Source of the DNA: Hymenobacter artigasi | GTDB lineage: Bacteria; Bacteroidota; Bacteroidia; Cytophagales; Hymenobacteraceae | Assembly: GCF_012275535.1 (NCBI RefSeq) | Contig: NZ_JAAVTK010000017.1 | Coordinates: forward strand, 1-64,000 | Length of the DNA: 64,000 nucleotides | Direction of reading: 5' to 3' | Made by a program: the position numbers and the translations under genes | The notes under the pieces: generated by a model | What the model was told of the DNA's origin: nothing | What the model saw: only the letters and a program-made list of their open reading frames with translations | Databases searched by the model: none | Shown here: positions 1-64,000 of the stretch, piece by piece | Numbering within the stretch: the stretch's first letter is position 1 | Layout of the letters: each line of letters begins with the position of its first letter

Positions 1-62
1 GACGCATCTTTGCGTCTTGTCGTTGGGCGATTTCCTTCAACGACAAGACGCAAAGATGCGTC
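1..62. repeat. Perfect inverted repeat, palindrome family A
   Basis: Two perfect 24-bp arms (1-24 and 39-62) surround a 14-nt loop. The arm core GCATCTTTGCGTCTTG recurs at 2022-2079, and both copies are followed by CTCTACA. The pair brackets the two rhomboid genes. It may act as a terminator or be a REP/MITE-like element; the sequence does not decide between these. Confidence 0.85.
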
Positions 63-122
63 TCTACACCGTTCCAGCGGTATTCTTCGCTAACTGTAAA
101 CTGCTTCTTAACCAGTGCCGGC

Positions 123-1058
123 CTACTGCTGGCTGGCCCGGAACAGCTTCTGCTTTTCGTCCTTGGAAAGGCTCTCGTAGCCGGAGCGCGAAATCTTATC
201 CAAAATCGTGTCGATTTCGTCCTGCAGGGGCTGGCCGGGGGCGGCGGGCTTCTTACTGCTGCTCATAGTGACAGCGGCTACCGGCTCGGGGCGGCGCGTG
301 GTGCTGCTCACGCGCATGGTGGGGCGCGGACTGGCGAGGCGGCTGAACCAGTTGCCGACGGCCTGCACCGGGCGGCCCAAGTCGCGCCCGGCCTGCAACT
401 GCTTGATGAACACGAAGCCCAACAAAGCCCCGCCCAGATGGGCCATCATGCCGCCCGGGTTGCCACCGCTAAGGCCCGCCAATGACAGCAGAATGACCAC
501 GGCCGCAATCCATTTGATTTTGACCGGGCCGATGAGAATGACCATGAACGTGTAGTCGGGCAGCAGCGTGGCCGCTGCTACGATGATGGCCGAAACCGCC
601 GCCGATGCGCCGTTCATAGGGCTGCCCAGGCCGGGCTGAAAGGCCGGAATCAGGTTGAAGCTGAGCAGGAAGAAGGCCGCACCGGCCAGCGCCCCCAGCA
701 CGTAGAGGCTCACGAGCCGGCGATTGCCGAGGTACTCCTGAATGAGCTGCCCGAACCAGTACAGGTTCAGCATATTAAACAGGATGTGCAGCAGGCCGTC
801 GAAGAAACTCTTCTGGTAGGTGGTGTGCGTGAAGGCGTAGGTGAGCAGCGTCCAGGGGTGGCGGATGAACTCCGGCAGCGCCGACGACAGCTCAAACTGG
901 CGCAGCAGCAGCGGAAAATACCCGCTGGTGCTGCTGATGGTCATCACAGCCTGCACCACAATCAGGCCCGCAAATACCAGCACGTTGAGCTGAATGAGCT
1001 GGATGAGAGCATTGTCGCGGCGGCTGAAGGCGGTGCGGATATCTTGAACGATGCTCAT
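123..1058 (-). CDS. Rhomboid family intramembrane serine protease with C-terminal cytosolic tail
   Basis: A 311-residue polytopic protein. It carries the rhomboid GxSx motif (MNGASAAVS, nucleophile Ser) and, about 60 residues later, the catalytic His segment MMAHLGGALLG; the Ser-His dyad sits in the membrane and cleaves transmembrane substrates. A HILFNMLNLYWFG segment matches the conserved rhomboid helix 2. After the last helix a basic linker leads to a short acidic/charged C-terminal domain (about residues 275-311, containing LDKISRSGYESLSK) seen on many Bacteroidota rhomboids. A second rhomboid lies 81 bp upstream on the same strand, so the two are probably co-transcribed. Substrates are unknown. 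The ATG at 1058 is the only good start. Confidence 0.93.
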   Translation of the reverse strand: MSIVQDIRTAFSRRDNALIQLIQLNVLVFAGLIVVQAVMTISSTSGYFPLLLRQFELSSALPEFIRHPWTLLTYAFTHTTYQKSFFDGLLHILFNMLNLYWFGQLIQEYLGNRRLVSLYVLGALAGAAFFLLSFNLIPAFQPGLGSPMNGASAAVSAIIVAAATLLPDYTFMVILIGPVKIKWIAAVVILLSLAGLSGGNPGGMMAHLGGALLGFVFIKQLQAGRDLGRPVQAVGNWFSRLASPRPTMRVSSTTRRPEPVAAVTMSSSKKPAAPGQPLQDEIDTILDKISRSGYESLSKDEKQKLFRASQQ

Positions 1059-1139
1059 GGCATGTATCGGGAGTAAACAGATTCAATGAATGTAACGGAA
1101 TAGCCGCCAGCGCGGCCCGTTTATTTCAACAACCAACTA

Positions 1140-1934
1140 TTAGTAAAACCGTTCCCGGCCGTGCTCCCAAAACCGGAGCACGATGAAACCAATCAGCAAC
1201 CCGCCGAGGTGGGCAAAGTGGGCCACGTTGTCGCCGGGCGTGCGGTGCACGCCGTTGTACAGCTCATACGCAGCATATAGAAACACAAAATACTTCGCTT
1301 TGATGGGAAACGGAAAGAAAAGCAGCATTAATTCTGTATTCGGAAACAGGTAGGCGAAGGCGAACAGAATGCCGAACAGTGCGCCTGAAGCGCCCACCAT
1401 GCCGCCGTTGGGAGAATCGCGGGTTTCAGTAACTGCTCCATCCACAGCTTTGGTGGCGGCATTGATGTATTCCTGGTTTTGCGGGTTGCGCTCCAGCGCA
1501 CCGGCCAGGCTTTCGTAGCCGGTGGCATCGGGAAAGTACGAGCGGAAAAAATTGGCAAAATCTCCGCCGGTGGGCGACTGATGAAATTCCTGCCGCGCCA
1601 CTTCCATTTTGTGCATCTCGTAGCCGCGCACGCCTTCGTAGAGCACGCCGGCCCCCACGCCACAAATCAGCCAGAAGGTGAGAAAGCGCGACGCACCCCA
1701 ACGCTGCTCCAGCAGCGGCCCGAAGGAAATCAGACCAAACATGTTGGCAATGAGGTGGCCCCAACCGGCGTGCAGGAACATATAGGTAAAGAACTGCCAG
1801 GGAAAGAAAAACGGCGAACCGACGGGATACAAGCTGCCGACCTGGGTGATGAGCGGCAACAGGCTTTGCTGGGCAACAAGAAACAGAACGTTCGCAATCA
1901 ACAGATTACGAACCGTGGGGGTGAGATTGAACAT
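1140..1934 (-). CDS. Rhomboid family intramembrane serine protease
   Basis: A 264-residue polytopic protein, paralogous to the neighbouring rhomboid but without its tail. The nucleophile motif is VGASGALFGILF and the His motif is HFAHLGGLLIGF. The HAGWGHLIANMFGL helix is typical of the family. A roughly 60-residue hydrophilic insertion (about residues 105-170) lies between the early and catalytic helices, as in several Bacteroidota members. An exact Bacteroidota -7 box (TAGCTTTG, 1987-1994) lies about 53 nt upstream of the ATG, suggesting this is the first gene of a two-gene transcript. Confidence 0.93.
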   Translation of the reverse strand: MFNLTPTVRNLLIANVLFLVAQQSLLPLITQVGSLYPVGSPFFFPWQFFTYMFLHAGWGHLIANMFGLISFGPLLEQRWGASRFLTFWLICGVGAGVLYEGVRGYEMHKMEVARQEFHQSPTGGDFANFFRSYFPDATGYESLAGALERNPQNQEYINAATKAVDGAVTETRDSPNGGMVGASGALFGILFAFAYLFPNTELMLLFFPFPIKAKYFVFLYAAYELYNGVHRTPGDNVAHFAHLGGLLIGFIVLRFWEHGRERFY

Positions 1935-1986
1935 GCTTTTGAAAAAACGCCCCGCGTGGTGGGCGAGCGATTGAAAGTAGTGAGCG

Positions 1987-1994
1987 CAAAGCTA
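1987..1994 (-). promoter_or_regulatory. Bacteroidota -7 box for the rhomboid pair
   Basis: TAGCTTTG on the minus strand matches TAnnTTTG exactly, 53 nt before the ATG at 1934. I see no convincing -33 TTTG. Confidence 0.5.
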
Positions 1995-2021
1995 GAGCAC
2001 CCGTAGCGCGGATGACGTAAA

Positions 2022-2079
2022 GCTGCATCTTTGCGTCTTGGCGTTGAACGGTGCGAACGCCGAGACGCAAAGATGCGCC
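2022..2079. repeat. Inverted repeat, palindrome family A (second copy)
   Basis: Arms 2022-2045 and 2055-2079 pair with only a few mismatches and share the core of the repeat at 1-62. It sits between the rhomboid promoter and the 3' end of mutL, where it could terminate mutL transcription. Confidence 0.8.
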
Positions 2080-2092
2080 TCTACAAACCGCG

Positions 2093-4180
2093 CTACTTAC
2101 GGAAGAAATCGGCCAGCTGCTGGCCGTCAAGTAGTACGAGGGTTTTGCGGCCGTCGGGGGTGTAGCCGGGGGTTTGGCAGGCGAAGAGGCGGTCGGCCAG
2201 GGCGTTGAGCTCGGATTCGGGCAGGCGGGTGGCGGCGGTGCCGGCGGCTACGCGGCGGGCCAGGGCCCGGGCCAGGCTCTCGCGCTGGTCGAGCTTGAGC
2301 GGGCCGGCCGTGGTCCGGAATTGCTCGATAAGACTTTCCAGCAGCTCTTTTTCGTCCTGCGCGGGCATGCCGGCCGGAATGGCTTCCACGGCAATGGTAC
2401 TCGGCCCGAACTCGTTAAAAATGAAGCCCAGCGCGTGCAGCGGCTCGGTGAGCTCTCGCAGAACAGCAAAATCGGCCGGCGAAAACGTGACCGTGCGCGG
2501 AAACAGCAGCGTTTGCGACGTGCCCACGGCCCGGCTCAACTCCTGCCGGTACTGCTCATACAGGATGCGCTCGCGGGCCGCTTCCTGGTCAATCAGCAGC
2601 ACGCCCGACTTCACGGGCACCAGCACATAGCGCTGCTGCACCTGCACGGCGCGGCTGCCCGCGCCACCACCCTCGCGGGCCGGAACCACCCGGCCCGGGG
2701 CACCATCGGGCACGTTCAGGCCCAGCGACAGCTCGGCTGAGCCGGGGCTACCCCGCCCGGGCAGACTATTGATAACGGACTCGACGGGCACGGCCGGCGG
2801 GGGGCCCTCAAAGCTGCGGGCGGTCACGGCATCAATGGTTGCATCGTCGCGCACGGGCTGGCCCAGCTCGCGGTAAAAGGCTTCGAGGTCGCGGCGGGCC
2901 TGCTCGGTGGGGCGCGGCGGCAGCTCGCGCTCGAAGCCGTCGCGGCGAGTTTCGGAATTGAAGTTGGCGAAACCAGAGCTGCCCCCGGCGGTGCGCGGAG
3001 CCGCCCCCGAGGCGGCAGCGGCCAAGGCATCGGGGCGGTAGCCGTCGGAGCTGGCGGCGCGGGCCAGCGGGGTAGCGGCGGGCAGGTGGTCGTCGGCTTC
3101 GGTGGGGATGCCGCCCGTGCCCTTGCCGGCCCGCAGCGGGCGGATGGGCGCAAAATTCACGTCGCCTTCGAAGTCCAGCGAGGGCGCAATGTTGTGCAGG
3201 CCCAGGCTTTGCTTCACGGCGGCGCGCACCACGGCGTACACGGTTTTCTCGTCCTCGAACTTGATTTCCGTCTTGGTTGGGTGCACGTTGATGTCGATGG
3301 CCTTGGGGTCGAGCTCCAGAAACAGTACGTAGAACGGGTGCGTGTCGCGGGCCAACAGGCCTTCGTAAGCCGCCAGCACGGCGTGGTTGAGATAGGCCGA
3401 GCGAATGAAGCGGTTATTGACGAAGAAAAACTGGTCGCCCCGGCTTTTCTTGCTCGACTCAGGCTTGCCCACAAAGCCGCGCACCGAAATGGAGTGCGTC
3501 ACTTCCTCGCAGGCCGCCAGCTGCTCTTTGTAGCCGTTACCCAGCAGCGCCACAATGCGCTGGCTCAGCTTGCCGGCCGGCAGGCCAAACACTTCCAGCT
3601 CGTTCTGATAGAGCGAAAAGGCAATTTGCGGATTGGCCAGCGCTACGTGCTGAAACTCGTCGAGAATGTGCCGCATTTCCACGGCGTTGCTCTTGAGGAA
3701 GTTACGCCGGGCGGGCACGTTAAAAAACAGGTTCTTGACGGCGATGCTGGTGCCGTCCGGACAAGCGGTGGGCTGCTGGCTGGTGATTTGGGAGCCCTCC
3801 ACGAGCAACAGGCTGCCGGTATCCTGGTCGCGCTGCTTGGTGCGGATTTCGACCTGAGCCACGGCCGCGATGCTGGCCAGCGCCTCGCCCCGAAAGCCCA
3901 GGGTGCGAATGCGAAATAAATCTTCGGTCGAGCGGATTTTGCTGGTGGCGTGGCGCTCCAGGCTCATGCGCGCGTCGGTGGGGCTCATGCCGGCACCGTT
4001 GTCCACCACCTGCACCAGCTGCTTGCCGGCCTCTTTCACAATCAGTTGCACCTGCGTGGCGCCGGCATCGACGGCGTTTTCCAGCAGCTCCTTCACCACC
4101 GAGGCAGGGCGCTGCACCACCTCGCCGGCCGCAATCTGGTTGGCAAGGTATTCGGGAAGCAGATGAATGATATCAGGCAT
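2093..4180 (-). CDS. mutL: DNA mismatch repair protein MutL
   Basis: A 695-residue GHKL ATPase that couples MutS mismatch recognition to strand removal. The N-terminal ATPase motifs are intact: ELLENAVDAGA (Glu31, Asn35), DNGAGM (Asp60), GFRGEALASI and the conserved NVPARRNFL segment. A low-complexity Ala/Pro/Gly linker (about residues 340-500) leads to the C-terminal dimerisation domain. The position of the MutL endonuclease motif DQHAxxExxxxE reads DQEAARERILYE (Asp531 onward), so the metal-binding His is replaced by Glu, and the downstream metal site appears as TPDGRK rather than a CPHGRP form. Nicking activity is therefore uncertain. The gene stands alone; the start is the ATG beginning MPDIIHLLPEYLANQIAAG, typical of MutL. 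Confidence 0.97.
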   Translation of the reverse strand: MPDIIHLLPEYLANQIAAGEVVQRPASVVKELLENAVDAGATQVQLIVKEAGKQLVQVVDNGAGMSPTDARMSLERHATSKIRSTEDLFRIRTLGFRGEALASIAAVAQVEIRTKQRDQDTGSLLLVEGSQITSQQPTACPDGTSIAVKNLFFNVPARRNFLKSNAVEMRHILDEFQHVALANPQIAFSLYQNELEVFGLPAGKLSQRIVALLGNGYKEQLAACEEVTHSISVRGFVGKPESSKKSRGDQFFFVNNRFIRSAYLNHAVLAAYEGLLARDTHPFYVLFLELDPKAIDINVHPTKTEIKFEDEKTVYAVVRAAVKQSLGLHNIAPSLDFEGDVNFAPIRPLRAGKGTGGIPTEADDHLPAATPLARAASSDGYRPDALAAAASGAAPRTAGGSSGFANFNSETRRDGFERELPPRPTEQARRDLEAFYRELGQPVRDDATIDAVTARSFEGPPPAVPVESVINSLPGRGSPGSAELSLGLNVPDGAPGRVVPAREGGGAGSRAVQVQQRYVLVPVKSGVLLIDQEAARERILYEQYRQELSRAVGTSQTLLFPRTVTFSPADFAVLRELTEPLHALGFIFNEFGPSTIAVEAIPAGMPAQDEKELLESLIEQFRTTAGPLKLDQRESLARALARRVAAGTAATRLPESELNALADRLFACQTPGYTPDGRKTLVLLDGQQLADFFRK

Positions 4181-4499
4181 TTTCTGGAAACGGGAAGCGA
4201 GAATTGAGACGCGGGCAACGAACAGCTAACCAACACGCAAACAAGCCGAAACGTGTTGAGCAATAACCAAAAAACTGCCGCGTTGTAAACCCGCGACGGG
4301 GTTTGTTGCGTACCTTCGCGGCTAAATAGCGGAGTTCCAAAGCGAAATTTTACGGCTCGCGCCGTTTGGTTTCGCACCAGAGCCGCCCAGGATTGGAACC
4401 TCCAAACCCGGCCGGCGGGTTCCGTTGCTACTCACGACAAAAGTACGGCCCCCGCGGCCCGTTTACCCCTTGAACCAACCCACCAACCCTACGGGGCTG
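4181..4499. other. Intergenic region between divergent mutL and the GH3 gene
   Basis: This 319-bp divergent spacer contains no credible gene. A near-consensus -7 sequence TACCTTCG at 4311-4318 points toward the GH3 gene but would leave a long leader of about 180 nt. I see no operator-like repeat. Confidence 0.4.
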
Positions 4500-7493
4500 A
4501 TGCGCATCCCTTTCCAGCTTACCATGGCGGCTCTGCTGCTGACGGCGGGACTGTTGCTGTCGTTTGCCGAAGTAAAAAAAATGCCCGCCGACCCGCTGCC
4601 TTCCGGCCCCGTGGAAACGGCCTGGGTCGATAGCATTTTTAATGCCCTCACGCCCGACCAGCGCTTGGGCCAGCTGTTCATGGTGGCCGCGTATTCCAAC
4701 AAAGACCGCAGCCACGTCGAGCGCATCGAGCGGCTGGTGCGCAACCAGGGCATTGGCGGCGTGATGTTTATGCAGGGCGGCCCAAAGCGCCAGGCCCTGA
4801 TGGCCAACCGCCTGCAAGCCACCGCCAAAGTGCCGCTGCTCATTGCCATGGATGCCGAGTGGGGCCTCGATATGCGCCTCGACTCCTCGGCCCACTTCGC
4901 CAAGCAAATGACGCTGGGGGCCATGGACGACCCCAAGTACGTGTACCAGATGGGCCGCGACATTGCCCGCAAAATGCGGGCGCTGGGCGTGCACATCGAC
5001 TTCGCGCCGGTGCTCGACGTGAACTCCAACCCCAGCAATCCGGTCATCGGCAACCGCTCGTTTGGCGAGGACCAGAACCGCGTAGCCGCGCTGGGCATTC
5101 AGTATATCAAGGGCTTGCAGGATAACAACGTGATGGCCGTGGCCAAGCACTTCCCCGGCCACGGCGACACCGATACCGACTCGCACGTTTCGCTGCCGGT
5201 AATTAATACCGACATGGCCCGCCTCACAAAGGTGGATTTGGTGCCGTTCCAGCAGTCGTTCGAAGCTGGCGTGATGGGCGTGATTGTGGCCCACCTCTAC
5301 ATGCCGCTGTTCGACACCACGGACGCCAAAACCACTACCCTCTCGCATGCGCTGGTAACGGACTTGCTAAAGGACAAGATGGGCTTTAAAGGCCTGGTTT
5401 TCACCGATGCGCTTAACATGCGCAGCGTGAGCAAGCTCTACAAAGACGGCGAGCTGGACGCCCTGGCCCTGGCCGCTGGTAACGATGTGCTGCTGTTTTC
5501 GGAAGATGTTCCCTCGGCCCTGCTGCGCATACGCGAGGCGGTGGCCGCCGGCAAGCTCACGCAGATGGATTTGGACCTGCGCATCAAGAAAATTCTGCGG
5601 GCCAAATACTGGGCCGGGCTGAATCACTACCAGCCGGTAAACATGCGTACACTACGCGACAGCCTGAACCTGCCGGCTTCTAAGGTATTGTCCCAGAGCA
5701 TTTTTGAGCACGCGGTGACCGTGGCAAAAAACGATGACAATCTCCTCCCCTTCCAGCGGCTCGATACGTTGCGGATTGCGGCCATCACCATCGGCACGCA
5801 GGCGGAAGGGCCGTACGCGACCATTTTCAATAAGTACCAGCCCGGCCCGGTATATGCCGTGCCCGACCGCTACGCGCCCGATTCCACGTTTGCCCGCATC
5901 AGCAGCCGCCTGCAGGGCTACAACGTGGTAGTGGTGAGCCTGCACGCCATGAATAACACGCCCAGCCACAACTATGGCCTTGGCGATGGGGCGCTGAAAT
6001 TCATCAAGCAGCTGGAGGCCAACAAGCGCATCAAAACGGTGGTGGTGGCCATGGGCAACGCGTATTCGCTGAAGTTTCTGGAAAATGCGCGCACGCTGGT
6101 GTGCGGCTACGAAGACCATTACGCGGCGCAGCTGGTGGTGCCGCAGGTGCTGTTTGGGGCGCTGCCGGCGCGGGGCAAATTGCCCGTTACGGTGTCGCCC
6201 ACGCTCAAAACCAATTTCGGCATTGCCACCGCCGATCTGCACCGCCTGCGCTACGCCGTGCCCGAAAGCCAGGGCCTGAGCTCGCGGGTGCTGGCCCAGA
6301 TTGATAACATCGCCCTCGAAAGCCAGACCTACGCCGCCGCCCCCGGCTGCCAGGTGCTGGTGGCCAAAAACGGCACCGTGGTCTTCGACCAAAGCTACGG
6401 CTACTGCACCTACGACCAGACCCAACCGGTGACCAGCAGCACGCTATACGACCTGGCCTCGGTGACGAAAGTGGCCGGCACATTGCAAGCCGTGATGTAT
6501 CTCAAGGACCAGGGCAAGCTGAACATTGAGGAGAAAGTGGCCACCTACCTGCCCGAGCTGGCCCGCACCAACAAGCGCGACATGACCGTGCGCGATGTGC
6601 TGCTGCACCAGGCCGGCCTCAAGCCCGGCATTCCGACCTGGGAGCGCACCATCAACGGCAATGGCCTGAAACCCACGTTCTACGCCAGTACCCGCTCCGA
6701 CGATTTCCCTAACGAGGTGGCGCCCGGCGAGTACAGCACCAAAGCCGCCGATGACTCCGTCTGGGCCTGGACCATGCGCTCCGGCCTGCTGCCTAAAATA
6801 AAGGGCCGGTACCCTACGGAATATTCGGACCTGAGCTTTATGGTAATGAAGCGGGTGTGCGAAAAGATTCTCAAGCAGCCGATTGAGAATTTTCTGGAGG
6901 CCAACTTCTACCGGCCGCTGGGCCTGGGCAGCATGACGTACAACCCCCTGCAGCGCTTTCCCAAAACCTGCATTGCGCCCACGGAGAACGACACGTACTA
7001 CCGCCGCGAGCAGCTGCAAGGCACGGTGCACGACCAAACTGCCGCCCTCGTGGGGGGCGTGGGCGGCCACGCCGGCCTTTTTGCCACCGCCAACGACCTG
7101 GCCGTACTAATGCAGATGAACCTGCAAAACGGCATCTATGGCGGTACCCGCTACTTCCAATCGCCGGTGGTGACGGAGTTTGCGCGGCCCCAGACGGCAG
7201 GCAGCCGGCGCGGCCTGGGCTGGGACCACGGCGACCCCAGCAAGCCCGAAGGCCCCACCAGCAACCTCTCGCCCGCCAGTACCTTCGGCCACACCGGCTT
7301 CACGGGCACCTGCGTGTGGATGGACCCGGAAAACAACATCCTCTACATCTTCCTCTCCAATCGCGTGTACCCCGACGCGGGCAATAACAAGCTGCGCCAG
7401 TACAACATCCGCACCCGCATTCAGGAGGTTATTTACAAGGCCATGGCGGCGGAAAGCGCGAAGAAGCTGCCGGCTACGGCGAGTCAGAAATAA
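4500..7493 (+). CDS. Exported GH3 beta-N-acetylhexosaminidase (NagZ-like) fused to a serine beta-lactamase domain
   Basis: A 997-residue exported protein. After a hydrophobic signal segment (MTMAALLLTAGLLLSFA-like), residues of about 45-390 form a GH3 domain. It has the NagZ loop KHFPGHGDTDTDSH (Lys216; His229 of the Asp-His dyad) and the nucleophile in FTDALNM (Asp303). A GH3 C-terminal domain follows. From about residue 590 there is a class C beta-lactamase/DD-peptidase domain with SVTK (Ser654, Lys657), YSD in place of YxN, and HTG in place of KTG. GH3 removes terminal GlcNAc from muropeptides; the second domain probably acts on the peptide part or an ester. The fusion is known in Bacteroidota. 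I chose the ATG at 4500 because it starts the signal peptide; an upstream ATG at 4425 adds a non-signal extension. Confidence 0.93.
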   Translation: MRIPFQLTMAALLLTAGLLLSFAEVKKMPADPLPSGPVETAWVDSIFNALTPDQRLGQLFMVAAYSNKDRSHVERIERLVRNQGIGGVMFMQGGPKRQALMANRLQATAKVPLLIAMDAEWGLDMRLDSSAHFAKQMTLGAMDDPKYVYQMGRDIARKMRALGVHIDFAPVLDVNSNPSNPVIGNRSFGEDQNRVAALGIQYIKGLQDNNVMAVAKHFPGHGDTDTDSHVSLPVINTDMARLTKVDLVPFQQSFEAGVMGVIVAHLYMPLFDTTDAKTTTLSHALVTDLLKDKMGFKGLVFTDALNMRSVSKLYKDGELDALALAAGNDVLLFSEDVPSALLRIREAVAAGKLTQMDLDLRIKKILRAKYWAGLNHYQPVNMRTLRDSLNLPASKVLSQSIFEHAVTVAKNDDNLLPFQRLDTLRIAAITIGTQAEGPYATIFNKYQPGPVYAVPDRYAPDSTFARISSRLQGYNVVVVSLHAMNNTPSHNYGLGDGALKFIKQLEANKRIKTVVVAMGNAYSLKFLENARTLVCGYEDHYAAQLVVPQVLFGALPARGKLPVTVSPTLKTNFGIATADLHRLRYAVPESQGLSSRVLAQIDNIALESQTYAAAPGCQVLVAKNGTVVFDQSYGYCTYDQTQPVTSSTLYDLASVTKVAGTLQAVMYLKDQGKLNIEEKVATYLPELARTNKRDMTVRDVLLHQAGLKPGIPTWERTINGNGLKPTFYASTRSDDFPNEVAPGEYSTKAADDSVWAWTMRSGLLPKIKGRYPTEYSDLSFMVMKRVCEKILKQPIENFLEANFYRPLGLGSMTYNPLQRFPKTCIAPTENDTYYRREQLQGTVHDQTAALVGGVGGHAGLFATANDLAVLMQMNLQNGIYGGTRYFQSPVVTEFARPQTAGSRRGLGWDHGDPSKPEGPTSNLSPASTFGHTGFTGTCVWMDPENNILYIFLSNRVYPDAGNNKLRQYNIRTRIQEVIYKAMAAESAKKLPATASQK

Positions 7494-7518
7494 AGACTTC
7501 TGACCTGTTAAAACCACG

Positions 7519-7550
7519 ACGGGGCCACGATTTTGCAGTCGTGGCCCCGT
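7519..7550. terminator. Bidirectional hairpin terminator
   Basis: A 12-bp perfect GC-rich stem (7519-7530 with 7539-7550) with an 8-nt loop lies between two convergent genes, where it can serve both. A T-rich tail is weak. Confidence 0.7.
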
Positions 7551-7562
7551 TATGGTTTGGGC

Positions 7563-8366
7563 CTACTTGATAATGAAATCCATCATCAGATTATAACTCA
7601 CATTAAACGCCGGCTGCTGGGTTTCGCGCCAGTATTGGTACATGAGGCCAATATCCCAGTCCAGCTTGTGCTCGGGGAAGCTGCGGCGGTAGAACACGGA
7701 AGCGCGGTTTTCGGTGAGCTTGTAGGGGCTCCAGCGGTGGCCCGTTTTTTCGGCGGTGGCGGTGCTGTAGTCGTCGGCGGCCGTCAGTATTTCGTCGTTG
7801 AGGATGAGCCAGTGACGGCCTTGCGAATCAAGCGGAATTTTACCGTTCACCATCTCGCGGGCCCGAAACTCGAAGGGCGTGGGCCAGCGGCCGAAATCGG
7901 ACGTGAAATAAAATCGGTAGTCGGCACGCAGCGTATTGGTGAATAACACTTTGCCAAATTTCGCATCGTAGTATAACTTTTGGAATGGCCGCAGCTCGTT
8001 GCGGTACGTGTTGGGCTGGCTGGCTTCGTAGGGCGCTTCTTCCAAGTAAGAATTACGCCGCCAGTAGCCCACCGAAACAGCCGTGCGCCAGTGCGGGGCC
8101 AATTGGTAAATGAAGTCCTGCGTTAGCACGAAAAGGCCCTGCCGCTTCACTGGGTTCAGGTCGCCGGTGGGGTCGCTGTGCCGGCCGAAGCCAATGTCCG
8201 TCACCGAAGTCCAGTGCGCCGAAAGCTCCTTGTCGAGCCCGAATGCGACCCAGGTAGTAAGCTTGCCGCCCTGAGCTTCTGCCCCAATCTGGGCAGCGGC
8301 GCGGTTAGGCACCAGCAATGGGATAGCAAAAGCAAGCAGGGCGGTGAAGCGCGTAGGATTGACCAT
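7563..8366 (-). CDS. DUF2490-type outer-membrane/periplasmic protein
   Basis: A 267-residue protein with a signal peptide (hydrophobic segment followed by RAAAQ, cleavage probably after the Ala run). The rest is rich in alternating aromatic/charged residues, e.g. WVAFGLDKELSAHW, LYYDAKFGKVLF and WDIGLMYQYW, and ends in FIIK, consistent with a beta-barrel. The pattern matches the DUF2490 family of Bacteroidota outer-membrane proteins, whose function is unknown. It is a single gene convergent with the GH3 gene. The family call rests on overall pattern rather than a diagnostic motif. Confidence 0.8.
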   Translation of the reverse strand: MVNPTRFTALLAFAIPLLVPNRAAAQIGAEAQGGKLTTWVAFGLDKELSAHWTSVTDIGFGRHSDPTGDLNPVKRQGLFVLTQDFIYQLAPHWRTAVSVGYWRRNSYLEEAPYEASQPNTYRNELRPFQKLYYDAKFGKVLFTNTLRADYRFYFTSDFGRWPTPFEFRAREMVNGKIPLDSQGRHWLILNDEILTAADDYSTATAEKTGHRWSPYKLTENRASVFYRRSFPEHKLDWDIGLMYQYWRETQQPAFNVSYNLMMDFIIK

Positions 8367-8734
8367 AGCAGTGCGGCGTAATCAACGCCAGACCGCCGGG
8401 TTACTTACCATTGATGGCCTGCGGCACGAGGATTACGGCTGCAGTTTCGCACGGAGACCATAAATTTTTCATGAAGCAGCAACCGTAACCAGCGCCGAAA
8501 AATGCCACAGTTGCCGTTTCACCGGCCGGCAGCTCCATATTTTTACCGCCAGCGGCCACAATGCCCATGAAGCGCAAATGTGAACAGCATCTGCCGATAC
8601 GGAATTACGGTTTTTACGTATGGTGAGGGGTCGGAGCAAATAAAACCACGGTTCATCCGTCAACCAACCCACTCGGCAGCCTGGCGCAACAATGCGCCTC
8701 TTATCTGGTTCGCTAAGCGCAACAGCATTATCTC
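8367..8734. other. Intergenic region between divergent genes
   Basis: This 368-bp divergent spacer between the DUF2490-type gene and bshA holds no ORF that looks like a real protein and no strong palindrome. It probably holds both promoters, but I cannot place them with confidence. Confidence 0.4.
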
Positions 8735-9871
8735 ATGAACATCGGCATCGTTTGTTATCCCACCTTTGGCGGCTCCGGCGTGGTGGCCACGGAACTGGGC
8801 AAGGCCCTGGCCCAGCGCGGCCACCGCGTGCACTTTATTACTTACAGCCAGCCGGTGCGGCTCGACTTTTTCAACGAAAACCTCTTCTACCACGAGGTGT
8901 ATGTGCCGGCGTATCCGCTGTTCCAGTTTCCGCCTTACGAGTTGGCCCTCACCAGCAAGATGGTCGATATTGTGCAGAACGAGAAGCTGGACGTGCTGCA
9001 TGTTCACTACGCCATTCCGCACGCTTCGGCAGCCTTCATGGCCAAGCAGATTCTGCGGGCCCGGGGCATTCAAATTCCGGTAGTGACCACGCTGCACGGC
9101 ACCGACATTACGCTGGTGGGCAAAGACCCCAGCTTCGAGCCCGTGGTGACATTCAGCATCAACCAGAGTGACGGGGTGACGTCGGTATCGGCCGATTTGC
9201 GGCGCGAAACCTACGAGTATTTCGCCGTCGAGAAAGAAATCACCGTCATTCCCAACTTCATCGACCTGCACCGTTTCAAGAAGCAGGAGAAAAGCCACTT
9301 CCGGGCCGCCATTGCCCCCGATGGCGAAAAGCTGCTCATCCATACCAGTAACTTCCGCACCGTGAAGCGCGTCGAAGATGTGCTGCGCATCTTCTGCGGC
9401 GTGCGCGCCCAGATACCGGCCAAGCTGCTGCTCGTGGGCGACGGCCCTGACCGCAGCCGCATGGAGAAGCTGGCCCGCGACCTCGACTGCCACCGCGACC
9501 TGCGCTTCCTAGGCAAGCTCGAAGCTGTGGAGGAAGTGCTGAGCGTGGGCGACCTGTTCCTGATGCCCTCCGAAAACGAAAGCTTCGGCCTGGCCGCCCT
9601 CGAGGCCATGGCCTGCGAAGTGCCCGTGGTGAGCACCAATGCCGGCGGCATTCCCGAGTTGAACGTGCACGGCGTAACGGGCATGATTAGCGAAATCGGT
9701 GACGTGCCCGACATGGTAAAAAATGCCCTTTTCGTGCTCGATGACGCGAACCTGCCCCGCTTCAAAGCCGCCGCCCGCGCCCGCGCCGAGGAATTCGCTG
9801 TCGATAACATCGTGCCGCTGTATGAGGAGTGCTACCGCAAGGCGATTGAGGAAGTGAGCGTGGCGGTGTAG
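8735..9871 (+). CDS. bshA: N-acetyl-alpha-D-glucosaminyl L-malate synthase BshA
   Basis: A 378-residue GT4-fold enzyme that transfers GlcNAc from UDP-GlcNAc to L-malate, the first step of bacillithiol synthesis. It starts with MNIGIVCYPTFGGSGVVATELG, and has the BshA-typical segments LHVHYAIPHASAA, TLHGTDITLVGKD and NQSDGVTSVS. The GT-B donor-binding motif NESFGLAALEAMACEVPVV (E-x7-E) is intact. Length equals that of characterised BshA proteins. The other bacillithiol genes (bshB, bshC) are not adjacent, as is usual in this phylum. It appears monocistronic, with a long palindrome just after the stop. Confidence 0.96.
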   Translation: MNIGIVCYPTFGGSGVVATELGKALAQRGHRVHFITYSQPVRLDFFNENLFYHEVYVPAYPLFQFPPYELALTSKMVDIVQNEKLDVLHVHYAIPHASAAFMAKQILRARGIQIPVVTTLHGTDITLVGKDPSFEPVVTFSINQSDGVTSVSADLRRETYEYFAVEKEITVIPNFIDLHRFKKQEKSHFRAAIAPDGEKLLIHTSNFRTVKRVEDVLRIFCGVRAQIPAKLLLVGDGPDRSRMEKLARDLDCHRDLRFLGKLEAVEEVLSVGDLFLMPSENESFGLAALEAMACEVPVVSTNAGGIPELNVHGVTGMISEIGDVPDMVKNALFVLDDANLPRFKAAARARAEEFAVDNIVPLYEECYRKAIEEVSVAV

Positions 9872-9873
9872 GG

Positions 9874-9941
9874 CTTGTAGCACATGCTTTAGCTTGTGCA
9901 TGGTGGCGCCACTATGCATAAGCTAAAGCATGTGCTACAAG
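9874..9941. repeat. Long near-perfect inverted repeat
   Basis: Two 28-nt arms (9874-9901, 9914-9941) differ at one position and surround a 12-nt loop. It lies between convergent bshA and the next gene, so it may terminate both. A partial arm-like sequence (GCACAAGCTAAAGCTTATGCC) recurs at about 20132-20153. Confidence 0.85.
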
Positions 9942-10478
9942 TTAAAACAGCCCGGCCGCCTCGTTCTTCACCACGGCCAGCGCCTGTGCCGTAGGCTCGG
10001 CTCCGTCCATCATTAGGCCTTCAAGGATGCGCTTGGCCAGCTCGGTGCCTCTTGCCTGCGCCGGGTTCTGAATGCCGTGGAAGGCGCGGTTTACCATCGT
10101 GAGCACGTTTTCTTTGGCTTCCTTCACCAGCGTCCAGGCATCGGCCGAGAGGTAGAGCTGCTGCGAGAGGTTGTGCTCGTATTCGGCCCGGATTTCCTGC
10201 TGCAGCAGCCGGTGAAACTCGGGCGCGCTGATGCCCCCGCTGCTTAGGCGCACGAGAATATTATTGGGCGAGATGCGCTCCAGAAACAGCACGATGCGCT
10301 CGTAGGCCTGCAGGCGCAGCGGCAGCGTGGTTTTGTTGCTTTCGAGGCGCAGTTCGATGAGGCGGCGCTGCTGCTCCTTCTCCAGAAACTGCTGAAACAA
10401 CATGTAAATGGCGCCGGCCACGATGATGGCGGGCAGGGTAATCTTGAGGACGTCGAAGAAGTAGGTAGTTGAATCCAT
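9942..10478 (-). CDS. Uncharacterised single-pass membrane protein
   Basis: A 178-residue protein. One N-terminal transmembrane helix (about residues 8-28, ITLPAIIVAGAIYMLF) is followed by a charged, mostly helical cytosolic part (QQFLEKEQQRRLIELRL, then PLRLQAYERIVLFLERISP). It resembles a conserved Bacteroidota protein family of unknown function (I think DUF7935, not verified). Palindromes lie on both sides. The stop lies directly after the palindrome shared with bshA. No function can be assigned from sequence or context. Confidence 0.8.
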   Translation of the reverse strand: MDSTTYFFDVLKITLPAIIVAGAIYMLFQQFLEKEQQRRLIELRLESNKTTLPLRLQAYERIVLFLERISPNNILVRLSSGGISAPEFHRLLQQEIRAEYEHNLSQQLYLSADAWTLVKEAKENVLTMVNRAFHGIQNPAQARGTELAKRILEGLMMDGAEPTAQALAVVKNEAAGLF

Positions 10479-10482
10479 GTGA

Positions 10483-10543
10483 GGTAAGCTCTAGCTTGCC
10501 GTTGCGTGATTGGGTAGCATGAAACGGCGAGCTGAAGCTTACC
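10483..10543. repeat. Imperfect inverted repeat
   Basis: Arms 10483-10503 and 10523-10543 pair with a few mismatches around a 19-nt loop. It lies just upstream of the membrane-protein start at 10478, so it would sit in its 5' leader or promoter. The internal AGCTTRC words resemble the repeat at 9874-9941. Confidence 0.65.
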
Positions 10544-10635
10544 GTACTCGGCGCAAACTTACGCCGTGAACCGCCGGGCCCCAACCGCTGTTTCCTCTGC
10601 TGCGGCCGTACCAACGGCAACGCCGGCTGCGGCCG

Positions 10636-10643
10636 TATCTTTG
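10636..10643 (+). promoter_or_regulatory. Bacteroidota -7 box for the IscA/HesB gene
   Basis: TATCTTTG matches TAnnTTTG exactly and lies 32 nt before the ATG at 10675. No clear -33 element was seen. Confidence 0.55.
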
Positions 10644-10674
10644 TTCTCCACTTCCCGCTAAATCAATTTTTATT

Positions 10675-11022
10675 ATGGCTGCTGTTGCCACCCTCGCCCC
10701 CATTACCCTCACCGACCGCGCTGTAGTGGAGGTGAAAAACATCATTCAGGAGAAGAATGTGCCCGCCGATTACGGCCTGCGCATCGGCGTGCAGGGCGGC
10801 GGCTGCTCGGGCATGAGCTACCTGCTGGGCTTCGACAAAGCCAAAGATGCCGACGAAACCTACGACCTCGACGGCCTGAAGCTCATCATGGATAAAAAAC
10901 ACGCCATGTACGTACTGGGCATGGAAGTCGACTTCCAGGATGGCCTAAACGCCCGCGGCTTTGTTTTCAATAACCCCCAGGCCAAAAGCACCTGCGGCTG
11001 CGGCTCGTCGTTTTCGGCATAA
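10675..11022 (+). CDS. Iron-sulfur cluster assembly accessory protein, IscA/HesB/ErpA family
   Basis: A 115-residue A-type Fe-S carrier. The three conserved cysteines are present: one in GGGCSGMSY and two in the C-terminal STCGCGSSF. These ligate a cluster for delivery to apo-targets. Length and order fit the family exactly, with the ALTDRAVVEVKNII-like N-terminal helix. The gene stands alone with its own -7 box and a strong terminator, and no isc or suf operon is adjacent. Whether it is ErpA-, IscA- or SufA-like cannot be told from sequence alone. Confidence 0.94.
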   Translation: MAAVATLAPITLTDRAVVEVKNIIQEKNVPADYGLRIGVQGGGCSGMSYLLGFDKAKDADETYDLDGLKLIMDKKHAMYVLGMEVDFQDGLNARGFVFNNPQAKSTCGCGSSFSA

Positions 11023-11060
11023 GTAACCAGTAGGCCCGGTTGAACCCGGATTGGCTTACT

Positions 11061-11120
11061 AACCCAAGGTTTGGAACGATTGATGTTCAGTCGCTCCAAA
11101 CCTTGGGTTATTTTATTTTA
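11061..11120 (+). terminator. Hairpin terminator after the IscA/HesB gene
   Basis: A 19-nt stem (11061-11079 with 11091-11109, one or two mismatches) is followed by ATTTTATTTTA, a classic intrinsic terminator layout. Confidence 0.8.
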
Positions 11121-11158
11121 GTCAGTGAAGCTGATTAGGAAGTACCCGAGAATAGAAA

Positions 11159-11259
11159 GACCGTCATTCCGAGCGCAGCCGAGGAATCTCGCATGTATCG
11201 TTGAACGACACCCAAACAACCCCGAGCAAGATTCCTCGGCTACGCTCGGAATGACGGTC
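11159..11259. repeat. REPIN-like inverted repeat, ATTCC variant
   Basis: Two 31-nt arms (11159-11189, 11229-11259) face each other across a 39-nt spacer. Each arm itself holds a small palindrome, ATTCC-GAGCGyAGCCGA-GGAAT. The loop sequence is shared with the repeats at 16062, 21318, 23586 and 59047, while the stem bases differ and covary. Confidence 0.85.
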
Positions 11260-11316
11260 TGTTCGTGTTGGAAAGCCTAAACAGCTTCAGCTTACAATCA
11301 AACATTTATTAAAATA

Positions 11317-11841
11317 TTACTGGGGTATACCGGGCACATTGCCCAGCGACGACCCTTCGGCCGATGAGGCTTTGGATAGTGCATTCAAGGTGCCGTCGTT
11401 TTCCAGCACGACGGCGGCAGCATCAGCCAGCGATGCAATGCCGCGCTCACGCAGACTGGCCAGGATTTCGCCTTCCGTAATGCGTTCGGCGCGCATAGCA
11501 TCGGGCAGGTAGTGGCCGTTGTACACCAGCAGCGTGGGGTCGGATTTTACCAGCCGGCTTACCGTTTTGAAGCGCACCGAGAGCCAGGTAATGCTGAATT
11601 GCAGGCCAATGAGCAGGGCAAAAGCCAGCAGCCCATCGGCCAGCGCCACGCCCTTGCTGAGCAACACCGTGGCCAGCGTGGAGCCCAGGGCCACCGTCAC
11701 AATCAGGTCGAAGGCATTCATCTTCGACAGCGTGCGCTTGCCTGAGGCGCGTAGCATCAGAATCAGCCCTGCGTAGGCCAGCAGGCCAATGATGAGCGTA
11801 CGGCCTATACTGGTCCAGCTGGTAAAAAACAGGTTTTCCAT
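11317..11841 (-). CDS. YetF/DUF421 domain membrane protein
   Basis: A 174-residue protein with three N-terminal transmembrane helices (about residues 12-35, 45-62 and 68-90) and a cytosolic YetF domain containing LMLRASGKRTLSKMNAFDLI, the family hallmark, and SDPTLLVYNGHYLPDAM. The C-terminal part, EGEILASLRERGIASLADA, is the usual YetF ending, followed by a short Ser/Gly-rich tail. The role of the family is not established; a sensory or membrane-integrity function has been suggested for relatives. Monocistronic. Confidence 0.9.
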   Translation of the reverse strand: MENLFFTSWTSIGRTLIIGLLAYAGLILMLRASGKRTLSKMNAFDLIVTVALGSTLATVLLSKGVALADGLLAFALLIGLQFSITWLSVRFKTVSRLVKSDPTLLVYNGHYLPDAMRAERITEGEILASLRERGIASLADAAAVVLENDGTLNALSKASSAEGSSLGNVPGIPQ

Positions 11842-11859
11842 ACAAGGCTAACGGCGAAA

Positions 11860-11923
11860 GTAGCGGCCGCGTTAGGCAACGGGGTCAGCCATGAGCTTCC
11901 CCGCTGCCTGACGCGGCCGCTAC
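11860..11923. repeat. Inverted repeat in a divergent promoter region
   Basis: Arms 11860-11884 and 11899-11923 (25 nt, two mismatches, 14-nt loop) are built around GTAGCGGCCGCG. The repeat lies between the divergent DUF421 and penicillin acylase genes, so it is not a simple terminator and may be a REP-like element or an operator. Confidence 0.75.
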
Positions 11924-12022
11924 GTCATTAAGCGGCAGAGCCGGGCAAATCGCCGTACTTTGGCGACTACCGCTCCCTGGCCGCCGATGGCCGCAGCGGC
12001 TTCATCCTTCTTTTCACTTCCT

Positions 12023-14224
12023 ATGATGCGCTTTCTGTTTGTGCTGGCCCTGTGCGCCGGCCTTTGCTTCCCTGGACTAGCTCAACGCTTTACCCCTACT
12101 GAAGTGGCGCGCTGGCAGCAGCAGGCCCGGCAGGTGCGCATCACGCGCGACAGCTATGGCGTGCCGCACATTTATGGCAAGACCGATGCCGACGCAGTTT
12201 TCGGCCTGCTCTACGCGCAGTGCGAGGATGATTTTGCCCGCGTCGAAACCAACTACCTCGATGCCATTGGCCGGTTGGCCGAAGTGGAGGGCGAAACCCA
12301 GCTTTACCACGACCTGCGTGCCCACATGTTTCTGGACAGCACGCAGGCCCTCAGCATCTATAAGAAGAGCCCGGCCGATATGAAGCTGCTGCTCGATGCC
12401 TTCGCGGCCGGCACCAACTACTACTTGGCCACCCACCCCACCGTGCAGCCCCGCCTGCTGCGCCGCTTCCAGCCCTGGATGCCGCTCATGTTTAGCGAGG
12501 GCAGCATTGGGGGCAATATCAGTGTGGTATCGCTGGAGCGGCTGAAGGCCTTTTACAGCCAGAAAAAGTCAAGCTCGTGGATTGATACCGATTTCGGCCG
12601 CACCGACCGCGAGCCGGTGGGCTCCAACGGCTTTGCCATTGCGCCCGCCAAAAGCGCCAACGGCCACGCCCTGCTGCTTATCAACCCGCACACCTCATTT
12701 TACTTCCGCTCCGAAGTGCAGATGGTGAGCCAGCAGGGCCTAAACGCCTACGGAGCCGTGACGTGGGGCCAGTTTTTTATTTACCAAGGCTTTAATGAGC
12801 ATTGCGGCTGGATGCACACCTCCAGCCAAGCCGACTCGATGGACGAGTACCTCGAAACGATTGAGGAAAAAGACGGCAAGGCATTTTACAAATACGATGG
12901 CAAGCTGCGCGCCGTGCAGGCGCAAAAAGTAGCGCTGCCCTACAAATCGGGCGATAAAATGCTGCGCAAAACCTTCACCATCTTCCGCACGCACCACGGC
13001 CCGATTGTGGGGCAGAAGTCGGACGGGCAGTGGGTGGCGGTGCGGATGATGAACGCGCCGCTGGCCGCTTTGCAGCAGTCGTACCAACGCACCAAGGCCA
13101 CCGACTACGCCAGCTTTCAGCAGGTGATGAAGCTGAACGGCAACGCCTCCAACAACACCGTATTTGCCGATACCAAGGGCAGCATTGCCTACTGGCACGG
13201 CAATTTCATGCCCCGGCGCAACCCAAAGTTCGACTGGAGCCAGCCGGTGGACGGCAGCACCTCGGCCACCGAATGGCAGGGGTTCCACCCGGTGAGCGAG
13301 CTGGTGCAGGTGCACAACCCCGCCAGCGGCTTCATCCAGAACTGTAATTCCACGCCCTTCACCGTGAGCGGCCCCAGCAGTCCGGCCGCCGCAAAATACC
13401 CCAAATACGAAGCCCCCGACGCCGAAAACTACCGCGGCCTGAACGCCGTGCGCGTACTCAGCAGCAAAGCCGTGGTCAGCCTCGACACGCTCATTGCGGC
13501 GGCCGACGACCCGCACCTCACCGCTTTCGATGACATGCTGCCGCCACTGCTGGCCGCCTACCAGCCCACTTCGGCTGAAAAAGCTGTCGCGCCCGCCGTA
13601 GCCGAAGCCATTGCCACCCTCCGCGCCTGGAACCACGGCTACGCCCAAACTTCGGTGGCCCAAACGGTGGCTATCTATTGGGCCGAGCGGCTGCTAGCCA
13701 AAGCCCGCGCCCACGTGCCCGAAGCCCAGCCGCAGCTCGACTACATCAGCTTTGTTCGCTTCGCGCTGGCCAATACTTCGCCGGCGGAAAAAATCACGAC
13801 CCTCTCCGAAACCCTCGACGACCTGACGCGCGATTTCGGCACCTGGAAAATGCCCTGGGGCGAGGTGAACCGCTATCAGCGCCTCACCGGCCGCATTGAG
13901 GAAACCTACGACGACCAGCAGCCCAGCCAGCCGGTGGCCTTCACCTCGTCGGCCTGGGGCTCGCTGGCCGCGTTTGGTGCGCGCACGTATCCCGGCACCA
14001 AAAAACGCTACGGCAACGTGGGCAACAGCTTCGTAGCAGTAGTGGAATTTGGCCCGCGCATCACGGCGCGCTCGGTCGTGACCGGGGGGCAGAGCAGCCG
14101 CCCCGGCACGCCGCACTTCACCGACCAAGCCGATTTATACTGCAACGGCCGCTTCAAAGAAGTGCGCTTCTACCCCGAAGACGTGCAGGCCCACGCCGAA
14201 AAAACATATCGCCCCGGCGAGTAA
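12023..14224 (+). CDS. Penicillin acylase family protein (exported N-terminal nucleophile hydrolase)
   Basis: A 733-residue exported Ntn hydrolase. A signal peptide (MMRFLFVLALCAGLCFPGLA) is followed by the alpha subunit region with VRITRDSYGVPHIYGKTDADA, and the self-processing site VGSNGFAIAP, in which Ser201 becomes the N-terminal nucleophile of the beta subunit. LLLINPHTSF and the NWDSF-like segments downstream fit the beta chain. Relatives hydrolyse N-acyl-homoserine lactones, penicillins or other acyl amides; the substrate is not predictable here. I chose the ATG pair at 12023, directly ahead of the signal peptide, rather than the in-frame ATG at 11960. TACTTTGG at 11956-11963 is a near-consensus -7 element. 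Confidence 0.94.
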   Translation: MMRFLFVLALCAGLCFPGLAQRFTPTEVARWQQQARQVRITRDSYGVPHIYGKTDADAVFGLLYAQCEDDFARVETNYLDAIGRLAEVEGETQLYHDLRAHMFLDSTQALSIYKKSPADMKLLLDAFAAGTNYYLATHPTVQPRLLRRFQPWMPLMFSEGSIGGNISVVSLERLKAFYSQKKSSSWIDTDFGRTDREPVGSNGFAIAPAKSANGHALLLINPHTSFYFRSEVQMVSQQGLNAYGAVTWGQFFIYQGFNEHCGWMHTSSQADSMDEYLETIEEKDGKAFYKYDGKLRAVQAQKVALPYKSGDKMLRKTFTIFRTHHGPIVGQKSDGQWVAVRMMNAPLAALQQSYQRTKATDYASFQQVMKLNGNASNNTVFADTKGSIAYWHGNFMPRRNPKFDWSQPVDGSTSATEWQGFHPVSELVQVHNPASGFIQNCNSTPFTVSGPSSPAAAKYPKYEAPDAENYRGLNAVRVLSSKAVVSLDTLIAAADDPHLTAFDDMLPPLLAAYQPTSAEKAVAPAVAEAIATLRAWNHGYAQTSVAQTVAIYWAERLLAKARAHVPEAQPQLDYISFVRFALANTSPAEKITTLSETLDDLTRDFGTWKMPWGEVNRYQRLTGRIEETYDDQQPSQPVAFTSSAWGSLAAFGARTYPGTKKRYGNVGNSFVAVVEFGPRITARSVVTGGQSSRPGTPHFTDQADLYCNGRFKEVRFYPEDVQAHAEKTYRPGE

Positions 14225-14306
14225 GCGGTGTTTGTTCAAAAAGGAGCGTGATGCTTCGACCAGCGCAGCCCAACGTTCCGAAAAAATCACCTAACCCCTA
14301 CTGACA

Positions 14307-14495
14307 ATGGACATCAAATATCTCTCCGACGACAAAGGTAAAATTACCGGCGTGTTCATCGCCATCGAGGAATGGGAGCGGCTGCAAAAGCAGTACAACA
14401 TCAGTGAGCAAGCCCCGGCCGACTCCGGCACCAAGCTGCAGCAGTCGCTGGCCGAGGCGATGAAGAAGGTGAAACCCAGCGATGACGAAGCGTAA
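14307..14495 (+). CDS. Small acidic protein, possible orphan antitoxin-like
   Basis: A 62-residue protein starting MDIKYLSDDKGKITGVFIAI, with a short beta-hairpin-like start and EEWERLQKQYN helix. The pattern 'short strand-turn-strand then EEWExL' resembles the small Bacteroidota proteins encoded before RelE/ParE-type toxins. No toxin gene follows: the next gene is on the opposite strand 76 bp away, with a terminator between. It lies 82 bp after the acylase on the same strand and could be co-transcribed. The coding call is supported by codon structure and terminator placement; the antitoxin idea is inference. Confidence 0.65.
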   Translation: MDIKYLSDDKGKITGVFIAIEEWERLQKQYNISEQAPADSGTKLQQSLAEAMKKVKPSDDEA

Positions 14496-14525
14496 CCCCG
14501 CATTTGTGTATCTTTTTTAACAGCA

Positions 14526-14552
14526 AAATAGCCCGGTATTACCGGGCTATTT
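14526..14552. terminator. Bidirectional hairpin terminator
   Basis: AATAGCCCGG and CCGGGCTATT arms form a tight GC-rich hairpin flanked by A- and T-rich sequence between two convergent genes. Confidence 0.8.
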
Positions 14553-14571
14553 CGTCTTTATTCAATGGCTT

Positions 14572-15084
14572 TTAGCGGCCAAAATCGTCCTGAACGCGCA
14601 CGATATCATCTTCATCTGAGGGATGGTCTGTGTCGGTATGCTGCCAGATTTCGGCCAGGATACCCCATTCTTTCAGGCCTACGAGGCGGTGCCGCTCGCC
14701 CTGGCGCAGAATAATCCGCTCGCCCACCTGCAGGTTTTTTACTTCACTTTGCTCATCGGAATCGCTGACGGCCACGCCCACCGGCCCCTGCACTACCTGC
14801 CAGATTTCGGCGCGGCGGTGGTGGTACTGCCAGCTCAGGCGCTGGTGCGGGGCCACTATCAGAATTTTGGGGCTCAGCCGGCCCGAAATCCGCAGGCTGT
14901 CTACCAATAAGCCATCAAAATAAGTGTTGGCAAATTCCTGCGCCTGGGCCTCATCAATCACGAAAAAACCACCCCACGGGCGCGTTGGGTCTTCTTTGGC
15001 AATAGTGAAGCCTTGCTGCCGAAGCTGCGCGGCCACTTGCTGGAACAGGGCGCTTTTTTGGGGGTCGGTGTGAGGCATGAGCAT
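14572..15084 (-). CDS. Cupin protein, mannose-6-phosphate isomerase type II-like
   Basis: A 170-residue protein. The C-terminal half is a single cupin barrel with a metal-site motif YHHRRAEIWQVVQGPVGVAV and the second motif RQGERHRLVGL. RPWGGFFVIDE near residue 35 matches the sugar-isomerase cupins (PMI type II / ManC C-terminal domain). An N-terminal extension of about 30 residues precedes it. It would convert or bind a phosphosugar, but the substrate is unproven. ATG starts are possible at 15084 or 15078. An exact -7 box TATATTTG lies 18 nt upstream of the first. Confidence 0.85.
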   Translation of the reverse strand: MLMPHTDPQKSALFQQVAAQLRQQGFTIAKEDPTRPWGGFFVIDEAQAQEFANTYFDGLLVDSLRISGRLSPKILIVAPHQRLSWQYHHRRAEIWQVVQGPVGVAVSDSDEQSEVKNLQVGERIILRQGERHRLVGLKEWGILAEIWQHTDTDHPSDEDDIVRVQDDFGR

Positions 15085-15101
15085 TTGCGCTGGAGTGAAA
15101 G

Positions 15102-15109
15102 CAAATATA
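15102..15109 (-). promoter_or_regulatory. Bacteroidota -7 box for the cupin gene
   Basis: TATATTTG on the minus strand matches TAnnTTTG exactly, 18 nt before the ATG at 15084. Confidence 0.55.
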
Positions 15110-15143
15110 TCTACTTATCCATTACGGTTATGCGTTGATTTGC

Positions 15144-16031
15144 TTAATAGGTTTTGCTCGCATCTCCCGGCACCACTACCACGAAATCGGCCACGTTCAC
15201 CTGCTCTTTATCCAGGGTCTTCAACTCCTCCTGCGTCACTACGCTGATGGTTTTCACGCGCAGCTTGGGCGCATACTGCCGCAGCCAGGCCACAATGCCG
15301 TCGTGGTGGTCGGAATGGTAGCTGCCGTTGAAATGTAACAAGGTCTGGCCGGGCTGGCGGCTAGTTTCGATGAAATGGGCCATGGTGGCATCCTTCAGCG
15401 CCTGAGCTTGAATAATGTTTTGGGCGCCGCCGCCGTGGGCTTTGCCGTCGCCGCCGAACATGGCCGCCATGTTCTTGTAGCCGGGCAGGTCGTAATCCAC
15501 TTTCAGCGGCAGCGGGGCGAGCAGGGCGCGGTCGGCGGCGGGAAGCTTATCGAGCGCGGTGAGGCTGCGCTGGGCTACCACTTTGGCGAAGGGGCGCGGG
15601 GCGTTGGTGCCAATGACGGCAAGGTGATTCTCGCGGGCAAATTGCAGCAGCGGACGGTAGTCGGTGCCGTAGTTGGGCCACGGGCGGGTCTGGCGCTCGA
15701 AAGCGGTATCGGCCAGGGTGCCGGCAGCGTAATGGGCCACCAGGGGCTGCACGTCGCGCTCAAACATCTCCATTCCCAGCACCAAATCACCGGGCTTTTT
15801 CAGCTTTAGCAAGTCTTTGGCTACCTGCAGCTCCAGCCAATGGGCCAGCGCGTCGTTGTGCTGCTCGCCGAAGAGGACCACATCGGCCTGGGCCAGCTCA
15901 GCCAGCATCTGGTCGTAGTCGACGGGCTGGCCGGCGGCAGTGAAGAGGCGGTAGGCCGGCCGGTCGCCCCGCGTGAAGCTGGCAAGAACGAGAAGGAGGA
16001 AAAAGAAGCTGGTGAAGCGAAGGAAACGCAT
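15144..16031 (-). CDS. ChaN family (haem-binding/iron-regulated) lipoprotein-like protein
   Basis: A 295-residue exported protein with the ChaN core: VVLFGEQHNDALAHWLELQ, LGMEMFERDVQP, RPLLQFARENHLAVIGTNAP and LLHFNGSYHSDHHDGIVAWL. ChaN proteins of proteobacteria bind haem and take part in iron uptake; the fold is shared with the EreA/Tiki family. A hydrophobic signal segment starts at MRFLRFTSFFFLLLVLAS. No lipobox Cys is visible, so it is probably a soluble periplasmic form. I chose the ATG at 16031 because it begins the signal peptide; an in-frame start at 16061 adds ten residues ahead of it. Confidence 0.88.
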   Translation of the reverse strand: MRFLRFTSFFFLLLVLASFTRGDRPAYRLFTAAGQPVDYDQMLAELAQADVVLFGEQHNDALAHWLELQVAKDLLKLKKPGDLVLGMEMFERDVQPLVAHYAAGTLADTAFERQTRPWPNYGTDYRPLLQFARENHLAVIGTNAPRPFAKVVAQRSLTALDKLPAADRALLAPLPLKVDYDLPGYKNMAAMFGGDGKAHGGGAQNIIQAQALKDATMAHFIETSRQPGQTLLHFNGSYHSDHHDGIVAWLRQYAPKLRVKTISVVTQEELKTLDKEQVNVADFVVVVPGDASKTY

Positions 16032-16061
16032 GGGCAGGGCAGGAAACTGGGATATTAACAA

Positions 16062-16177
16062 AGAACGTCATGCGGAGCGTAGCCGAAGCATCTCGCGTGC
16101 AGTAGTAAACAATGTCGTTAGACAAAAGAATTACTACCACACGCGAGATGCTTCGGCTGCGCTCCGCATGACGTTCT
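16062..16177. repeat. REPIN-like inverted repeat, ATGC variant
   Basis: Two 37-nt arms (16062-16098, 16141-16177) face each other across 42 nt. Each arm contains ATGC-GGAGCGyAGCCGAA-GCAT, the same architecture as the repeat at 11159-11259 with a different inner stem. It separates the ChaN-like gene from the ABC permease gene. Confidence 0.85.
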
Positions 16178-16191
16178 ATCAAACGTCTTTC

Positions 16192-17586
16192 TTATCCCTT
16201 ATAAAACATCCACTTACCCAGCTCCTTGTACGTCACCTTCTTGCCGTACATCAGAATACCCACGCGGTAGATGCGGGCCGCCACCCATACCGTACCGATG
16301 AAGCCGAGAATGAGCAGGAAGATGGACAGCGCCAGCTGCCACGCCGGCACGCCAAACGGCAGCCGAATCACCATGGCAATCGGCGAAGTCAGCGGGAACA
16401 TCGACATCCAGAAAGCCACCGGCCCATCGGGGTTGCGCAGAATGACCGACACACCCACGATGTAGCTCAGGATGAGCGGCATCGTAATCGGAAACATGAA
16501 CTGCTGGGTATCGGTCTGGTCATCCACGGCCGCGCCCACGGCCCCGAACAACGCCCCATACAGCAGGTAGCCGCCCAGGAAGTAAACGATGAAACCGAAG
16601 AGAATAGTACCCAGGGGCAGGTTGGCTATCGTATTGAAGAAGGCGAAACGGCCGGCGGGGTTGGTGGCCTGGTCCTTCTGAGTATCCATCCCCTTATCAA
16701 AAGCCACCTCAGCTGACTCCGGCTCATCGGCAGCGCTGGCGGCGGCGGCGCCGGGAGCCGTCGGGGCAGCGGCTACTTCGGTTTTGGGCTTGTCCTTGCC
16801 CATCAGCATGGGCAGCACCACCGAGCTCACGCCGAACGACAGCACGCCCCACAGCAGAAACTGGGTGAGGCCTACCGCCGCGATGCCCACAATCTTACCC
16901 ATCATCAGATCAAACGGCTTCACCGACGACAGCATTACTTCCATGATGCGGCTCGACTTCTCCTCCCCCACCCCGCGCATAATCTGCACGCCATAGATGA
17001 AGATGAACAGGTAGATGGCCAGCGCCAGCGCGTAGGCCATGCCCGAAGTAGCCAGCGCATTGCTATCGGCCTCCTTCCCGGTTTCGTCCAGACTCACGGC
17101 CTGCAACACCACCTTCGAGCGCAGCCGGTCAAGCTGCTCCTGCGAGAGGCCGGATTTTTTCATTTTCAAATCCGAAAATGCCTTATCGAGCGCATTTTTT
17201 ACAGCAAGCTCCTTCTTTAGGCTGATGTTGCCCTTGCCAAAGAACTGCACGCCAGTGGGATTCTCTACGTCGAGGCCGGCGGGCAGCACCACTAGGCCAT
17301 CGTGTTTGGCCTTCAAGAAGCTTTTTTTGGCCTCTGCCAGCGTGCCGGTGGCCGCTTCGAAGCGCAGCTGTGGCGTGCTCACCAAGTGGCTGGCGATGTT
17401 TAGGCCGCTGTCGTCGCGCACTTCTATCACATCCGTGGTATCGTTATCGGAACTGGCTACTTTGGCGATGATGAAGCCGAACGCCGCCAGCAACAGCGGC
17501 ACCGCCAGCGTGAGGACGATGAAAGACTTTTTGCGAACCCGCGTGAGGTATTCGCGTTGGGCAATGAGGAAAAATTTCGAGGCCAT
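16192..17586 (-). CDS. ABC transporter permease, NatB-like (ABC-2 type)
   Basis: A 464-residue membrane protein with one N-terminal helix (about residues 22-45), a roughly 130-residue extracytoplasmic domain, then a block of five or more helices (residues about 180-450), the ABC-2 layout. The start MASKFFLIAQREYLTRVRKKSF is typical of NatB-type subunits. A stretch of Ala/Pro/Glu-rich low complexity (about residues 285-310) lies between helices. It is encoded 9 bp after its ATPase and would pump Na+ or another small substrate outward; the substrate is not predictable. Confidence 0.93.
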   Translation of the reverse strand: MASKFFLIAQREYLTRVRKKSFIVLTLAVPLLLAAFGFIIAKVASSDNDTTDVIEVRDDSGLNIASHLVSTPQLRFEAATGTLAEAKKSFLKAKHDGLVVLPAGLDVENPTGVQFFGKGNISLKKELAVKNALDKAFSDLKMKKSGLSQEQLDRLRSKVVLQAVSLDETGKEADSNALATSGMAYALALAIYLFIFIYGVQIMRGVGEEKSSRIMEVMLSSVKPFDLMMGKIVGIAAVGLTQFLLWGVLSFGVSSVVLPMLMGKDKPKTEVAAAPTAPGAAAASAADEPESAEVAFDKGMDTQKDQATNPAGRFAFFNTIANLPLGTILFGFIVYFLGGYLLYGALFGAVGAAVDDQTDTQQFMFPITMPLILSYIVGVSVILRNPDGPVAFWMSMFPLTSPIAMVIRLPFGVPAWQLALSIFLLILGFIGTVWVAARIYRVGILMYGKKVTYKELGKWMFYKG

Positions 17587-17595
17587 GATGATGGA

Positions 17596-18549
17596 TTAAA
17601 GCAGCGCGTTAGCGGTTTCGAGGAGGGTTTCGGGCATGGTTTCGCGCACGCGCCGGATGAATATCTCGTTGATGCTCGGGATTTTCTCGCGGAAAGCGGC
17701 TACTTCAATGCCCACTGAACCAATGAGGTAGCGCAGCAGGTCGTTGGGCCGCACGCCCTCCTGCAGCTGCACTTGCAGGTAGAAATGGTTGTTTTCCCGC
17801 TTTTTCTGCTCCACCACCTTGAAATCGGGGCTCGACAGCACGGGATGCCCCGTGCCCTCCACCTCGTAGGTATTGGTTTTAAACTGGTCGCGAATCACGC
17901 CAATCGGCCCGTCCAGCACCTTGCGCGAACGGTTGATGAGGGCAATGTTGTCGCACATCTCCTCCACCGATTCCATGCGGTGCGTCGAGAAGATGATGGT
18001 CGCGCCCTGATTCCGCAGCTCCAGAATCTCGTCCTTTATCAGGTTGGCATTAATCGGGTCGAAGCCCGAGAACGGCTCATCGAGGATAATGAGCTTGGGC
18101 TCGTGCAGCACCGTGGCAATAAACTGCACCTTCTGCTGCATGCCCTTGCTCAAGTCCTCCACGTTCTTGCCGGCCCACTCTTTTATCTCGAACCGGTTCA
18201 GCCACTGCTTGATGCGCGCCGTGGCATCTTCGCGGCTCAGGCCGCGCAGGCGGGCCAGATAGAGCAGTTGCTCGCCCACTTTCATCTTTTTATACAGGCC
18301 GCGCTCCTCGGGCAGGTATCCAATCTGGGCAATGTGGCTCTGGTTCAGCCGCTCGCCCCGAAAGCGGATTTCGCCCTCATCGGCCCCCGTAATCTGGGTG
18401 ATGATGCGAATGAGCGAGGTTTTGCCCGCGCCGTTGGGCCCGAGCAGGCCGAAAATGCTGCCTTCGGGAATTTCAAGGCTCACCCCGTCAAGGGCAACGT
18501 GGTTGGCGTAGGCCTTGCGCACGTTGAGGACTTCAAGTATAGGTTTCAC
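17596..18549 (-). CDS. ABC transporter ATP-binding protein, NatA-like
   Basis: A 317-residue ATPase with Walker A GLLGPNGAGKTSLI, signature LSKGMQQKVQF, Walker B LIILDEPFSGFDP and switch STHRM. The C-terminal 90 residues are a NatA-type extension of unknown role (AFREKIPSINEIFIRRV). The start is taken as the GTG at 18549, giving VKPILEVLNVRKAY, the normal beginning of such ATPases; a longer form would need a TTG at 18600. A -7 box TACATTTG lies 49 nt upstream. It forms a two-gene operon with the permease. Confidence 0.93.
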   Translation of the reverse strand: MKPILEVLNVRKAYANHVALDGVSLEIPEGSIFGLLGPNGAGKTSLIRIITQITGADEGEIRFRGERLNQSHIAQIGYLPEERGLYKKMKVGEQLLYLARLRGLSREDATARIKQWLNRFEIKEWAGKNVEDLSKGMQQKVQFIATVLHEPKLIILDEPFSGFDPINANLIKDEILELRNQGATIIFSTHRMESVEEMCDNIALINRSRKVLDGPIGVIRDQFKTNTYEVEGTGHPVLSSPDFKVVEQKKRENNHFYLQVQLQEGVRPNDLLRYLIGSVGIEVAAFREKIPSINEIFIRRVRETMPETLLETANALL

Positions 18550-18597
18550 AGAAAAAAAGGTTGGTTGGCGGGTTAAATGTAGAAGAATGTAGCTGAG

Positions 18598-18605
18598 CAA
18601 ATGTA
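18598..18605 (-). promoter_or_regulatory. Bacteroidota -7 box for the NatAB-like operon
   Basis: TACATTTG on the minus strand matches TAnnTTTG exactly and lies 49 nt before the GTG at 18549. Its position supports the downstream GTG, because a start at 18600 would overlap the -7 box. Confidence 0.55.
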
Positions 18606-18699
18606 TTGGCCACCCGGCTCTTTTGCCAGCAGTTGGGCGCCAAGCGGGTTCTGCGGCTCCCCAAACGGTGAATAACGGGGATGAACGGGCCGGCCTGGG

Positions 18700-19341
18700 C
18701 TAGCTGGCCGCTTCGATTTCGGCTTCGCTCAACTCGTGCAGACTGGCTTCGAGGCGGTCCAGATGCTGGCCATATACCCGTTGCAGGTACCAGCGGATGT
18801 ACTTTGTCACGGGCCAGTACAACGCCAGACTTACCACAATCTCCAGGCCTAAAGCCAGCATCAGCCGCGACTGCGGAATAGACACCACGCCATTCTTAGG
18901 TTCCAGCAGTCCGGCAGTAAGCCCCACCAGCCCCGCCACCGGAATCAGTACCATCGTAAACCGATAGTAGAAGCGCATCAGGCTCCGCAGCCCACTCGTA
19001 ACGCGCACAAGGTGCGTACGCAAGTCGCCCTCGGGCTTAGTGATGCCGCGCAGCAGGCCCATCTTCCGATAAAAGTAGTAGATGCACAGCAACGCTACCA
19101 AAGCCAGCAGGCACCCCATCGTTCGCAACCAGGCAAATGGGGAAAAGACAATAGCCCCCAGCGACACTACCAGAAATCCAGTATTGATTAACAGGTCTTT
19201 ACGGGCATTGTGTCGCAACTGCTCCAAACTATCCCCCGACCGCCGGGCCAGTAGCCGGGCCACTTCGGTGGCATCGAAAGCAGCCGGTTCGTTGTCCGGC
19301 TCAGGCCGCTGCCATTGGCGGCGCAGGTCATCAAGTTCCAT
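18700..19341 (-). CDS. Membrane protein encoded with an ECF sigma factor
   Basis: A 213-residue protein. The N-terminal 50 residues are cytosolic (MELDDLRRQWQRP...ATEVARLLARRSG), then four transmembrane segments follow (about residues 52-68, 72-92, 128-148 and 158-178) and a charged C-terminal helix. It begins 21 bp after the sigma factor gene and must be co-transcribed. The layout suits a membrane-bound regulator of the sigma factor, but I see no zinc-finger anti-sigma motif. The 'LDDLRRxW' start is common in Bacteroidota proteins found in this position. Confidence 0.85.
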   Translation of the reverse strand: MELDDLRRQWQRPEPDNEPAAFDATEVARLLARRSGDSLEQLRHNARKDLLINTGFLVVSLGAIVFSPFAWLRTMGCLLALVALLCIYYFYRKMGLLRGITKPEGDLRTHLVRVTSGLRSLMRFYYRFTMVLIPVAGLVGLTAGLLEPKNGVVSIPQSRLMLALGLEIVVSLALYWPVTKYIRWYLQRVYGQHLDRLEASLHELSEAEIEAAS

Positions 19342-19362
19342 AGGATGGTACCGGTTTTATGG

Positions 19363-19869
19363 TTAGCAGGGGACTAATTGCTGCCGCAACTTTTCCTGCA
19401 CGCGGTGCATTTTCACGCGCACATTGTTTTGGGTAATACCAAGAATATCAGCCATTTCCTCGTATGACCGGTCTTCAAGGTAGAGCAGCACAAAAGCCTT
19501 ATCGACTTCGGATAAGCGGCCAATGGCCCGGTAAAGCGCAGCACGGTCATCGGCATCGGGCCCGCTATCGGGAGCCTGGGCCACGGCCAGCGCCTCGGCA
19601 TCGAGGCCCACCGGCGCAGGGCGACGGGTGCGCTGGCGCAGGTTTGAGATGGCCACGTTCAGTGCAATGCGGTAGAGCCAGGTGCTGAGTTTGGCCCCCG
19701 GCTGGGGCACGTAGCGCGGCCACGCCCGCCATAGCTGCAGCACTATTTCCTGAAACAGGTCCTGGCGGTCATCGGTATCCTGGCAGTACAGGCGGGCCAC
19801 GCGCCGCAGCAAAGGCTGGTACTCGTGCAACACGGCAACAAATTCAGCAGACGGGGTGGCGGTGGCCAT
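19363..19869 (-). CDS. ECF-type RNA polymerase sigma factor
   Basis: A 168-residue sigma-70 family protein. Region 2 is LYCQDTDDRQDLFQEIVLQLWRAWPRY with the core-binding and -10 recognition helices, and region 4 is YEEMADILGITQNNVRVKMHRVQEKL, a helix-turn-helix for the -35 element. Between them lies an Ala/Pro-rich linker of about 40 residues. It is followed 21 bp later by a membrane protein gene, an arrangement typical for a sigma factor and its regulator. Target genes are unknown. Confidence 0.93.
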   Translation of the reverse strand: MATATPSAEFVAVLHEYQPLLRRVARLYCQDTDDRQDLFQEIVLQLWRAWPRYVPQPGAKLSTWLYRIALNVAISNLRQRTRRPAPVGLDAEALAVAQAPDSGPDADDRAALYRAIGRLSEVDKAFVLLYLEDRSYEEMADILGITQNNVRVKMHRVQEKLRQQLVPC

Positions 19870-19969
19870 GCGGCGTGTAATGGTTTCGGGAAGTTTATCG
19901 CCGGGGTGGTGGGGGCATTACAGCGGCGCAGCTTTTTTTCGAGCACCCTTGTTCGCCGTTGGCAGGGCA

Positions 19970-20124
19970 AGCCCCAGCGGGGCGACATATTGGTAGCAAA
20001 ACACTATAAAAACAACGAGAAAGCCCCAGCGGGGCGACACTCGTATGCACGAATGCCGCCCCGCTGGGGCTTAAAGATTGCTGCCGGAGCTATTGCTACC
20101 GATATGTCGCCCCGCTAGGGCTAG
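19970..20124. repeat. Nested inverted repeats built on GCCCCAGCGGGGCGACA
   Basis: An outer pair (about 19970-19998 and 20093-20122, containing GACATATyGGTAGCA) encloses an inner pair (about 20021-20040 and 20055-20072). All four arms share GCCCCAGCGGGGC. It occupies the 286-bp gap between the sigma factor and dnaJ, which holds no gene. Several copies in both orientations suggest insertion of one element into another or a local duplication. Confidence 0.8.
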
Positions 20125-20155
20125 TCGGATGGGCACAAGCTAAAGCTTATGCCAC

Positions 20156-21298
20156 TTACGCGAAATACTCCTTCACTTTCTCAAAGAAACCTTTCTCGTT
20201 CTTGCCGGGGTGCGGCGTGAAATTGTCCGAGTCGCGCAGCTTCTCCAGCAGCTCGCGCTCCTGGTTGCTCACGTTTTTGGGCGTCCACACGTTCAGGTGG
20301 ATAAGCTGGTCGCCGCGGCCGTAGCCGTTCAGGTCCTTGATGCCTTTGCCGCGCAGGCGCAGGATTTTGCCCGGCTGGGTGCCGGGGTCAACCTTGATTT
20401 TCACCTTGCCCTCGATGGTGGGCACTTCCAGGCTCGCGCCCAGCGCCGCATCCACGAACGAGATGTACTGCTCGAACATGATGTTGTTGCCGTCGCGCTT
20501 CAGGAATTCGTGCGGCTCCTCCTCAATCTGAATAAGGAGGTCGCCGGGCACGCCGCCGCGCTCGGGGAAGTTGCCTTTGCCGTTCATGCTCAGTTGCATG
20601 TCGTTGGCCACGCCGGCGGGGATGTTGATGGGAATCACTTCCTCGTGCAGCTGGCGGCCTTCACCTTTGCACACGTCGCAGGTGGCCACAATGGTTTTGC
20701 CTTCGCCGTTGCAGGTGGGGCAAGTGCTGCTGCTCACCATCTGGCCGAGCATGGTGTTCACCACGCGCTTGGTCTGGCCCTGGCCCTGGCAGGTGGGGCA
20801 GGTTTTCATATCGGTGCCATTTTTGGCACCGGTGCCGCTGCACGGCTGGCAGGCCACGTAACGCTTCACCTTGATTTTCTTCTCGACACCGTTGGCGATT
20901 TCCTCCAAATCAAGCTTCAGCTTGATGCGCAGGTTCGAGCCCTTCTTCTGGCGTCGGCCGCCGCCCTGCCGTCCGCCCCCAAAGAAGCCCTCGAAGCCCC
21001 CACCCCCGCCGAAAATATCGCCGAACTGCGAGAAAATGTCCTCCATGTTCTGCGGGCCGCCGCCACCGCCGCCCATGCCCTGGTGGCCGTACCGGTCGTA
21101 GCGGGCGCGCTTATCAGCGTTGCTGAGGATTTCGTACGCCTCGGCCGCTTCCTTGAACTTGTCCTCGGCGGTTGGGTCGTCGGGGTTTTTATCAGGGTGA
21201 TACTTAATGGCCATCTTGCGGTAAGCCGACTTGATAACGTCGCCCTCCGCGTTTTTGGCAATGCCTAATACTTCGTAATAATCGCGCTTCGTAGCCAT
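20156..21298 (-). CDS. dnaJ: Chaperone protein DnaJ
   Basis: A 380-residue type I J-protein that stimulates DnaK ATPase and delivers clients. The J domain has the HPD motif ([11 protein letters not shown]), followed by a long G/F region (residues about 75-120), four zinc-binding repeats ([37 protein letters not shown]) and the C-terminal client-binding domain. Length is standard. grpE lies 129 bp upstream on the same strand, separated by a REPIN-like repeat. dnaK is not in the window. Confidence 0.98.
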
Positions 21299-21317
21299 TT
21301 TCTGCTTTATGAATCGT

Positions 21318-21415
21318 CCGTCATCCTGAGCGTAGCGAAGGACCTTATCACGGCCGAACGATTCGCAATAATCAATTCGGCCGTGATAAGGTCCTTCGCT
21401 ACGCTCAGGATGACA
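21318..21415. repeat. REPIN-like inverted repeat, TCCT variant
   Basis: Two arms of about 40 nt (21318-21358, 21376-21415) are almost perfectly complementary, with a 17-nt loop. Each contains TCCT-GAGCGTAGCGA-AGGA and then CCTTATCACGGCCGAA. It lies inside the grpE-dnaJ operon and, if transcribed, forms a very strong hairpin there. Confidence 0.88.
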
Positions 21416-21427
21416 GTTACTTTAAAA

Positions 21428-22000
21428 TTACTGCCCAAGCACCACTTTGGCGTGCCGAATAACCTTGTCGCCCAAGTAATAGCCTTGCTCCACCACGTCC
21501 ACGATTTTCCCTTTCAGGTCGTCGCTGGGCGCCGGAATCTGGGTAATAGCCTCGTGCAGCTCGGCATCGAAGTCGCCGCCCTGGGCATCCATGGCGGTCA
21601 AACCCTTTTGCTGCAGCGTTTTGTTCAGCTTGCTTTGAATAATTTCGATGCTTTCGCGCACGGCGTTGGCATCGGTGGTAGCCTGGGTGGCGTTGCGGGC
21701 ACGCTCAAAATCGTCGAGCACGGGCAGCAGGGCCACCATCAACTCCTGATTGGCGGTTTTGAACAAGTCGATGCGCTCCTTGCTGGTGCGACGCTTGTAG
21801 TTCTCAAACTCGGCGGCGAGGCGCAGGTATTTGTCTTTGATTTCAACTAGCTCGGCGTCGGTGCGGGAGGCCTCAGGCTGGGGCGCGCCGGTGGCGGTCA
21901 TGTCCGGGTCGGTACTTTCGCCATCGGCCATTTCGCCAGCTACGTGGTTGGGGTCGGCGGTCAGGTTGTCGTCCTCGGGGAGGTTGTTCTCGTTAGCCAT
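21428..22000 (-). CDS. grpE: Nucleotide exchange factor GrpE
   Basis: A 190-residue DnaK nucleotide exchange factor. A disordered acidic N-terminus is followed by the long coiled-coil helix (DKYLRLAAEFENYKRRTSKERI), a four-helix part (LLPVLDDFERA) and the beta-wing domain ending in YLGDKVIRHAKVVL. Start chosen at the ATG at 22000 (MANENNLPEDD), because the in-frame extension to 22033 is basic and not GrpE-like. It precedes dnaJ on the same strand and the two probably form an operon. Confidence 0.96.
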   Translation of the reverse strand: MANENNLPEDDNLTADPNHVAGEMADGESTDPDMTATGAPQPEASRTDAELVEIKDKYLRLAAEFENYKRRTSKERIDLFKTANQELMVALLPVLDDFERARNATQATTDANAVRESIEIIQSKLNKTLQQKGLTAMDAQGGDFDAELHEAITQIPAPSDDLKGKIVDVVEQGYYLGDKVIRHAKVVLGQ

Positions 22001-22186
22001 TTGCGGAAATATTCGTCGAAAGGGGTTTTTCACGGGGTTAGCCGGTTAGTCAGGCTGCGGGCGCAAGGAGTGGGCCAAAGGGGCATGGGCTGCCATAGTG
22101 GCGGAATGGGGGTGAGATAGAATTTCGCCCTAAGCCCAACCTAATTCTGCATAAAGTCACGATTCCTTTTATCGCATCTTTAGTCT

Positions 22187-22543
22187 ATGAAAGTTCATCT
22201 CACCCGCGACAGTGTTGCCAACGGGGACGACCCTTATTCGAAGGAACTGACTGTGAGTAATAATGCGAGTATTATAGAAATTCTGCGGGTAGTCTTGCAC
22301 GCTGTTTTCTTGGCCTCCATTGGTGGAGGTAAAGCCACATGGATTGCTTTATCTCGCATCCCCGTAGCGGTTGTGGCTCAGCAATGGGCAAAAGCGAAAA
22401 TGCTGACACCAATACCACCTCTCTCTAGGTTGAATTTTTCGGGAAATGTGTTGTCAATGCACTTTGATTATCGCGTACAGCAAGACCCCGATTTAGTTTA
22501 TGAGAAATACCAGCGTATGCATTCTGGGCATCCTTTCCGATAG
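22187..22543 (+). CDS. Uncharacterised small protein
   Basis: A 118-residue protein starting MKVHLTRDSVANGDDPYSKE, with SIIEILRVVLHAVFLASIGG in the middle and an HFDYRVQQDPDLVYEKYQRM segment near the end. The 'LTRDSVxxGDD' start is one I associate with small conserved proteins of unknown function. It is a lone plus-strand gene between grpE and obg and looks a little less GC-rich than its neighbours. The stop is 25 bp from the obg stop, tail to tail. Confidence 0.7.
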   Translation: MKVHLTRDSVANGDDPYSKELTVSNNASIIEILRVVLHAVFLASIGGGKATWIALSRIPVAVVAQQWAKAKMLTPIPPLSRLNFSGNVLSMHFDYRVQQDPDLVYEKYQRMHSGHPFR

Positions 22544-22568
22544 TCTTCAATGACACGCTGCCACCGAC

Positions 22569-23558
22569 CTACTCGTGCAGCGCCTTCCAAATCATATCTT
22601 TCAGCTGCACAATGTTCTTATTTGCCAGGCTGGAAATGAACATGGACGGCACGTCAGCCGGGAGCGTCTGGCGGATTTCGGCTTCCAGTTCCTCATCAAT
22701 CATATCCGATTTGGTGATGGCCAACAGGCGCTTTTTGTCCAGCAGGTCGGGGTTAAACTGCTCCAGCTCGCCCAGTAGGATTTGATATTCGGCGGCGATG
22801 TCGGGGCTGTCGCAGCTTATCATAAAGAGCAGGATAGAGTTGCGTTCGATGTGGCGCAGGAAGCGGGTGCCCAGGCCCTTGCCCTCGGCCGCGCCCTCGA
22901 TGATGCCGGGAATGTCGGCCATCACGAAGGATTTGTAGTCGCGGTAGGCCACCACACCCAGGTTGGGCACTAGGGTAGTGAAGGCGTAGTCGGCAATCTT
23001 GGGCTTGGCGGCACTCACCACCGAGAGCAGCGTGCTCTTGCCCGCGTTGGGGAAGCCCACGAGGCCCACGTCGGCCAGCAGCTTCAGCTCCAGAATGATG
23101 ATGGCCTCGATGGCTGGCTCACCGGGCTGCGCGTACTCGGGGGCCTGGTTGATGGAGTTCTTGAAGTGGTCGTTGCCCCAGCCGCCGCGCCCGCCGGGCA
23201 CGAGCACCAGCCGCTGGCCGTGCTCCGTGATTTCCAGAATCTGGGTGCCGTCGGGGTCGCGGGCCACGGTGCCCAGGGGCACTTGCAGCACAATATCGGC
23301 TCCTTGCGCACCGCTACGCAGGTTTTCGCCCCCGCCCTCGCCGTCTTTGGCAAATACGTGGCGCTGGTACTGCAAGTGCAGAAGCGTCCAGTGCTGCGAG
23401 TTGCCTTCGAGGATGATGTGGCCGCCGCGGCCGCCGTCGCCGCCATCGGGGCCGCCGTTGGGCAGGCCTTTGGCCCGGAAGAAGTGGTGCGAGCCAGCAC
23501 CGCCTTTGCCCGAGCGGCAGATAAGTTTGACGTAGTCGATGAAATTGTTGGAGGCCAC
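22569..23558 (-). CDS. obg: GTPase Obg/CgtA
   Basis: A 329-residue GTPase involved in large-subunit ribosome assembly and the stringent response. The glycine-rich Obg domain ([29 protein letters not shown]) covers residues 1-157. The G domain has G1 [12 protein letters not shown]2 [12 protein letters not shown]3 DIPGIIEGA and G4 TKSD. The C-terminal OCT domain is absent, as in many Bacteroidota. The start codon is GTG at 23558 (first residues [12 protein letters not shown]). adk lies upstream on the same strand across a REPIN-like repeat. Confidence 0.97.
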
Positions 23559-23585
23559 GGGGATTGGGTATTTGATGTAAAAGAA

Positions 23586-23690
23586 CTGTCATCCTGAGCG
23601 CAGCGAAGGACCTTAGGCCCGCCAAACGATTTGCAGTAACGCTAAACCGTACAAGCGTGATAAGGTCCTTCGCTGCGCTCAGGATGACAG
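23586..23690. repeat. REPIN-like inverted repeat, TCCT variant (second copy)
   Basis: Arms 23586-23615 and 23661-23690 (30 nt, perfectly complementary) flank a 45-nt spacer. Same element type as at 21318 and 59047, here between adk and obg on the same strand. Confidence 0.88.
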
Positions 23691-23722
23691 CCGTATTAAA
23701 ACAGTCGTGTAAAAACGTAAAG

Positions 23723-24346
23723 TTACGCTTTAACTTCTTTGGTCGCAGATGCCGGGGTTTCGGGAGCAGCCGCTTTGTTCTTGTCAATCAGCCCGCAGAT
23801 TTGGCCGAAAATATCGTCAATAGGGCCAATGCCGTTCAGGGCGTGGAATTTGTTTTGGGCGGCGTAGTAGCCGGCTACCTGGGCGGTTTCGGTGTTGTAC
23901 ACCGTCACGCGGCGGCGAATTTTGGTTTCGTCCTGGTCGTCGGGGCGGTTGCTGGTTTTGCCACGTTCCAGCAGGCGCGTCACCAGTTCTTCCTCCTGCA
24001 CTTCGAGCGCAATCATGCAGCCAATGTGCGTGTTGTGCTCGGTCATGAGGCGGTCGAGGCTTTCGGCCTGGGCCACGGTGCGCGGGAAGCCATCGAAAAT
24101 GAAGCCCCCGACCTGCGGATTATTTTTCAACGCACTGCCAATCATCCCGATAACCACAGAATCGGGCACGAGCAAACCTTCGTCCATAAGCTTTTTAGCT
24201 TGCAGACCAAGGTCGGTACCCTGCGCAATCTGGGCGCGCAGCAGGTCGCCGGTGCTCAGGTGCACGAGGTTGTAGTGGGTGATGAGTTTTTGGCTCTGGG
24301 TTCCTTTGCCGGCGCCGGGAGGGCCGAACAGCACGATATTCAACAT
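23723..24346 (-). CDS. adk: Adenylate kinase
   Basis: A 207-residue enzyme converting ATP + AMP to 2 ADP. P-loop GPPGAGKGTQS, AMP-binding STGDLLRAQ and FDGFPRTVAQAE, and a LID region with RGKTSNRPDDQDETKIRRRV. The LID is the short type without zinc cysteines. The last 20 residues are an Ala/Lys-rich tail. The gene follows hpt on the same strand 75 bp later. Length and motifs are standard. Confidence 0.97.
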   Translation of the reverse strand: MLNIVLFGPPGAGKGTQSQKLITHYNLVHLSTGDLLRAQIAQGTDLGLQAKKLMDEGLLVPDSVVIGMIGSALKNNPQVGGFIFDGFPRTVAQAESLDRLMTEHNTHIGCMIALEVQEEELVTRLLERGKTSNRPDDQDETKIRRRVTVYNTETAQVAGYYAAQNKFHALNGIGPIDDIFGQICGLIDKNKAAAPETPASATKEVKA

Positions 24347-24421
24347 GTAGAAGACGCGTTGCGCGAGGGAGGTGATTTAGGTGGGTTTGGGCAAGTTACT
24401 CAATCGGGGGCAGAAACGTTG

Positions 24422-24961
24422 CTACACAGCTACGTATACATCGGCCAGATTGCGGCCTAAGCCGTCGTAGTCAAGGCCGTAGCCGACCACGAAGTCGTTG
24501 GGGATTTCCTGGGCCACGTAGCGCACCGACAGGTCGTGCCGCAGGCTAGCAGGCTTGAAAAACAGCGCCGCAATCTCGACCGAAGCCGGGCCTTTTTCCA
24601 GCAGTGTGGGCAGCAGGTGGTGCATGGTAGTGCCTGTGTCCACAATATCCTCCACGATGATGAGGTGGCGGCCCTGCACTTCTTCGCGCAGACCCAGAAT
24701 TTCCTGCACCACGCCGGTACTATCGGTGCCCTCGTAAGAAGCCACGCGAATAAAGACAATCTCGCATTCGCCCACGAAGCGCTTCAGCAAATCGGAAGCA
24801 AACATGAACCCACCGGTGAGCACGACCACAAACAACGGCTTTCGCCCGGCATAGTCGGCACTGAGGCGGGCACCCAGGCCGGCCACGACTTCATCCAACT
24901 GAGCAGCCGATAAATACGGCCGAAATTCCTTATTGTGGATGGTGATGTGGGAGTGGCCCAT
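24422..24961 (-). CDS. hpt: Hypoxanthine phosphoribosyltransferase
   Basis: A 179-residue purine salvage enzyme that makes IMP/GMP from hypoxanthine/guanine and PRPP. It shows VVLTGGFMFASDLLKRF and the PRPP motif VEDIVDTGTTMHHLL, plus the C-terminal VGYGLDYDGLGRNLADVYV typical of the HPRT group. The -7 box TAGCTTTG lies 29 nt upstream. hpt-adk-obg share the strand and form a nucleotide/translation cluster common in this phylum. Confidence 0.97.
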   Translation of the reverse strand: MGHSHITIHNKEFRPYLSAAQLDEVVAGLGARLSADYAGRKPLFVVVLTGGFMFASDLLKRFVGECEIVFIRVASYEGTDSTGVVQEILGLREEVQGRHLIIVEDIVDTGTTMHHLLPTLLEKGPASVEIAALFFKPASLRHDLSVRYVAQEIPNDFVVGYGLDYDGLGRNLADVYVAV

Positions 24962-24989
24962 GCGGCGCGGGAGGGGTATAATGAGGGTG

Positions 24990-24997
24990 CAAAGCTA
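24990..24997 (-). promoter_or_regulatory. Bacteroidota -7 box for hpt
   Basis: TAGCTTTG on the minus strand matches TAnnTTTG exactly, 29 nt before the hpt ATG. A TTG about 22 nt further upstream could be the -33 element. Confidence 0.6.
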
Positions 24998-25119
24998 CGG
25001 CCGGAATCGGCCGCCGCATCAACCTTACGCCCTTTCCGCATTTCCGGAGAGTGCCGTACCCGGCAGGGTACATGCCCCGAAGTGGTCCGGTAAGATTGAC
25101 GCGGCGGAGGAAACCTCCC

Positions 25120-27384
25120 CTACTCTATCGTCCGCAACGCCGTATAAATCACGCGGGCCGCAGCCGGCACAAAGGCTTCGGCGTAGCGAACGTGGGGCTG
25201 CAGGGTGGCTTCGATGCGCTGCTTTTCCAGTTGCACGGGGGCCATGCCGCGCTCGCCGCCTTTTTCGGCAATGTGCGGCGCGATAACCAGCGACACGATG
25301 CTCATCAACTTAATGAGGATGTTCATGCTCGGGCCGGAAGTGTCTTTAAAGGGGTCGCCCACGGTGTCGCCGGTTACGGAGGCTTTGTGCGCGTCGGAGC
25401 CTTTATACTGCATCACGCCGTTCACCATCACGCCTTTCTCAAAAGATTTTTTGGCGTTGTCCCAGGCCCCGCCAGCGTTGCTCTGGAACATGGCCATGAG
25501 CACGCCGCTGACGGTAACACCAGCCAGCAGACCGCCCAGCACCTCAGGCGAAGACGCGTTCGAGAAGAGGCCCCGGCAGCCGAAGCCCACGATGATAGGC
25601 GTGAGCAAAGCAATAGCACCCGGCAAAATCATTTCCCGGATAGCTGCCTGGGTCGAAATGGCTACGCATTTCTCGTACTCCGGCCGGCCCGTACCTTCCA
25701 TGATGCCCGGAATTTCGCGGAACTGCCGGCGCACTTCCTGCACCATGGCCATGGCGGCCCGGCCCACGGCGGCAATGGCCAGCGAGGAGAAAATGAACGG
25801 AATCATAGCCCCGATAAACACGCCAGCCAGCACGGGCGCTTTGCTGATATCAATGGACGTAATGTTGGCCGTGCCCATGAAGGCGGCAAACAGGGCCAGC
25901 GAGGTAAGCGCGGCCGAAGCAATGGCGAAGCCTTTGCCGGTAGCGGCAGTGGTGTTACCCACGGCATCCAGAATATCAGTGCGCTCGCGTACTTCCTTGG
26001 GCAGCTCGCACATTTCGGCGATGCCGCCGGCATTGTCAGCAATGGGGCCGAAGGCGTCGATGGCCAGCTGCATGGCGGTAGTGGCCATCATTCCAGCGGC
26101 GGCAATGGCCACACCGTAGAGGCCCGCCGCTTCGTAGCTGAGCACGATGCCAGCCGCCAGCACCAGAATAGGCAGCACCGTGGACTCCATGCCCACGGCC
26201 AGCCCGCCGATAACCGTAGTGGCGTGGCCCGTGCTGCTTTGCTGAATGATGCTATTGACCGGGCGCTTGCCCATGGCGGTGTAATACTCGGTGATGATGC
26301 TCATCAACGTGCCCACCACGAGGCCCACCAGCACGGCATAAAAAACGTGCATGGCATCGAAGATGATGCCGCGAATGGTGAAATTACCAGCCGGCAAAAT
26401 CCACATAATCAAGCCATATGCACCGGCGGCTGACACGACCACCGAGATGTAGTTGCCGGTATTGAGCGCGCCCTGAACGTTGCCACCTTCCTTCACCCGC
26501 ACGCAGAGAATACCAATGAGCGAGGCGATGATGCCCATGCCCGCAATGGCCATCGGCAGGAAGATGGGCGAGAGGCCGCCGAACTGGTCATTGGTCACGG
26601 TTACTTCGCGCCCTAGTACCATGGTAGCCAGAATGGTGGCCACGTAGGAGCCGAACAAGTCGGCCCCCATGCCAGCCACGTCGCCCACGTTGTCGCCCAC
26701 GTTATCGGCAATGGTGGCGGGGTTGCGGGGGTCATCCTCCGGGATGCCGGCTTCGACCTTGCCCACGAGGTCGGCGCCCACATCGGCCGCCTTGGTGTAG
26801 ATGCCGCCGCCCACGCGAGCAAACAGGGCAATGCTTTCGGCCCCGAGCGAGAAGCCGGTAAGGACTTCGAGGGCTTTTTCCATTTCCATGCCATTGGCGA
26901 GGCCGCTGGGCACAAACATTTTATAGAACACAATAAACAGCGAGCCCAAACCCAGCACGGCCAGGCCGGCCACGCCCATGCCCATCACCGAGCCGCCCGA
27001 AAACGACACGTTGAGCGCGGTACTGAGGCTGGTTTTAGCCGCCTGCGCCGTACGCACGTTGGCCTTGGTGGCAATTTTCATCCCGATGAAACCGGCCAGT
27101 GCCGAGAACACCCCGCCAATCAAGAAAGCAATGACGATGACGGGGCTGGAATTGCCGCTCGTGCTACCCAGATAGAACAGGAAAGCCCCGGCAATCAGCC
27201 CAAATAGGGCCAGCACCTTGTATTCGGCCTTGAGAAAGGCGATGGCACCATCGGCAATGTAGCCGGCAATGGTGGTCATGCGCGCGTCACCAGCATCCTG
27301 CTTTGCTACCCAGCCAGCACGCAGCCAGGTGTAGAGCAAGGCAAAAATTCCCAGCGCGGGCACGGCGTAAAGGTATGGGGTCAT
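25120..27384 (-). CDS. hppA: Membrane-bound ion-pumping pyrophosphatase
   Basis: A 754-residue protein with about 16 transmembrane helices that couples PPi hydrolysis to Na+ or H+ pumping. The active-site loop DVGADLVGKVEAGIPEDDPR and NVGDNVGDVAGMGADLF are intact, as is the C-terminal KKSFEKGVMV/DTVGDPFKDTSGPSMN region. The residue pattern GNTTAATGKG (Ala rather than Lys) is the signature of K+-dependent enzymes, so K+ activation is expected. Na+ versus H+ selectivity cannot be settled by eye. It stands alone. Confidence 0.96.
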   Translation of the reverse strand: MTPYLYAVPALGIFALLYTWLRAGWVAKQDAGDARMTTIAGYIADGAIAFLKAEYKVLALFGLIAGAFLFYLGSTSGNSSPVIVIAFLIGGVFSALAGFIGMKIATKANVRTAQAAKTSLSTALNVSFSGGSVMGMGVAGLAVLGLGSLFIVFYKMFVPSGLANGMEMEKALEVLTGFSLGAESIALFARVGGGIYTKAADVGADLVGKVEAGIPEDDPRNPATIADNVGDNVGDVAGMGADLFGSYVATILATMVLGREVTVTNDQFGGLSPIFLPMAIAGMGIIASLIGILCVRVKEGGNVQGALNTGNYISVVVSAAGAYGLIMWILPAGNFTIRGIIFDAMHVFYAVLVGLVVGTLMSIITEYYTAMGKRPVNSIIQQSSTGHATTVIGGLAVGMESTVLPILVLAAGIVLSYEAAGLYGVAIAAAGMMATTAMQLAIDAFGPIADNAGGIAEMCELPKEVRERTDILDAVGNTTAATGKGFAIASAALTSLALFAAFMGTANITSIDISKAPVLAGVFIGAMIPFIFSSLAIAAVGRAAMAMVQEVRRQFREIPGIMEGTGRPEYEKCVAISTQAAIREMILPGAIALLTPIIVGFGCRGLFSNASSPEVLGGLLAGVTVSGVLMAMFQSNAGGAWDNAKKSFEKGVMVNGVMQYKGSDAHKASVTGDTVGDPFKDTSGPSMNILIKLMSIVSLVIAPHIAEKGGERGMAPVQLEKQRIEATLQPHVRYAEAFVPAAARVIYTALRTIE

Positions 27385-27479
27385 AAAAAGTGAATGGGTG
27401 GGAAAATGTGATTAGAGCAGTTTTGGTTCGCAAAATAGCGGAAATACTACCGAAAACTACTCTCCCATTCACTTCATAA

Positions 27480-28675
27480 TCAGGTTCCTCGAAAATAACG
27501 CACCGCAGCCCGCTCTGTGACGTAATAAAGGGCAAAGCAGCTGACTGTTACTACTGGCAACGCAATCCAATAGTAGCGGGTAAAGTTGACCAATTCGCCC
27601 GTCAGCGCGACCAAGGCGACGTAACTCAGGATAAGGAGCGGGAAATGATACAGATAGAGCGAAAAGCTAAAAATCCCAACTTCATGAAATGCTCGTACCA
27701 GTAGATTTTGCCGCTGCACACGCCCAGCCAACAGCGCCGACACGCTTAATACCGCCAGCGCCGAGGCCAGCGGCCCCGATAACAGCCGCAAGTGTAATGC
27801 TGCCAAGCCGATGAGCAATAGCAAAAGCATTCCAATGCCCAACGCTAACCAGAACCCGGAAAACTGCCGGAAGGCTGGCAGCCAGCGGGGTCGCGTCGTC
27901 ACCACATCGTAAAGCCCCACTCCCAGCGCGAAGTAGCCGTTGTAGAGTAACAGAAAATCACCCAAAAAACTGATATTCAAGTGCAGCACACTGGCCACCA
28001 TACCAAATGCGTAGAAGGCTGCCGACAGTGAGTAGTAGTACCGAACACGCCAGAAAGCCAAAGGCACTGCCAAATAAAAAAGCGCCTCGGGCAGCAGCGA
28101 CCAGTACACGTTATTGTATCCAAAAAACTGCTTGCCAGGCATCAGAAAAAGGACAGCGCGACCTATTGCTCGCAGCGTAAGCGGGTGCAACTCGTGCCAA
28201 GCTGCGAGTCGGCTGGCATTAAACTCGCGACCAATAGCATTGGTCATCAAATTTGGATGCGCCGCTGCCACGTAATATAGGGTCAATACTCCCAGCGCAA
28301 GCGAGGCTAGATAAGGCGGGTAAATGCGTACAATACGGTTGAGATAGAACCGAAAGGCCGGACGGTGCTTTTTGAGTTGCGCGTAGCGGATAAAAAAGCC
28401 CGAAAGCACAAAAAAGAAAATTACCACTTCATAGCCTGCCGAACTAAGCATATCGCCAATGAAGGCCACGTATTGCGATGGGCTCCAACTAGCCCGGGGG
28501 AAACCCGTAAATACTCGGTGCCCCCCGACCACAACAGAAACTTGGCGTGATAAACGACAACGTAAAAGGCACAAAATCCCCGCAGCGCGTGGAGAATATC
28601 CAGTTCCTGATAGCTGAGCAACCGAGGAACAACGGATTTATTCTGTAAGGATGACGCAGGTACGATTATAGCCAT
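27480..28675 (-). pseudogene. Acyltransferase-3 family membrane protein, frameshifted
   Basis: An OafA/acyltransferase-3 protein split between two frames. The 5' part (ATG at 28675) encodes the conserved start LDILHALRGFCAFYVVVYHAKF, in one frame up to about 28505. The rest (SSAGYEVVIFFFVLSGFFIR, then about nine more helices, ending at 27480) is in another frame. The switch falls in GGGTTTCCCCCGGG, and one missing base in the C5 or G3 run explains it. Such proteins O-acetylate surface sugars. It may be a true mutation, a phase-variable tract or a sequencing error. GC content is lower than in the housekeeping region. Confidence 0.82.
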
Positions 28676-28702
28676 AATCGGGCAAAGGTACAGCCGAGCC
28701 CT

Positions 28703-28888
28703 TAATAATTTCCGAAGCAAAACATGGCAGAGTAGCAGCCTGCTGGTAATATTGCGCTATTCTACCAATCCATTGGACAAGCGCATATGCACTTCGGGCG
28801 TACAGATAAAGCACTAGTCCCAAGGCGCGACGGCGTGTTGCAATGCTTCGGCATCGGAGCAGCTACTACCTTTTACTTTGAGTTGGTG
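28703..28888 (-). pseudogene. Decayed copy of the 3' end of the M42-like peptidase gene
   Basis: Translated on the minus strand in one frame, this stretch reads HQLKVKGSSCSDAEALQHAV then APWD*CFICTPEVHMRLSNG. It is colinear, without any gap, with the last 61 codons of the intact gene at 30482-30667 ([20 protein letters not shown] and onward). Two in-frame TAG codons interrupt it. The copy overlaps the last codons of the GT39-like gene and lies in the same orientation as the intact gene, so the two are direct repeats about 1.8 kb apart. Confidence 0.85.
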
Positions 28889-30296
28889 CGAGATGTTCGA
28901 GGCGGTTGAGCAGCCACCCAAAAGGAACCCCAGCCAAAATTAAAAGAGCAGCATCAGACTGGATTAAATACCGCATTTCTAGCTGGCGTAAGCCGACGCA
29001 GATAAACAGATACATAAAGGCAAAGAAGAATAGTAATGGCCAAACGCTCCGGTGCCGACGTAGCAGAAATGCTCCCACCAAGCAGACTATCAACATAATG
29101 CTTCGGTATAAGAACAGCATACCTATGAGTTTACTGCCGCCCTGCATAAGTTGGTTTTTGAAAAACGCCTTTTTAAGGTTCAGCAGCGGAACGCGAGTCC
29201 AGTACCGAAATGGGTGTCTCTGCTGGTACGAACTATCTAAAGCCGTGAAACCTGCCCTCAGCTCGGCGTTACAATTACTGGCTTGGCTGTAGTGTTGGTT
29301 AGTCCGCCATATGTAGAAGCCCGTTCCGCACTGCCGGGCCATTTGAATAAGGGCTTGAGCACGGGCAGTTTCAGCATATGTACCGAAAACATCGGCTGGA
29401 AACTCGGGCAAGACAGTAATGCCAGCAATGCCGTCCAAATAAGCATTGGCATCAGGGTCCCAGCCGTATATCCATTTACGAGCCGAATTCACGTCCTCTG
29501 TGTACCGTTCGTATCCAGCGGTGGGCGGTTTGAGCAGGAGGAAACGGTGCTGAAACACGTAGTTGCGGACAGGCCAGCCAATGTACAAAGCTGTGAACCC
29601 GAGCAAGGCCACAAAACTCAATCCAACAAATTGCCGCCCAAAGCCTTTAGCTGTGTAAAGCCAGAAAAACACCGGCACCAACAGTATCCCGAGGTATTCA
29701 CGTACTATTAGGGACAGGCCCACCAGTAAGCCAGCTACCAAGGCATTGCGCTTATCTACAGGGCGGGTAGCCAACCACCAAAATACTGCGATAGTTAAAA
29801 AAGTGGCAAAGGCTTCAGTGCTTGAAACCGGCATCCACACCAGTATGAATGGATACAGCGCGTAGAACAGCCCCGAAATCCAAGCTGCGCGGACATCGTG
29901 CGACAATGCTTTGGCCGCAGCGTACACCAAGTAGATAGCAAGCGTATCGAGCAAGCATTGACTGAAAGCCACCGCCTGAAAAACGTATTGCTTACCAAAC
30001 AACAGGTAATGCGCTCCCCAAAAAAACGGGTATCCGGGCAGCCGCCCAAAAGCAGCTTCCGGGTTCAGAAGGTTAAAGCTGTATAGACCACGGTGCCACA
30101 GGTTGATGAAGCTGTCAGTATATGAAGCAGTGTCGTCGTTGATGAACGGACTGCTACTTTTGTAATACAGCATAGCTCCTACCCATACAAACCAGAGCCG
30201 TACTACCATCCCTAGGGTTAGCAGCAGAGGTACTGCATAGGGAAACAACCGAGAAGTTGAATGTGAAGCAGTAGCCGGACTGACATTAGTATTCAT
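28866..30296 (-). CDS. GT39-like polytopic glycosyltransferase
   Basis: A 476-residue membrane protein with about 10 transmembrane helices. The first extracytoplasmic loop has an Asp pair (FINDDTASYTD), the usual catalytic/metal site of GT-C enzymes using a polyprenyl-phosphate sugar, followed by GRLPGYPFFWGAHYL, characteristic of the PMT/ArnT group. Start chosen at the ATG at 30296 (MNTNVSPATAS), since the upstream extension is not hydrophobic in a helpful way. Its last 23 bp read into the decayed peptidase copy. Its acceptor is unknown; a role in decorating the surface glycan is plausible. Confidence 0.85.
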   Translation of the reverse strand: MNTNVSPATASHSTSRLFPYAVPLLLTLGMVVRLWFVWVGAMLYYKSSSPFINDDTASYTDSFINLWHRGLYSFNLLNPEAAFGRLPGYPFFWGAHYLLFGKQYVFQAVAFSQCLLDTLAIYLVYAAAKALSHDVRAAWISGLFYALYPFILVWMPVSSTEAFATFLTIAVFWWLATRPVDKRNALVAGLLVGLSLIVREYLGILLVPVFFWLYTAKGFGRQFVGLSFVALLGFTALYIGWPVRNYVFQHRFLLLKPPTAGYERYTEDVNSARKWIYGWDPDANAYLDGIAGITVLPEFPADVFGTYAETARAQALIQMARQCGTGFYIWRTNQHYSQASNCNAELRAGFTALDSSYQQRHPFRYWTRVPLLNLKKAFFKNQLMQGGSKLIGMLFLYRSIMLIVCLVGAFLLRRHRSVWPLLFFFAFMYLFICVGLRQLEMRYLIQSDAALLILAGVPFGWLLNRLEHLAPTQSKR

Positions 30297-30481
30297 GCGA
30301 GGTGAAAGTGGATTTCTTCGAAGCAAAATAGCCCAGTATCTAATTTTTGGGATAAAAAGTAGTGCTGACTGATGGGCAACGGTAAAAGCCCACAAAGCTA
30401 CTCAGCGTTATTGCATCGATTCTGGAATGTCCCGCAATAGCTACCCCCTCCCGTACTTTACCTGACATTCCCACTGTCCTC

Positions 30482-31396
30482 TCATAAATACCGCATCAGC
30501 ACCTGATAAAGTGCCAGCGTACTGGTAATGTCGCGCTTATCTACCAACTCATCGGGCGAGTGTACGTGGTCTTCGGGTGCGCCCACGAAGCACCAGTCCC
30601 AGGGCGCGGCGGCGTGTTGCAGCTCTTTGGCATCGGAGCCGCCGCTGCCTTCTACCTCCAATTGGTGGGGAATGCCCGAATCTATCGCGATGGCCCGGAT
30701 GCGGTCGACGTAGGCTCGGCGCGGAATGAGCGAGTCGCGCAACGAAATGGCACAGCCCTGGCCGGCGTGTACACCCTCGGTCACCCAGGTGATGTCCGAA
30801 ATCAGGGCCTGGCGCACGCCGTAGGTTTCGAAGATGTACTTGGCGAGGTAGGACACCGAGCCGCCGCCGTGTTCTTCCCAGCACGAGAAAGCAATGATAC
30901 CGTGCTCCAGGGTTTCGCACAAGCGCAGGGCATTCCACACGCCCAGACGGTTGTCGAGGTAGCAGCTTTGTACGGTGGTGGGCGTTTCGCGGAAGTCGCA
31001 GTAGAAGGTGAGCTCCGTACCCCGGTCAATGTCGCGGTGGAACGCGTAGCCTAGTTCCCCGGTTTCTTCGTCAACGGTTAATGTACAGTCTACTTCTCCT
31101 TGCGAATCCTTTCCTACCAGGCGATAACCCGCTTCGGCCTGCGGGCCTCCAATTCGTACCAATTGCCGGCCGTAGCGCACCGTGAAGCCGATGCTATCGA
31201 GGTGGGCAAAAACGGCCGTACGTGGCTTCCCGAACACCAGCAGAATGCAGTCCTGGAACCTCTCATCGGCGATAATCTGAGGCTGGTGCAGCCAGGTGGC
31301 CTGCTGCTGCCGAACATAATCGAGCACAAATTTGGTGAGGGCAGCCTCGTTGCCGGCGGGGGCTGGCAGGCGGCAAAGCGAGTGGAGCAGATGCAT
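30482..31396 (-). CDS. M42-like metallo-aminopeptidase
   Basis: A 304-residue M20/M42-superfamily peptidase. Expected di-metal ligands are visible: His/Asp in [10 protein letters not shown], Asp in [11 protein letters not shown], the Glu pair in [10 protein letters not shown], Asp in [11 protein letters not shown] and a C-terminal His in [12 protein letters not shown]. The short domain between the first His and the bridging Asp fits M42. Start set at the ATG at 31396 ([17 protein letters not shown]). Its 3' end exists a second time, in decayed form, at 28703-28888. The gene lies just outside the glycan genes and is divergent from the TPR-like gene. Confidence 0.87.
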
Positions 31397-31516
31397 AAGC
31401 AAGAGGAAGTACGGCCAAAGCTAAGGCAAACTCCGTACTTTAGCAGACCCATTTCCTCTACTTCCCAATTCGTGCTGGAAGAACAACGGTTTGGGGCTGC
31501 TCTCTACTCTCATTCT

Positions 31517-32770
31517 ATGCTGCGTTCGCTGTTTTGTGTCTGCTTGGGGCTGCTCATGCTGCCATTCCTGGGCAGGGCCCAAACGCTTGATACAATCCGC
31601 ACCCCGCCCCCGATGAAAACGGTGGCGCTCGATTCGGTGGGTGTGATGCCCTCAGCCATTGATACCAAAGGCTGGCTCCTGGTGGATAAGGATATTCAGA
31701 CAGAGTTGGATGGCGCGGTCGACAACATTTATAACTTCAAGTTCGACAAGGCCGAGAAGCAATTCCGCTCGCTGCGCCGCCGCTACCCAAACCACCCCAT
31801 GTCGTATTTTATGCTGGGGCTGAGCACCTGGTGGAAAATTCGCCCCACCAACTTTCAGAGCACCCAATACGACAAGCCCTTTTTTGCTTATATGGACACG
31901 GCTGTCACCAAGGCCCAGGCGCTCTATGATGCAGATAACCACAACTACGAAGCCAGCTTCTTCCTGTCGGCCTCTTATGGATTTTCGGCCCGACTGCACG
32001 GCGAGCGTCACGATTGGCGCAAAGCCACCGTCGATGCCCGCCGCTCCCTCAACTACCTCAAAAAAAGCCAGGAAGCAAATGATTTGAGCCCAGAATTTCA
32101 ATTCGGGCAGGCACTATTCAACTACTATTCGGTTTGGATTGGCGAAAACTACACCCTGCTTAAACCGGTGCTGCTGTTTTTCCCGAAGGGTGATAAAAAA
32201 CTGGGTCTGCAACAATTGCGTAGCGTGGCTGCTAATGGCTTCTACACCGCTACTGAGGCGCGGGTATTTCTAATGGGCATCCTCAAAAACGAGGAGAACA
32301 ATGCCGAAGAAGCCATGCCCGTGGCGAAGTACTTAGCCAACCGGTTTCCGGACAATGGTTATTTCCAGCGGTTTTACGCCTTTATGGCTTATGACCAAGG
32401 TGAATTCACGGATTGCGAGCGGGTGAGCCGCCAGATTTTGGACAAGATTAACAAGGGCATGCCAGGTTACGAAGGCATTAGCGGGCGCTACGCAAGCTAC
32501 TTCCTGGGTTATCTGATGCAGAACCGCTACCGCGATATCGCCAAGGCCAAGGACTATTACCAGCGGTGCATCGTATTTTCCGAAAGCACAGGCGAGACTG
32601 CCGGCGGATTTTATTTGTTTGCCAATGCCAACCTGGCCCGTATCGCAGTAAAGGAAAAGGACCTAACAGCAGCTAAGCGCTACTACGTGGTAGTAGCTGA
32701 CAAAGCCGACCATAAGTCAGAACAATATAAAGAGGCCAAAATGTGGTTGAAAAAGAACGGCAAAGCTTAG
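31517..32770 (+). CDS. Exported tetratricopeptide-repeat-like protein
   Basis: A 417-residue protein with a signal peptide (MLRSLFCVCLGLLMLPFLGRAQ). The mature part is almost all helical pairs with TPR-like spacing, e.g. YNFKFDKAEKQFRSLRRRYP, YFMLGLSTWW, ANDLSPEFQFGQALFNYYSV and KAKDYYQRCIVFSE. It resembles Bacteroidota TPR-containing periplasmic proteins of unknown role. The ATG at 31517 is chosen because it begins the signal peptide. The next gene (a polytopic membrane protein) starts 11 bp later, so the two are an operon. Confidence 0.85.
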   Translation: MLRSLFCVCLGLLMLPFLGRAQTLDTIRTPPPMKTVALDSVGVMPSAIDTKGWLLVDKDIQTELDGAVDNIYNFKFDKAEKQFRSLRRRYPNHPMSYFMLGLSTWWKIRPTNFQSTQYDKPFFAYMDTAVTKAQALYDADNHNYEASFFLSASYGFSARLHGERHDWRKATVDARRSLNYLKKSQEANDLSPEFQFGQALFNYYSVWIGENYTLLKPVLLFFPKGDKKLGLQQLRSVAANGFYTATEARVFLMGILKNEENNAEEAMPVAKYLANRFPDNGYFQRFYAFMAYDQGEFTDCERVSRQILDKINKGMPGYEGISGRYASYFLGYLMQNRYRDIAKAKDYYQRCIVFSESTGETAGGFYLFANANLARIAVKEKDLTAAKRYYVVVADKADHKSEQYKEAKMWLKKNGKA

Positions 32771-32780
32771 CCAGCGCATT

Positions 32781-34148
32781 ATGGAGCTAAAGGATTTATA
32801 TATCACCCCATTCTATTTGGCCCTTATCTATGGCATTGCCTATGGGGTGCGCGGCTCGGTTACGAACGTGTACACTAAAAAGTACTTTATTCCGGCCCTG
32901 ACGGTTAAAATCGTGGGGGCTATTGCCCTCGGCATTCTGTATCACACGTTATATGGCGGCGATACTAATAACTATTACCATCAGGCTGGTATCATTTACC
33001 ATGCATTTGGCGACTCTTTTGCGGCGGGGTTGGAGTTAGTTACGACCTCCGGCGATATAACTCCGGCGATTAGCAAGTATGTTTCGAGGATGACGTGGTT
33101 TGGCCATGGCAGCAACGAGTATTTTGTTATCCGGGTTGCAGCCGTATTTGCCCTGTTCTGCTTTTATACATATACTGTCATTGCCATTTTATTTGCCGCT
33201 ATTACTTTCAGCGGTATGTGGGTGATGTATATGACATTTTCTAAAATACGGCCACAGGCATACAAAGAATTGGCTATTGCCGTATTTTTTCTGCCCTCTG
33301 TATTTTTCTGGGGTTCAGGGCTATTAAAGGATTCACTCTGTCTGGGCGCATTGGGCTGGCTTTTCTATTGCTTCTACCGTGGAGCCATCGAACGCAAGAA
33401 TATAATTCGCTGTCTGGTACTAGGCGTAATGATGAGTGCGGTTATCCTGTCGATGAAGACGTACATTCTGTTGGCTTTCATGCCCCCAGCGCTGTTATGG
33501 GTATTTAACGAGAGCACCCGTAACATCAAGAGCGCGGCCGTGCGCTGGCTAGCTAAGCCACTTTTCCTAGGTGTGGGTACATTAGTTGCTATATTCGCTA
33601 TGTCGCAGTTAGCCGCTGCTGATGCTCGCTTCAACCTTGACAAAATCGGCGAGCAGAGTAAAATCACTGCCGACTACCTGCAGCAGGTTAGCAAAACAGA
33701 ACAGGGTTCGGGTTACAATATAGGAGAGCAGGATGGCACCCTCGGTGGCATGGCAAAGCTGGCTCCCCAGGCCATTGTGGTATCGTTGTTTAGGCCGTTC
33801 CTATGGGAAGCTCGCAACCCAACCATGTTACTATCTGCTTTGGAAGCCTCCTACTTCATGCTGCTCACGGTGCGCATCTTTTGGCGCGTGGGATTCTTCA
33901 AAACCATCGGTGCCATAAGTAGTGTACCAGTGCTTACGCTCTGCTTTGTATTCAGCCTTATTTTTGCTATTTCGGTAGGGATTTCCAGCGGCAACTTTGG
34001 CACGCTGGTGCGCTACAAAATCCCGCTTATGCCCTTCTACCTGAGCGGCTTGTACATTCTACAAAGCCTCACGGTACCACAGGCCGCAGCCCGAGCAGGG
34101 CAGCGACGTCTTGCAGGCGTACCGCGTCTGGCACGCGCTCATGCTTAG
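32781..34148 (+). CDS. Polytopic membrane protein, candidate glycan polymerase/EpsG-like
   Basis: A 455-residue protein with about 10-11 hydrophobic segments. After two N-terminal helices there is a loop with YHTLYGGDTNNYYHQAG, and midway FFLPSVFFWGSGLLKDSLCL, a pattern seen in EpsG/Wzy-like proteins of Bacteroidota polysaccharide loci. The C-terminus is a basic tail (RAGQRRLAGVPRLARAHA). It is the only visible candidate for a polymerase in the window, but this is inference. It is co-transcribed with the TPR-like gene, and its stop codon overlaps that of the convergent GT4 gene by 4 nt. Confidence 0.8.
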   Translation: MELKDLYITPFYLALIYGIAYGVRGSVTNVYTKKYFIPALTVKIVGAIALGILYHTLYGGDTNNYYHQAGIIYHAFGDSFAAGLELVTTSGDITPAISKYVSRMTWFGHGSNEYFVIRVAAVFALFCFYTYTVIAILFAAITFSGMWVMYMTFSKIRPQAYKELAIAVFFLPSVFFWGSGLLKDSLCLGALGWLFYCFYRGAIERKNIIRCLVLGVMMSAVILSMKTYILLAFMPPALLWVFNESTRNIKSAAVRWLAKPLFLGVGTLVAIFAMSQLAAADARFNLDKIGEQSKITADYLQQVSKTEQGSGYNIGEQDGTLGGMAKLAPQAIVVSLFRPFLWEARNPTMLLSALEASYFMLLTVRIFWRVGFFKTIGAISSVPVLTLCFVFSLIFAISVGISSGNFGTLVRYKIPLMPFYLSGLYILQSLTVPQAAARAGQRRLAGVPRLARAHA

Positions 34149-35215
34149 CTAAATAGATTTAGGAAGTTGGGCGTATTGGCTAGCACCGAATAGCGCTGCT
34201 CGATGGTGGTGCGGGCGGCGGCACCCAGGTGCTGGCGCAGACTGGCATCTGCCAGCAGTTTGCGCAGGCTGGCTTCCCACTCGGCGGGATTAGCGCACAC
34301 GAAACCGTTGTGGCCGTGCTGCACCACTTCGGTATTCATTCCGACCGGCGATACTAACGCGGGTACACCCAAAGCCATGTACTGAAGGGCTTTAAATGCG
34401 CATTTACCCTTGGCCCACGGGTCATCCTCCAGCGGCATCAGGCCAACATGAAAGCCCAGCAGGTCGGCTATTTCTGTGTCTTTGCGCCACGGTAGGTACA
34501 CTAGTGATTTCAGCGGGAAAGCCGGCGGCTGGTTGGATATGACCCGGAATTCAAAGTCCAGTCCTTCGTCTTCCAGTTTGGCCAGTACCGGCACTACTTG
34601 GTCGAGGTACTTAAGGGTAGAGTGCGTGCCAGTCCAGCCGATAACGAGACGGCCGGACGCGGCTTGGTCGCGCACTTGGTTGTGCAGGTTCACGGTATCG
34701 ATGGTAGTGGGATTTACGATGGCCACTGGGTTGAACTGCCGGGCGTAATTGGCCAGATAAGTATTGCCGCAACTATTTTTGTAAGCCCAGCGACAGATAT
34801 CGGCTACTTTTTGGTGCCATTTTACCCCAGCGGCTATTTTGTTGGCCTCGGAGGTATTAGCCAACCAAATGGCATCATCGAAGTCGTAGATAATCTTCTT
34901 GCCCAGCGCTTTGCTGATAACCCACTCAAACACGGGCGGCCCCACGGGCGCAGCTTCGCGGTGAATGAACACGAAATCATAGCTTGGCACGCGTAATAAC
35001 AGCACCATCCGTCGGGCAAAACCACCCAGAATGCCCAACGCTTTGGCACCGGCCTGGCCCGGCTGGTACAGGATGTTCCAAGTGGCCACCGATATAAACG
35101 GGGCTAGGTGACAGGTATGCCCAGCCACCGTCATGGCGTCCAGATACTGCTCGAAGCGAAAACGCTGGGATGGTGCCCGGCCGGGTGGATAAGGCACAAG
35201 AAATAATATGCGCAT
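34145..35215 (-). CDS. GT4 family glycosyltransferase
   Basis: A 356-residue GT-B enzyme. The N-terminal strand-loop is MRILFLVPYPPGRAPSQRF, and the donor-site region is LMPLEDDPWAKGKCAFKALQYMALGVPALVSPVGMN. It includes a middle segment KKIIYDFDDAIWL, common in GT4 enzymes of Bacteroidota exopolysaccharide loci. Donor and acceptor sugars are unknown. It is the last gene of the minus-strand glycan cluster and ends inside the stop of the convergent membrane-protein gene. Confidence 0.9.
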   Translation of the reverse strand: MRILFLVPYPPGRAPSQRFRFEQYLDAMTVAGHTCHLAPFISVATWNILYQPGQAGAKALGILGGFARRMVLLLRVPSYDFVFIHREAAPVGPPVFEWVISKALGKKIIYDFDDAIWLANTSEANKIAAGVKWHQKVADICRWAYKNSCGNTYLANYARQFNPVAIVNPTTIDTVNLHNQVRDQAASGRLVIGWTGTHSTLKYLDQVVPVLAKLEDEGLDFEFRVISNQPPAFPLKSLVYLPWRKDTEIADLLGFHVGLMPLEDDPWAKGKCAFKALQYMALGVPALVSPVGMNTEVVQHGHNGFVCANPAEWEASLRKLLADASLRQHLGAAARTTIEQRYSVLANTPNFLNLFS

Positions 35216-35323
35216 ACGGAGAGTTAATACGTTGGATAAAGCGCGTCACCTCAGCGGGGATGCGACGCGGATTAGCTTCGGAAAGTACTTTAAGGACTTT
35301 TGCTAAACCGCGTGTTTAAGGAA

Positions 35324-35373
35324 ATTAGAGCGCTTCTTAGGTTAGGTCAAACCAACCTGAGAAGCGCTCTAAT
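35324..35373. repeat. Long hairpin between two glycosyltransferase genes
   Basis: ATTAGAGCGCTTCT (35324-35337) and AGAAGCGCTCTAAT (35360-35373) form a 14-bp perfect outer stem, extended inward through G-U pairs around AGGTT. It lies in the 209-bp spacer after the GT4 gene at 35425 and may attenuate or terminate transcription there. Confidence 0.7.
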
Positions 35374-35424
35374 AGCCAACCGGGAGCGATACGATTGGGC
35401 GTAGTTAGTCGCATGGGTAAGCGG

Positions 35425-36576
35425 TTACGCGTTAGCCAAAGCCTGCTGGTAGTAACCCGCCAGCAACTCGTATGTGTGAGCCGGCGCAAATTTCTGCCGC
35501 ACAAATATCCGCCCCGCCCCCGAAAACTGATGCCGCAGGCCCTCATCAGCCGCCAAGGCCACTATGGCATCGGCCATTGCGGACACATTACGGTTGGGTA
35601 CGAGCAACCCCGATTTCCCGGCTTCAAATAGCTCGGTTGGTCCGCCACAATCGCTGGCAATCAGCGGTACCCCGTAATACAGCGCATCGAGGCAGGTAAG
35701 CGAGAACGACTCGGCTTCCGAGAAGTTGAGAATGATGTCGTGCGCCTTGATTGCGGCTTCGGTATCAACTACAAAGCCCTCAAAATGAACTATTCCAACC
35801 AAATTTAGGGCTTGGGCCGCCGTCTCCAGTTCGCGCTGGAATTCCTGGTTCTTTCCCATGCCCATGTTGCCGCCCATGAAACGCAGTCGCAGGTTAGGGT
35901 TACGGGCATACGCTGATTGGAAAGCTTCTAACGCCAAGTTTTGACCTTTTCCACGTATGTAGTTACTTAGATACAGGAGCCGCACGGGAGAGGTATTATC
36001 GTGGGAAACTATATGAGGCAGCAGCTTTTCTCCCCGTACGGGCAGCGGGTCATACACTGTGTGTATCCACACGGAATCCGAGGCAAAATAGCTCCTTACC
36101 GCTTCCGACACGCACAGCACCTGTTGCGCCGCGTTTTCGGCTAGCCACCGCCATCCACGCGCCAAAAAAGACACTTGGGCCTGGGGCAGAAAGCGTACAT
36201 GCGCAACCACCAGCAGCTTGCATCCACTTAGCCAACGCGCTGCATAAGCCGTGAGATTATAAAAATCGTTGAGGTGCAGAATGTCCACTTGGCGTCGCGC
36301 GGCCAGTCGGTGCAGCCGCCAGCCATTGAGGAGCAGCATGGGCAGGTACAGCAGCAAGTCGCTTTTGCGGCGGCTCAACTCCACAAAGGGTAACTCGTGC
36401 ACCACGTAGCCATCGGCTTCGAGTTCAGCCACACAAGTACTGCCAACGGGCAGTACCCACTCAAAATGAATACCCGAACGAAGTGACTGCGTAGCACGGC
36501 GCATGGCATTCAACGCACCTGTAATGGCCCGTGAATTGTCTACTATCAGCACACGTAATTGTTTATCCGGCAACAT
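35425..36576 (-). CDS. GT4 family glycosyltransferase
   Basis: A 383-residue GT-B enzyme. The start is RVLIVDNSRAITGALNAM and the donor site is NFSEAESFSLTCLDALYYGVPLIASDCGGPTELF, with the E-x7-E pattern. The chosen ATG (36576) gives MLPDKQLRVLIVDN; an ATG at 36597 adds seven residues. An AT-rich 160-bp spacer precedes it, so it may have its own promoter. Specificity is unknown. Confidence 0.9.
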   Translation of the reverse strand: MLPDKQLRVLIVDNSRAITGALNAMRRATQSLRSGIHFEWVLPVGSTCVAELEADGYVVHELPFVELSRRKSDLLLYLPMLLLNGWRLHRLAARRQVDILHLNDFYNLTAYAARWLSGCKLLVVAHVRFLPQAQVSFLARGWRWLAENAAQQVLCVSEAVRSYFASDSVWIHTVYDPLPVRGEKLLPHIVSHDNTSPVRLLYLSNYIRGKGQNLALEAFQSAYARNPNLRLRFMGGNMGMGKNQEFQRELETAAQALNLVGIVHFEGFVVDTEAAIKAHDIILNFSEAESFSLTCLDALYYGVPLIASDCGGPTELFEAGKSGLLVPNRNVSAMADAIVALAADEGLRHQFSGAGRIFVRQKFAPAHTYELLAGYYQQALANA

Positions 36577-36737
36577 ACAAAGCAAGACTTTATTCATTAA
36601 ATCATACAATACCTTATTCAATGAGCAAAAAATAACCGCTTTAATTTTAAGTCGTTAATCATATAACAAGCACCTGACTCACAATTAGCGTGAAGCAACT
36701 ACCGCCCGTTTATACTTATATAATTACTTAATAAGGA

Positions 36738-38000
36738 TTATAATTTTTCAAGCAACGCCAGCCATTCGCGGCCAATTGTATCTTTTGTAAAGGCTCGCAT
36801 CCGCTGGCTCGCCTGCTCGCCCAACGCACGCCGCCTATCGGCATCGGCGAGCAGCTGCACGAGGGTATCAACCCAAACTTGCTCGTCGGCGGCCACTGTG
36901 GCGAGGTTGCTGATAACGGGGAGGAGCACGCCATGAGCAGCCATTTCGGCCTGTCGGAGCGGCTTTTTTGGCGGGCTGGTACCCGGTGCCAACATTTCTC
37001 GGGGGCCGGTGGGGCAGTCGGCGGCGGCTACGGGACGGCTGCACACCATGGCCTCGCCCAAGGCCATCGGAAAGCCTTCGTTGAGGGAAGGCAACACGAA
37101 TATTGTGGCGCGGGCGATGAACGTGTGCGGTTGACTTTGATAGCCCGCAAACAATACGGCGGCCGTACGGGCCAGCCCAATCTGCTGTCCGGACTGATAC
37201 ACCGTCAGGTTGAGGTCGTGGCATCGGGCTAGTAGCGCGGTATATTGCTCGCCCTGCCCTACCAGCAATAGCTTGCAAGAAGGTATTCGCTGGCGCACCT
37301 GCGCGAATACCTTGAGCAAGGCCAGCAGGTTTTTTTCGGGGGCCAACCGGCCGGCCGCGACCAATACTGGATGGGTAGCCAGAACTTCAGCGTACGGCGA
37401 CGGCGGTAATAACGCGCCTTGTTGCCGAATAGCTTCGTCATCGAAAAAATTATTTATTACCTGCACTTTGCTGGCGGGCAGGCCCAGTTGCTCTACCAGC
37501 TCGGCCCGGATGCCGGCGCTAACGGTTACAATGCGCGCCGCCTGCCGGTACAGCAGCGGAATAAGCAGGTGACGACGCACCCAGCCCAACCCACCCCGCA
37601 TGTTGCGGTCGTGTAATTTAGAGCCGTGCACGCATAGCACCCGCCGCTCACCGACTCCGCTCAGTAAGTTTACATAATCAGCCCCTTCGAGGTGGCTGAT
37701 ACTGATGGCTACCCGCCGGGCCCGTTTCAACTGTCGCAGCAACTGGCACCGCCGAAAGAAGTAGCCAATTTTTGCCAGCGGCCCGCCGCCGCCCGGCACG
37801 CTCAAATCATGCAGTTCGTTGGCAGTTTCGTATCCTTGGGCGCAGTCCAGATTGAATACGCATTCCGTGACCTTATAAGGCCCCGCCAGTAGGCGGGCAT
37901 GGTCGGCAAAAACCCGCTGAGCCCCGCCCAACCCCAGGTTCGGAATAAGCAGCAGTAACGCGGGCCGCTCAGGTGCCGGGGTTTGTAGCGCGCTTTTCAT
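36738..38000 (-). CDS. GT4 family glycosyltransferase
   Basis: A 420-residue GT-B enzyme. Motifs: LLLIPNLGLGGAQRVFADHARLL near the start, SHLEGADYVNLLSGVGERR, VLVAAGRLAPEKNLLALLKV and the donor site PSLNEGFPMALGEAMVCSRPV. It is a clear paralogue of the enzyme at 40265-41539: the SHLEGADYxNLLS, CVHxSKxHD and GFPMAxxEA blocks line up, as does a DCPTGPREMLAPGT segment specific to the pair. It ends beside the GT2 gene upstream without a gap. Confidence 0.92.
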   Translation of the reverse strand: MKSALQTPAPERPALLLLIPNLGLGGAQRVFADHARLLAGPYKVTECVFNLDCAQGYETANELHDLSVPGGGGPLAKIGYFFRRCQLLRQLKRARRVAISISHLEGADYVNLLSGVGERRVLCVHGSKLHDRNMRGGLGWVRRHLLIPLLYRQAARIVTVSAGIRAELVEQLGLPASKVQVINNFFDDEAIRQQGALLPPSPYAEVLATHPVLVAAGRLAPEKNLLALLKVFAQVRQRIPSCKLLLVGQGEQYTALLARCHDLNLTVYQSGQQIGLARTAAVLFAGYQSQPHTFIARATIFVLPSLNEGFPMALGEAMVCSRPVAAADCPTGPREMLAPGTSPPKKPLRQAEMAAHGVLLPVISNLATVAADEQVWVDTLVQLLADADRRRALGEQASQRMRAFTKDTIGREWLALLEKL

Positions 38001-38891
38001 TTATATCAAATGCTTTAAGGATGCCAGGAAACGACGGCGCCACAATACGGTGGGGTCGGCGCGCAGGGCTTTTAGCAAATATCGCAGGGTATCGAGACGA
38101 CGCCTTTTGGTGAGAGCGAACGTGAGGGTAATAAAGGTATAGCGGTTGGCCACGAAATAGGCAACTCTGCACCCGTAGCGTTGCACGAATGCGGCATTAG
38201 ACTCCACAAGTTCGATAAATCGTTCATCGCGCAGTCGTACAGCCTCGGCCCCGATGGTATTGAGGCTACGGCCGGCATGCTCGCACAGGCCAAAGGTGCG
38301 CGCGGCAATGTAATGGAAAGAGTATTGGCTCGCCAATCGAAGCCATAGCTCCCAGTCTTCGGCCGAGGCCAAGCAACGGTCCTCCACAAATGGGTTGGCC
38401 AAGGCAATGTCATGGCGCACGAACACCGTATTGCAGGCCAGAAAGTTGTCGTGGAGCAAGGCCTCGCTAGTTGAAACTCGGAGCGGGTATGCCGGCCGGC
38501 CAACTACTTTTCCATCGGCAGTTATTACATCGTATTCCGTATGCAAAAGCTCAACTTCGCCGTTACGGGCTAAAAACTCACGTATCACTCGTAAGTGGTG
38601 TGGGTACATTTTATCGTCACAATCGAAGTAGTTGACGTAACGGCCCCGTGCCTGGTGCAGGCCGTAGTTGCGGGCAGCTCCCCGTTCGGCATTGGGCTGC
38701 GTAAACACCCGAATCCGAGCGTCGCACAGGGCCAGTTCCTGCGCTACTGCCAAGGTTTGGTCTTGGCTGCCATCATCAACCAACAGCAACTCAAAATCTC
38801 CATCCTGCTGCTGCAAAATTGCCGCTACTGTGGCCGGCAGTATCTCGTGCCGGTTGTAGCACGGAACAACGATGGAAAAATAAGGGGACAT
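38001..38891 (-). CDS. GT2 family glycosyltransferase
   Basis: A 296-residue GT-A enzyme. Nucleotide-binding start YFSIVVPCYNRHEILPATV, LLVDDGSQDQT, and the DxD motif in YVNYFDCDDKMYP, then CLASAEDWELWLRL near the catalytic base. The next gene starts at the base immediately after its stop, so translation is probably coupled. Sugar specificity unknown. Confidence 0.92.
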   Translation of the reverse strand: MSPYFSIVVPCYNRHEILPATVAAILQQQDGDFELLLVDDGSQDQTLAVAQELALCDARIRVFTQPNAERGAARNYGLHQARGRYVNYFDCDDKMYPHHLRVIREFLARNGEVELLHTEYDVITADGKVVGRPAYPLRVSTSEALLHDNFLACNTVFVRHDIALANPFVEDRCLASAEDWELWLRLASQYSFHYIAARTFGLCEHAGRSLNTIGAEAVRLRDERFIELVESNAAFVQRYGCRVAYFVANRYTFITLTFALTKRRRLDTLRYLLKALRADPTVLWRRRFLASLKHLI

Positions 38892-39047
38892 CGTGGGAAT
38901 AATTTAACTCGTAAAGAATTTCACTCCAACTATGCCAAGTTGATGAGTAGCCAGCAATTGTCATGCATTTACTTAGGTAGAGGAGTGAGTAGATATTCCC
39001 AGCAGCGATGGTTCTGCCCGGCCGTTCTAGCGGCGGTTGCAGCTTAG

Positions 39048-40268
39048 CTACAGTTGCCTGAATATTTCGTCAGCTACGGGCAAAAACTGGTCAAGACCTC
39101 TGTATGCGATGCCGACGGTGCGGCAGCGGGCCCGCAGAGTTGATTTGTCTTCGGACAGAAAAGCGGCCAACTGCGGCGCGGCCATTTGGGCGGCGGCTGG
39201 GTCGAAGGCTTCTACCACTATTCCAACTCTGTCGCGCAGGGCAACCATGTCGTCTTCGGACACGCCCCGACAGACCAAGTACGGGAGGCCGCAGCATAGG
39301 TACTCGCCCACCTTAATGGGCGAGCGGAAGCGCTGTGACGGAAGCGGTGGCACAGCCACTAAGCCAAAGTCGGCCGCCGAAATGTAATCGGGCACTTCCT
39401 CATAGGCACAACGCGTAATGGTGTAGCTACTAGGCACCAGCCCCGCCCGCTGTAAGCCCGCCTCTACATGAGCGGGAGGGTCGGGGGTTACCACAAGCAT
39501 GTGTAGCGCGGGCAGATGCCGGCGTAAAGCGCCAAAAAATTCTCCAATTTCGTCATCATAGTAAATTCCGCCAAACTTGCCCAGATACAACACTACCGGC
39601 TGGCCTTCGCTCAGGCCATAGCGGGCGCGGACCTGACTACGGCCAACTGCCGAAAACTGAAACCGCTGGTCATCGACGCAGCTAGGGAGTAAATAGGTGC
39701 GGGCCGGACTGCCCTCAACTGCCAGTCGGGCTATCATGTGGTGAGTTCCCGTGCTCAGAATATCAGCATGTCGGCTGGTGAGGCCCTCCAGATAGTGCAA
39801 GCCGCGGTAAGCCATGCTACTGGCCGGCCACACGTTGCAGTCGAGCATGAATTCGCTGTGCGGCTCGAATTGATAGCCGTAATAACGTAGGCCCAGAAGC
39901 TTCGCAATTATTAGTGCGAATGAGCCAGCTACCGTACCCAAGCCCATGATACTGCGCGCCCCATTCATGCGCAAGTTTAGGCACAGGAGTAGTCCTATAA
40001 CCAAATCATATATCTTTTTGAGCAACTTGAACGAGCCGGAATGCCAGCGCAACGGGTGCCAGATGATATTGTCGGCAGCCCACTCAGCGCTTTGTTGGGC
40101 CTGCGCACTCGCGCTGAGCTGGTATTGCACCTGCTCGAAAGTGATGAGGTGCAGGCGTATGTCAGGCTGCTGCCGGCCGGCATTCTGCAGAAACAACAAG
40201 AGATTACCTTTGAAAAGCGGGTCTTGGCTGCTGTTGTACACAAACACAATAACTGAACGAACTTTCAC
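39048..40268 (-). CDS. GT4-like glycosyltransferase
   Basis: A 406-residue GT-B protein. N-terminal SVIVFVYNSSQDPLFKGNLL and C-terminal donor site SQRFRSPIKVGEYLCCGLPYLVCRGVSED are diagnostic of the family. I take the start as GTG at 40268 because it overlaps the upstream stop as GTGA, an arrangement seen elsewhere in this locus; an ATG at 40304 would overlap the neighbour by 40 nt. A 156-bp AT-rich spacer follows before the GT2 gene. Confidence 0.85.
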   Translation of the reverse strand: MKVRSVIVFVYNSSQDPLFKGNLLLFLQNAGRQQPDIRLHLITFEQVQYQLSASAQAQQSAEWAADNIIWHPLRWHSGSFKLLKKIYDLVIGLLLCLNLRMNGARSIMGLGTVAGSFALIIAKLLGLRYYGYQFEPHSEFMLDCNVWPASSMAYRGLHYLEGLTSRHADILSTGTHHMIARLAVEGSPARTYLLPSCVDDQRFQFSAVGRSQVRARYGLSEGQPVVLYLGKFGGIYYDDEIGEFFGALRRHLPALHMLVVTPDPPAHVEAGLQRAGLVPSSYTITRCAYEEVPDYISAADFGLVAVPPLPSQRFRSPIKVGEYLCCGLPYLVCRGVSEDDMVALRDRVGIVVEAFDPAAAQMAAPQLAAFLSEDKSTLRARCRTVGIAYRGLDQFLPVADEIFRQL

Positions 40269-41539
40269 GAGCGAGTGGTAGGAAGTTGAATGAGCACCTC
40301 CCATTGTGCCAGTACGGGCTCGGGCCCAAAGGCTTCGGACCGCAGGAGGGATTGAGCAACATAATGGGCACGACGGGCCGGGTTATAAAGCAATTCGCTA
40401 AGGGCAGCAACCCAAGCTGCTACTCCGGCATCTTGGCTGGCACCGGACTTCAGCAAGGGCAACAAAAGCCCAAACTCGGCCCATTCGGGTCCACTAGCGC
40501 GTTGCGTAGCGGGCGTGGCGGGCGCCAGAATCTCGCGCGGGCCCGTGGGGCAGTCGGCACTAGCCACAGGCACCCCACAGGCCAAGGCTTCGCAAATAGC
40601 CATCGGGAAGCCCTCAGTCAGCGAGGGCAACACATTCACCGCTGCTTGCGCGATATAGGGAAACGGATTAGGCCGGAAGCCGAGCAAAATAACGTCGTAG
40701 AGCGCCGGATTGGGAGGAGGAGCACCCTCCTGGGCGGGGCCGTCCCATACCCGTAAGCCTTGCTGGATGGACGCTGCCACCAGGGCCGGCCGCAAGGGCC
40801 CATCGCCGAGCAGCAACAGCCGTCCTGCTGCGGGACGGGTTTGTAGCAGGCCCATTAAAACGGGCAGCAGCGCAGGCTGATTTTTCTCGAGAGAGAGACG
40901 GCCCGCCACTACCAGCACCGGCCCATGGGCAAAAAGCGCGGCCTCAGCCGGAGGCAGGCTCACGGCAGCCTGGGTCCGTACCGCTTCCAACTCGACAAAA
41001 TTGTTAATGGTGCGTACCAGCCCAGTGGGAAGACCCAGGTAGTCGATAAGCTCCTGTCGCAGGTCACGGCTCACAGCCACCACGCCGTCTGCCCGGCGGT
41101 AGAGCACGGGCATGAGCATCCGGCGCCGCAACCAACCACTTGCCCCTGCATAGCCCGGGTCGTGGCGCTTGGAGTTGTGCACGCACAAAATTACCTGCTC
41201 TTTCCCTTTGCTTAATAAATTAAGATAATCTGCGCCCTCCAAATGACTGATGCAGACGTCAATCTGCAATTCACGTTTTAGCTGCCGCAGCCGCTGCACG
41301 CGCTGCTGCCATATCCGGGCCTTACTGAGGGGCGAAGCACCTGCGGCCGGCACGTCGAGGCCAATAAGCTGGTTGTGGGTGGGAAAATCAATCCGACCCT
41401 GGCTATCGAATACGCATTCGGTAACGGTGTGCCCAGCGCGCGCAAACTCGCGGCCATGGTCGTGAAATACACGCTCAGCGCCACCAAAGGTGAGCTGAGG
41501 AATGAGCATTAAAATGTTTTTTGGGTGTTGCGTCCTCAA
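40265..41539 (-). CDS. GT4 family glycosyltransferase
   Basis: A 424-residue GT-B enzyme with LTFGGAERVFHDHGREFARAG, SHLEGADYLNLLSKGKEQV, VVAGRLSLEKNQPALLPVL and the donor site PSLTEGFPMAICEALACGVPV. Paralogue of the enzyme at 36738-38000. The long form needs a TTG start at 41539 and preserves the first beta strand (KNILMLIPQL); an ATG at 41509 would start at MLIPQL. Its stop overlaps the GTG start of the following gene. Confidence 0.9.
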   Translation of the reverse strand: MRTQHPKNILMLIPQLTFGGAERVFHDHGREFARAGHTVTECVFDSQGRIDFPTHNQLIGLDVPAAGASPLSKARIWQQRVQRLRQLKRELQIDVCISHLEGADYLNLLSKGKEQVILCVHNSKRHDPGYAGASGWLRRRMLMPVLYRRADGVVAVSRDLRQELIDYLGLPTGLVRTINNFVELEAVRTQAAVSLPPAEAALFAHGPVLVVAGRLSLEKNQPALLPVLMGLLQTRPAAGRLLLLGDGPLRPALVAASIQQGLRVWDGPAQEGAPPPNPALYDVILLGFRPNPFPYIAQAAVNVLPSLTEGFPMAICEALACGVPVASADCPTGPREILAPATPATQRASGPEWAEFGLLLPLLKSGASQDAGVAAWVAALSELLYNPARRAHYVAQSLLRSEAFGPEPVLAQWEVLIQLPTTRS

Positions 41540-41548
41540 AAGCGTAGA

Positions 41549-42598
41549 TTAGATGTGCCGGAGCACTTTATTTTTTAGCCAAAATTTCAGTTGCAGTTTA
41601 ACGGCTGGTCGATAAAACCGGCTCAGCCCTTGCGCACCGAATTGCCGATAATTGTCTACGGTGCGGTCGGGGTTGTGGTAGCAGGTCCAAAACCAGCGCT
41701 CGGCAAGCACACGGCGTAGCGCTCCAGGTTCGGCATACGCAATTTGCTTGTTTTGAGCAGCTAGGTTCAGAAGCCAGGCGTGCGCCTCGACCAAGGTTAT
41801 GTCGCCCAGGGTAAAAGGATAATGCGCAATGGTGTTGTGCACCAGCAACTCCCGTTCCGAGGCTTTAAAACCCGCTCTTTCCAGCACCCGCCCTCGGATT
41901 ACATTGGCCTTGTCAGTTCGGCGGGCATGCACGTCGGCTTTGTGTGCTGAGGGAAAGGTACGATAGCGGAGCAGAACCGTGGGCTGGTTTGCAATGGTGG
42001 TAACCGCCGAGGCCCGCGCCACCCATTCGTAGTCTTCACCGAAGGTATCAAGTATCTGTTCGTCGTAGTGGAGTTGGTGCTCCTCAATCAAAGCACGCCG
42101 AAAGAAAACCGTAGGGTTACTGACCGGCATGTTAAACAGCAGAAACCCTTTGGCTTCGTCAGCACCCACGGGATACTCGTACACGGTGCGGTTGTCCCCG
42201 AAGGTTTCCACGAAGCCGCTGGTAATTCCTACATCAGGGTGGGTTTCCAGAAAATCGAACTGAGTCTGTAGCCGATGCGGCAACGAGACATCATCGGCAT
42301 CCATCTTGGCAATGTACTGGCCACGGGCGAGGGAATGGCCGCGGTTGTCGGCGAAGGCGCGACCGCGGTTGCGGTCGTTTACCAGCAACTTCACCCGGTG
42401 GTCCTGGGTTTCGTAGCGCCGGGCCACGGCCACGCTGTCGTCGCTGGAGCAGTCGTCGATGACGAACAACTCAAAATTGTTGAACGTCTGGTTCAGTATG
42501 CTCTCGATGGCTTCGCCGAGGTAGGGTCCGGCGTTATAAACGGGTATAATTACCGATATCAAGGGCGGCGGGGCTTCGTTTGTCTCGCGCACGGTCAT
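41549..42598 (-). CDS. GT2 family glycosyltransferase
   Basis: A 349-residue GT-A enzyme. Conserved blocks are ISVIIPVYNAGPYLGEAIES, LFVIDDCSSDDS and the DxD in YIAKMDADDVSLPHR, followed by a FGEDYEWVARAS catalytic-base region. Its ATG overlaps the stop of the upstream GT2 gene (ATGA), so the two are translationally coupled. Specificity unknown. Confidence 0.92.
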   Translation of the reverse strand: MTVRETNEAPPPLISVIIPVYNAGPYLGEAIESILNQTFNNFELFVIDDCSSDDSVAVARRYETQDHRVKLLVNDRNRGRAFADNRGHSLARGQYIAKMDADDVSLPHRLQTQFDFLETHPDVGITSGFVETFGDNRTVYEYPVGADEAKGFLLFNMPVSNPTVFFRRALIEEHQLHYDEQILDTFGEDYEWVARASAVTTIANQPTVLLRYRTFPSAHKADVHARRTDKANVIRGRVLERAGFKASERELLVHNTIAHYPFTLGDITLVEAHAWLLNLAAQNKQIAYAEPGALRRVLAERWFWTCYHNPDRTVDNYRQFGAQGLSRFYRPAVKLQLKFWLKNKVLRHI

Positions 42599-43644
42599 AT
42601 AATAGAAGTAATTGGGGCAGGGTTTACCTGAAGGCGCTGCTGCAGCTCTTTTACTTGCAAAAAGATACGCTCCGCGTCCGCACGCCGGGTCAGTCCCATG
42701 CGCAAGCGGTACCCGCGGCGTAGCGTCTCAAAAGTGTCCGGATAGTTTTCGTCGTGCCCATGCAGTCGGTAAGTAAGTAGTTCACCGGGCCGCGACAGCA
42801 CCTCTTTGCCCATCCAAGCCAGCCACCGCAGGTAGCGGGTTCGAAACGTGGGCAAGTCGAGCTGCGGCTCTCGGTGAAGAAAGTAATACACCAAGCTTGT
42901 AAGGCCCGAAGAGGCCGTTCCCCGGCCTATGCGACGCAGGTATTCCCAAGTCAGCCGCTCTTTGTACATGAAGTGACGCAACCGCAAACGGGGGTCGTAC
43001 CAAAGCTGATAGCCAGCTATACGCAGGGCATCGCCCAATTCCACATCCTCCCCGCTCACGATAATCTTTCCCCGCTTGGTGGAGGTACTGAATTTGAAAC
43101 CGTTGGCACGCAGGTGCCGCCATCCGGAGCGGCGTACTACCGAGCCAGCCCCGTACAGATACCCACCCTGACCGGTGAGCGGCCCCGCCTGGGCTGCCTG
43201 GGCACCCACCGCGTATACTGCCTGAAACCGCTCAAACCAAGCCGGTGGCGGTACTTCAAAAGCCCCCTCCGCGAGAGCCCCCAAAATCCCGATTTGCGGG
43301 TGTTCGCTCATGATTTCGGCGACCAGGCCAACGTAATCCGGATACAGCCAGTTGTCGTCGTCAACGATACATATGTTTTCGTATTTCGCCTCGTCGAAAC
43401 CCCTAATCAACGCATTTTCTTTGCCCGGCTTGGGTTCTTCCAGCGTCCGCAGGGGCACGGGCTGTCCCAGCTCCGCCCAGATTTGCTCAGCGGCTGCTAG
43501 GGTGTCGTCGGTGCTGGCGTTGCTCACCAGCAGTACCTCCCATCCAAGGCCGGCAGGCACCTGCTGAGTTGCCAAATGGCGAAGTGTTTCGGACAAGCGC
43601 AAAGCGCCGTTGTAAGTGCAGATAAGCAGTGTGATGCCATTCAT
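42595..43644 (-). CDS. GT2 family glycosyltransferase
   Basis: A 349-residue GT-A enzyme: NGITLLICTYNGALRLSETL, LLVSNASTDDT, DxD-like ICIVDDDNWLYPDYV and a SGEDVELGDALRIAG block. The long C-terminal part has charged and aromatic residues, with RLTWEYLRRIGRG, typical of bacterial rhamnosyl/glucosyl transferases but not specific. Coupled to the following GT2 gene by an ATGA overlap. Confidence 0.92.
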   Translation of the reverse strand: MNGITLLICTYNGALRLSETLRHLATQQVPAGLGWEVLLVSNASTDDTLAAAEQIWAELGQPVPLRTLEEPKPGKENALIRGFDEAKYENICIVDDDNWLYPDYVGLVAEIMSEHPQIGILGALAEGAFEVPPPAWFERFQAVYAVGAQAAQAGPLTGQGGYLYGAGSVVRRSGWRHLRANGFKFSTSTKRGKIIVSGEDVELGDALRIAGYQLWYDPRLRLRHFMYKERLTWEYLRRIGRGTASSGLTSLVYYFLHREPQLDLPTFRTRYLRWLAWMGKEVLSRPGELLTYRLHGHDENYPDTFETLRRGYRLRMGLTRRADAERIFLQVKELQQRLQVNPAPITSII

Positions 43645-43673
43645 AGCTAGTAATTCAGATAGATAAATGGGTA

Positions 43674-44660
43674 TTAGTAGCTTCTAGTAGGCGCTATGGC
43701 AAGCGCCGAGGTAGATAACCGCCCGGTTAACAGCCGTAGCGTGAAAGCAGGAAGCTCTTTGTTAAGTGTTTGGAGTGATATCCGGATAAAATCACGGTAA
43801 AGCGGCCAGAACTCGGCCCGGCGCCCCTGATGCCAAAGCAAGGTCAGCAATTGTACATAGTACCAGTTTACATTGTGCATAATAGCTGCTTGGTAACGCC
43901 CTCCGAAGTACCGCAGCATGGCCAATTTGGTATTGAGGTTACTTCGGTACTGGTTTTCCAGGCTCTGAGCCGACCAAACGCCTCCGCCATGCCGTCGATA
44001 GTGTGCGACACTACGCGGCAGGTATGCCGCGTGACCAAAGTCAGTAAGCATGCCGAACAAAAAATAGTCTCCGTTACCAACCACTGCAAAGGCAGGTGGC
44101 AGGTTGGTCAAGACATGATTCCGGAACAAAACACTGAGAGTGGGTGGGCAATAGCTTCCCACGATTTCCAGTTGAGACAAGTCGCGCCGGTAAGCAGAGG
44201 GCACAAAATTTTCCTTCAATATCTGCCCCTGCTCATCTACTTCTGCACAGCCGGCGAAGCATAATACTACGTCAGGGTTTTGGTCAAGTATGGCTACCTG
44301 GTCGCGCAGCTTGTGTGGGTCCGTCCAGTAGTCATCGCCCTCAAGCATCGCCACGTACTGGCCCGTGCAAGCTAGGTAAGTTCGTATAAAATTCGGCATC
44401 ATCCCCACGTTTTGTTCGGCCGTGATGATACGAATCCGGCCGGGGAAACGTTTTTGATACTGCTGAATGACTGCCCGTGTATTATCAGGGGAGCAGTCCT
44501 CGCCAATCACTAGTTCTACCGCAAAATCTGTTTCCTGGGCCATTACACTCTCAATAGCCTGCCCAATATACTGCTCATGGCGGTAAGTAATCATGCACAC
44601 ACTCACCTTAGGGGCAGCTTGTGTAGCCGGTGTAGAAGTGCTATGAGGCGAAGTAGTCAT
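43674..44660 (-). CDS. GT2 family glycosyltransferase (third member of the duplicated GT2 set)
   Basis: A 328-residue GT-A enzyme. VSVCMITYRHEQYIGQAIES, VELVIGEDCSPDNTRAVI and LEGDDYWTDPHKLRDQV are the nucleotide-binding and DxD regions. It is closely related to the truncated GT2 part at 45911-46300 and to the broken copy at 44850-45228, and is the only intact member. Start chosen at the ATG at 44660 (MTTSPHSTS), since the open frame to 44840 encodes an unlikely basic extension. Confidence 0.9.
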   Translation of the reverse strand: MTTSPHSTSTPATQAAPKVSVCMITYRHEQYIGQAIESVMAQETDFAVELVIGEDCSPDNTRAVIQQYQKRFPGRIRIITAEQNVGMMPNFIRTYLACTGQYVAMLEGDDYWTDPHKLRDQVAILDQNPDVVLCFAGCAEVDEQGQILKENFVPSAYRRDLSQLEIVGSYCPPTLSVLFRNHVLTNLPPAFAVVGNGDYFLFGMLTDFGHAAYLPRSVAHYRRHGGGVWSAQSLENQYRSNLNTKLAMLRYFGGRYQAAIMHNVNWYYVQLLTLLWHQGRRAEFWPLYRDFIRISLQTLNKELPAFTLRLLTGRLSTSALAIAPTRSY

Positions 44661-44849
44661 GTTTAGATGAGGTCGGAAGTAAAAAAAACGCTGCTTCAAT
44701 ATGAGCAAGTTCCGGCTACAGTCGCGTAGATTTCGGCCCAGCACTTCTACTACCAGCATAAAAGGCCCTGTGTCACGGGCAAAAAGGCATACGCGCCCAC
44801 GGTATTGTCTCCGGCCAACGTAATCAAGCACTAATGACAACCGGCGACC

Positions 44850-45228
44850 TCACAGATGAGGCCTAGCAGAGGCTTTTGACATCATGAAAGCAGAATGCAC
44901 AAGCGGGGTTGGCTTATAGCACGTCCACCTGCCGCTGGAGCTTGGTGGAGTCGGGCCAGTAGCCGTAGTCGTCGCAAGTGTAGCTGTGAGATTGACCATC
45001 GTACTCAGGATGGCAGCGGGGTAAGCACCCGCACCCAGCCAAATGCCACGTCTGATAGGCCAGAACCAAGGCACTGGTGCCATCGGAAGAGCATTTCTCG
45101 ACTATTACCATTTCACCTAAGCCTTCCAAATTTCGGGACCGCACTAATTCAAATACTTGGGCCAAGTACGCCGCGTGGTTATAGGTGATACAGCACATGC
45201 TCACATTCATTTGCCGGAGGCCGCTCAT
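44850..45228 (-). pseudogene. Broken GT2 glycosyltransferase gene
   Basis: The frame starting at the ATG at 45228 (ATGA overlap with the acetyltransferase stop) encodes SMCCITYNHAAYLAQVFELV and VIVEKCSSDGTSALVLAYQ, clearly the GT2 start. The next part is continued in other frames (RVLTP, then AILSTMVNLTATLA), after which the first frame resumes with DDYGYWPDSTKLQRQVDVL, a stop, and NPACAFCFHDVKSL. Several indels and stops therefore destroy it. The intact ATGA coupling suggests the loss is recent. Confidence 0.85.
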
Positions 45229-45878
45229 GCCGGGTTGGCAGATGGAGAGACCAGCATTTTGATGACTTTGGCCGGGATGCCTACGGCCACGGCGTTTGCC
45301 GGCACGTCCTTATTGACCACACTGCCGGCCCCAATCACACTGTTGTCGCCGATGCGGATGCCGGGCAGTACCACAGCCCCGGTACCCAGCACCACGTTGG
45401 CCCCGAGTACGACGTTGCCCGACACGTGAACACCGGGCGAGAGTTCGCAGAAGTCGCCCAGCACCGCGTCATGCCCAATGGTACAATTCAGATTCACCAG
45501 CACCCCTTCGCCCAAGCGGATGTCGTTAGTTAGCACAGCTCCACTCATCAAATTCAGACCCTCGCCCAGCACGTTGCCGAAGCCGCCCACGAGGGCGTTG
45601 GGCGACACCGACGAGGTCAGCGTACCGCCCAAGGCTCGCATCTTAGCCACAAGCATGCGCCGCAATGCCGGGCTGCCCACACCTAACGCAAAATGCGGAT
45701 TTTGCCCAAACTGCTCGGCGGCGGCTGCGGCGGCCGTCAGCACCGGAAATCGGTCATAAAGCAGCGGCGGCGCATCGGCTGACACATCGTCATAGAAAGC
45801 CAGACCCGTCAGTTCCTTACGTTGGCTGAATACCTCCAGCACTTCTTTGGCAAATCCTTTAGCCCCAATGATAAGCAT
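45225..45878 (-). CDS. NeuD/VioB-type sugar O- or N-acetyltransferase
   Basis: A 217-residue enzyme. The N-terminal Rossmann-like part (MLIIGAKGFAKEVLEVF) is followed by a left-handed beta-helix of hexapeptide repeats (ANVVLGTGAVVLPGIRIGDN, VIGAGSVV), the NeuD layout. It acetylates a nucleotide-linked amino sugar from acetyl-CoA. ATG at 45878. It is paralogous to the gene at 46326-46961 and sits in the second, damaged copy of the aminotransferase-NeuD-GT2 module. Confidence 0.88.
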   Translation of the reverse strand: MLIIGAKGFAKEVLEVFSQRKELTGLAFYDDVSADAPPLLYDRFPVLTAAAAAAEQFGQNPHFALGVGSPALRRMLVAKMRALGGTLTSSVSPNALVGGFGNVLGEGLNLMSGAVLTNDIRLGEGVLVNLNCTIGHDAVLGDFCELSPGVHVSGNVVLGANVVLGTGAVVLPGIRIGDNSVIGAGSVVNKDVPANAVAVGIPAKVIKMLVSPSANPA

Positions 45879-45910
45879 AATAGGTAGCAGTTGATTAAAA
45901 AGTGAAAACA

Positions 45911-46300
45911 TTAAGCTGCCAACGCTTGGCGCAGCAGCCTGGCAATGCGCCTGACCTGCTCGGACTCCAACTCTTGATAAAATGGCAGGCATAATGCCTG
46001 CCGTGATGCACTCTCAGAAATGGGATAAGGCGCACCGGTGCGACTGGCCATGGTTGCCATCAGGCTAGGCATAATACCTAAGTTATGCGCCGGGGTAAGC
46101 ACCCGTATCCGCTCTGGATACTTATGCTCGTACTCCTGCGCAATGCGCCGAGTACTATCCGTTGAGCAGTCCTCCCCTATCACCATTTCTACGGCAAAAT
46201 CGGTTTGCTGCACTAGCACCGATTCGATTGCCTGTGCCAGATATGCCTCGTGGTTGTACGTGATGCAGCAAACACTGACGGTGGGTGAAGGAGAAGACAT
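45911..46300 (-). CDS. In-frame chimera: GT2 N-terminus fused to an aminotransferase C-terminus
   Basis: A 129-residue ORF. Residues 1 to about 89 are a GT2 start (TVSVCCITYNHEAYLAQAIE, VEMVIGEDCSTDSTRRIAQ, RVLTPAHNLGIMPSLMATMA), ending before the DxD motif. From about residue 90 it switches to APYPISESASRQALCLPFYQ and ELESEQVRRIARLL, which aligns with the last 37 residues of the DegT/DnrJ enzyme at 46989-48068 (APCPVSEDASRRALCLPFYQ). The reading frame is kept through the join. It is unlikely to work as either enzyme and is best read as a deletion scar between two tandem modules. Confidence 0.85.
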   Translation of the reverse strand: MSSPSPTVSVCCITYNHEAYLAQAIESVLVQQTDFAVEMVIGEDCSTDSTRRIAQEYEHKYPERIRVLTPAHNLGIMPSLMATMASRTGAPYPISESASRQALCLPFYQELESEQVRRIARLLRQALAA

Positions 46301-46325
46301 CGGATAGTATAAACGAAAAAGCTGA

Positions 46326-46961
46326 TTATTTACGGCTGGTTTGTAGTGGGCGAGCAGGAACGCCGACAACGGTAGTGCCGGCTGGCACGTTTCGCGTCAC
46401 TACCGCCCCGGCACCAATTATCGCATTGACGCCGATGACTACATCGGGCAGCACCACGGCCATTGCTCCTACCTGGCAACTGCTGCCCAGACGGCAGCGG
46501 CCCAGTAGACGGGCCCCCGGCGATACTTCGCAATAGGCTCCCACTTCCACGTCGTGATGCACCGCAGCTCCGGCGTTGAGTAGCACCCCCTCCCCAAGTC
46601 GGGCACTCGGTGCCACCAGCACATAGTGCATTATATTAGCTCCCACACCCACTCCTGCTACGTGTGGGCCTACCACAGCGGTGGCGGCCATTGTGGTAGT
46701 GAGCACTCCTCCCCAGCCCTGGAACTGCACCGCGAGTCGCTGCCGCAGGGCTGGCCCGCCCAGCCCCAGCACGAAGCGATGGTCGGTGCGCGCCAGGTAA
46801 TCTTGTGCCTCGGCAACACTGCGTAGTAGCGGATAACGGTCTAAAATATGGCTCGGCTGATTTGGGGTAAGGTCATCAAAGAACACCACCTGCTCGCGCT
46901 CTGCAGCTGTTAGGCACTGCAACACTTCCACAGCATGCCCTTTGGCACCAATAATCAGCAT
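46326..46961 (-). CDS. NeuD/VioB-type acetyltransferase
   Basis: A 211-residue enzyme: N-terminal MLIIGAKGHAVEVLQCL Rossmann-like part, then hexapeptide repeats (VVGPHVAGVGVGANIM, ARLGEGVLLNAGAAV, VIGVNAIIGAGAVVTRNVP). It lies 27 bp after the VioA-like aminotransferase, and together these would make an N-acetylated 4-amino sugar nucleotide. Paralogue of the gene at 45225-45878. Confidence 0.9.
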   Translation of the reverse strand: MLIIGAKGHAVEVLQCLTAAEREQVVFFDDLTPNQPSHILDRYPLLRSVAEAQDYLARTDHRFVLGLGGPALRQRLAVQFQGWGGVLTTTMAATAVVGPHVAGVGVGANIMHYVLVAPSARLGEGVLLNAGAAVHHDVEVGAYCEVSPGARLLGRCRLGSSCQVGAMAVVLPDVVIGVNAIIGAGAVVTRNVPAGTTVVGVPARPLQTSRK

Positions 46962-46988
46962 ACGCTCGACTTATGAAAAAGGTACTGG

Positions 46989-48068
46989 TTAGTAGTGGTA
47001 GTTGCGCACCAACTGGCTAACCCAGCGTACTTGGTCGGCGGTGAGCTCTTGGTAAAAAGGCAGGCACAGCGCGCGGCGTGAAGCATCTTCCGATACCGGG
47101 CAGGGGGCCCCCTGATGATAGGGCAGTTGGTTGAGGGAAGGAAAGAAATAACGCCGCGTGTTCACGGTTTGCGCAGCCAAGGCTTCCTTCACTCGCAACA
47201 GACGGCTCTCCGAGTCGAACAGCACCGGGAAGTAGGCGTAATTATACTCCAGACTTTCTTCCGTTGGCTCCGGAAACTGGAGCGGGAGACCAGCTAATTC
47301 CTGACGGTAGATGGCTGCCAATGCCCGGCGCTGCTCAATGAACCCTGGCACCCGCGGAAGATTGCAGAGGCCCATGGCGGCATGAAACTCCGAATTCTTC
47401 CCGTTTACTCCTATTGTAAAGTACTCATCCCCAATGTGCCCAAATGATTTATAAAGCCATATTTTTCGAGCCAACTCCTTGTCATTCATCACAATCGCGC
47501 CGCCCTCGACCGTATGAAACAACTTAGTAGCATGGAAGCTACAGGTTGACAAATCACCGTAGCTCAACAGTGAACGGCCGTGCACGCGCACACCAAATGC
47601 GTGGGCCCCATCATAAATAACCTTCAGGTTATGACGGTGGGCAATGTCTTCAATCGCAAGCACATCGCACGGGTAGCCGTACACATGCGTAGCTAGGATG
47701 GCACTGGTGCGGGGCGTAATGGCCGCCTCAATTTTGGTGGCATCCAAGCAGAAAGTCCGGTCTTCAATATCGACGAATACCGGTGTGCAATTCTCCCAGA
47801 GAATGGCAGTGGTGGTCGCAACATACGAAAAGGGTGTCGTGATAATCTCCCCGTTCAGGTCCAAGGCCTTAATGGCCACCTGTAGGGCAATGGTGCCATT
47901 GCTGGTGAACTGCACCTGTGTATCGTCGAGGTACCGACTTAGGTCGGCTTCAAGGCGCTGCACCAATGGGCCGTTATTGGTGAGCCAGGAACGCTCCCAG
48001 ATTCCTTCTAAGTAAGCTGTGTATTCAGCAATGGGCGGCAGATATGCCTTGGTAACGTTGATTGTCAT
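46989..48068 (-). CDS. DegT/DnrJ/EryC1 sugar aminotransferase, VioA-like
   Basis: A 359-residue PLP enzyme. The PLP lysine is in FHATKLFHTVEGGAIV, a form typical of the VioA-type 4-aminotransferases acting on dTDP-4-keto-6-deoxyglucose. Other family blocks: LSRYLDDTQVQFTSNGTIAL and IYDGAHAFGVRV. With the following NeuD/VioB protein it would make a 4-acetamido-4,6-dideoxy sugar (viosamine type). This substrate is inferred from motif and context. Confidence 0.92.
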   Translation of the reverse strand: MTINVTKAYLPPIAEYTAYLEGIWERSWLTNNGPLVQRLEADLSRYLDDTQVQFTSNGTIALQVAIKALDLNGEIITTPFSYVATTTAILWENCTPVFVDIEDRTFCLDATKIEAAITPRTSAILATHVYGYPCDVLAIEDIAHRHNLKVIYDGAHAFGVRVHGRSLLSYGDLSTCSFHATKLFHTVEGGAIVMNDKELARKIWLYKSFGHIGDEYFTIGVNGKNSEFHAAMGLCNLPRVPGFIEQRRALAAIYRQELAGLPLQFPEPTEESLEYNYAYFPVLFDSESRLLRVKEALAAQTVNTRRYFFPSLNQLPYHQGAPCPVSEDASRRALCLPFYQELTADQVRWVSQLVRNYHY

Positions 48069-48094
48069 AGTCGATTCAAGCTAAGCGCGTGGCG

Positions 48095-49870
48095 CTAATG
48101 CACCAGTTCGGCATATTGGCGCTCGGCCACAATACGCCCATCCCGCAACTCGTAGATACGGTCGCATTCGCGGAGGGTGGTGAGGCGGTGGGCAATGATG
48201 AGAATGGTTATGTCGGTGTGCGTCAGGCGCGTAATAGCCTCGTTTACTTCCCGCTCCGTTTCGTTGTCTAAGGCACTGGTAGCTTCGTCCAGCAGCAGGA
48301 TTTCCGCCTGCTTATATAGTGCCCGCGCAATGCCAATGCGTTGCCGCTGGCCACCCGAAAGCTTGGAACCCCGCTCGCCGATAAAGGTATGCAGCCCCTC
48401 GGGCAGTTTGGCTACAAACTCGCTTAGGGAGGCTTGCTCTACCGCATATCGCAGGCGGTCGACGTGCACTTCCGCAGCCGGGGCACCCAGCGTGATGTTG
48501 TCTTGAATGGTGGCCTCCATCAGGAAAGTGTCCTGCTTAACATAGCCTACCAGCTCATACCAAGCTGCTAAGTGCTGATTCGTAAGTGGCTGACCATCAA
48601 CCAGCACCTGGCCGAGCTGCTCGCGGTAAAAGCGCAGCAAAACGTTCATAAGCGTAGTTTTGCCGGAACCTGACGCTCCGATAAACCCAATTTTCTCACC
48701 GCGCTGGATTTGCAGGGTAATATCCTGTAGAGCCGGTGCGTCGCCGGTCGGCTGGCTTGGGAACCGATAGGTAACCTGCTTTAAGGCGAGCTCACGGCCA
48801 AAGTGAAGCGGCAGCTGCTCGACAGGCGGCATTTCATTGAATTCCGATTCGCGGAATAGCTCTAGGTTCTCAATCGTGTATTGGTTTTGCTTTATCTGAA
48901 CCATTGCCATGAGCATGCGATTGACAGAAGGCATAAGGCGATAAGCGGCGGCCGCAAACATGCCTACCAGCGCGATGAGTCCCCCGCTGCCAGCGGGGCC
49001 AAAGAGGGAGTATAGGATAATAGTAAACACCCCCAAAATAGCTACCATCTCAATCACGCGAACCGGTAGCAGCGAGTATAGGTAAGACTCGGCATCGAGG
49101 TCCTGCACGGTGGATTGGTTGTTGAGCAGGCGCTCAGCAAAAAGGGATTGACGGTTGGCCAGCTTTAGCTCGACAAAGCCCGAGAATAGGTCGCCAATAA
49201 TGTTAAAAGAAGCCGGCCGCAGCTCATTCAGCCGATTGCCGATGGCCTGAGAACGTGTTCTTAATGCCCGGTAAGTGAGCAAGGTAGCGGGAGCCAGTAC
49301 AACTATCAGCACGGCTATAAGCACCGGCTTATATACGAGAATTGCTACAGCAATAACAATGATGACCGTGAGTTCCGAAAAGAACACAAACAAGGGGCGC
49401 AACACCATATTGACGTAGGTGCTGGGCACTTGCAATGTACTGTTGATGAGCTTTGCTGAGCCTAAATCAGCAAAATTCCAGAAAGGCAAATGCAGATACT
49501 TCCGCAGTTGGCTTCGAACGATGCTCAGACCTACATCAGCTGTAAAACGGGCTTGGAGATAGTTAATCCAAGTGCTGAAGACATTTTTTAATAGAAAGAA
49601 CACCAAAAGTGCAGCAATCAGGGCGACCAGAAAGGTGCGTTCCGATGTAAATCCCAGACCATGATAAATGGGATTGAAGAAACGGCTGTGTTGAACACCG
49701 CCCGGCTCGGCCGCCACGAGCAATACCGGAACCAGAGTTGCCAGTCCGAACACATCGAGCACCGAGGAAAGCAACAGTAAACTAAACTGAACTACAGCCT
49801 GCCGCTTCTGCTTTGAATTCAGATAATAGGAAACGCTCCGTAGCGAATAAGAAATAATACCTGATACCAT
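48095..49870 (-). CDS. ABC transporter, fused membrane-ATPase, MsbA/PglK-like flippase
   Basis: A 591-residue half-transporter. Six transmembrane helices (residues about 20-310) precede an ATPase with Walker A GASGSGKTTLMNVLL, signature LSGGQRQRIGIARALY, Walker B ILLLDEATSALDN and H-loop IAHRL. In a polysaccharide locus such a protein would flip a lipid-linked glycan (PglK-like), and no Wzx-type flippase gene is seen. Exact -7 box TAACTTTG upstream. Lies between the broken-gene region and the aminotransferase module. Confidence 0.93.
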   Translation of the reverse strand: MVSGIISYSLRSVSYYLNSKQKRQAVVQFSLLLLSSVLDVFGLATLVPVLLVAAEPGGVQHSRFFNPIYHGLGFTSERTFLVALIAALLVFFLLKNVFSTWINYLQARFTADVGLSIVRSQLRKYLHLPFWNFADLGSAKLINSTLQVPSTYVNMVLRPLFVFFSELTVIIVIAVAILVYKPVLIAVLIVVLAPATLLTYRALRTRSQAIGNRLNELRPASFNIIGDLFSGFVELKLANRQSLFAERLLNNQSTVQDLDAESYLYSLLPVRVIEMVAILGVFTIILYSLFGPAGSGGLIALVGMFAAAAYRLMPSVNRMLMAMVQIKQNQYTIENLELFRESEFNEMPPVEQLPLHFGRELALKQVTYRFPSQPTGDAPALQDITLQIQRGEKIGFIGASGSGKTTLMNVLLRFYREQLGQVLVDGQPLTNQHLAAWYELVGYVKQDTFLMEATIQDNITLGAPAAEVHVDRLRYAVEQASLSEFVAKLPEGLHTFIGERGSKLSGGQRQRIGIARALYKQAEILLLDEATSALDNETEREVNEAITRLTHTDITILIIAHRLTTLRECDRIYELRDGRIVAERQYAELVH

Positions 49871-50746
49871 AAGTTAAACCAGCATAAGCGCGTATGCCAT
49901 TAAGTGACAAAGTTAAGCATAAATCATAAGGCTGGACTTCTTAGCAGGTGCGGCAAACGGCAATAAGTTTACAACTGTTGTACTAACCATGGGCCTTTTC
50001 TTGGGGCTGATACGCAACTGTGCCCAACGGGATGCATGCTTTGGAAAAATGTGGGCTGGTACATTGGACCAGATGCTCGATGCAGTTGAAACCGGTGAGG
50101 CAATTACCCAGCAAGCGGACAAACCCAGCATCCGATTATAAAACCTTGACAGTCATGACACTAATAATTAGGCTTGGCTTACTGCATGAAGCCTTATTGC
50201 ATACATACGGGTCCGGCGTCGTGCTCGATAACCTAGCCACAAGCTGGCCGGCCGGCCTAGCCGAACCCGTCGGAGTCCGCAGGGCACGGCTACGTTGCAT
50301 GTCGCCCTATTAGCCCGGCTTCAACTCCATTGCTTCACCTTCAGCAACCTCCAAAAATGGTTACAAAGGGCTCAGGCCCGAAACCCGCGAGGCCGTTGGA
50401 GCCATCACCCAAGTAACGACGAACTGGATAACCGAGCGGGACGCAAAAAACCGAGTTAACCACTGCGGTTATCATGCATCCTAACCAAAGAACCGCTCCA
50501 AGCGCTAAATACTGATGCGTTGGTGAAGCCCAGTACGCTGGCTGCAATGAGGTAAAACGCAAAAAAACTGTTTTCCTATTCGACCAGCTACCATCCATTC
50601 AGGACGCAGAAACCCTCATCAGTAGTGGCTAAGCAACGGAGCAGTACCCATACCAGCGCGGCCAGCGCAACCATGGGCCAAACCCACCGGCAGGCAGCGC
50701 CAACTGCGCTGCGCTAGCCAGATGCATAAAACAAGTCCGGATAAGC
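49871..50746. other. Gene-poor stretch, likely decayed coding sequence
   Basis: This 876-bp gap between wecE and the flippase has no intact gene. On the minus strand, two short hydrophobic segments appear in different frames (PMVALAALVWVLLR near 50640, and HQYLALGAVLWLGCMITAVV near 50500, followed by PLGYPVRRYLGDGSNG), with stops between. This suggests a dead membrane-protein gene, but I cannot name the family. The end nearest the flippase holds its -7 box. Confidence 0.45.
49908..49915 (-). promoter_or_regulatory. Bacteroidota -7 box for the flippase operon
   Basis: TAACTTTG on the minus strand matches TAnnTTTG exactly, 38 nt before the ATG at 49870. It would start a second transcript in the middle of the glycan locus. 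Confidence 0.6.
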
Positions 50747-51877
50747 CTATTTATAGAAGCTCAACACGCCATCAATCACGCGCTGCTGCAAGTTTTCATC
50801 AAGCTCGTGATAGAGGGGCAGGCGCACGAGGCAATCGGTGTAATGGTCGGCCCAGGGCAGCTCGCGGCCGTCGTGCTTATCGGCGTAGAAAGGGCTTTTG
50901 TGCAGCGAGAGGTAATGAAATACCGGCGAGATTTGCAGCTGGCGCATGTGCGTGATGAGGGCACTGCGCTCGGCCAGGTCGCGGCACACGAGGTAAAACA
51001 TGTGGCCGTTGTTGGTAGCATAATCGGGCACGATAGGCAGGCCCACGGCCTGCGCCACCAAGGGCTGCAGCGCGGCATAGTAACGCTCCCAGATGTCCTT
51101 GCGGCGCTGCTGGATAATGGCCATGTTCTCAATCTGGGCCCAGAGGAAGGCGGCGATAATGTCAGACGGCAGGAAGCTGGAACCCACTTCGACCCAGCCG
51201 TACTTATCAACTTCGCCCCGGAAAAACGATGAGCGGTTGGTGCCCTTCTCCCGGATTATTTCGGCGCGGCTGGCATACTGCTTGTCGTTGATGGCCAGCA
51301 TTCCACCCTCGCCCGAGGTGATGTTCTTGGTTTCGTGGAAGGAGAAAGCCCCCAGCGCACCAATAGTGCCCAGCGGCCGGCCTTTGTAGAAGCTGTCGAT
51401 GGCCTGGGCGGCATCTTCCACCACGGTCAGGTTGTGGCGGGCGGCCACGGCCATAATGGCATCCATGTCGCAGGCAATGCCGGCGTAGTGCACCGGCACA
51501 ATGGCACGGGTGCGCGGCGTAACCAAACTTTCGAGCGTGGCCACATCCATGTTGGGATTCTCGGCGGTGCTGTCGGCAAATACGATTTTGGCCCCGCGCA
51601 GCACAAAGGCATTGGGGGTACTCACAAACGTATAGGAGGGCATAATTACCTCATCGCCGGGCTGCAGGTCGAGCAGCAGCGCCGCCAGTTCCAAGGCATC
51701 GGTGCAGGAAGTCGTAAGCAGCACCTTTTGAAACCCCAGCTGCTGCTCAAAGAACGTATGGCAGCGCTTGGTGAAGATGCCATCGCCGGAAATCTTGCCG
51801 GAGCGAACGGCTTCTTCGATGTACCGGGCTTCATTCCCGGAAAGATAGGGCTTGTTAAAAGGGATGGCGTACTGCAT
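50747..51877 (-). CDS. wecE: dTDP-4-amino-4,6-dideoxygalactose transaminase
   Basis: A 376-residue PLP enzyme of the WecE/RffA type, making dTDP-Fuc4N from dTDP-4-keto-6-deoxyglucose and glutamate. It begins IPFNKPYLSGNEARYIEEAV and has TTSCTDALELAALLL, VVEDAAQAIDSFYKGRPLG and the PLP site FSFHETKNITSGEGGMLA, all distinctive of WecE. The substrate dTDP-sugar must come from RmlA/RmlB outside the window. Exact -7 box upstream. The NeuD-type gene that precedes it may supply the acetyl step. Confidence 0.95.
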   Translation of the reverse strand: MQYAIPFNKPYLSGNEARYIEEAVRSGKISGDGIFTKRCHTFFEQQLGFQKVLLTTSCTDALELAALLLDLQPGDEVIMPSYTFVSTPNAFVLRGAKIVFADSTAENPNMDVATLESLVTPRTRAIVPVHYAGIACDMDAIMAVAARHNLTVVEDAAQAIDSFYKGRPLGTIGALGAFSFHETKNITSGEGGMLAINDKQYASRAEIIREKGTNRSSFFRGEVDKYGWVEVGSSFLPSDIIAAFLWAQIENMAIIQQRRKDIWERYYAALQPLVAQAVGLPIVPDYATNNGHMFYLVCRDLAERSALITHMRQLQISPVFHYLSLHKSPFYADKHDGRELPWADHYTDCLVRLPLYHELDENLQQRVIDGVLSFYK

Positions 51878-51899
51878 TAGCTAAGCTTGTAATTTGGGG

Positions 51900-51907
51900 C
51901 AAAGTTA
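51900..51907 (-). promoter_or_regulatory. Bacteroidota -7 box for wecE
   Basis: TAACTTTG on the minus strand matches TAnnTTTG exactly, 23 nt before the wecE ATG. Confidence 0.6.
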
Positions 51908-51988
51908 CGTCCGGTGCTTTTAAACCATCAGAAAAGGCAGACTCACCCAAGTGTTGACTTGGCGCTTGTTTTTCCGATAAAAGGCAGA

Positions 51989-52663
51989 CTATTTGCCGAT
52001 GGGAAGCGTTTTTCTGGCCGGAGTACCTACATAGGTTCCAGGTGTAGTGAGGTGATGCACAACGGTTGCTCCCCCACCCGTCCGAATATCCTCTCCCAAT
52101 TCCAGGCCATCAATGACAGTGGTACCTATACCCAGAAAGCAACGGGGCTTCACCGTGACGTGCCCGGCCAAACGCACCGCTGGGGCCAGAAAAGAATGCC
52201 CAACAATCGTGGTATCATGCGCCACGACGCAGCCCGGATACAAAAAGGTGTTCGGGCCGAGGTGCACGTTCAAATCCAGAATGCAACCCGGCGACACGAA
52301 GCAGCCGGGAGCTACCATCGCGCTACTATCCCGGTAGGCGGCCGGATGAACAAAGGTGGCAAAGGGCACCCGCGCCACCAATTGCTCAAACAACTGCTGC
52401 CTAACGGCGAGGTGATTGTAGCCGATGCCCATGAGCAGGGCATCGAAAGTGCCCGCCGCGAATGCCGCTTCAATCGTTTCGACCCGGCCCAGTACCGTGC
52501 CGTGAGGAGTGACGGTAGCGTGAGCCGCGAAATCATCGAAGAAACCGGTCACGGCCCAGCCGGCAGTTTGGTGCAAGTGCTGCGCCACCTGCTGCCCCAG
52601 GGCTCCGGCCCCGATGATGGCAACCCGAACGTCGGCGCTGGACGTGAGGCCTGGCTTATTCAT
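51989..52663 (-). CDS. NeuD-type sugar acetyltransferase
   Basis: A 224-residue enzyme: N-terminal VRVAIIGAGALGQQVAQHL Rossmann-like part and C-terminal hexapeptide repeats (NVHLGPNTFLYPGCVV, FLAPAVRLAGHVTV, VIDGLELGEDIRTGG). ATG chosen at 52663, which starts 2 bp after the upstream GT2 stop; a start at 52681 would overlap it. Neighbouring wecE suggests the substrate could be dTDP-Fuc4N, although the GNAT at 56708 is another candidate. Confidence 0.88.
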   Translation of the reverse strand: MNKPGLTSSADVRVAIIGAGALGQQVAQHLHQTAGWAVTGFFDDFAAHATVTPHGTVLGRVETIEAAFAAGTFDALLMGIGYNHLAVRQQLFEQLVARVPFATFVHPAAYRDSSAMVAPGCFVSPGCILDLNVHLGPNTFLYPGCVVAHDTTIVGHSFLAPAVRLAGHVTVKPRCFLGIGTTVIDGLELGEDIRTGGGATVVHHLTTPGTYVGTPARKTLPIGK

Positions 52664-53597
52664 TGCTCGTTTCGGCCTCAACGAAGATGGGACGACGGGT
52701 GGTTTTCAGGTTGATACGATGGATATACTCCCCCAGAATACCCAGGCCCAACAGGATGATGCCCACTCCGAAGCCCAACAGAATGGCCAGCGTAGGAAAG
52801 CCGGCGCTCAAGTCGTTAAAAAGCAGCTTTCGAACCAGTACGTAGAGGGCGTAGCACGTTGTGAGGAAGAATATTCCCACTGCAGTTGCCGAAAATATGC
52901 GAACCGGCAGGTCGGAGAACGTAACGAAAATGTTGATGGAATGCTCGATTAATTTGCGCACCGTGTATGAGCTTTGGCCGGCGGCTCGTTCGCTGTGCGT
53001 TACAAACACACTGGTAACATTGCTCGTTATCCAGGTAAGATACCCATCCAGAAACGTGTAGGAATTGCGCATTTGCAGGCAGTGCCGGGCAATGCTGGTC
53101 CGAATCAGCCGAAAGGCCGTGTAGTCGGCGTGCAGGTCGGGAATGCTGGCGCTTAACAGCTTTTTGAGCAACGTGGAAGTAACGTTGCGAAAGCCGGAGT
53201 GCTGTAGCATTTCGTACTTGCCGTATACCACGTCAAAATTGCCGGCAGCCTGGGCCGCAATCAGCCGGCCGATATCGGCCGGGCTGTGCTGTAAGTCTTC
53301 GTCCATGGTAACGATGAACTGACCACGAACGTGCGCAAAGCCACAAATCAGGGCATTGTGCTGGCCGAAGTTTCGGGCCAGGCGCACGATTTTCACCAGG
53401 TCGGCCCCCAGTTCCTGCTGCAAAGCCTGCATCACCTGCCACGACTGGTCCGGGCCGCAATCATTCACAAAAATAAGCTCATAGCTCAGCCCCGCACTCC
53501 GGAAGAATGTGTCAATCTGCTGAGCCAATGGGCGTATGGTATCCTGCCCTCGGTAAGTAGGCACTACCACTGAGTATTGCGGCACACCAACTATCAC
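52656..53597 (-). CDS. ArnC-like GT2 glycosyltransferase with C-terminal membrane helices
   Basis: A 313-residue DPM1/ArnC-type enzyme that would load a sugar onto undecaprenyl phosphate. The catalytic part has YSVVVPTYRGQDTIRPLAQQ, IFVNDCGPDQS and FIVTMDEDLQHSP (DxD-like). Two C-terminal helices (about residues 230-252 and 266-290) match the family. The start is GTG at 53597, overlapping the WbqC stop as GTGA. The three downstream genes follow on the same strand. Confidence 0.92.
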   Translation of the reverse strand: MIVGVPQYSVVVPTYRGQDTIRPLAQQIDTFFRSAGLSYELIFVNDCGPDQSWQVMQALQQELGADLVKIVRLARNFGQHNALICGFAHVRGQFIVTMDEDLQHSPADIGRLIAAQAAGNFDVVYGKYEMLQHSGFRNVTSTLLKKLLSASIPDLHADYTAFRLIRTSIARHCLQMRNSYTFLDGYLTWITSNVTSVFVTHSERAAGQSSYTVRKLIEHSINIFVTFSDLPVRIFSATAVGIFFLTTCYALYVLVRKLLFNDLSAGFPTLAILLGFGVGIILLGLGILGEYIHRINLKTTRRPIFVEAETSNE

Positions 53598-54313
53598 AAC
53601 ACAGGCACCGCAGCCTGTGGCGCAAAGGTTTTCATATACTGTGGGGCATTAGGGCCGGTATTAAACAACAAATCCAACACTGTCACTCCATGCTCGAAAG
53701 GAGCCGCTCCTAATTGGCGATATTCCGGATAGCCACTGTAATCCATCCAGCTAACATCTATGCCAGCATGGTCAAACAAGGACGTATCTAAATAGTCCTG
53801 GGCAGCAGGCCCTGAAAGGTAACTGGTCCCCCCGGCATCGCGCACCAACTGTACCAGCCGTTCCGTTTTGCCTTCGATAAGCTCATAATCCGTCGACCAG
53901 CTCAGCTTTGTTGTAATACCAAGCCAGCCACAGATAGCACGAATAAGGGTAACGTTAATCTGACTCAGATTAGTGAAATCAGGCGTATTATAAATGGCTT
54001 CCAACTCGGCTTTGTATTGCGAGAAGTAAGGCGCTTTCGCATAAGTCTGAGCCAATGTACGCCAGTGTTTAACTGCCCATTTAGGGTCAAACACTTCGGT
54101 CTCGTTAATTTTTTGGTGCAAATGCTCCTGTCTTACCGCAACAGTCAACCAAGCACTCCCTTGCGGAGTCTTAATTTTATTTCGATTACGCCAGTCATTC
54201 TTCGTGTACTGCATTTCGTCGTAGAAAATAAATTCATCGACTGCATTTATCATATCAAAGTAGCCTTTCCAGGGAATATAATTCGACTGAAGAATGGCAA
54301 CTTTTTTGGGCAT
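53594..54313 (-). CDS. WbqC family protein
   Basis: A 239-residue WbqC/YsfE-type protein found in O-antigen and capsule loci, perhaps with an acyl- or amino-sugar-modifying role; its reaction is unproven. It starts KKVAILQSNYIPWKGYFDMI and contains FYDEMQYTKNDWRNRNKIK, the family core. ATG at 54313; the frame extends further, but MPKKVAILQ is the natural start. A -7 box lies 43 nt upstream. The gene is noticeably more AT-rich than neighbours. Confidence 0.92.
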   Translation of the reverse strand: MPKKVAILQSNYIPWKGYFDMINAVDEFIFYDEMQYTKNDWRNRNKIKTPQGSAWLTVAVRQEHLHQKINETEVFDPKWAVKHWRTLAQTYAKAPYFSQYKAELEAIYNTPDFTNLSQINVTLIRAICGWLGITTKLSWSTDYELIEGKTERLVQLVRDAGGTSYLSGPAAQDYLDTSLFDHAGIDVSWMDYSGYPEYRQLGAAPFEHGVTVLDLLFNTGPNAPQYMKTFAPQAAVPVL

Positions 54314-54355
54314 GGTCATCTCGAGCAAAGCAGAAACAGGTTGGTATAACGCTGG

Positions 54356-54363
54356 CAAAGTTA
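54356..54363 (-). promoter_or_regulatory. Bacteroidota -7 box for the WbqC gene
   Basis: TAACTTTG on the minus strand matches TAnnTTTG exactly, 43 nt before the ATG at 54313. It supports this ATG over the upstream in-frame codons, which it would overlap. Confidence 0.58.
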
Positions 54364-54505
54364 GGTAAGAATGTAATGCTGAAGCCTGCAGCATAGCTAT
54401 GAATAGTTCGCATTAGTCAATCACCAAGGCTTGAACGCCAGGTAATCAGCAGCACTATACACTTAACAAATAACTAATAGTCAAAAATATATGCATGTTA
54501 TCAAC

Positions 54506-55435
54506 TCAGGAATAAACCTCCCGTACCACATATAGCGGCCGCTTGCGAGATGCGTCCAGCCCACGCCACACGTACTCGCCAATTACCCCCAGCGCAATCA
54601 TCTGAAAAGCTGATACGAAGAGCATAACGACCATGAGCGTGGTCCAGCCGGCGGGCTCGTCGGGACTGGCAATTTTGAGGGCAATCACATAGAGGCCGTA
54701 AACGAGGGCAATTAATCCCAACCCCAGGCCCAGTACGGAAATGGCCCGAATGGGCACGAAAGAGAATGCCAGCAGCGAATCGACCAGCAGCTTGATTTTT
54801 TTGGAAAGCGTCCAGCGCGACTTGCCGATTTCCCGCTTGCGGCGGGTGTAGGGGATGTTGACGTAGGCAAAGCCCAGCCATACCATGAGGTAGAACACGT
54901 TGGAGTTGCGCTCGTGCAGCTTTAGCACCTCGGTGGCTACCTGCCGGTCGAAAAATACGAAGTCGAAGCCACCGTCGGGAATGTTGCTCAGGGCCAGGTT
55001 CTTCATCAGCCAATGAAACAGCTTGGCCATGGCCACGGACAGGCCGGTATCTTCCCGGCCCTGGCGGTTGCCGATGACCAGCTTAATGCCCTGTTGCCAG
55101 TAGCCGTACATCTCCACCATCAGCTCGGGGGGGTCCTGCAGGTCGGCGGTGATGACGGACAGGCAGTCGCCGGTGGCATAGGCCATGCCGGCCACGATGG
55201 CGTTGTAGGAGCCCACATTGCCGGCCAAATCCACGATGCGAATGCGGCCGGGGTACAGGTCCTGCGCCCGCCGCAGGGCCCCCAGGGTGTCGTCGCCGGA
55301 GCCATCGTTCACGAATATGTACTCGAACGTGACTTCGGGCGCGAAATTTGCTTCGTTCGCCACCAGCTCGCGGGTTGTCACCGGAATATTATCCTCGTTG
55401 AAGTAGCAGGGAACGATGACAGAGAGCTTAGGCAT
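54506..55435 (-). CDS. ArnC-like GT2 glycosyltransferase with C-terminal membrane helices
   Basis: A 309-residue DPM1/ArnC-type enzyme: KLSVIVPCYFNEDNIPVTTR, YIFVNDGSGDDTL, SVITADLQDPPELM and RRKREIGKSRWTLSKKIKLL, the last typical of undecaprenyl-phosphate sugar transferases. Two C-terminal helices (about 220-245 and 260-285). Together with the GT2 at 52656 it suggests two distinct lipid-linked sugars feeding the GT39-like enzymes. Confidence 0.93.
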   Translation of the reverse strand: MPKLSVIVPCYFNEDNIPVTTRELVANEANFAPEVTFEYIFVNDGSGDDTLGALRRAQDLYPGRIRIVDLAGNVGSYNAIVAGMAYATGDCLSVITADLQDPPELMVEMYGYWQQGIKLVIGNRQGREDTGLSVAMAKLFHWLMKNLALSNIPDGGFDFVFFDRQVATEVLKLHERNSNVFYLMVWLGFAYVNIPYTRRKREIGKSRWTLSKKIKLLVDSLLAFSFVPIRAISVLGLGLGLIALVYGLYVIALKIASPDEPAGWTTLMVVMLFVSAFQMIALGVIGEYVWRGLDASRKRPLYVVREVYS

Positions 55436-55501
55436 GGAAGGGGTAGATTGATTGGAACCGCGCGGGCGCGTTCGGCATAACTTTAAAGGCAGCCGGTTAG
55501 C

Positions 55502-55568
55502 GTACCGTGGACTCTGCGAGTACGCGCAGCATGTAGTTCACCACGCGGACTCGCAGGGTCCACGGTAC
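55502..55568. repeat. Inverted repeat between fdtB and a GT2 gene
   Basis: Arms 55502-55521 and 55549-55568 (20 nt, one mismatch) with a 27-nt loop, in the only large gap (143 bp) of this part of the operon. It may be a REP-like insertion or an attenuator. Confidence 0.75.
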
Positions 55569-55578
55569 TGATACCGCA

Positions 55579-56676
55579 CTAGAATGCCCGAATGACATCG
55601 GCCACAGCGGCAACGTGCGCTTCGGTCATGCCGGGCCACATGGGCAGGCTTAGGCAGGTATTGGCCAGCTCCTCGGCAATGGGGAAGCTGCCGGGCGCAA
55701 AGCCAAGCGCCTGATACGCCTGCTGCAAATGAGGCGGCACAGGGTAGTGAATCAGACTGCCGATGCCCTGGGCCGTGAGATGCTGCTGCAGGGCGGCGCG
55801 CTGGGGCGTGTGCACCACGTAGAGGTGGTAGACGTGGGTGGCACCCTCGGCCACGGCCGGCAGGTGCAGGTTGGGGATTCCAGCCAGGTGTTGGTCGTAC
55901 CAGGCGGCCACCTGCTGGCGCTGGCGCGTCCATTCCGGCAGGTGCGGCAGCTTCACACGGAGCAGAGCCCCCTGCAGCTCGTCGAGACGGGAGTTGTAGC
56001 CCACTACTTCGTTGTAGTATTTCTGCTGTGAGCCATAGTTGCGCAGCACCTGCACCTTGTGGGCCAGGGCGGCATCGTTGGTGGTCACGGCCCCGGCATC
56101 GCCGAGGGCACCCAGGTTTTTACCGGGGTAGAAGCTGGTGCCATTCAAGTGCCCGAAGCTGCCGGTGAGCCCGCCCGCGAAAGCCGCTCCCTGCGACTGT
56201 GCATTGTCTTCCACCACGTAGAGGTTGTGCTGCGTGGCCAGGGCCATAATTTCCGTCATGCGGCAGGCTTGCCCATAGAGGTGCACCGGCATAATGGCAC
56301 GGGTACGCGGCGTGAGGGCAGCGGCAATGCGAGCCGGGTCGAGGTTGCTGGTCGCGGGGTCGGGCTCAACGGGTACGGGCGTGGCGCCTACCTGCGTCAC
56401 GGCCAGCCAGGTGGCGATGTAGGTGTTTGAGGGTACGATTACTTCGTCGCCGGGGCCTACGCCCAGCACGCGCAGGGCCAGCACCAAAGCATCGAGGCCG
56501 TTGGCCACGCCCACGGTGTGCGCCACTTGGTTGAATGCGGCATACTCCCGCTCAAACTGCTTTACTTCTTCGCCCAGCACGTACCAGTAGGAATCGTAGA
56601 CGCGGCTGAAGGCGGCGGTCATGGCATCGCGCAGCGGGGCATGCTGGGGCTCAAAGCTCAGGAAAGGAATATTCAT
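55579..56676 (-). CDS. fdtB: dTDP-3-amino-3,6-dideoxy-sugar aminotransferase (FdtB/QdtB-type)
   Basis: A 365-residue DegT/DnrJ PLP enzyme. The PLP site [16 protein letters not shown] and [15 protein letters not shown] are the FdtB/QdtB forms, which transaminate the 3-keto sugar produced by FdtA. fdtA lies just upstream with a GNAT gene between. The product is dTDP-Fuc3N or dTDP-Qui3N; which one depends on the stereochemistry of FdtA. Confidence 0.9.
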
Positions 56677-56707
56677 CGGAGTAGGAGTACTTGGTAGCGG
56701 GTAATAA

Positions 56708-57667
56708 TCAATCCATCAGTCCATTGCAGGCCAGCACATGGCTGGTGGCCCCCAGCCGGAAGCCCAGCTTCTCGCAGGACCGAAATACGGCGTGGTTGGT
56801 GGCCTGCGTGGTCATGAGCACGGCTTCGTGGCCGGCAGCCTGGGCACGGCGCACGGTTTCGGCCATCAGCTTTACGTGCCAGCCGCGGTTGGCCGGGCCC
56901 ACGGCCGTAAGCAACACCCGCGAAAGGGCTGTTCCCAATGCGTGCGCATCATGAGCAAGGTCGCTAATGGCCAAGAAAGAATCGACTGGCAAATCGGGCT
57001 GGTCAGGCACCAGCACCACATCGGCCAGGCCGGCAGCTACCGTGTTTTCGGCGTAGCGGGCCAGGTAGGCATCGGCTCGCGCAGTGCCAAACCAAGAATC
57101 GGCATGAAAACGGTCGTAAGCGTTGCGAGCGGTAGCCGCTACCTGACCAACGAGGGCGGCCTCCCCTACCGCAGCCGGGCGAACCGAGTAGCGTGGATAG
57201 TCGAAAGACGGGAGTTGGTCGCGGTAGTAAGTCAGGCGGGTTTCCACCAATTGCCAGCCGGCCCCGGTGAGGGCCTGCAACAGCCGAATATCCTCGGCCG
57301 GAACCACGCTGAAAGCATAGTAAACAGCTCCATGCCGGGCGGCCAGCCGCTGGCGCAGCTCAGTAGCAGCCTGCGTCATCTGGGTCGGACTGGTCATTCC
57401 ATCGAACAAAGCAGTGAACAGCCGGTACATCGGCGCATTGAAGTAGCCCGAATCCCAGGTCAGGTGCTGGAGCAGCCATTGCACGTCGCCAGAGGCAGCC
57501 GCAACAATTTCCGCTCCGGCCTCCTGCTGCCAGCGGGTGGCGGCCCCGGTGCCAAACAGTTCCTGTTGATGCTCAGCAGCGAGCTGCCGCAGAAAGTAAT
57601 AGGGTGAATAATAGGCTAGCTCAGCGCGGCGGGCAGCCACGAACGGGCTCAGGCTTTGGGTGCCCAT
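56708..57667 (-). CDS. GNAT-family acetyltransferase with long N-terminal domain
   Basis: A 319-residue protein. [16 protein letters not shown] at about residue 69 is the WecD/RffC type start, and the GNAT acetyl-CoA region is [20 protein letters not shown] followed by [20 protein letters not shown]. The N-terminal 65 residues are extra compared with WecD. It lies between fdtA and fdtB and overlaps fdtA by 19 nt, so it is probably the acetyltransferase that finishes the 3-amino sugar, in place of the usual beta-helix FdtC. Activity inferred from context. Confidence 0.82.
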
Positions 57668-58071
57668 TGCTGACGAAACGCTTCGTAATCACGAATATAA
57701 TCATCCTCCGCATACGGCTGAGAAGCTAGGGCAAGCTGCACTGCCGTGTGCGAGTACTGCATGGTATGCCAGGCAGAAGGCGGCACATACAGGCCCACAT
57801 TGGGGTCTTCGAGTCGAAAGAGCTGAATGTCGCCGTCGGCCATTTCCGTAGTGACGATGATGCGGCCCGCCACGGCAACTAGTACCTGCTCGGTGCGGTG
57901 GTGGGCATGGCGGCCCCGCACGATGCTTTCCGGCGTGTAATACGTCCAGAAGACCCGCTGCACCGCGAAGGGCAGCGGGTCCTTGGCGTTTTCGCCCACC
58001 GAAATGTAGCCAATGCCCGGTCCCCCCAGCTTGGGAAACTCGATAAGGTGGGGGGCAGGATAATCGGCCAT
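57649..58071 (-). CDS. fdtA: dTDP-4-keto-6-deoxyglucose 3,4-ketoisomerase (FdtA/QdtA-type cupin)
   Basis: A 140-residue WxcM-like cupin. The metal/active-site motif VRGRHAHHRTEQVLVAVAG and the SAWHTMQYSHTAV region are diagnostic. It moves the keto group from C4 to C3 of dTDP-4-keto-6-deoxyglucose, the step before FdtB. FdtA (galacto product) and QdtA (gluco product) cannot be separated by eye. It begins 8 bp after the UDP-xylose synthase gene. Confidence 0.93.
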   Translation of the reverse strand: MADYPAPHLIEFPKLGGPGIGYISVGENAKDPLPFAVQRVFWTYYTPESIVRGRHAHHRTEQVLVAVAGRIIVTTEMADGDIQLFRLEDPNVGLYVPPSAWHTMQYSHTAVQLALASQPYAEDDYIRDYEAFRQQWAPKA

Positions 58072-58079
58072 CGGAAACG

Positions 58080-59036
58080 CTATTTAACGTGTTCTTTGAA
58101 ATACTCCAGCGTGCGGCGCAGGCCCTCGGCGCGGTCGACCTTGGGCTCCCAGCCCAGGATTTCGCGGGCTTTGGTGATGTCGGGCTTACGCTTCATGGGG
58201 TCGTTTTCGGGTAGGGCCTGGAAGGTCGGCTTGAACTCGACGCCGGTGAGGCGGGCAATTTCTTCGCCGAACTCCTTGATAGTGATTTCATCGGGGTTGC
58301 CGATGTTTACGGGCAGGTGGTAGTCGCTGAGCAGCAGGCGGTAAATACCTTCCACCAAGTCGTCCACGTAGCAGAACGAGCGGGTCTGCATACCGTCGCC
58401 AAACACGGTCAGATTCTCGCCGCGCAGGGCCTGTGAGAGGAAAGCGGGCAATACGCGGCCGTCATTGAGACGCATGCGTGGGCCGTAGGTGTTAAAAATG
58501 CGGATGATGCGCGTTTCCAAGCCGTGGTGGTTGTGGTAGGCCATGGTAATGGCCTCCTGGAAGCGCTTGGCTTCGTCGTAGCAGCCACGGGGTCCTACGG
58601 GGTTCACGTTGCCAAAATACTCCTCCACCTGGGGGTGAACTTCGGGGTCGCCGTACACTTCCGAGGTGCTGGCAATCAGCATGCGGGCACCTTTCACTCG
58701 CGCCAGGCCCAGTAGGTTGTGCGTGCCGAGTGAGCCCACTTTCAGGGTCTGAATCGGAATCTTGAGGTAGTCAATCGGCGAGGCCGGCGAGGCAAAGTGC
58801 AGGATATAATCCAGTTTGCCGGGCACGAACACGAACTTGCTCACATCGGCCTGATGAAACTCAAAATCGGGCCGGCCAAAAAGGTGCTCGATGTTTTGGA
58901 GCGAACCCGTAATCAGGTTGTCCATCGCCACTACCTGATAGCCCTCTTTCAGGAACCGGTCGCAGAGGTGCGAGCCCAGGAAACCGGCACCGCCGGTGAT
59001 AAGGACACGCTTTTTTTCTTCGGAAGTATTGGTCAT
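58080..59036 (-). CDS. uxs: UDP-glucuronate decarboxylase (UDP-xylose synthase)
   Basis: A 318-residue extended SDR. NAD site [30 protein letters not shown], catalytic [12 protein letters not shown] (YxxxK) and [14 protein letters not shown], the last being characteristic of UDP-xylose synthases. It converts UDP-GlcA, from the ugd product next door, to UDP-xylose. Alternative: a dehydratase of the same family, less likely because of these motifs. Confidence 0.93.
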
Positions 59037-59046
59037 AAAATGCTTT

Positions 59047-59155
59047 TGTCATCCTGAGCGCAGCGAAGGACCTTATCACGTCCGCGCCGCTCGGGTAAAT
59101 AGTAATCCTGAAAAGTGCAGCCGCAATAAGGTCCTTCGCTGCGCTCAGGATGACA
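59047..59155. repeat. REPIN-like inverted repeat, TCCT variant (third copy)
   Basis: Arms 59047-59076 and 59126-59155 (30 nt, complementary) with a 49-nt spacer. Same arms as at 23586-23690, here between uxs and ugd inside the glycan operon. Confidence 0.88.
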
Positions 59156-59164
59156 GACTTGTTA

Positions 59165-60505
59165 TTAAGCAGCCGGCTCCTTATGGTCGGTTTTGATGCC
59201 GATACAGTGGTATACGAAGCCCAACGCTTTCATTTCGGCGGGCTCGTAGATATTGCGGCCGTCGAAAATGACCTGCTGCTTCATCAGGCGCGACACTACG
59301 TTGAAGTTGGGCACCCGGAATTCGGGCCATTCCGTCACGATGAGCAAGGCGTCGGCGTCAATCAGCGCATCGAACTCGTCCTTGGCGTAAGTGATGCTCT
59401 CGCCGAGCGAGTGCTTGGCTTCGGGCATGGCCACGGGGTCGTAGGCGGTGACGGTGCAACCGGCGGCCAGCAGCTTTTCGATGATAACCAGCGAAGGTGC
59501 TTCGCGCATATCGTCGGTCTTGGGCTTGAAGGACAGGCCCCATACGGCAATTTTCAGGCCGCGCAGGTCGCCGCCGAAGTGCTTACTGACCTTGTTGAAA
59601 AGCACCGATTTCTGGTCTTCGTTTACGCTTTCTACAGCGCGGAGCACCTGCATGTCGTAGCCGTTTTCCTGGGCGGTTTTGATGAGCGCCTTCACATCCT
59701 TGGGGAAGCAGGAGCCGCCGTAGCCGATGCCAGGGTAGATAAACTTGGTGCCGATGCGGGCATCGGAGCCAATGCCGCGGCGCACCATATTCACGTCGGC
59801 CCCCATGATTTCGCACAGGTTGGCCACGTCATTCATGAAGCTGATTTTGGTGGCCAGCATGGAGTTGGCCGCGTATTTCGTCATTTCGGCCGACGGGATA
59901 TCCATGAAGATAATCGGGTGGCCGTTGAGCAGGAAGGGCTTGTAGAGCTTAGTCATCACCTCTTCGGCGCGCTCCGAGGCCACGCCCACCACAATGCGGT
60001 CGGGCTTGAGGAAGTCGTCGATGGCAGCTCCTTCTTTCAGAAACTCGGGGTTGGAAGCCACGTCGAATTCAACATTTGCACCGCGCTTGGCCAGGGCCTG
60101 CTCGATTTCGGCGCGCACTTTGGCGGCCGTGCCCACGGGCACTGTGCTTTTGGTGACGATGACGCCGTAGCTGTTCATGTTCTCGCCAATGCCGCGAGCC
60201 ACGGCCAGCACGTATTTCAGGTCAGCCGAGCCGTCTTCGCCGGGCGGAGTGCCCACCGCAATAAAGGCCACATCGCAGTCTTTTATGGCTTCGGCCAGAT
60301 TAGTGGAGAAGTGCAAGCGCCCTTTTTCCACATTGCGGGTCACCATCTCCTCCAAGCCCGGCTCGTAAATCGGTAAAATACCTTGGTGAAGATTGTCAAT
60401 CTTTTTCTGGTCGATGTCAATGCACGTTACCTCAATGCCCACTTCGGCAAAGCACGTACCCGTTACCAAACCGACGTAGCCGGTGCCTACAACTGCTATT
60501 TTCAT
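59165..60505 (-). CDS. ugd: UDP-glucose 6-dehydrogenase
   Basis: A 446-residue NAD-dependent enzyme that makes UDP-GlcA. NAD site VVGTGYVGLVTGTCFAEVG, active-site Cys in GYGGSCFPKDVKALI, and ILATKISFMN-type dimer helix equivalent (LATKISFMNDVANL). Length standard. Exact -7 box TAAATTTG 38 nt upstream of the ATG. It supplies the uxs product. Confidence 0.96.
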   Translation of the reverse strand: MKIAVVGTGYVGLVTGTCFAEVGIEVTCIDIDQKKIDNLHQGILPIYEPGLEEMVTRNVEKGRLHFSTNLAEAIKDCDVAFIAVGTPPGEDGSADLKYVLAVARGIGENMNSYGVIVTKSTVPVGTAAKVRAEIEQALAKRGANVEFDVASNPEFLKEGAAIDDFLKPDRIVVGVASERAEEVMTKLYKPFLLNGHPIIFMDIPSAEMTKYAANSMLATKISFMNDVANLCEIMGADVNMVRRGIGSDARIGTKFIYPGIGYGGSCFPKDVKALIKTAQENGYDMQVLRAVESVNEDQKSVLFNKVSKHFGGDLRGLKIAVWGLSFKPKTDDMREAPSLVIIEKLLAAGCTVTAYDPVAMPEAKHSLGESITYAKDEFDALIDADALLIVTEWPEFRVPNFNVVSRLMKQQVIFDGRNIYEPAEMKALGFVYHCIGIKTDHKEPAA

Positions 60506-60542
60506 AAGATGCGGAATGCGCAGAGATTAATAATTAATTGAG

Positions 60543-60550
60543 CAAATTTA
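60543..60550 (-). promoter_or_regulatory. Bacteroidota -7 box for ugd
   Basis: TAAATTTG on the minus strand matches TAnnTTTG exactly, 38 nt before the ugd ATG, within an AT-rich spacer. Confidence 0.6.
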
Positions 60551-60648
60551 GGTCCTTACGGCCCACTCCACCGAAACTCTAGGCCACCGCTTAGCCTTAT
60601 GCCAAAGAATAAGCAGGAGAATACTTTCTTACAACCACTGATTATGAA

Positions 60649-62226
60649 CTATTTAACACTTATTACAATTTGAAAATCAACTTCATAATTTTGCAGAATA
60701 GCTCGCTGCCGGGCGCTGTGGCCTTCAAACTGGTATGCCGGATACTTCATGAAGTAAGGCACATCGGCCACAACTTTTCCGGGGCGCAGGTGCACGGCAC
60801 GATAACAGGTGACGGGATAGAGGTAAGCGAAATTCAATAGTTGAAAAGCGGGCGTAGCGTGCTTTTGCGTGAGCTGGCGGCGCAGGCGCGGACCGAATAG
60901 CCGGTAGGACATCAGGTGCTCGTCGCACACACTCACCGGGCTGGCGGCAATCTGCTGGTAATCAAAGATGCCCGCGCGATACGCGACATCGCAGGGATAG
61001 TCGACGGCCAAGTAGCCAATCAGGAAAACCCCGAAATGCCCTAAAGCAATGCTGCCACTACCCCAATAGAGCCAGGCGCGGGACTGCACCGTGCGGCCAG
61101 CGGCGCGCAAGGCCACCAGCGCGCCCATGATGATGAAAGGCACAAAAAAGTGCAGCGTACGGCCATAAAACACCAGCTTATGGCCCACCTGCACCACCAG
61201 GGCATAGCCCAACCAGCCCAAAAGGACGGCCGTAATCAGGCACGCCAGCCCTCGTTCAGCACCGGAAACATCGGCTGATGAATAGAACCGCACACTAAGC
61301 CCCCACCCCACCCCGAACAACACCAATAGGCTTATGCCGAGCCAGCCTTCCACCTGCCGAAAATAGCTGCCGATGAAGCTAAACCCCTCATCAAAGCTGC
61401 CCTGGGTGACCGTGGTGGCAATATAGCGGCTGCTGGCCCAGTACGAAGTATCGCCCAGCCGGGCCAAGCCTTCGAAGGCCAGCAATACCGCCAGCATGCC
61501 GGCCAATTGCGCAACGAACGGTTTCAGCGAACGCAGCCAACCGTTGCGAGTAGCCTCGAAATTTGCCAGCAGCGCCAGAGCCAGCAGTAATAAAGGGGCC
61601 ATGAAATAGCCGGGATAAATGGTGTAGCTGACACCACCCATTACGCCAATAATTACCTGAAAACGACTGCTAAGGACTGCCCTTGGTCGAAGCAGCACCA
61701 GAAGCGCCAGAAAAAAGAAGAATAGCGAATGGTCGTAGGGCAGCAGGTGGCGCAGATAGAGGTTGGTATTCACCAGGCTCGAGTACAGGGCGAGGCCCAA
61801 CAGCGCCAGGCCGACACTAAAAAAGCGGCGGTAGATACGGTACAGAAGCAACGCATTTAGGCTCACGATGAGCACGTTGAACGCCTGCGGTACTTGCAGC
61901 GAGGGCGGGGCATTGGGGTTCAGGTCGAAGACAAGCAGCAGGATGGCCTGGCCCAGCCCCGGGATGGCCCGCCAGATGCCATCGCCGGGCCGGGCCCCCA
62001 TGGAGTTGATGTAGCGCAGAAATTCCTGCCCGTGGCCTTCGCCGAGGGCGCGCAGGCCCAGCATGGCGTTGATGTAGCGCGACTCATCCACGAAGGCCAT
62101 GGTGCCTTTGCCAATCAGGCTGAGGCGCGCCAAGGTGACCAGCACACCAACTAAAAGGGCCAGCCGTTGCGGCCGGCCCACCTGGTGCCACCAATGGCGC
62201 AAACACCAGAGAGAATTCGGTATCAA
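60649..62226 (-). CDS. GT39-like polytopic glycosyltransferase
   Basis: A protein of about 525 residues with about 10 transmembrane helices. The first extracytoplasmic loop has an acidic pair in TMAFVDESRYINAML, the usual GT-C catalytic site. The start is uncertain: there is no Met before the first helix, and a TTG at 62226 (4 nt after the asnB stop codon) is the best placed; an in-frame start at 62400 would lie inside asnB. It is probably translated after asnB and uses a polyprenyl-phosphate sugar made by one of the ArnC-like enzymes. Confidence 0.82.
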   Translation of the reverse strand: MIPNSLWCLRHWWHQVGRPQRLALLVGVLVTLARLSLIGKGTMAFVDESRYINAMLGLRALGEGHGQEFLRYINSMGARPGDGIWRAIPGLGQAILLLVFDLNPNAPPSLQVPQAFNVLIVSLNALLLYRIYRRFFSVGLALLGLALYSSLVNTNLYLRHLLPYDHSLFFFFLALLVLLRPRAVLSSRFQVIIGVMGGVSYTIYPGYFMAPLLLLALALLANFEATRNGWLRSLKPFVAQLAGMLAVLLAFEGLARLGDTSYWASSRYIATTVTQGSFDEGFSFIGSYFRQVEGWLGISLLVLFGVGWGLSVRFYSSADVSGAERGLACLITAVLLGWLGYALVVQVGHKLVFYGRTLHFFVPFIIMGALVALRAAGRTVQSRAWLYWGSGSIALGHFGVFLIGYLAVDYPCDVAYRAGIFDYQQIAASPVSVCDEHLMSYRLFGPRLRRQLTQKHATPAFQLLNFAYLYPVTCYRAVHLRPGKVVADVPYFMKYPAYQFEGHSARQRAILQNYEVDFQIVISVK

Positions 62227-62230
62227 TAAC

Positions 62231-64000
62231 TTAGGCCATGTACTGCTTCCACCACGTCTGGAAGACGATGAGGCCCCAGATGCGGGCGTGCACATCGCCG
62301 GGGCTGCGCGAGAACAGCTGCTTTTTGAGGGCGCCGATGGCCTGCACGTCGAAAATGCCCTGGGCTTCGATGAAGTCGTCGCGCAGCAGGTCGTCCTCAA
62401 TCAGGCTGCGCAGCTCGCCGCGCATCCACTTCAACAGGGGCACTTCGAAGCCGTGCTTGGGACGGTCATAGAGCTCAACGGGCAGCTCGGCGCGGAAAGC
62501 GTCCTGCACGATGCGCTTCTTCATCGTGGCGTCCACCTTGCTGGTAACGGGGATGGAAAAGGCGAAATCGACCACTTTGTAGTCGAGGAAGGGTGTGCGC
62601 ACTTCCAGCGAGTTGGCCATGCTCATCATGTCCACTTTCGTGAGCATGTCGTAGGGCAGCACCAGGGTCATGTCGGTGAGCAGCACTTCGTTGAGGTCAC
62701 CGTCGGCGTGCAGGTGCTCCAGAATGTCCTTGCGGCGCTTGGCGGCGGCTTTCTTGCCCACCTTGCGGCGGCTGGCGGCGCTGAGCAGGGTGTTGGCATC
62801 GGTGGCCGAGGCGAAGCTGGCCCAGTCCCAGTACCGGTCTTTCACGCCGGCCGTCATGCCGCGCGAGAAGCGCTGGAGCTGCCGCACGCGGTTGCCAAAG
62901 AAGCTGTTGCGCGACTTGGGCAACGCGTCCCATACGAAGCCCAGGGCCGTGACGGCCTCGGCCTTCACACCGCCCTGGCGCACCTTGAACTCGCCCATGT
63001 GCTTGTTGTAGCCGCCGAACATCTCGTCGGCCCCGTCGCCGCTTAGGGCCACGGTGACGTGCTGGCGGGTGCGCTGGCTGAGGATGTACACGGCCAGGGC
63101 CGAGGAGTCGGCAAACGGCTCATCCAAGTAATCCAGCATGCTGTGGATGTGCTCGTAGAGGTCGTCGTTGGTGAGCGAGAAAACCGTGTGGTTGGTCTTG
63201 TGGCGGGCGGCCACGAGGTTGGCGTACTTGGTTTCGTCGAAGAAGGGCTCGTCTTTGAAACCGATGCTGAACGTGTTGAGATGCGGCGTGTGGCGGGCGG
63301 CCAGCGCGGTAATCACGCTGGAGTCGATGCCGCCGCTGAGGAAAGCGCCGAGGGGCACATCAGCCACGAGGCGGCGCTGCACGGCCCCGTCCATGAGGTC
63401 GACCAGCTTGTGCTGCTGCTGCTCGTAGGTGAGCTTGTTTTTAGCGACTTTTTTGGGGTCGTAGGGAATTTTGTACCACGCCTTGCCCACCACCTTGTTG
63501 TTCTTGATATACAGGTAGTGGCCGGGCAGCATCTTCTTCACGCCCTTGAAAATGCTGGCGGGGCCGGGGATGTAGTTGAGCTGCAAATACTGGCTCAGGG
63601 CCACGAAATCAAGCTTGCGCGGCACGCCTAGGGCCATCATCGACTTCATCTCCGACGCCAGAAACAGCTTGTCCTCGTCGCGGTAGATGAGCAGGGGTTT
63701 CACGCCGTATCGGTCACGAGCGATGAGCAGCGAGTTTTCCTCCTTATCGTAGATGGAGAAGGCGAAAAAGCCGTTCAGCTTTTTGATAAAGCTGCGGCCC
63801 TCGGTGATGTAGAGCTGGAGGATAACCTCCGTATCGGTCTGGGAATGAAAGGTACAGCCGCGCTTAATCAGCTTTTCGCGCAGCTCGCGGTAGTTGAATA
63901 TCTCGCCGTTGAAAACGATTGTATAGCGCCCCGACGCGTCGGTCATCGGCTGGTTGCCGTCGGCCGAAAGGTCGAGGATGGCCAGCCGGCGGAAGCCCAG
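62231..64000 (-). CDS. asnB: Asparagine synthase (glutamine-hydrolysing), 5' end outside the window
   Basis: The visible 589 codons lack the start and the N-terminal nucleophile Cys. The frame is open to the window edge, where it reads FRRLAILDLSADGNQPM, a conserved part of the glutaminase domain. The synthetase domain has the PP-loop AFLSGGIDSSVITALAA and SGDGADEMFGGYNKHM. Such genes are common in polysaccharide and peptidoglycan loci, where they may amidate a sugar carboxylate instead of Asp. That would fit a uronic acid made by ugd but is unproven. Confidence 0.95.
   Translation of the reverse strand: MGFRRLAILDLSADGNQPMTDASGRYTIVFNGEIFNYRELREKLIKRGCTFHSQTDTEVILQLYITEGRSFIKKLNGFFAFSIYDKEENSLLIARDRYGVKPLLIYRDEDKLFLASEMKSMMALGVPRKLDFVALSQYLQLNYIPGPASIFKGVKKMLPGHYLYIKNNKVVGKAWYKIPYDPKKVAKNKLTYEQQQHKLVDLMDGAVQRRLVADVPLGAFLSGGIDSSVITALAARHTPHLNTFSIGFKDEPFFDETKYANLVAARHKTNHTVFSLTNDDLYEHIHSMLDYLDEPFADSSALAVYILSQRTRQHVTVALSGDGADEMFGGYNKHMGEFKVRQGGVKAEAVTALGFVWDALPKSRNSFFGNRVRQLQRFSRGMTAGVKDRYWDWASFASATDANTLLSAASRRKVGKKAAAKRRKDILEHLHADGDLNEVLLTDMTLVLPYDMLTKVDMMSMANSLEVRTPFLDYKVVDFAFSIPVTSKVDATMKKRIVQDAFRAELPVELYDRPKHGFEVPLLKWMRGELRSLIEDDLLRDDFIEAQGIFDVQAIGALKKQLFSRSPGDVHARIWGLIVFQTWWKQYMA

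Follow-up and report, generated by a model that had tools for sequence, protein, structure and literature searches.

Do the recurring aminotransferase, NeuD-type acyltransferase, and GT2 glycosyltransferase genes of a surface-polysaccharide locus record the copying of one gene set in place, or the repeated swapping of gene cassettes between species? The question is raised by a predicted surface-polysaccharide operon of Hymenobacter artigasi, which lies in the 64,000-nucleotide stretch of DNA analyzed here (the window; contig NZ_JAAVTK010000017.1 of assembly GCF_012275535.1, positions 1 to 64,000). An earlier note on this DNA had read the region from 43.6 to 48.1 kb as two or three tandem copies of a three-gene module under decay; to us the array looks more like the outcome of repeated swapping between species. 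The enzymes themselves are ordinary, and the exchange record is unusually readable. It offers a gene-level view of how a bacterium may change its surface amino-sugar cap, in which one aminotransferase is kept and the capping enzymes (acetyl, formyl, or other) and transferases are exchanged, and its joints would show legibly how the swaps take place. Our searches of an open-access library for Hymenobacter polysaccharide loci gave no published description of this slot.

Gene Content of the Slot

All genes lie on the minus strand and are listed in the order in which they are read, together with the neighbor on either side.

48095..49870, minus strand: ABC transporter (MsbA/PglK-like; domain and NCBIfam profile matches), the upstream neighbor of the slot
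46989..48068, minus strand: AT1, intact DegT-family sugar aminotransferase (Pfam DegT/DnrJ/EryC1, E 2e-90)
46326..46961, minus strand: ND1, intact NeuD/PglD/VioB-type sugar N-acyltransferase (NCBIfam TIGR03570, 172.7 bits)
45911..46300, minus strand: chimera of a GT2 N-terminus and an aminotransferase C-terminus, in frame (ORF and protein alignments)
45225..45878, minus strand: ND2, intact NeuD/PglD/VioB-type N-acyltransferase of another subfamily than ND1 (TIGR03570, 182.4 bits), inside an ORF that extends to 45992
~44827..45216, minus strand: decayed GT2, N-terminal ~145 aa, with two in-frame stops, a gap, and an unreadable middle
44676..44824, minus strand: hexapeptide-acyltransferase C-terminus, decayed, its ~50 aa spread over two frames (local protein alignment)
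43674..44660, minus strand: GT3, intact GT2 (Pfam Glycos_transf_2, E 3e-24)
42595..43644, minus strand: GT2 closing the slot on its downstream side (domain match, synteny)

Four genes of the slot are thus intact, AT1, ND1, ND2, and GT3, and all four are predicted to be active. ORFs, domain matches, and alignments bear out the gene order and positions of the earlier note, and ORFs and alignments uphold its view that more than one module of the aminotransferase-NeuD-GT2 kind is present, with one aminotransferase body missing. Its claim that two of the three GT2 copies are disabled also stands, one being truncated in the chimera and the other carrying stops and a gap. The decayed acyltransferase tail just before GT3 was missing from its gene list.

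AT1 is predicted to be a dTDP-4-dehydro-6-deoxyhexose 4-aminotransferase. Its top NCBIfam profile is DesI, at 247 bits where 650 are required, and it falls far below the cut-off of every NCBIfam family listed, being classified only as a member of the DegT family; by inference it would act like a DesI/VioA-type 4-aminotransferase. Its top PDB match is 2po3 (E 7e-58), and a dTDP-glucose 4,6-dehydratase is encoded in the same genome.

ND1 and ND2 both pass the curated cut-off of TIGR03570 (NeuD/PglB/VioB; 160.8 bits), and each has a PglD_N domain and hexapeptide repeats. A histidine of ND2, whose top PDB match is VioB (7txp), aligns with the VioB histidine, and one of ND1 aligns with that of a pilin glycosylation protein; we take this to be the catalytic position of NeuD-type acyltransferases. 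Both enzymes are predicted to acetylate the 4-amino sugar nucleotide.

The Broken Genes

The chimera is a stop-free ORF (45911–46369) with a likely start at 46300, from which it encodes 129 aa. About 90 aa are GT2, 54% identical to the intact GT3, and about 40 aa are of the AT1 family (E 2e-14 against the AT1 C-terminus, with 65% identity across 37 aa). The Pfam GT2 match of the chimera stops at profile position 72 of 168, and that of GT3 covers positions 1–152. The junction lies around 46034–46050, the exact base not being placeable, and a glycine codon at the joint is attributable to either parent.

The decayed GT2 matches other cassette GT2s (up to E 6e-26) across its two stop codons and gap. 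When the G015 homolog was the query (genomes other than that of H. artigasi are denoted by G and a number), the longer piece of the acyltransferase tail gave a local score of 77, the top place in the window; none of 100 shuffles reached this score (highest 69), and the second-frame piece alone scored 28. The homolog from G081 scored 52 at the same spot, below both NeuD genes (109 and 82). In G015 the same gene type, a hexapeptide acyltransferase that is not a NeuD, precedes the relative of GT3.

Lineages of the Genes

AT1 is sister to its nearest relative, in G027 (85–86% identity), in an aminotransferase tree that splits deeply into two clades. ND1 and ND2, which share 41% identity, have different relatives: ND1 is nearest to G019 (73%) and G027 (72–73%) and groups with these and G004 (support 98/96), and ND2 is nearest to G020 (66%) and groups with it (89/98). 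GT3 (65% identical to G015, 55% to G013) groups with these two other Hymenobacter loci (95/94). The GT2 of the chimera falls with G004, G019, and others, and lies in one clade with the decayed GT2 (95/95). The downstream GT2 at 42595 is sister to G019 and G027 in a quick tree (SH-aLRT 100) and is 53% identical to G015 versus 61–63% to G027, G019, and G117.

The broken GT2s and the aminotransferase tail make short alignment rows (12–28% of columns filled), with long branches for the decayed GT2 and the tail, and in its tree the tail, ~40 aa long, took no settled place. With that limit, placing the decayed GT2 with G020, the partner lineage of ND2, gave p 0.093, with the best tree elsewhere; a sister relation of the two broken GT2s gave p 0.144, and one of the aminotransferase tail with AT1 gave p 0.114.

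Because rpoB places G019, which has the closest relative of ND1, among the near species, a foreign source for ND1 is not required.

The Same Slot Across Hymenobacter

We compared the slot with 39 other Hymenobacter loci, one genome per species. The gene after the aminotransferase is a NeuD in 20 of them, WbqC in 11, a GT2 in five, an unnamed protein of ~550 aa followed by a NeuD in two, and a formyltransferase in one; the alternative cassettes in this place carry NeuD, WbqC, formyltransferase, and GNAT or hexapeptide types. Two caps occur together in G117 (NeuD and formyltransferase) and in G019 (formyltransferase and NeuD, the latter past the conserved GT2). In 20 of 38 other loci the ABC transporter directly precedes the aminotransferase gene, and in 16 of the 38 the downstream GT2 is the next anchor past the slot. 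A tree of the ABC transporters gave the window's copy no settled place.

The closest relatives of AT1 (G027), ND2 (G020), and GT3 (G015) are in genomes remote by rpoB (84–85% at the DNA level). An AT1-type gene was found in only three (G071, G019, and G028) of the nine genomes at 93–94% rpoB, with a different gene set behind it in each. Searches near the aminotransferase (E up to 1e-6) found a second AT1-type gene or fragment in none of the 39 loci; G013 and G108 each have one split AT1-type gene, and a different aminotransferase, of only 31–32% identity, lies upstream in G081, G069, and G111. Among seven slot gaps of more than 200 bp in other loci, G053 holds one clear remnant, a broken GT2, and G071 gave one weak match. 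A general scan for orphan fragments gave four matches (G019, G118, G062, and G114); it did not return the window's own fragments, so little can be read from its misses.

Origin of the Array

We consider it probable, at roughly two chances in three, that recombination cutting through genes piled pieces of some three cassettes into an exchange slot. The slot would be bounded by the ABC transporter and AT1 on one side and by the conserved GT2 on the other. AT1 would make a 4-amino-4,6-dideoxyhexose nucleotide, and the slot would provide the enzyme that caps its amino group (a NeuD acetyltransferase here, and formyltransferase, GNAT, hexapeptide, or WbqC types in other species) together with the GT2 that moves the sugar. 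The first module, AT1-ND1-GT2, is of the G019/G027/G004 lineage, and what follows it would be left over from two or more further cassettes, presumably acquired horizontally: aminotransferase tail-ND2-GT2, with ND2 of the G020 type, and acyltransferase tail-GT3, of the G015 type. Recombination through genes would leave at each joint a GT2 N-terminus beside the C-terminus of a gene from the next cassette. Because the downstream GT2 is not G015-like though GT3 is, a donor outside the sample or one more exchange would have to account for the right border. Other observations also count against stacking: the decayed GT2 is not clearly of the partner lineage of ND2, the acyltransferase tail is seen best with the G015 query and more weakly with that from G081, ND1 has its closest relative in a near species, the broken GT2s and the aminotransferase pieces may be sister pairs, the ABC transporter has no settled place, and AT1 falls far below the family cut-offs.

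An overlapping variant is possible but tentative. It has the chimera made by a later deletion of ~1.5 kb that took the GT2 C-terminus and the aminotransferase body, and the order that it implies, with two complete cassettes from different sources stacked before the deletion, is equally tentative. Both joints are deletion-like in geometry and either parent could have supplied the glycine codon, but the sequence fits an insertion with one illegitimate end just as well.

More speculative, and rather doubtful, is a scheme drawn by analogy with T6SS immunity arrays, by which the slot grows by sequential displacement and the array would list, in order of time, the N-acyl caps that this lineage has worn. 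An incoming cassette would pair with the conserved aminotransferase/transporter end and join illegitimately through its own GT2, and whatever it left of older cassettes would be shifted outward from that anchor; NeuD1 would then be newest, followed by NeuD2 and the hexapeptide cap. Capping enzymes would be expected to outlive their own aminotransferase, because AT1 could feed all of them. The joints have the expected form, and decay has gone further at the far one; the downstream GT2, however, belongs to another lineage than GT3.

It is unlikely that very old paralogous modules lay side by side in an ancestor and that different copies were lost in each species. The presence of both ND1-type and ND2-type genes across the genus and the deep split of the aminotransferase clades would suit such a history; however, the searches near the aminotransferase (E up to 1e-6) found no second AT1-type gene or fragment in any of the 39 other loci, and near species carry different gene sets, which would require many parallel losses.

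Slightly less probable again is the earlier proposal itself, in-place tandem duplication of one aminotransferase-NeuD-GT2 module followed by decay and one deletion. Gene order is identical in both modules, but trees constrained to unite ND1 with ND2 (AU p 9.6e-10), GT3 with the chimera GT2 (p 4.6e-6), or GT3 with the decayed GT2 (p 6.7e-4) were rejected, and a tail that is not from a NeuD precedes GT3. The NeuD copies and the intact GT2 cluster with different outside families, and the proposal fails for these genes; a recent duplication of either is refuted by the constrained trees. Part of the array could nevertheless stem from local duplication, because a sister relation was rejected neither for the broken GT2 pair (p 0.144) nor for the aminotransferase tail with AT1 (p 0.114); each pair may consist of duplicates. 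Comparison of the region from 43.6 to 48.1 kb with itself found only four direct repeats with both copies inside it, each two-copy and 20–22 nt long, in a search that may overlook copies less than about 65% alike; a local alignment of the broken GT2s added a 55-nt stretch of 75% identity. With only these matches, the DNA of the region bears no trace of recent duplication.

It is very improbable that the chimera works as a new protein and is not simply debris: although its frame of 129 aa is free of stops, it lacks the C-terminal portion of the GT2 domain and almost the whole aminotransferase, and no comparable fusion occurs in the 39 other loci.

Comparison with Known Systems

The slot has partial parallels among known systems. 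The viosamine island of Pseudomonas syringae, vioA-vioB-vioT, encodes a dTDP-viosamine aminotransferase, the VioB acyltransferase, and a glycosyltransferase (PMC3927599), and there as in Hymenobacter these three activities make up one decoration module. The island has one acyl chemistry, extra acyl-supply genes, and a VioT of 1173 aa, whereas the Hymenobacter slot has a short GT2 and, genus-wide, several alternative capping enzymes.

Arrays of orphan immunity genes in the Vibrio cholerae T6SS have been explained by sequential displacement (PMC5361080). In both systems new modules would enter at a fixed place and partly replace the residents, leaving older remains in a row, and different alleles of one genome do not cluster. 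The kept immunity genes may protect, whereas the Hymenobacter remains are capping enzymes and broken transferases.

The meningococcal galE2, a remnant gene in the capsule locus (PMC5349592), is likewise a truncated gene copy in a horizontally acquired surface-sugar locus; in contrast, the Hymenobacter slot holds three distinguishable cassette lineages within 3.3 kb.

Organization of the Slot

The window belongs to a 5.5 Mb genome of the genus Hymenobacter. The genes of the slot and its flanks, all on the minus strand, are listed below in the order in which they are transcribed.

49870-48095, minus, ABC transporter
48068-46989, minus, AT1, intact sugar aminotransferase
46961-46326, minus, ND1, intact NeuD-type N-acyltransferase
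46369-45911 (ORF), minus, chimera of a GT2 N-terminus and an aminotransferase C-terminus (AT tail)
45992-45225 (ORF; likely start 45878), minus, ND2, second intact NeuD-type N-acyltransferase
about 45216-44827, minus, decayed GT2
44824-44676, minus, acyltransferase tail
44660-43674, minus, GT3, intact GT2
43644-42595, minus, conserved GT2, with further glycosyltransferases after it

The gene list of the earlier note is confirmed except for the acyltransferase tail, which it overlooked.

Relationships among the Repeated Genes

The same note had interpreted the slot as tandem copies of one aminotransferase-NeuD-GT2 module. ND1 and ND2 share 41% identity, while ND1 matches homologues in two other Hymenobacter genomes (G019 and G027) at 72-73% and ND2 one in G020 at 66%. 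They lie apart in a NeuD tree of 32 rows, and their forced union is rejected (p 9.6e-10). In the GT2 tree, GT3 groups with G015 and G013, and the GT2 part of the chimera with G004, G097, G019, G076, G025, and G029; constraining the two together is rejected (p 4.6e-6). The decayed GT2, a short, long-branched row, falls inside the clade of the chimera's GT2 when added (95/95); for this row a sister position to GT3 is rejected (p 6.7e-4), and neither a sister position to the chimera's GT2 (p 0.144) nor placement within G020's GT2 group (p 0.093) is. The two broken GT2s have 55 nt in common at 75% identity. Union of AT1 and the AT tail is not rejected (p 0.114), the tail being too short to decide. 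Thus the NeuD copies and GT3 cluster with different outside families, the very outcome that the note had said would count against it, and its duplication may still hold only for the broken GT2 pair and the aminotransferase pieces. Duplication of one module is mostly rejected, and a mosaic of cassettes of sugar-modifying genes is supported. None of the enzymes is unusual in itself; what makes the slot interesting is its readable record and the alternative caps (groups put on the sugar's amino group) behind one aminotransferase.

The Chimera and the Decayed Remnants

Both halves of the chimera come from families present in this slot: about 90 residues of GT2, 54% identical to GT3, continue without frame change into a stretch of about 40 residues that matches the AT1 C-terminus at 65% identity over 37 aa. 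A base-exact position for the joint cannot be set without parent sequences. Of the decayed GT2, the first 145 residues or so survive, but they contain two in-frame stops and their middle cannot be read. Directly after it lies a hexapeptide acyltransferase end spread over two frames. When the last 62 residues of the acyltransferase located before the GT3-related GT2 in G015 serve as query, this spot scores best in the window (77; the intact NeuD genes follow with 67 and 61); 100 shuffles of that query gave at most 69 (mean 45). The second-frame piece alone scores only 28, and against the tail, a G081 homologue as query scores only 52 here versus 109 and 82 at the two NeuD genes. The match is convincing because of its position, directly before GT3 as in G015.

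At both joints a GT2 N-terminus abuts the C-terminus of another gene. Complete cassettes may have been stacked and afterwards cut by deletion, or every arriving cassette may have been attached by non-homologous joining at one of its ends. A study of T6SS immunity arrays that used the same anti-duplication test proposes the latter mechanism for them (PMC5361080). The far joint is the more decayed, as would be expected if newer cassettes lay closer to AT1; the lineage to which the downstream GT2 belongs is no help for cassette order.

Predicted Functions

Among NCBIfam models, AT1 scores best with DesI, dTDP-4-dehydro-6-deoxyglucose aminotransferase; it passed none of the curated NCBIfam cut-offs. 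Its best solved relative is 2po3 (entry name '4-dehydrase'), which we take to be DesI. The genome also encodes a dTDP-glucose 4,6-dehydratase. ND1 and ND2 are NeuD/VioB acyltransferases by NCBIfam cut-off, and of the module-type GT2s in this slot only GT3 is intact. With the substrates we infer, AT1 could feed both NeuDs, so that loss of a second aminotransferase might be cost-free. A known parallel of this aminotransferase-acyltransferase-transferase module is vioA-vioB-vioT, where the modified amino group is what the transferase recognises (PMC3927599).

A second amino-sugar set lies in the same cluster (50747-54394). Its aminotransferase is of WecE type and passes that model's cut-off with 566 bits, while its NeuD-like protein, at 151 bits, falls short of the 160.8 required; a GT2 and a WbqC protein complete the set.

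The Slot across Hymenobacter

Of 120 Hymenobacter genomes, 53, this one among them, have an AT1-type aminotransferase (51% identity or more within the matched part). We sampled loci from 40 of the 52 others; the aminotransferase lies inside the piece in 39, where the next gene is NeuD (20), WbqC (11), GT2 (5), formyltransferase (1), or an unnamed protein of about 550 aa followed by NeuD (2). Among members tested, Pfam confirmed WbqC, hexapeptide, formyltransferase, and GNAT types. Across 38 of the 40 loci, the ABC transporter gene immediately precedes the aminotransferase in 20, and in 16 the next anchor reached is the conserved GT2; therefore, not all AT1-type genes occupy this same slot, G071 being an example with different surroundings. 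The window's slot (3.3 kb by ORF ends) exceeds 15 of the 16 slots anchored by the conserved GT2. No second AT1-type piece was found in any of these 39 loci; three (G081, G069, G111) have an upstream aminotransferase that is 31-32% identical, and G013 and G108 have one aminotransferase gene in two parts. Such splits (locus pieces L226 in G013 and L243 in G108, and also G060) reflect assembly error or real decay.

Two different caps are encoded together, in or near one slot, in G117 (L210; NeuD and formyltransferase) and in G019 (L207; formyltransferase, plus NeuD beyond the conserved GT2), so the sugar might bear either. Broken cassette GT2s also occur in G053 (L235), G014 (L230), and G114 (L242), through recurrent transferase loss or errors in drafts. 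Proteins of 530-730 aa directly precede ND2-type NeuD genes in L220, L221, L222, L223, and L243; the one tested, from L220, had no Pfam match.

Probable Exchange between Species

In rpoB DNA, this genome shares 93-94% identity with nine others (G071, G072, G019, G073, G038, G064, G033, G028, G103). Of these nine, only G071, G019, and G028 carry an AT1-type gene, with a different gene set behind each. More remote genomes hold the closest relatives of AT1 (G027, 84% rpoB identity), GT3 (G015, 84%), and ND2 (G020, 85%); that of ND1 is in the near species G019, and the downstream GT2 (42595) is sister to those of G019 and G027. These distances and placements suggest a common lineage for AT1, ND1, the GT2 half of the chimera, and the downstream GT2, and an outside origin for what lies between the last two. 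The picture is not fully tidy: GT3 arriving with its own neighbour predicts a G015-like downstream GT2, but the one observed is not G015-like.

Elsewhere in the cluster, single genes at 54506-55435, 50747-51877, and 58080-59036 are 97%, 97%, and 92% identical to genes of G071, G045, and G102, respectively; since these identities are far above those of the slot genes, recent exchange is likely for all three.
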